From the NCBI GenBank assembly GCA_023251215.1, contig JAHEZF010000023.1, positions 1-13,456 of the forward strand: a DNA stretch of 13,456 nucleotides. Reading direction: 5' to 3'. The notes under the pieces are model-generated. The model made no database searches, was not told the DNA's origin, and was given only the letters and a program-made list of their open reading frames with translations. Shown in pieces: positions 1-13,456 of the stretch. The number at the start of each line of letters is the position of its first letter. Positions within the stretch are counted from its first letter, which is position 1. The DNA is from Sphingobacteriales bacterium. Lineage in GTDB: Bacteria; Bacteroidota; Bacteroidia; Chitinophagales; Chitinophagaceae. The position numbers were made by a program, and so were the translations under genes.

Positions 1-921
1 CTGGAGAACATATTTATTCCTGAACCGGTTATCTCAATAGCAATTGAACCTAAGACACAGGCCGATGTTGATAAAATGGGAATGGCTATATCCAAACTGG
101 TAGAAGAAGACCCCACACTTCGTGTCAAGACTGATGAAGAAACCGGTCAAACTATTTTGTCGGGTATGGGGGAGTTGCATCTTGAGATCATTGTGGATCG
201 TATGAAAAGAGAATTTAAAGTTGAAGTAAACCAGGGCGCCCCGCAGGTTGCATACAAAGAAGCGTTTCAAGCTACTGTTGAGTACCGTGAAATACTAAAG
301 AAACAAACCGGTGGCCGCGGTAAGTTTGCCGATATCATTTTTGAACTGGGCCCGGTTGATAAAGAATGGAAAGCAGAAAATCCTGATAAACACTACCAGT
401 TTGTAAACGATCTTTTTGGGGGATCTATTCCCCGTGAATATGTTCCGGCAATTCAGAAGGGCTTTGAGCAGGCTATGATGAATGGTGTGTTGGCTAACTA
501 TCCTGTTGACAACATGAAGATCCGTGTATTTGACGGAAGCTTCCATGCTGTTGACTCGGATTCCATGTCTTTTGAGATTTGTGCCAGAGCTGGTTTCCGT
601 GATGCTGCAAAAAAAGCCAAACCGGTATTACTGGAACCGATAATGAAAGTAGAAGTAGTAACTCCTGATCAGTATATGGGTGATGTTACCGGCGACCTTA
701 ACCGCCGCCGCGGTCATTTGGAAGGCATGGATAGCCGGGCCGGGGCACAGGTCATTAAAGCCAAAGTACCATTAAGTGAAATGTTTGGATATGTAACACA
801 GCTTCGTTCACTATCTTCTGGTCGTGCATCCAGCACTATGGAGTTTTCTCACTATAATCCTGCACCAGCCGGTATCGCTGAAGAAGTAATTGCAAAAGTT
901 AAAGGGAAAGTGAATGCTTAA
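1..921 (+). CDS. fusA: Elongation factor G, C-terminal part (5' end outside the window)
   Basis: EF-G is the GTPase that drives ribosomal translocation (and, with RRF, ribosome recycling) in the cytoplasm. Frame 1 is open from the first base, so the gene starts upstream; 306 codons remain, well under half of a full EF-G of about 700 residues. Visible are the end of domain II and domain III ([19 protein letters not shown], about residues 54-72), domain IV ([19 protein letters not shown], about 100-118) with its tip loop SFHAVDSD around residues 180-187 carrying the conserved His, and domain V ([11 protein letters not shown] to the [15 protein letters not shown] segment). The G domain is not visible. 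The stop is followed 27 bases later by an intrinsic terminator, so fusA appears to end its own transcript rather than read into the S10 genes. Identity is certain; whether a second EF-G paralogue exists cannot be judged here. Confidence 0.98.
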
Positions 922-947
922 ATTTAATTCTAATATTCTAATACCCT

Positions 948-974
948 GTCCCGGCATCATAGTCGGGATTTTTT
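948..974 (+). terminator. Intrinsic terminator of fusA
   Basis: A 7-bp stem (949-955 with 962-968, containing one G-T pair) closes a six-base loop and is followed directly by six T (969-974). It lies 27 bases after the fusA stop in the right orientation. The stem core TCCCG/CGGGA resembles the hairpins at 2135-2155 and 5053-5073. Confidence 0.8.
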
Positions 975-1020
975 ATTATCCAAATGAATCTTTCATTGAA
1001 ATGATTAAAATTATTCGATA

Positions 1021-1300
1021 TTAATTTTCATGGCATTGAGTTTGTGCTGTTAAAGTCTTCGAATCTGCTCCGTTTTTAAGATACCAATTGATGCTGGCTA
1101 TTGCGCCGTTATGAAAAATACTATGTTCAGGGGTTAGGGCTCATTCGTGAGTCCTTTTTTCTTGGGGTTTTTCCTGCAAGATGATTTTCTATTGATACAT
1201 ATGTCATCCGGCGGTATTTTTCCTCAATCTCTTTAATAAACTAAAACAAGCAGGAGGTTTGGCATCATCCTTGACTCTCCATGAATTGTAAAAAAATACC
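1021..1300 (-). pseudogene. Possible frameshifted remnant of a DinB-like protein gene
   Basis: On the minus strand the segment 1140 to 1021 reads openly to a TAA and encodes EHSIFHNGAIASINWYLKNG near its start. The spacing H-x3-H-x-G-x-I matches the C-terminal metal-ligand helix of DinB_2-like four-helix proteins as I know them. Before it, two other frames hold protein-like stretches: KEIEEKYRRMTYVSIENHL (about 1229-1173) and SWRVKDDAKPPACFSLL (about 1286-1236). Joining them needs two frameshifts, and no start codon is defined. Open stretches of 30-40 codons arise by chance in such DNA, so this is a weak call. If real, it is debris from an older gene at the same site as the two inserted envelope genes. 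Confidence 0.28.
1137..1160 (+). terminator. Orphan intrinsic terminator with TTCG tetraloop
   Basis: GGGCTCA (1137-1143) pairs with TGAGTCC (1148-1154) through one G-T wobble. The loop is the stable tetraloop TTCG and six T follow at 1155-1160. No + strand gene precedes it since fusA, which already has its own terminator, so it is either a back-up for fusA or the remains of a lost gene's 3' end. Confidence 0.7.
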
Positions 1301-1306
1301 AGGCAT

Positions 1307-2104
1307 ATGCAAAAATTAATTTTCCCGGCCATCTTAGTGATTCTTGTAATGTCCATCTTAATAGTTTCCTGCCAAAAAGAGGCCGGCTCAAATAATAACC
1401 AGTCGGCACGTCTGAAAGTCTATCTGACAGATGCCCCGGCGAGCTACGATGCTGTTCTTATTGATGTGAAGGATGTGCAGATTAACCTGACCAACGATTC
1501 TGCAAGCGGATGGCGAAGTTTGTCAAATGTGGCTACAGGAACTTACAATTTGCTGGATCTGGTGAATGGCAACGACACCCTACTTGCAGATTCCGATGTT
1601 CCCAATGGCGGCGCCATCAGCCAGGTACGTCTGATATTGGGGACAAACAACTATGTAGTGGTTAATGGCATTATGATCAATCTTACCACACCGAGTGCAC
1701 AACAATCAGGTTTAAAAATCAATGTTCATCAACGGTTGGATTCTGGATTACTCTATAACCTGGTTCTTGATTTTGATGCTGCAAGATCAATTGTGAAAAC
1801 CGGTAATAACAGGTATATCTTAAAACCTGTGATCCGGGCTAATTTTGAATTGACTGCCGGCAGGATCAAAGGAATCGTTACACCTGATTCAGTGACAACT
1901 TCGGTTTTAGCAATTCAGGGAATAGATACCGCAGGTACCTTCACAGATTCACATGGCGCCTACCTGATCGGAGGTTTACATGCCGGAACTTATTCATTAC
2001 TTTTTATACCCGGCGATACTTCGTTTGTCAATGAGCAAAGAAACGGGATCAATGTATCTCCGGGAACTATAACAGTTGCAGATACAGTGCATTTGCATCA
2101 TTAA
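1307..2104 (+). CDS. DUF4382 domain lipoprotein with C-terminal regulatory-like beta domain
   Basis: A predicted lipoprotein of 265 residues. The N-terminus has a short basic start, a hydrophobic stretch (about residues 5-20) and a lipobox ending in Cys22 (IVSC), followed by QKEAGSNNN, a flexible tether. The segment from about residue 35 (RLKVYLTDAPASYDAVLIDV) to about 180 has the hallmark opening of DUF4382, a predicted beta-sandwich family of unknown function. Residues about 187-263 (GIVTP...GTFTDSHGAYLIGGLHAGTYSL) look like a carboxypeptidase-regulatory-like or transthyretin-type fold, usual as an add-on in Bacteroidota surface proteins. The start at 1307 is the only ATG that gives a complete signal peptide. 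The gene is flanked by terminators at 1137 and 2127, so it is probably monocistronic. The function is unknown; an envelope structural or binding role is inference. Confidence 0.85.
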   Translation: MQKLIFPAILVILVMSILIVSCQKEAGSNNNQSARLKVYLTDAPASYDAVLIDVKDVQINLTNDSASGWRSLSNVATGTYNLLDLVNGNDTLLADSDVPNGGAISQVRLILGTNNYVVVNGIMINLTTPSAQQSGLKINVHQRLDSGLLYNLVLDFDAARSIVKTGNNRYILKPVIRANFELTAGRIKGIVTPDSVTTSVLAIQGIDTAGTFTDSHGAYLIGGLHAGTYSLLFIPGDTSFVNEQRNGINVSPGTITVADTVHLHH

Positions 2105-2126
2105 AATATTTACTATTAAGATATAT

Positions 2127-2169
2127 GAAAGTCATCCCGACAGTATCGTCGGGATGACTTTCTTTATTT
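2127..2169 (+). terminator. Strong intrinsic terminator after the DUF4382 gene
   Basis: A perfect 15-bp stem (2127-2141 with 2148-2162) closes the loop AGTATC and is followed by TTTATTT. It lies 22 bases after the stop at 2104. It separates the lipoprotein from the beta-helix gene, arguing against their being one operon. The inner part TCCCGAC/GTCGGGA is shared with the hairpin before rplC (5053-5073). Confidence 0.88.
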
Positions 2170-2229
2170 AGAGAAAAATTCATCCGTTGAGATGTAACTT
2201 AGATAGTTGGTTTTTTTTCCTGAAAAAAT

Positions 2230-4416
2230 ATGAGAAGGCAAATTCTGATATTTCTTACAGCATTGATGTTGTTTAATATCCTGAGTGCTCAGGATAAGGT
2301 CATAATAAAAGGAATGACAATCTCAAAATCTGTCAGGATCAAAAAAGGTTCTTATAAGATTGATGCGGCAGAAAACCTGGAGCAATCAGTTATTTTGATC
2401 GAAGGAGACAATATCACGGTTGATTTTAATAATGTAACGCTGAGAGGGAGTAACAATAAAATAAACCCGGATGAATTCTTAGGCGTTGGAATAATTATAA
2501 GCAACAGTTCAAATGTCACCATCAAAAACCTGAAAGCGAGGGGTTACAAAGTGGCCTTACTGGCAAGGAATGTTGAAAAGCTTACACTGGATAACTGCGA
2601 TTTCAGTTATAATTACCGCCAGCATCTCAACAGTACCCAGGAAAAGGAAGATGTATCTGATTGGATGAGTTATCATCATAATGAAAATGATGAATGGCTC
2701 CGCTATGGGGCAGCTATCTATCTGCGGGATTGTAATTCCGCAATAATTAAAAATTGTAAAGTTACCGGTGGACAAAATGCCCTGATGATGACAGAGTGTA
2801 ACAATGGGATGATCTTCAATAATGATTTTTCTTTCAACTCAGGCATTGGTTTAGGAATGTACCGTTGCAGTGGAAATAAAGTAATGTATAATAAGATCAA
2901 TTTTAATGTGAGAGGCTATAGTGATGGAGTGTATAACCGGGGGCAGGATAGCGCCGGCATTCTGGTTTACGAACAAAGCAATAATAATTTTTTTTATAAA
3001 AATTCAGTTACACATAGCGGAGATGGTTTCTTTTTATGGGCCGGTCAAACGACGATGGATTCAGGTAAGGGAGGTTGTAATGACAATATTATTTCCGGTA
3101 ACGATTTTTCTTATGCTCCCACCAACGGCATTGAAGTTACTTTTAGCAGGAATACAATCATTGGCAACCGCATCTTTGAATGTGATTATGGCGTCTGGGG
3201 CGGATATAGTTTTGAGTCAACCATCAGCAACAATCAATTCAGAAATAACCGGATTGCCATTGCCATTGAACATGGACAGCAAAACAAGATCATCTATAAT
3301 CTTTTTTCAAAAGATAAGGAAGCTATCCGGCTATGGGCAAGAAAAGAACAACCTGCTGACTGGGGTTATGCCAAATACCGGGATACCAAAAGCAGGGATT
3401 ATTTGATTGCATACAACAGTTTCAACAATGACCCGGTTGTCTTTACTCTTAACCGGACTGACAGGCTGAATGTTTTTGGTAATACAGTTTCGGGAAGTGA
3501 AATGGTTTTTAAAACAGATTCAACAGTCAGCAATCTTGACACCACAGTCAACGAAGAATTGAAAAGAAAAATTTCGTTTGATACCGCAATTTTAATACCT
3601 GCTGTTCCCCGGTCAAACGACCCGTTCAAAGGCGCCGGCAAATTAGCCGGAAGAAAAAATATTCTTATCACTGAATGGGGGCCTTATGATTTTCGCTATC
3701 CAATTATCTGGAATACGAATCCAACAGATACAAGCGACATAATGAATTTTAATTTAATCGGACCAAAAGGGAAATGGCAAATCAAAAGTTTCAGAGGACT
3801 TCAAAATATTTCAGTGAGTCAGGGAGAATTTCCTGCAACGATTACTGCTCAAAAGATAAAAGAAGAGAGGACTGATATTTTCCTCGAACTGGAATATTCA
3901 GGTTCTTCCATAACAACTCCATTTGGCGAAACCATTGGGGCAAGCTGGCCTTACCGGTTTTCATTCAGGAAATTTTTTCAACCCATAGATTGGGAAGTTC
4001 TTTTCTATGCATTGGATACAACTACTCATAATCCCATAAAAACAGGAATGCTATTCTCTCTGTTTGAGAAAAAAGCACCGTTTAAAAAGGAGAAAGTAAA
4101 TAAGCTTGATTATGCATGGTGGGGCGGTATTAAAGAATCCGGCATTCAATATCCCCAGTTTATTACCGTAGCTAATGCAAAAGCAGATATCCCCAAAGGG
4201 AACTATGAACTTTCAGTGACCTGGGATGATGCAGTAAGAGTATATGTGGATGATAAACTGGTGATAGATGAATGGAATCCTTCTTTATACAAATTTGATG
4301 AATCGCCCCACAAAAAGATCAGGCTTGATTTGGGTGGAAGTCACTATTTCAGAGTTGAACATTTGGAGTTGGGCGGGTTCGCTACTTTAAGTCTGAAACT
4401 CAGGCCGGTTGAATAA
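2230..4416 (+). CDS. Secreted right-handed parallel beta-helix protein with PA14-like C-terminus
   Basis: A predicted exported protein of 728 residues. Residues 1-20 form a signal peptide (two Arg, hydrophobic core, likely cleavage near SAQ); there is no lipobox. About residues 45-420 consist of short asparagine-rich coils such as NSSNVTIKNLKARGYKVALL and GNDFSYAPTNGIEVTFSRNT, the pattern of PbH1/NosD-type repeats that stack into a right-handed beta-helix. This fold is shared by polysaccharide lyases, some glycoside hydrolases and NosD. A beta-rich middle follows, and residues about 657-726 (GNYELSVTWDDAVRVYVDDK, then GGSHYFRVEH) match the core pattern of PA14-like domains, often carbohydrate-binding. 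No catalytic residues can be assigned by eye, so an extracellular glycan-binding or -cleaving role is inference. It follows a terminator at 2127-2169, and its own promoter is not evident. Confidence 0.85.
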   Translation: MRRQILIFLTALMLFNILSAQDKVIIKGMTISKSVRIKKGSYKIDAAENLEQSVILIEGDNITVDFNNVTLRGSNNKINPDEFLGVGIIISNSSNVTIKNLKARGYKVALLARNVEKLTLDNCDFSYNYRQHLNSTQEKEDVSDWMSYHHNENDEWLRYGAAIYLRDCNSAIIKNCKVTGGQNALMMTECNNGMIFNNDFSFNSGIGLGMYRCSGNKVMYNKINFNVRGYSDGVYNRGQDSAGILVYEQSNNNFFYKNSVTHSGDGFFLWAGQTTMDSGKGGCNDNIISGNDFSYAPTNGIEVTFSRNTIIGNRIFECDYGVWGGYSFESTISNNQFRNNRIAIAIEHGQQNKIIYNLFSKDKEAIRLWARKEQPADWGYAKYRDTKSRDYLIAYNSFNNDPVVFTLNRTDRLNVFGNTVSGSEMVFKTDSTVSNLDTTVNEELKRKISFDTAILIPAVPRSNDPFKGAGKLAGRKNILITEWGPYDFRYPIIWNTNPTDTSDIMNFNLIGPKGKWQIKSFRGLQNISVSQGEFPATITAQKIKEERTDIFLELEYSGSSITTPFGETIGASWPYRFSFRKFFQPIDWEVLFYALDTTTHNPIKTGMLFSLFEKKAPFKKEKVNKLDYAWWGGIKESGIQYPQFITVANAKADIPKGNYELSVTWDDAVRVYVDDKLVIDEWNPSLYKFDESPHKKIRLDLGGSHYFRVEHLELGGFATLSLKLRPVE

Positions 4417-4470
4417 TTAAAACTGCTTCCTTGTCTTTGTCCTCAGCGTATAAAATTCTTTTCCAACTAT

Positions 4471-4501
4471 TTGGAGGATATGGCTCTCAACCCTACCTTT
4501 G
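4471..4501 (+). promoter_or_regulatory. Bacteroidota-type promoter of the S10-spc operon
   Basis: TTG at 4471-4473 and TACCTTTG at 4494-4501 are separated by 20 bases. This matches the phylum's known -33/-7 consensus (TTG, about 19 bases, TAnnTTTG). Transcription should begin about 5-8 bases further, near 4507, leaving a leader of only about 25 bases before rpsJ. I found no second TAnnTTTG element in the intergenic gaps of this window. Confidence 0.87.
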
Positions 4502-4531
4502 CACTCCCAAAAGAAAAATGGGTTTTCACAC

Positions 4532-4837
4532 ATGTCTCAGCGCATCAGGATCAAATTACAGTCTTACGATCATAACCTGGTAGATAAGTCTGCCGAAAAG
4601 ATTGTAAAAACCGTTCGCAGCACAGGTGCCGTAGTAACAGGGCCAATTCCCCTGCCAACCCGCAGAAAGATATTTACTGTGTTGCGTTCACCACATGCTA
4701 ATAAAAAGAGTCGTGAGCAGTTCCAGTTGGCTACACATAAGCGTTTGTTGGATATTTATACTTCTTCAAGCCGTACTGTTGATGCATTGAGCAAACTGGA
4801 TTTACCCAGTGGTGTGGAAGTGGAGATTAAAGCATAA
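4532..4837 (+). CDS. rpsJ: 30S ribosomal protein S10 (uS10)
   Basis: S10 is a protein of the 30S head and, as NusE, a partner of NusB in antitermination. The 101-residue protein begins [20 protein letters not shown] and carries the conserved [28 protein letters not shown] segment in its middle, with the full expected family length. The frame is open further upstream to a TTG at 4499, but that lies inside the promoter -7 element and upstream of the likely transcription start. The ATG at 4532 is therefore the start. First gene of the S10-spc operon. An inverted-repeat element begins three bases after its stop. Confidence 0.97.
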
Positions 4838-4839
4838 AA

Positions 4840-4970
4840 ACCCCAAACCCCTAAAGGGGCTTTGGAACAGTTCTTATAAATAAACATTTTTCATCTCTCA
4901 ATCCTGCCCTTGAGCAGGAGAAAAGAGCTCTGATATTAATTCTCTCAACTCCCCTTTAGGGGTTGGGGGT
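4840..4970. repeat. Paired inverted-repeat element between rpsJ and rplC (131 bp)
   Basis: Arms 4840-4863 and 4947-4970 are inverted copies agreeing at 21 of 24 positions; each has the near-palindromic core CCCCTAAAGGGG. Between them lie the motif AACAGTTCTTAT (4866-4877) and a 6-bp hairpin (4902-4907 with 4914-4919). The same motif and layout recur at 8464-8602, so this is a dispersed family rather than a one-off. No coding potential and no T-run after the arms, so it is not a canonical terminator. Confidence 0.8.
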
Positions 4971-5042
4971 ATATAAAAACAAGCCATTCAGGGTTTGTTT
5001 ACTGCCGGTACTTCCAAATAAAGGAAAAGGTCGGTGGCAAAC

Positions 5043-5080
5043 GGGGATTGACTCCCGACATTAATCGTCGGGAATGTCCC
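5043..5080 (+). promoter_or_regulatory. Stem-loop in the rplC leader
   Basis: An inner 7-bp stem (5053-5059 TCCCGAC with 5067-5073 GTCGGGA) is extended by an outer 4-bp stem (5044-5047 with 5077-5080) across an internal loop. It ends 30 bases before the rplC start. No T-run follows, so it is not a terminator. It could be a translational control element or only a copy of the TCCCGAC hairpin repeat also seen at 2135-2155. Confidence 0.5.
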
Positions 5081-5110
5081 AATAATCCTGCAGGTATAAA
5101 TTGAATAAAC

Positions 5111-5728
5111 ATGAAAGGAATTATTGGGAAAAAAATTGGGATGACCAGCATCTTCGATCCCTCGGGCAAACAAACCGCCTGCACAATCATTGAGGCAGGT
5201 CCCTGTGTGGTTACCCAGGTAAAGACTCAGGAATCAGACGGGTACAATGCTCTCCAGCTTTCATTTGGCGATAAAAAGGAAAAACATTCTCTGAAGTCTG
5301 AAACAAATCACTTTGCCAAAGCTCAGACCAGCGTCAAAAAATTTTCAAAAGAATTCCGCGAATTTTCAGTTGAAAAAAATATTGGTGAAACTATTACTGT
5401 TGACATTTTTGCCGAAGGCGATACTGTTGACGTAGTGGGTACATCAAAAGGTAAAGGCTTCCAGGGTGTGGTAAAACGCCACGGTTTTCATGGCGTTGGC
5501 GGTCAATCTCACGGACAGCATGATCGTTCAAGAGCTGCGGGTTCAATCGGTAACTCCTCCGATGCCAGTCGTGTAATGAAAGGCATGAAGATGGGAGGCC
5601 GCATGGGTAACGACCGTGTGAAGCTGAAAGGCCTCAAGGTGATTAAGATTTTCCCTGAAAAAAATTACCTATTAGTCAGTGGTTCAATACCAGGTTTTAA
5701 TGGCTCAATTGTTTTAATTCAGAAGTAA
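5111..5728 (+). CDS. rplC: 50S ribosomal protein L3 (uL3)
   Basis: L3 is an early-assembling 50S protein whose long loop reaches the peptidyl transferase centre. The 205-residue protein begins [20 protein letters not shown], the usual bacterial L3 opening, and holds the family signature [16 protein letters not shown] at about 111-126. The central extension [18 protein letters not shown] (about 130-147) follows; the glutamine-rich stretch that PrmB methylates in E. coli reads [10 protein letters not shown] here. Length is normal. The start follows an A/T-rich leader with no Shine-Dalgarno sequence, 30 bases after a stem-loop. A perfect palindrome begins right after the stop. Confidence 0.98.
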
Positions 5729-5748
5729 AGACGCAAAATTTTGCGTCT
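5729..5748. repeat. Perfect 20-bp palindrome directly after the rplC stop
   Basis: Positions 5729-5748 (AGACGCAAAA and its exact complement) form a perfect inverted repeat starting at the base after the TAA. The only short T-run is internal and none follows, so it is not a standard terminator. The AGAC...GTCT frame is shared with the palindrome after rplN (10862-10883), so the two look like members of one family with different centres. Confidence 0.85.
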
Positions 5749-5763
5749 CCTAAAAAAGACACA

Positions 5764-6399
5764 ATGCAAGTCGAAGTTTTAAATATAGAAGGAAAAGCAA
5801 CCGGCAGAAAAGTAGAATTGCCCGAAGAAATATTCGGCGCCGAGCCTAATAACCACGTTATTTACCTGGCAGTAAAACAATACCTCGCAGCACAGCGCCA
5901 GGGTACTCATAAGGTGAAGACCCGTGCTGAAGTAAAAGGTGCAAGTCGCAAACTACACCGCCAAAAAGGTACAGGCGGAAGCCGAAAGGGTAATATCCGT
6001 AATCCGTTATATAAAGGTGGTGGTACCATCTTCGGACCCAAGCCACATGCTTATGACATTAAACTGAATCGCAAGGTAAAAGACCTGGCTAAGATTTCTG
6101 CCCTTTCACATAAAGCAAAAGATAATGCTATAGTAGTTGTAGAAGATATTACTATGGATGCACCAAAGACAAAAGGGTTTATGGATATTCTGGATAATCT
6201 GAATGTAGCTGGTAAAAAGGCAATGTTCGTTTTGCCTGAATATAATGATAATGTTCAGTTGTCTATCCGCAATGTTCCTTCTGTTCTTGGAGTATTGCTG
6301 AGTGATATCAATACTTATGACATCGTGAACTCAGAAGTAATTGTATTAACTGAAAGTGCCGCAAAGATTTTTGCTGAAGAAGAAAAAGCAGAAGCGTAA
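5764..6399 (+). CDS. rplD: 50S ribosomal protein L4 (uL4)
   Basis: L4 binds 23S rRNA, and its extended loop lines the polypeptide exit tunnel; in enterobacteria it also represses the S10 operon. The 211-residue protein has the globular N-terminus and the tunnel loop QRQGTHKVKTRAEVKGASRK through LHRQKGTGGSRKGN (about residues 45-77) and GGGTIFGPKPHAY. Length is normal. The start is the first ATG after the rplC palindrome. The rpsJ leader here is too short to hold the kind of L4 attenuator known from E. coli, so any L4 feedback would have to work elsewhere. Confidence 0.98.
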   Translation: MQVEVLNIEGKATGRKVELPEEIFGAEPNNHVIYLAVKQYLAAQRQGTHKVKTRAEVKGASRKLHRQKGTGGSRKGNIRNPLYKGGGTIFGPKPHAYDIKLNRKVKDLAKISALSHKAKDNAIVVVEDITMDAPKTKGFMDILDNLNVAGKKAMFVLPEYNDNVQLSIRNVPSVLGVLLSDINTYDIVNSEVIVLTESAAKIFAEEEKAEA

Positions 6400-6474
6400 T
6401 GATAAACTGATTAAATAATAGAAAGATGAAAGCGGAGCTGCCATTGCTCCAGAAAACAAATAAAAGATAATGCG

Positions 6475-6774
6475 ATGAGACTTTCTGAAGTATTGATAAG
6501 ACCCATATTAAGTGAAAAAGCAAATGCGCAACAGGAAAAACTGCGTCGCTATGCTTTCAGGGTTTCGAAAAAAGCAAATAAACTGGAGATAAAAAAAGCA
6601 GTGGAAAGTTTTTACGGTGTAACAGTGACGGATGTAAATACTGCAGTAGCACCCGGTAAAAATAAAAGCCGGTTTACAAAAGCTGGTGTTATATCAGGCC
6701 GCAAGCCTGCTTACAAGAAAGCTTTTGTAACTGTGGCATCAGGTGAAAGCATTGATTTATATTCAGCTATTTAA
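6475..6774 (+). CDS. rplW: 50S ribosomal protein L23 (uL23)
   Basis: L23 sits at the tunnel exit and is the docking site for trigger factor and SRP. The 99-residue protein has the typical opening RLSEVLIRPILSEKA and the motif KLEIKKAVESFYGVTVTDVN (about 36-55), followed by the RRYAFRV-paired beta hairpin region and GRKPAYKKAFVTV. Length is normal. The 75-base gap before it contains only a small hairpin (6434-6438 with 6446-6450). The start ATG overlaps a two-codon reading frame ATG-CGA-TGA that begins at 6470; this is likely chance. A repeat element follows the stop directly. Confidence 0.97.
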   Translation: MRLSEVLIRPILSEKANAQQEKLRRYAFRVSKKANKLEIKKAVESFYGVTVTDVNTAVAPGKNKSRFTKAGVISGRKPAYKKAFVTVASGESIDLYSAI

Positions 6775-6895
6775 GCCCCCATCCCCGCCAGCTGGCGGGG
6801 TGTAAGGCGACTATAAAGAATGGTAGTTCAACGACCGCAAAGTTTGAAAACTGATTTATTAAAATGTTCTTAATCCCTCTTTAGGGGATATGGGC
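6775..6895. repeat. Paired inverted-repeat element between rplW and rplB, with 18-bp palindrome
   Basis: The left part starts GCCCCCAT and contains the perfect 18-bp palindrome CCCCGCCAGCTGGCGGGG (6783-6800). The right part (6875-6895) reads, on the other strand, GCCCATATCCCCTAAAGAGG. The two arms therefore share the outer GCCC-AT-CCCC frame in inverted orientation but differ in their centres. This is a diverged relative of the elements at 4840-4970 and 8464-8602. It fills most of the 137-base gap; no promoter is evident in it. Confidence 0.65.
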
Positions 6896-6911
6896 AAAAG
6901 AAAAATAAAAA

Positions 6912-7757
6912 ATGGCATTAAAAAAGTTTAAACCCGTAACAGCAGGAACCCGATGGAGGATCGGTAATGCTTATGCAGAGGTGACTACTAATATTCCGGA
7001 GAAGAGTTTATTAGAAACCAAAGGCAGAACAGGTGGCCGTAACTCATCAGGTCACATGACCATGCGTTACAATGGCGGTGGCCATAAAAAGAAATACCGA
7101 GTTATTGATTTCAAGCGCAATAAAATGGGTATCGAAGCCACAGTAAAAAGCATTGAATATGATCCAAACCGTTCTTCATTCATTGCTTTGGTGGAATACA
7201 CAGATGGAGAAAAAAGATACATCATTGCTCCGCAGGGTTTGCAGGTGGGAAATAAAGTAATAAGTGGTAATGATGTTGCTCCTGAAATTGGGAATGCATT
7301 ACAAATGAAAAATATGCCCTTGGGCATCAATATACATAATATTGAAATGCAGCCTGGCCAGGGTGGCAAGCTGGCAAGAAGCGCCGGCTCATCTGCACAA
7401 TTGACCAACAAAGAAGATAAATATGCCGTGTTGAAAATGCCAAGCGGTGAACTGAGAAAAGTATTGATTAATTGTTTTGCAACAGTAGGTGTAGTGGGTA
7501 ACAGTGATCATAGTTTACAGAGCATGGGTAAGGCTGGCCGCAACCGCTGGAGAGGTATTCGTCCCCGCACCCGTGGTGTAGCCATGAATCCTGTTGATCA
7601 TCCGATGGGTGGCGGTGAAGGTAAAGCTTCAGGCGGGCAGCCCCGCAGCAGGAATAGCCAATACTCGAGAGGTTTGAAAACCCGGGCAAAAGGAAAAGGC
7701 AGTGATAAGCAGATTATTCAGCGAAAGAGTGGAAATAAGTTAACAACACAGGGTTAA
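6912..7757 (+). CDS. rplB: 50S ribosomal protein L2 (uL2)
   Basis: L2 is a large primary binder of 23S rRNA, needed for subunit association and near the peptidyl transferase centre. The 281-residue protein begins [17 protein letters not shown] and shows the expected [22 protein letters not shown] (about 43-63). The conserved C-terminal loop [19 protein letters not shown] spans about 224-242, with the conserved His at 230. E. coli has HPHGGGEG where this protein has HPMGGGEG; I believe Met is usual in this phylum. The leader is A-rich (six A-runs in the last 15 bases) with no Shine-Dalgarno sequence. Only 31 bases separate it from rpsS. Confidence 0.98.
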
Positions 7758-7788
7758 TTGAATTTTTAAATATTAAATGTCTTTATAA

Positions 7789-8070
7789 ATGGCTCGTTCT
7801 GTTAAAAAAGGTCCTTATGTAGCTTCTCATCTTGAAAAAAAGGTGCTGGCTATTAATGAAGGCAAAAGCAAAAAAACGGTTATTAAAACATGGAGCCGTC
7901 GTTCCACCGTCACGCCGGATTTTGTAGGCCATACTTTCGCTGTTCACAATGGCAACAAATTTATCCCCGTGTATGTTACAGAATTTATGGTAGGACATAA
8001 ATTAGGTGAATTTGCCCCGACCCGGCAGTTTAAAGGTCACTCGAGTAAGAAGATAGAAGTAACAGAATAA
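7789..8070 (+). CDS. rpsS: 30S ribosomal protein S19 (uS19)
   Basis: S19 lies in the 30S head beside S13 and contacts the A-site finger. The 93-residue protein begins [19 protein letters not shown] and carries the family signature from [20 protein letters not shown] (about 35-54) to [20 protein letters not shown] (about 65-84). Length and start are as expected. The 31-base gap before it holds nothing recognisable; the 68-base gap after it is a 7-bp-periodic tract running up to the rplV start. Confidence 0.98.
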
Positions 8071-8075
8071 GAGTA

Positions 8076-8138
8076 GTCGTGAGTCGTTGGTTCAGAGTCG
8101 GGAACATGACTCGGAACTCAGAACTCAAAACTTAATAC
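8076..8138. repeat. Heptamer-periodic tract before rplV
   Basis: The gap can be read as nine consecutive 7-mers ending exactly at the base before the rplV ATG. The left side has GTCGTGA then GTCGTTG (8076, 8083), and GTCGGGA at 8097 in the same phase. The right side has TCGGAAC, TCAGAAC (8111, 8118) and then TCAAAAC at 8125. The two sides are partly inverted: GAGTC at 8095-8099 pairs with GACTC at 8108-8112. Confidence 0.65.
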
Positions 8139-8480
8139 ATGGAAGCGATAGCAAAACTGAAAAATTATCCAACATCACCCCGCAAAATGCGGTTACTGGC
8201 TGATCTGATACGAGGTAAGGAAGTAGAAAAGGTGTTGGCTGAACTGGACCATAACAGTAAACACCCGGCTGTGCCCTTGCGTAAGCTGGTGCTGAGTGCT
8301 ATTAATAACTGGAAGCAGAAAAATGAGGGTGGCGATGAACACCAATTGGTGATAAAAACAATTTTTGTGGATGGAGCAAGGACTTTAAAGAGAATGAGGC
8401 CGGCTCCGCAAGGTCGTGGTTACCGTGTTCGCAAACGTAGTAACCATGTAACAGTGATCGTGGATGCCCCCACCCCCTAA
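8139..8480 (+). CDS. rplV: 50S ribosomal protein L22 (uL22), C-terminus encoded by a repeat
   Basis: L22 binds all 23S domains and its long beta-hairpin lines the exit tunnel near the macrolide site. The 113-residue protein has the expected opening [20 protein letters not shown] and the hairpin region [20 protein letters not shown] (about 77-96). The core ends at about SNHVTVIVD. The last four codons (Ala-Pro-Thr-Pro, 8466-8477) and the TAA stop lie inside the left arm of the inverted-repeat element 8464-8602, whose right arm carries nearly the same bases in inverse order. The protein's tail and stop therefore seem to have come from the repeat. It follows a heptamer tract and has no Shine-Dalgarno sequence. 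Confidence 0.97.
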
Positions 8481-8602
8481 AGGGGAGTTAGGGAAGATTC
8501 TGACAAGTCAAACAGTTCTTATCTTATATAACAGAAATAAAAAAATAAAACCTCTCCCAAAACAGGAGTGTTCATAAGCACCTCTTTAGGGGATGGGGGC
8601 AT
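8464..8602. repeat. Paired inverted-repeat element overlapping the 3' end of rplV (139 bp)
   Basis: Arms 8464-8485 and 8581-8602 are inverted copies agreeing at 20 of 22 positions, each beginning (reading inward) ATGCCCCCA and holding CCCCTAAAG. Inside lie AACAGTTCTTAT (8511-8522), identical to the motif in the element at 4840-4970, and a weak CTCC/GGAG hairpin (8554-8568). The left arm supplies the last codons and stop of rplV, and the right arm ends ten bases before the rpsC start. Confidence 0.82.
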
Positions 8603-8612
8603 AAATTAAAAT

Positions 8613-9416
8613 ATGGGTCAAAAAGCAAATCCGATTGGCAACAGGTTAGGCATCATCAGGGGATGGGAATCTAACTGGTACGGTAATAAGAGAGATTATG
8701 CCGGTAAGCTGATCGAGGATAACAAGATCAGAACTTACCTGAATGCCCGTATCAACAAAGGCGGTATCTCAAAGATTGTTATTGAGAGAACATTGGGAAA
8801 ACTGATCATTACGATTCATACATCTAAACCGGGTATTATTATTGGTAAAGGTGGTGGCGAAGTGGATCGCATCAAAGAAGAGTTGAAGAAACTGGCGGGT
8901 AAAGAAGATGTACAGATAAATATCCTGGAGATACGCAGACCAGAACTGGATGCAATGATTGTGGCTGATACGATTGCCCGTCAAATTGAAAACAGGATCA
9001 ACTATAAAAGAGCTATTAAAATGTCTATTGCATCTGCATTACGAATGGGTGCTGAAGGAATAAAAGTAAAAGTAGCCGGCCGTTTGGGTGGCGCTGAAAT
9101 TGCCCGTACTGAAGAGATCAAGCAGGGCCGGGTACCACTGCATACATTCCGGATGGATATTGATTATGCTAATGTGTTTGCATTAACCGTGTATGGTAAG
9201 ATTGGCATTAAAGTATGGATATGCAAAGGCGAAGTATTGGCAAAAAGAGATTTGAACCCCAACTTCATTGGCGGCAAGAGTGATGTCAGCGACAGGAGAG
9301 AAAGAAGAGATGATCGTCATGACCGCCGCGATGACAGAAGAAGCGGAGGAGGAGACAGAAGAAGTGGAGGAGGAGATAGAAGGGGTGGTGGTGGAGGAAG
9401 AGACAGAAGAAGTTGA
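8613..9416 (+). CDS. rpsC: 30S ribosomal protein S3 (uS3) with Arg/Gly-rich repeat tail
   Basis: S3 forms the mRNA entry site of the 30S subunit with S4 and S5 and has helicase-related function. The 267-residue protein begins [20 protein letters not shown]. The KH domain has its GKGG loop at about 78-81, and the C-terminal domain runs to about 226. It is longer than E. coli S3 (233 residues) because of a charged tail from about residue 223: first [15 protein letters not shown], then repeats of RRSGGGD (residues 242-248, 249-255, and a third degenerate copy). The tail is encoded by a 21-bp purine-rich near-repeat (9336-9413). An extended basic tail may add RNA contacts, but no function is shown. 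The stop lies in an octamer repeat tract. Confidence 0.97.
9336..9413 (+). repeat. 21-bp near-repeats encoding the S3 tail
   Basis: Three adjoining units of seven codons encode [14 protein letters not shown] and RRGGGGG, followed by RDRRS. The strand is almost purely purine (AGA AGC GGA GGA type codons). The reading frame is intact, so the repeat is part of the protein; copy number may vary between relatives. Confidence 0.8.
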
Positions 9417-9448
9417 AAAGTTCACAAGTTTAAAAGTTGACAAGTTCA
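9409..9448. repeat. Octamer-periodic tract across the rpsC stop
   Basis: Five consecutive 8-mers share the pattern nAAGTTnA: GAAGTTGA (9409), AAAGTTCA (9417), CAAGTTTA (9425), then AAAGTTGA (9433) and CAAGTTCA (9441). The first unit contains the last codons and the TGA stop of rpsC. The remaining 44 bases before rplP hold nothing recognisable. Confidence 0.75.
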
Positions 9449-9492
9449 TTAATCGTTCCGGGTAAACTCTGGAATTGGTAAACTGAAATAAA

Positions 9493-9915
9493 ATGTTACA
9501 ACCGAAAAGAACAAAACACAGGAAGATGCAGAAGGGTCGCATGAAAGGCGATGCAAAAAGAGGTACTTCCATTGCATTTGGTTCTTATGCCTTAAAAGCA
9601 TTGGACCAGCATTGGCTTACTGACCGCCAGATAGAAGCTGCCCGTCAGGCCTTAACCCGTGAAATGAAAAGAGAGGGTAATGTCTGGATCCGCATTTTTC
9701 CTGATAAACCTATTACAAGAAAACCGGCTGAAGTGAGAATGGGTAAAGGAAAAGGTAACCTGGAATTCTGGGCTGCTGTGGTGAGGCCGGGACGTATCTT
9801 ATTTGAAGTGGATGGTGTAGATGAAAAAACGGCTCGTACATCATTGATGCTGGCCGCAGGTAAGTTACCCATTAAAACAAAGTTTATCAAGCGCAGGGAT
9901 TTGGAAACTGCTTAG
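9493..9915 (+). CDS. rplP: 50S ribosomal protein L16 (uL16)
   Basis: L16 is a late-assembling 50S protein beside the A-site tRNA and the peptidyl transferase centre. The 140-residue protein begins [20 protein letters not shown], the usual opening, and has the conserved [19 protein letters not shown] (about 83-101) and the [20 protein letters not shown] region. Length is normal. The start follows A-rich sequence without a Shine-Dalgarno motif. It is spaced 21 bases from rpmC. Confidence 0.98.
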
Positions 9916-9936
9916 TAATTAATAAATCGAAAGAGC

Positions 9937-10146
9937 ATGTCAAAGAACGCAGATTTTGTAAAGAGTATTCACGGAATGAATGAGCAGGACCTGAAGGCCC
10001 GCCTGGAGGAAGATAAACAGCGGTTGAAAAAACTGCATTTTGCTCATACAATTTCTCCATTGGAAAATCCAATGACCATCCGTGGATTGCGCCGGGATAT
10101 TGCCCGGTTGAAAAGCGAATTAAGGAACAGAACCCAGGGAGCATAA
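9937..10146 (+). CDS. rpmC: 50S ribosomal protein L29 (uL29)
   Basis: L29 is a small two-helix protein next to L23 at the tunnel exit. The 69-residue protein has the two expected helices (about 14-38 and 46-64) and the motif NPMTIRGLRRDIARLKSEL at its C-terminal half. It has a 10-residue N-terminal lead (MSKNADFVKS) before the first helix; no alternative start within it gives a better match, though ATG at residue 14 is possible. The 18-base gap to rpsQ holds nothing but A-rich leader. Confidence 0.95.
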   Translation: MSKNADFVKSIHGMNEQDLKARLEEDKQRLKKLHFAHTISPLENPMTIRGLRRDIARLKSELRNRTQGA

Positions 10147-10164
10147 CATAAAAAGCTAAATAAA

Positions 10165-10422
10165 ATGGCTGAAAGAAATTTGAGAAAAATAAGAACGGGT
10201 GTAGTAACAAGTAATAAAATGACAAAGACCATTACTGTTGCCGTAGAAAGAAAAGTAAAACACCCTATTTATGGAAAGTTTGTAAAAAAGACTACCAGGT
10301 TTCATGCGCATGATGATAAAAACGAGTGCAGTATTGGAGATATTGTAAAAATCATGGAAACCCGGCCGCTCAGTAAAACAAAACGCTGGAGGCTGGTCGA
10401 AGTGGTCGAGAAAGTGAAATAA
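10165..10422 (+). CDS. rpsQ: 30S ribosomal protein S17 (uS17)
   Basis: S17 is an OB-fold protein, an early binder of the 16S 5' domain. The 85-residue protein has the opening [20 protein letters not shown] (about 7-26), the [15 protein letters not shown] loop (about 36-50) and the closing [20 protein letters not shown] (about 58-77). Normal bacterial length. In many bacteria this gene ends the S10 operon; here the spc genes follow in the same direction after a 71-base repeat-bearing gap with no terminator or canonical promoter, so read-through is likely. Confidence 0.98.
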
Positions 10423-10424
10423 AG

Positions 10425-10490
10425 GCAGAAGTCAGAGGTACGAAGTATAAGACACCGTACTTCGTAATTCGTAATTCGTAAATCGTAATT
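10425..10490. repeat. Heptamer-periodic tract with hairpin before rplN
   Basis: In one 7-bp phase, five units end in CGTA (10453-10487): CACCGTA, CTTCGTA, then ATTCGTA twice (10467, 10474), then AATCGTA. The left side has units ending GAAG or GAGG (10425, 10432, 10439). A 9-bp stem (10439-10447 TACGAAGTA with 10458-10466) joins the halves with a 10-base loop. The tract ends three bases before the rplN ATG. Confidence 0.75.
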
Positions 10491-10493
10491 GAA

Positions 10494-10862
10494 ATGATTC
10501 AGCAAGAAAGCCGGTTGAATGTAGCGGATAACAGTGGCGCCAAAGAGGTGCTCTGCATTCGTGTACTTGGCAACAGCGGTCAGCGTTATGCCAGGATAGG
10601 TGATACCATTGTTGTAACGGTGAAAGATGCTTTACCAGCTGGCGGCATAAAAAAAGGAACAGTTGCGAAAGCAGTGATCGTTCGTACTACCAATAAACTG
10701 CGTCGTAAAGATGGTTCATACATCCGGTTTGATGACAACGCTGTGGTATTACTGAACCAGGCAGATGAGCCCCGGGGTACCCGCATTTTCGGGCCTGTGG
10801 CAAGGGAACTGAGGGATAAGGGTTATATGAAGATTATTTCTCTGGCGCCGGAGGTTTTGTAG
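10494..10862 (+). CDS. rplN: 50S ribosomal protein L14 (uL14)
   Basis: L14 lies at the subunit interface, contacts 16S helix 14 and is the target of the silencing factor RsfS. The 122-residue protein begins [20 protein letters not shown] and holds the family signature [20 protein letters not shown] (about 51-70). It ends [12 protein letters not shown], the normal C-terminus, so its stop has not been displaced. First gene of the spc-type block. Its TAG stop overlaps by one base a perfect 22-bp palindrome. Confidence 0.98.
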
Positions 10863-10883
10863 AGACACAACATGTTGTGTCTC
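10862..10883. repeat. Perfect 22-bp palindrome at the rplN stop
   Basis: The left half GAGACACAACA is followed by its exact complement, centred between 10872 and 10873. It starts at the G of the TAG stop. It is related in its ends (GAGAC...GTCTC) to the palindrome after rplC. No T-run follows, so it is not a standard terminator. Confidence 0.87.
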
Positions 10884-10924
10884 GCAAAGAGCAGACAGGA
10901 ACATTGATTAACAAAAAATAAAAT

Positions 10925-10938
10925 ATCCCTTTAGGGAT
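10925..10938. repeat. Small hairpin ATCCCTTTAGGGAT in the rplX leader
   Basis: A 6-bp stem with a two-base loop ends 7 bases before the rplX start. Its CCCTTTAGGG core equals the core of the arms of the paired elements at 4840-4970 and 8464-8602, but here there is only one copy, so it may be a solo or decayed arm. Confidence 0.6.
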
Positions 10939-10945
10939 TTAGGAT

Positions 10946-11287
10946 ATGAAAAAAAGATTTAAACCGAAGTACAATATCAGGAAGGGAGACAGTGTAGTAG
11001 TTATCACCGGCGATGATAAAGATTTATCAAAGCCCCGCATGGTGAAGAAGCTGCTGGTTGATGAAGCAAGGTTAATTGTGGAAGGTGTGAATATGGTAAC
11101 CAAACACTCCAAACCGTCTGCAAAAAATACCAAAGGAGGTATTATCAGGAAGGAAGCACCCATCCATATCAGTAATGTAATGCTTTGGGATGCGGATCAA
11201 AAATCAGGCGCCAAAATAACGAGGGTAAGAGAAGATGGAAAAACAAAAAGAGTTTTTAAAATCAAAAAAACTCAGGGAGGTAACTAA
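10946..11287 (+). CDS. rplX: 50S ribosomal protein L24 (uL24)
   Basis: L24 is an assembly initiator of the 50S subunit, with a KOW domain. The 113-residue protein begins [20 protein letters not shown]; the KOW segment is about 11-38. The family's usual G-K-D-K-G loop reads [12 protein letters not shown] here, a modest departure that I believe occurs in relatives. The conserved [20 protein letters not shown] (about 61-80) is present. Length is slightly above E. coli's (104). Its stop is two bases from the rplE start, the tightest junction of the cluster, suggesting translational coupling, and its last codons (Gly-Gly-Asn) carry a GGGAGG sequence for rplE. Confidence 0.97.
11276..11280 (+). promoter_or_regulatory. 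Shine-Dalgarno-like GGAGG before rplE
   Basis: GGAGG ends 9 bases before the rplE ATG, inside the last codons of rplX. No other start in this cluster has a comparable motif; the rest have A/T-rich leaders, as is usual in this phylum. Because it is also Gly-Gly coding sequence, it may be coincidence. Confidence 0.5.
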
Positions 11288-11289
11288 TA

Positions 11290-11856
11290 ATGAGTGCGAA
11301 AACATATACACCCAGACTGGCAGATAAGTACAAAAAAGAAGTTGTACCAGCCCTGGTAAAAAAATTTGGTTATACCACTTCGATGCAAGCTCCAAAGCTG
11401 GAGAAAATTTGCTTAAACCGGGGTGTGAATGGCGCTGTAACCGATAAGAAGCTGGTGGATGTGGCCCTTGATGAGCTGTCTACTATTACCGGCCAGAAAG
11501 CTGTATCTACTATGTCAAAAAAAGACATTTCTAATTTCAAATTACGTAAGAACATGCCAATTGGGGCAAGAGTTACGTTGCGGGGGGAAAAGATGTTTGA
11601 GTTTCTTGATCGTTTGATCGCTGTGGCGCTGCCCCGTGTCCGTGACTTTAGAGGAGTGAATGAGAAATCATTTGATGGACGTGGTAATTATACAATGGGT
11701 GTTACAGAGCAGATCATTTTTCCTGAAATTGATATTGACAAAGTGAATAAGATCACTGGGTTTGATATCACATTTGTAACAACAGCCAATACAGATGCAG
11801 AAGCATATGAATTGTTGAAAGAACTGGGAATGCCATTCAAAGATGCAAGAAAATAA
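11290..11856 (+). CDS. rplE: 50S ribosomal protein L5 (uL5)
   Basis: L5 binds 5S rRNA in the central protuberance and bridges to S13. The 188-residue protein has the conserved [19 protein letters not shown] (about 36-54), the signature [19 protein letters not shown] (about 91-109), [10 protein letters not shown] (114-123) and [18 protein letters not shown] (130-147). The N-terminal part is about eight residues longer than E. coli's, normal for the phylum. The ATG at 11290 lies two bases after the rplX stop. Confidence 0.98.
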
Positions 11857-11891
11857 TTTTTCGCCGGACTCAGGATGGCAATAGTTATCAG

Positions 11892-11913
11892 GTTGAGGTT
11901 GTCGAAACCTAAC
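11892..11913. repeat. Bulged hairpin between rplE and rpsN
   Basis: AGGTT (11896-11900) pairs with AACCT (11906-11910) around the loop GTCGA. The stem is extended by GTT/AAC across a bulged G. On the other strand it reads TTTCGACAACCTCAACCTGA, resembling a TTCGACA...CTCAG repeat that I recall as widespread in this phylum. No T-run follows. The rest of the 80-base gap is A-rich leader. Confidence 0.55.
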
Positions 11914-11936
11914 TTTTAAAAAAATAAAATAGAAAT

Positions 11937-12206
11937 ATGGCTAAAACTTCAATAAAAGCCAGGCAAAGAAAGAGAGAAAAGATGGTAGCGCAGTTTGCAG
12001 TTAAAAGAGCCGGGTTGAAGAAAGCAGGCGACTGGAAAGCATTGGATGAGCTGCCAAAGAATTCATCGAGGGTTCGTTTAAAGAATCGCTGCCAGCTTAC
12101 CGGACGACCAAGAGGGTATATTCGTTATTTCGGTATTTCAAGGATTGCAATGCGTGATATGGCATTGAATGGCAAGATACCCGGATTGAAAAAAGCAAGC
12201 TGGTAG
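11937..12206 (+). CDS. rpsN: 30S ribosomal protein S14 (uS14), zinc-free form
   Basis: S14 lies in the 30S head beside S3 and S10. The 89-residue protein has the family signature [20 protein letters not shown] (about 50-69) and ends [12 protein letters not shown]. It contains a single Cys (52) and no CxxC pairs. It is therefore the long C-minus form rather than the 61-residue zinc-binding form, and should not need zinc. Start and length are as expected. A heptamer-periodic gap follows. Confidence 0.98.
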
Positions 12207-12211
12207 TAAAC

Positions 12212-12291
12212 ATTGAATATTGAGGATTGAATAATGAATATTTGGTCTTCAGAATATTTGAAAATATTAAATCTACAATTTTAAATAGATT
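12212..12291. repeat. Heptamer units and inverted repeats before rpsH
   Basis: Four adjoining 7-mers occupy 12212-12239: ATTGAAT, ATTGAGG, then ATTGAAT again and AATGAAT. Two inverted repeats follow: AATATT at 12253-12258 with its copy at 12263-12268, and AATCTA (12270-12275) with TAGATT (12286-12291), the latter touching the rpsH start codon. The periodicity is weaker in the second half. Confidence 0.55.
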
Positions 12292-12690
12292 ATGGTAACA
12301 GATCCTATAGCAGATTATCTTACAAGAATCCGAAATGCACAAATGGCGGGTCACCGTGTAGTGGACATACCGGCTTCTAATATGAAGAAGCGAATGACAG
12401 AGATATTATATAATCAGGGTTATATTCTGAAATACAAATTTGAGGATGACAGCAAACAAGGTATTATCAAAATTGCCCTGAAGTATGACTCTCAAACCAG
12501 GCAACCGGCTATTCACAACATGGAAAGAGTAAGTAGTCCCGGATTGCGTCAGTATGCAAAGCCCAGTGAATTTCGTCGTGTGAAGAATGGCCTGGGTGTA
12601 GCTATTCTGTCTACATCAAAAGGAGTAATGACAGATAAAGAAGCAAAAGCACAGAATGTAGGTGGTGAAGTTCTTTGCTATGTGTATTGA
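12292..12690 (+). CDS. rpsH: 30S ribosomal protein S8 (uS8)
   Basis: S8 is a primary binder of the 16S central domain and, in E. coli, the translational repressor of the spc operon. The 132-residue protein begins MVTDPIADYLTRIRNAQMAG and has the RNA-binding C-terminal motif NGLGVAILSTSKGVMTDKEA (about 99-118), ending GGEVLCYVY. Length is normal. A target like the E. coli one, at the rplX-rplE junction, might be expected; that junction here is compact, and I see no clear S8-site mimic by eye. A 111-base periodic gap follows. Confidence 0.98.
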   Translation: MVTDPIADYLTRIRNAQMAGHRVVDIPASNMKKRMTEILYNQGYILKYKFEDDSKQGIIKIALKYDSQTRQPAIHNMERVSSPGLRQYAKPSEFRRVKNGLGVAILSTSKGVMTDKEAKAQNVGGEVLCYVY

Positions 12691-12696
12691 TAATTA

Positions 12697-12801
12697 CAGA
12701 TTGGCAATTGCAGATTTCAGAATGCCAATCACCAAAATAGTTAAAACATTTTCAGATTGAAGATCAAATCTTCAATCTGAAATCTAAAATCTGAAATTGT
12801 T
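12697..12801. repeat. Heptamer-periodic tract with 15-bp hairpin before rplF
   Basis: Fifteen 7-mers fit exactly between 12697 and the base before the rplF ATG. CAGATTG occurs at 12697 and again at 12753 (56 bases, eight periods). AATCTGA occurs at 12774 and 12788 with AATCTAA between them. A 15-bp stem (12750-12764 with 12768-12782, loop CAA) and an outer 8-bp stem (GATTGGCA 12699-12706 with TGCCAATC 12723-12730) are visible. There is no T-run after either. Confidence 0.75.
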
Positions 12802-13356
12802 ATGTCTCGTATAGGAAATAAACCGGTAGCGATTCCAAAAGCAGTTACTGTATCTGTTGATAAGGATAATATAGTAACTGTAAAAGGTCCAAAAGGAGAG
12901 TTGAAGCAAGTTGTTGACCGCGAAATTAAAGTAGAAGTAAAAGATGGACGGGTGGAATTTATTCGTCCAACAGACCAGATCCGTCACCGTGCCTTACATG
13001 GTTTATATCGTTCGTTGGTATCAAACATGGTAAAAGGTGTTACCGAAGGATATAAAAAGAACCTCGAATTGTTTGGTGTGGGTTTTAAAGCCAGTAATCA
13101 GGGAAATATTCTTGACTTGTCTTTGGGATTTTCACACAATATCATTTTCGAAGTGCCTAAAGAATTAAAAATTGTAACAGCACAGGAGAAAGGCCAGAAC
13201 CCAATGATAAGTCTGGAAGGAATCGATCACCAGTTGATTGGGCAGGTAGCTGCCAAGATCCGGGGTTTACGTAAGCCTGAGCCTTATAAAGGAAAAGGTA
13301 TACGCTATGTGGGTGAATTTGTTCGTAAGAAAGCTGGTAAAGCAGCTGGTAAATAA
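12802..13356 (+). CDS. rplF: 50S ribosomal protein L6 (uL6)
   Basis: L6 lies near the factor-binding site of the 50S subunit, close to the sarcin-ricin loop, and has two homologous domains. The 184-residue protein begins MSRIGNKPVAIPKAVTVSVD, contains the central ELFGVGFKASNQGNILDLSL (about 89-108) and the C-terminal signature PEPYKGKGIRY (159-169), and ends with a basic tail. Length is normal. The start directly follows the heptamer tract. rplR would be the next gene; it is not reached in the 100 bases left. Confidence 0.98.
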   Translation: MSRIGNKPVAIPKAVTVSVDKDNIVTVKGPKGELKQVVDREIKVEVKDGRVEFIRPTDQIRHRALHGLYRSLVSNMVKGVTEGYKKNLELFGVGFKASNQGNILDLSLGFSHNIIFEVPKELKIVTAQEKGQNPMISLEGIDHQLIGQVAAKIRGLRKPEPYKGKGIRYVGEFVRKKAGKAAGK

Positions 13357-13360
13357 AACT

Positions 13361-13456
13361 CCCTGTCCCCCTGAAGGGGGAACTTGGGTGGTACAGTTCA
13401 TTTACAAGTTGAAAAGTTTTATTAAATAAAGTCTCTGGCAATATCAGAGGCGTCAA
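13361..13456. repeat. Cut-off repeat element after rplF
   Basis: A 7-bp stem (TCCCCCT 13366-13372 with AGGGGGA 13375-13381, loop GA) begins ten bases after the rplF stop. ACAGTTCA at 13393-13400 echoes the AACAGTTC motif inside the elements at 4840-4970 and 8464-8602. A second hairpin (CTCTG 13433-13437 with CAGAG 13445-13449) follows, as in those elements. No right arm is seen because the window ends; this looks like the first two thirds of another copy. Confidence 0.55.

Follow-up and report, generated by a model that had tools for sequence, protein, structure and literature searches.

How does the gene for an essential ribosomal protein come to end within a sequence that recurs, inverted, directly in front of the next gene of the operon? 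The question is raised by the rplV-rpsC junction of a Chitinophagaceae S10 operon, located on contig C206 of a 2.02 Mb genome (345 contigs, 72% complete); the whole stretch analysed, hereafter the window, comprises 13,456 nt. The two arms at this junction (Table 1) match in inverted comparison at 20 of 22 positions, exactly as the earlier note on this DNA had reported, and the pair can be extended to 37 nt at 76% complementarity. The mRNA strand of positions 8440-8625 is predicted to fold with an energy of -55.4 kcal/mol (z = -4.15; 0 of 200 shuffles equally stable), and in the mRNA spanning rplV and rpsC the two arms would base-pair into a hairpin. A scan of the window against Rfam revealed no family at the gathering score.

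Table 1. Features of the rplV-rpsC junction and other arms of the S10 operon (positions in the window)
Feature	Position	Strand	Basis
Arm 3 nt past the rpsJ stop codon	4841..4859	+	pattern search
Inverted partner of the 4841 arm, 141 nt upstream of the rplC ATG and not abutting it; the pair brackets native, conserved intergenic sequence	4951..4969	-	
Variant arm, with GCCAGCTGGC in place of the TAAA loop, directly past the rplW stop codon	6775..6800	+	read by eye; missed by the pattern search
Its facing, inverted arm with 2 mismatches, 17 nt upstream of the rplB ATG	6876..6894	-	
rplV (ribosomal protein L22/uL22), 113 aa	8139..8480	+	ORF; Pfam PF00237, 108 bits, residues 5-108
Left arm; patterned 19-mer CCCCCACCCCCTAAAGGGG at 8467-8485	8464..8485	+	pair, pattern and inverted comparison
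Pro-Thr-Pro codons and TAA stop (8478-8480) of rplV, supplied by the repeat	8469..8480	+	sequence; stop at +11 of the 19-mer
Spacer of 95 nt between the arms, in which native sequence (rplV tail and gap) is weakly traceable	8486..8580		summed score, 19/500 shuffles as high
Right arm, inverted; 10 nt upstream of the rpsC start codon	8581..8602	-	sequence, pair search
rpsC (ribosomal protein S3), gene downstream of rplV	8613..9416	+	ORF; adjacency in relatives
Degenerate arm directly upstream of the rplX ATG (10946)	10927..10943	-	
Second-subtype arm (CCCTGTCCCCCTGAAGGGG), 4 nt past the rplF stop codon; probable partner on contig C120	13361..13379	+	

The arm belongs to a dispersed repeat. The pattern CCCCNNNCCCCTAAAGGGG, allowing at most one mismatch, is found in 51 copies (27 + 24) in this genome, as against none (0 + 0) when it is read backwards, which excludes chance and upholds the earlier proposal that the arm is repeat sequence rather than L22-specific coding DNA. 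Exact copies were detected in 39 of the 196 genomes searched: this one (labelled G000 in the counts; other G and L labels denote compared genomes and loci), 37 further members of its family and one more from its order, with a maximum of 44 per genome (G135). Paraflavisolibacter caeni LB-8, a cultured environmental carrier, has 27 places when one mismatch is allowed. For closer analysis we used 171 arms (at most one mismatch) from stretches of six genomes, comprising all 51 places of G000 and subsets from G135 (35), G026 (34), G141 (20), G012 (23) and G150 (8). Within a long open frame lie 27 of the 171 (G000 8/51, G135 3/35, G026 6/34, G141 0/20, G012 8/23, G150 2/8), and the arm exhibits the features that define REPs, i.e. 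a palindrome of 20-40 nt with many dispersed, mostly extragenic copies. It is highly probable, in our judgement, that the left arm belongs to a REP-like palindromic repeat some 20-35 nt long that has spread in Chitinophagaceae genomes, formed by a CCCC-TAAA-GGGG hairpin with a second C-run on one side, and that this copy landed in the last codons of rplV and gave the gene a new tail and stop.

Two peculiar arrangements of arms were encountered in other loci. Contig C8 of G041 (35856-36114, locus L186) contains six direct tandem arms with a spacing of 48 nt (16 codons), perhaps in a reading frame. A second repeat motif, GTTGCGTCGCACTCTT, adjoins or separates arms in L312-L331 (G141) and is found in the spacer of L304 (G026), with a one-base variant in L002 (G000).

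The 3' end of rplV reads GTG GAT GCC CCC ACC CCC TAA, and its part GCC-CCC-ACC-CCC-TAA (8466-8480) lies within the left arm. The patterned repeat begins at 8467, and Pro-Thr-Pro-stop is composed of its letters; CCCCTAA is in frame and the TAA of rplV lies inside the arm, which therefore carries its own in-frame stop, as had been suspected. The assignment of the preceding Ala to the repeat is probably incorrect. Of the 109 relatives, all without the arm core, 31 have this residue directly past the VIVD strand, and locus L085 shares the GAT GCC; the GCC codon is thus probably native, and the repeat most likely gives three codons and the stop, not four.

The comparison with relatives covered 109 rplV loci (101 distinct sequences), of which 29 derive from the best 30 of the 95 matching genomes among 99, with the own locus left out, and 80 were collected in addition. 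The highest L22 identity among these relatives is 93%. None of the 109 proteins ends in PxP and none of the genes has the arm core near its end; likewise, a relative that keeps APTP and lacks the arm, which the earlier note had named as the pattern that would speak against a repeat-made end, was sought in all 109 loci and not found. The tails after VIVD differ: they start with (T/A/S)K in 68 of the 109 and range from 2 to 76 residues (median 6). Across the 57 distinct solved L22 sequences that were matched, the best-matching segment stops at query residue 107-113, and a 110-aa L22 chain present in 665 structure entries, which we take to be that of E. coli, extends hardly at all past the matched stretch. 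The claim that a repeat had landed at and rewritten the end of rplV in frame thus stands as far as the repeat-made end is concerned, given the other tails of the 109 relatives; "rewritten" is too strong, since the tail after VIVD varies freely and the change at rplV was accordingly mild, leaving the essential part as it was, and the landing itself is our reconstruction. In Niabella hibiscisoli (L145, around 1865) a different palindrome, CCTGCCCGCCAGGCAGG, lies within the C-terminal tail of rplV (NLPARQAGL), which is a second case of a palindromic sequence in an rplV tail.

The next issue is whether the arm alone or the whole arm-spacer-arm arrangement is the unit of the repeat. The rplV-rpsC gap is 132 nt long here, compared to a median of 27 nt among the 109 loci (at least 100 nt in five of them), which is what one would expect if all 139 nt, spacer included, were repeat sequence inserted as a single unit, such as a MITE or BIME. 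Pairing is also common in the family, with a facing partner within 300 nt for 94 of the 151 arms outside G141. In G135 and G026 the arms have in common a short subterminal sequence of two types, with one of each in several pairs, and from this similarity some pairs may have come as units. However, the remaining 57 of the 151 arms have no partner, and the spacers of paired arms (34-220 nt, median 83), read by eye, look unlike each other from the arm ends onwards. Moreover, two pairs of this very operon, at rpsJ-rplC and rplW-rplB, enclose native intergenic sequence that is common to arm-free relatives: in the comparison with the arm-free G018, 0/500 and 1/500 shuffles, respectively, scored as high. 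In the 95-nt rplV-rpsC spacer, the trace of the native rplV tail is weak, with a score, summed over 18 relatives, that 19/500 shuffles equalled; taken singly, 3 of the 18 relatives reached at most 13/500. Hence, while the inverted pair proposed earlier is real, the repeat is probably the single arm, because the rpsJ-rplC and rplW-rplB pairs have native sequence between them, and we regard the insertion of one composite unit as quite unlikely.

The intergenic sequences enclosed by these two pairs have features of their own. In the rplW-rplB gap (6815-6848), a short native motif of the relatives, AAAGAATGGCTTCAACAGCCGCTAATGTTGAA, is present in altered form between the two arms. The rpsJ-rplC gap (4866-5110) is conserved in 8 Chitinophagaceae genomes, and its consensus fold has 51 pairs, 16 of them with two-sided changes that keep the pair; it is probably a structured non-coding RNA and a candidate ribosomal-protein leader. 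In G058 this gap has degenerate arm-like sequence at both arm positions (found by eye; the core pattern missed both). At the other end of the window, the final 26 bases (13431-13456) recur as the opening 26 of C120, another contig of this genome; C120 is therefore the probable continuation of the operon, which would have a further arm ahead of its next gene.

Locus L085 deserves a separate comparison. Its rplV-rpsC gap is 129 nt long, the rplV stop codon is as far from GATGCC as it is here, and the ends of the gap are faintly arm-like. The alignment of the whole gap plus native flanks with L085 scored 47.3, above all 300 shuffles (maximum 41.6); the gap interior alone scored 18.3 (vs 4.7 +/- 8.7), barely above unrelated gaps, which gave 16.9, 16.9, 15.5, 3.8 and -5.5. 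The signal of a decayed arm at the two ends of the gap was matched by 4/1000 and 1/1000 shuffles (best of three consensus variants per end), which suggests that L085 may have a decayed arm at each end; a decayed rplV-rpsC insertion common to this genome and L085 is possible. The genome of L085 is rich in arms (86 places) and, judged from its list of places, appears to be G112.

The strong predicted fold at rplV-rpsC, together with the placement of arms at gene edges and their fixed polarity (see below), would also suit a functional intergenic stem, e.g. a terminator, an mRNA stabiliser or a device for translational coupling, selected at gene borders and kept similar by gene conversion, without any mobility. 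The same structured rpsJ-rplC module being bracketed by arms in G000 and by degenerate arm-like sequence in G058 agrees with such a role. Nonetheless, a relaxed arm core is missing from eight of nine other S10 stretches and occurs once in the ninth (two of the stretches are partial, and the degenerate arms of G058 were missed). Between 8400 and 8700 no terminator-like site overlaps either rplV arm, the sole site (8554-8568, minus strand) being located within the spacer, and the arm was rejected as a Rho-independent terminator in view of the lack of a GC stem with a directly following T run at rplV. Furthermore, the 29 of 62 pairs that have a gene assigned to both arms include 22 codirectional, 4 convergent and 3 divergent cases, and with all three arrangements present no single transcript-end role fits all pairs. 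We consider a selected, immobile stem unlikely, and hold to a dispersed REP-like repeat.

A trivial explanation would be an assembly artefact, in which short repeats joined unrelated contigs at rplV-rpsC; the genome is indeed fragmented and incomplete, and the window ends inside an element. Such an error is highly improbable: the rplV-rpsC order is conserved in relatives, the complete arm pair is present on one contig, and gene-edge arms recur in four other assemblies (G135, G026, G012 and G150).

rplV is not the only gene terminated by a copy of the repeat. Among the 79 genes that run into an arm, 10 have their stop codon (TAA or TGA) inside the arm core (three in G000, four in G135 and one each in G026, G012 and G150). 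The search for further gene-ending copies in the same genome, which the earlier note had recommended, was successful: two more ORFs of G000 stop at the TAA or TGA of an arm, one of them with PPTP-stop. The arm-ended tails are PPTP, ETPVL and DAPTP in G000, TPDP, APNP, TPNP and APNP in G135, PLSP in G026, and APIP in both G012 and G150. According to Pfam, the ORF with PPTP-stop encodes a HlyD-type membrane-fusion protein; for the one ending in ETPVL Pfam gave no match, and it is possibly not a genuine gene. Other frames read through the arm core and give tails such as PPSPKG.

In most of the examined carriers the arms, whether single or in inverted pairs, are located mainly at the border between gene and intergenic sequence, with the C-rich side turned towards the gene. 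Of the 79 genes running towards an arm, 41 have their stop codon 0-8 nt from its outer (C-rich) edge (random points: 59/640; inner edge: 1/66), and of the 82 running away from one, 34 have their nearest in-frame ATG at this distance from that edge (random points: 67/780; inner edge: 1/75), with an ATG within one base of the arm in 13 cases. The random points were placed in arm-free intergenic gaps of 40-400 nt, 10 per gap, and about 9% of them fall within 8 nt. The P-values for the excess are 3e-18 on the stop side and 2e-13 on the start side, but they overstate the certainty, because arms are paired, each gap contributed 10 points, and the starts are uncurated nearest in-frame ATGs. With G141 left out, the 57 unpartnered arms abut a gene with the outer edge only in 33 cases, with the inner edge only in one, with both in one and with neither in 22, while among the 94 partnered arms the outer edge abuts in 52 and neither edge in 42. 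Abutment is thus not strict (64 of the 151 arms outside G141 have no gene contact on either side by the criterion applied here), and 10 of all 171 arms have no gene assigned on the outer side. G141 itself is an exception, with none of its 20 arms abutting a gene and the 19-mer embedded in longer repeats. Within the S10 operon, stop codons directly adjoin the left arms or lie inside them, and the right arms at rpsJ-rplC and rplW-rplB are 141 and 17 nt away from the next ATG, respectively.

This distribution invites a broader idea, which we put forward tentatively and with more doubt than belief: the repeat family might mark the border between coding and non-coding sequence, with an arm of ~22 nt at stops and starts, the same side turned gene-ward whatever the direction of transcription, with native intergenic sequence between the arms and, in some cases, the stop or start codon furnished by the arm. 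The random-point control shows the scattered distances that survival of harmless insertions alone would predict, and such survival therefore leaves the abutment to start codons unexplained. If the family does mark borders, gene edges would have to be recognised, either in the choice of target or by a selective filter.

As for the origin of the rplV end, the most likely course is that a REP-like single hairpin spreads by means of an enzyme other than the usual Y1 transposase, as far as the examined genomes show, and that its copies persist at gene borders; no mobilising enzyme was found for the arm. One arm would have reached rplV by insertion, landing inside the last few codons. The old tail would have been a short, variable and often lysine-bearing stretch, the loss of which the ribosome could tolerate, and, because the CCCCTAA of the arm was in frame, rplV would have acquired Pro-Thr-Pro as a new tail and a new stop codon. 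By the same route, any arm landing just inside an ORF in the CCC-TAA frame could end the gene there, and in rplV we infer that selection merely tolerates the arm. A dispersed hairpin repeat would in this way have become the end of an essential ribosomal gene with its folded domain untouched. Beyond this single gene, the family shows a tendency to lie close against genes at either end, with a fixed polarity, and its fit to gene starts besides gene ends is unusual. Since a 3' end function alone cannot explain placement on the start side, the reason why REP-like repeats occur at gene ends becomes testable, provided that the placement holds with curated starts in closed genomes.

Several known systems resemble the arm in part. 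MITEs are small, non-coding elements ended by inverted repeats, and the arm pair is likewise small, non-coding and ended by inverted repeats; it differs from them in that no conserved body was seen between the arms (copies read by eye) and no transposase was found. GTAG/CGTC REPs, according to PMC3733652, are small multicopy palindromes that occur singly or as dimers, mainly in intergenic sequence, near the 3' ends of ORFs and in some cases inside ORFs; flanking ORFs often take their stop codon (TAG) from a GTAG REP end, so that repeat-supplied stop codons as such are already known, and the distance to downstream ORFs varies. Compared with this description, the arm is alike in being a many-copy palindrome, single or paired, mostly extragenic, stop-supplying and occasionally located in ORFs, and unlike in that its stop is a TAA or TGA inside the hairpin and in that it also abuts start codons. 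Its membership in the tagged REPs was rejected, as the tags are rare beside the 171 arms (counted up to 8 nt from the 19-mer; GTAG: outer side 2, inner 2; CTAC: outer 6, inner 1; CGTC: outer 1, inner 2; GACG: inner 1). A Y1 (RAYT) transposase was rejected as its partner as well: PF01797 has no match in G000 even at an E-value of 0.1 (in a genome 72% complete), nor in G041, G111 and G023, the first two of which have 28 and 15 exact arm copies; other arm carriers do have Y1 genes, and the arm core was found at 1 of 30 Y1 loci (one per genome; for 10 of them the source genome has exact arms). The arm thus differs from the known stop-supplying REPs by lacking the GTAG/CGTC tag and, in several carriers, a Y1 gene, and by its abutment on the start side. 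The RAYT/TnpA-REP subclass 2.6 is found in the same phylum, Bacteroidetes, and has atypical flanking structures with copies elsewhere in the genome, as stated in PMC6006769. Finally, Rickettsia palindromic elements (RPE) are insertions within ORFs, as PMC3733652 describes them; in both cases a palindromic repeat becomes protein-coding, with the RPE sitting inside the ORF and the arm terminating it.
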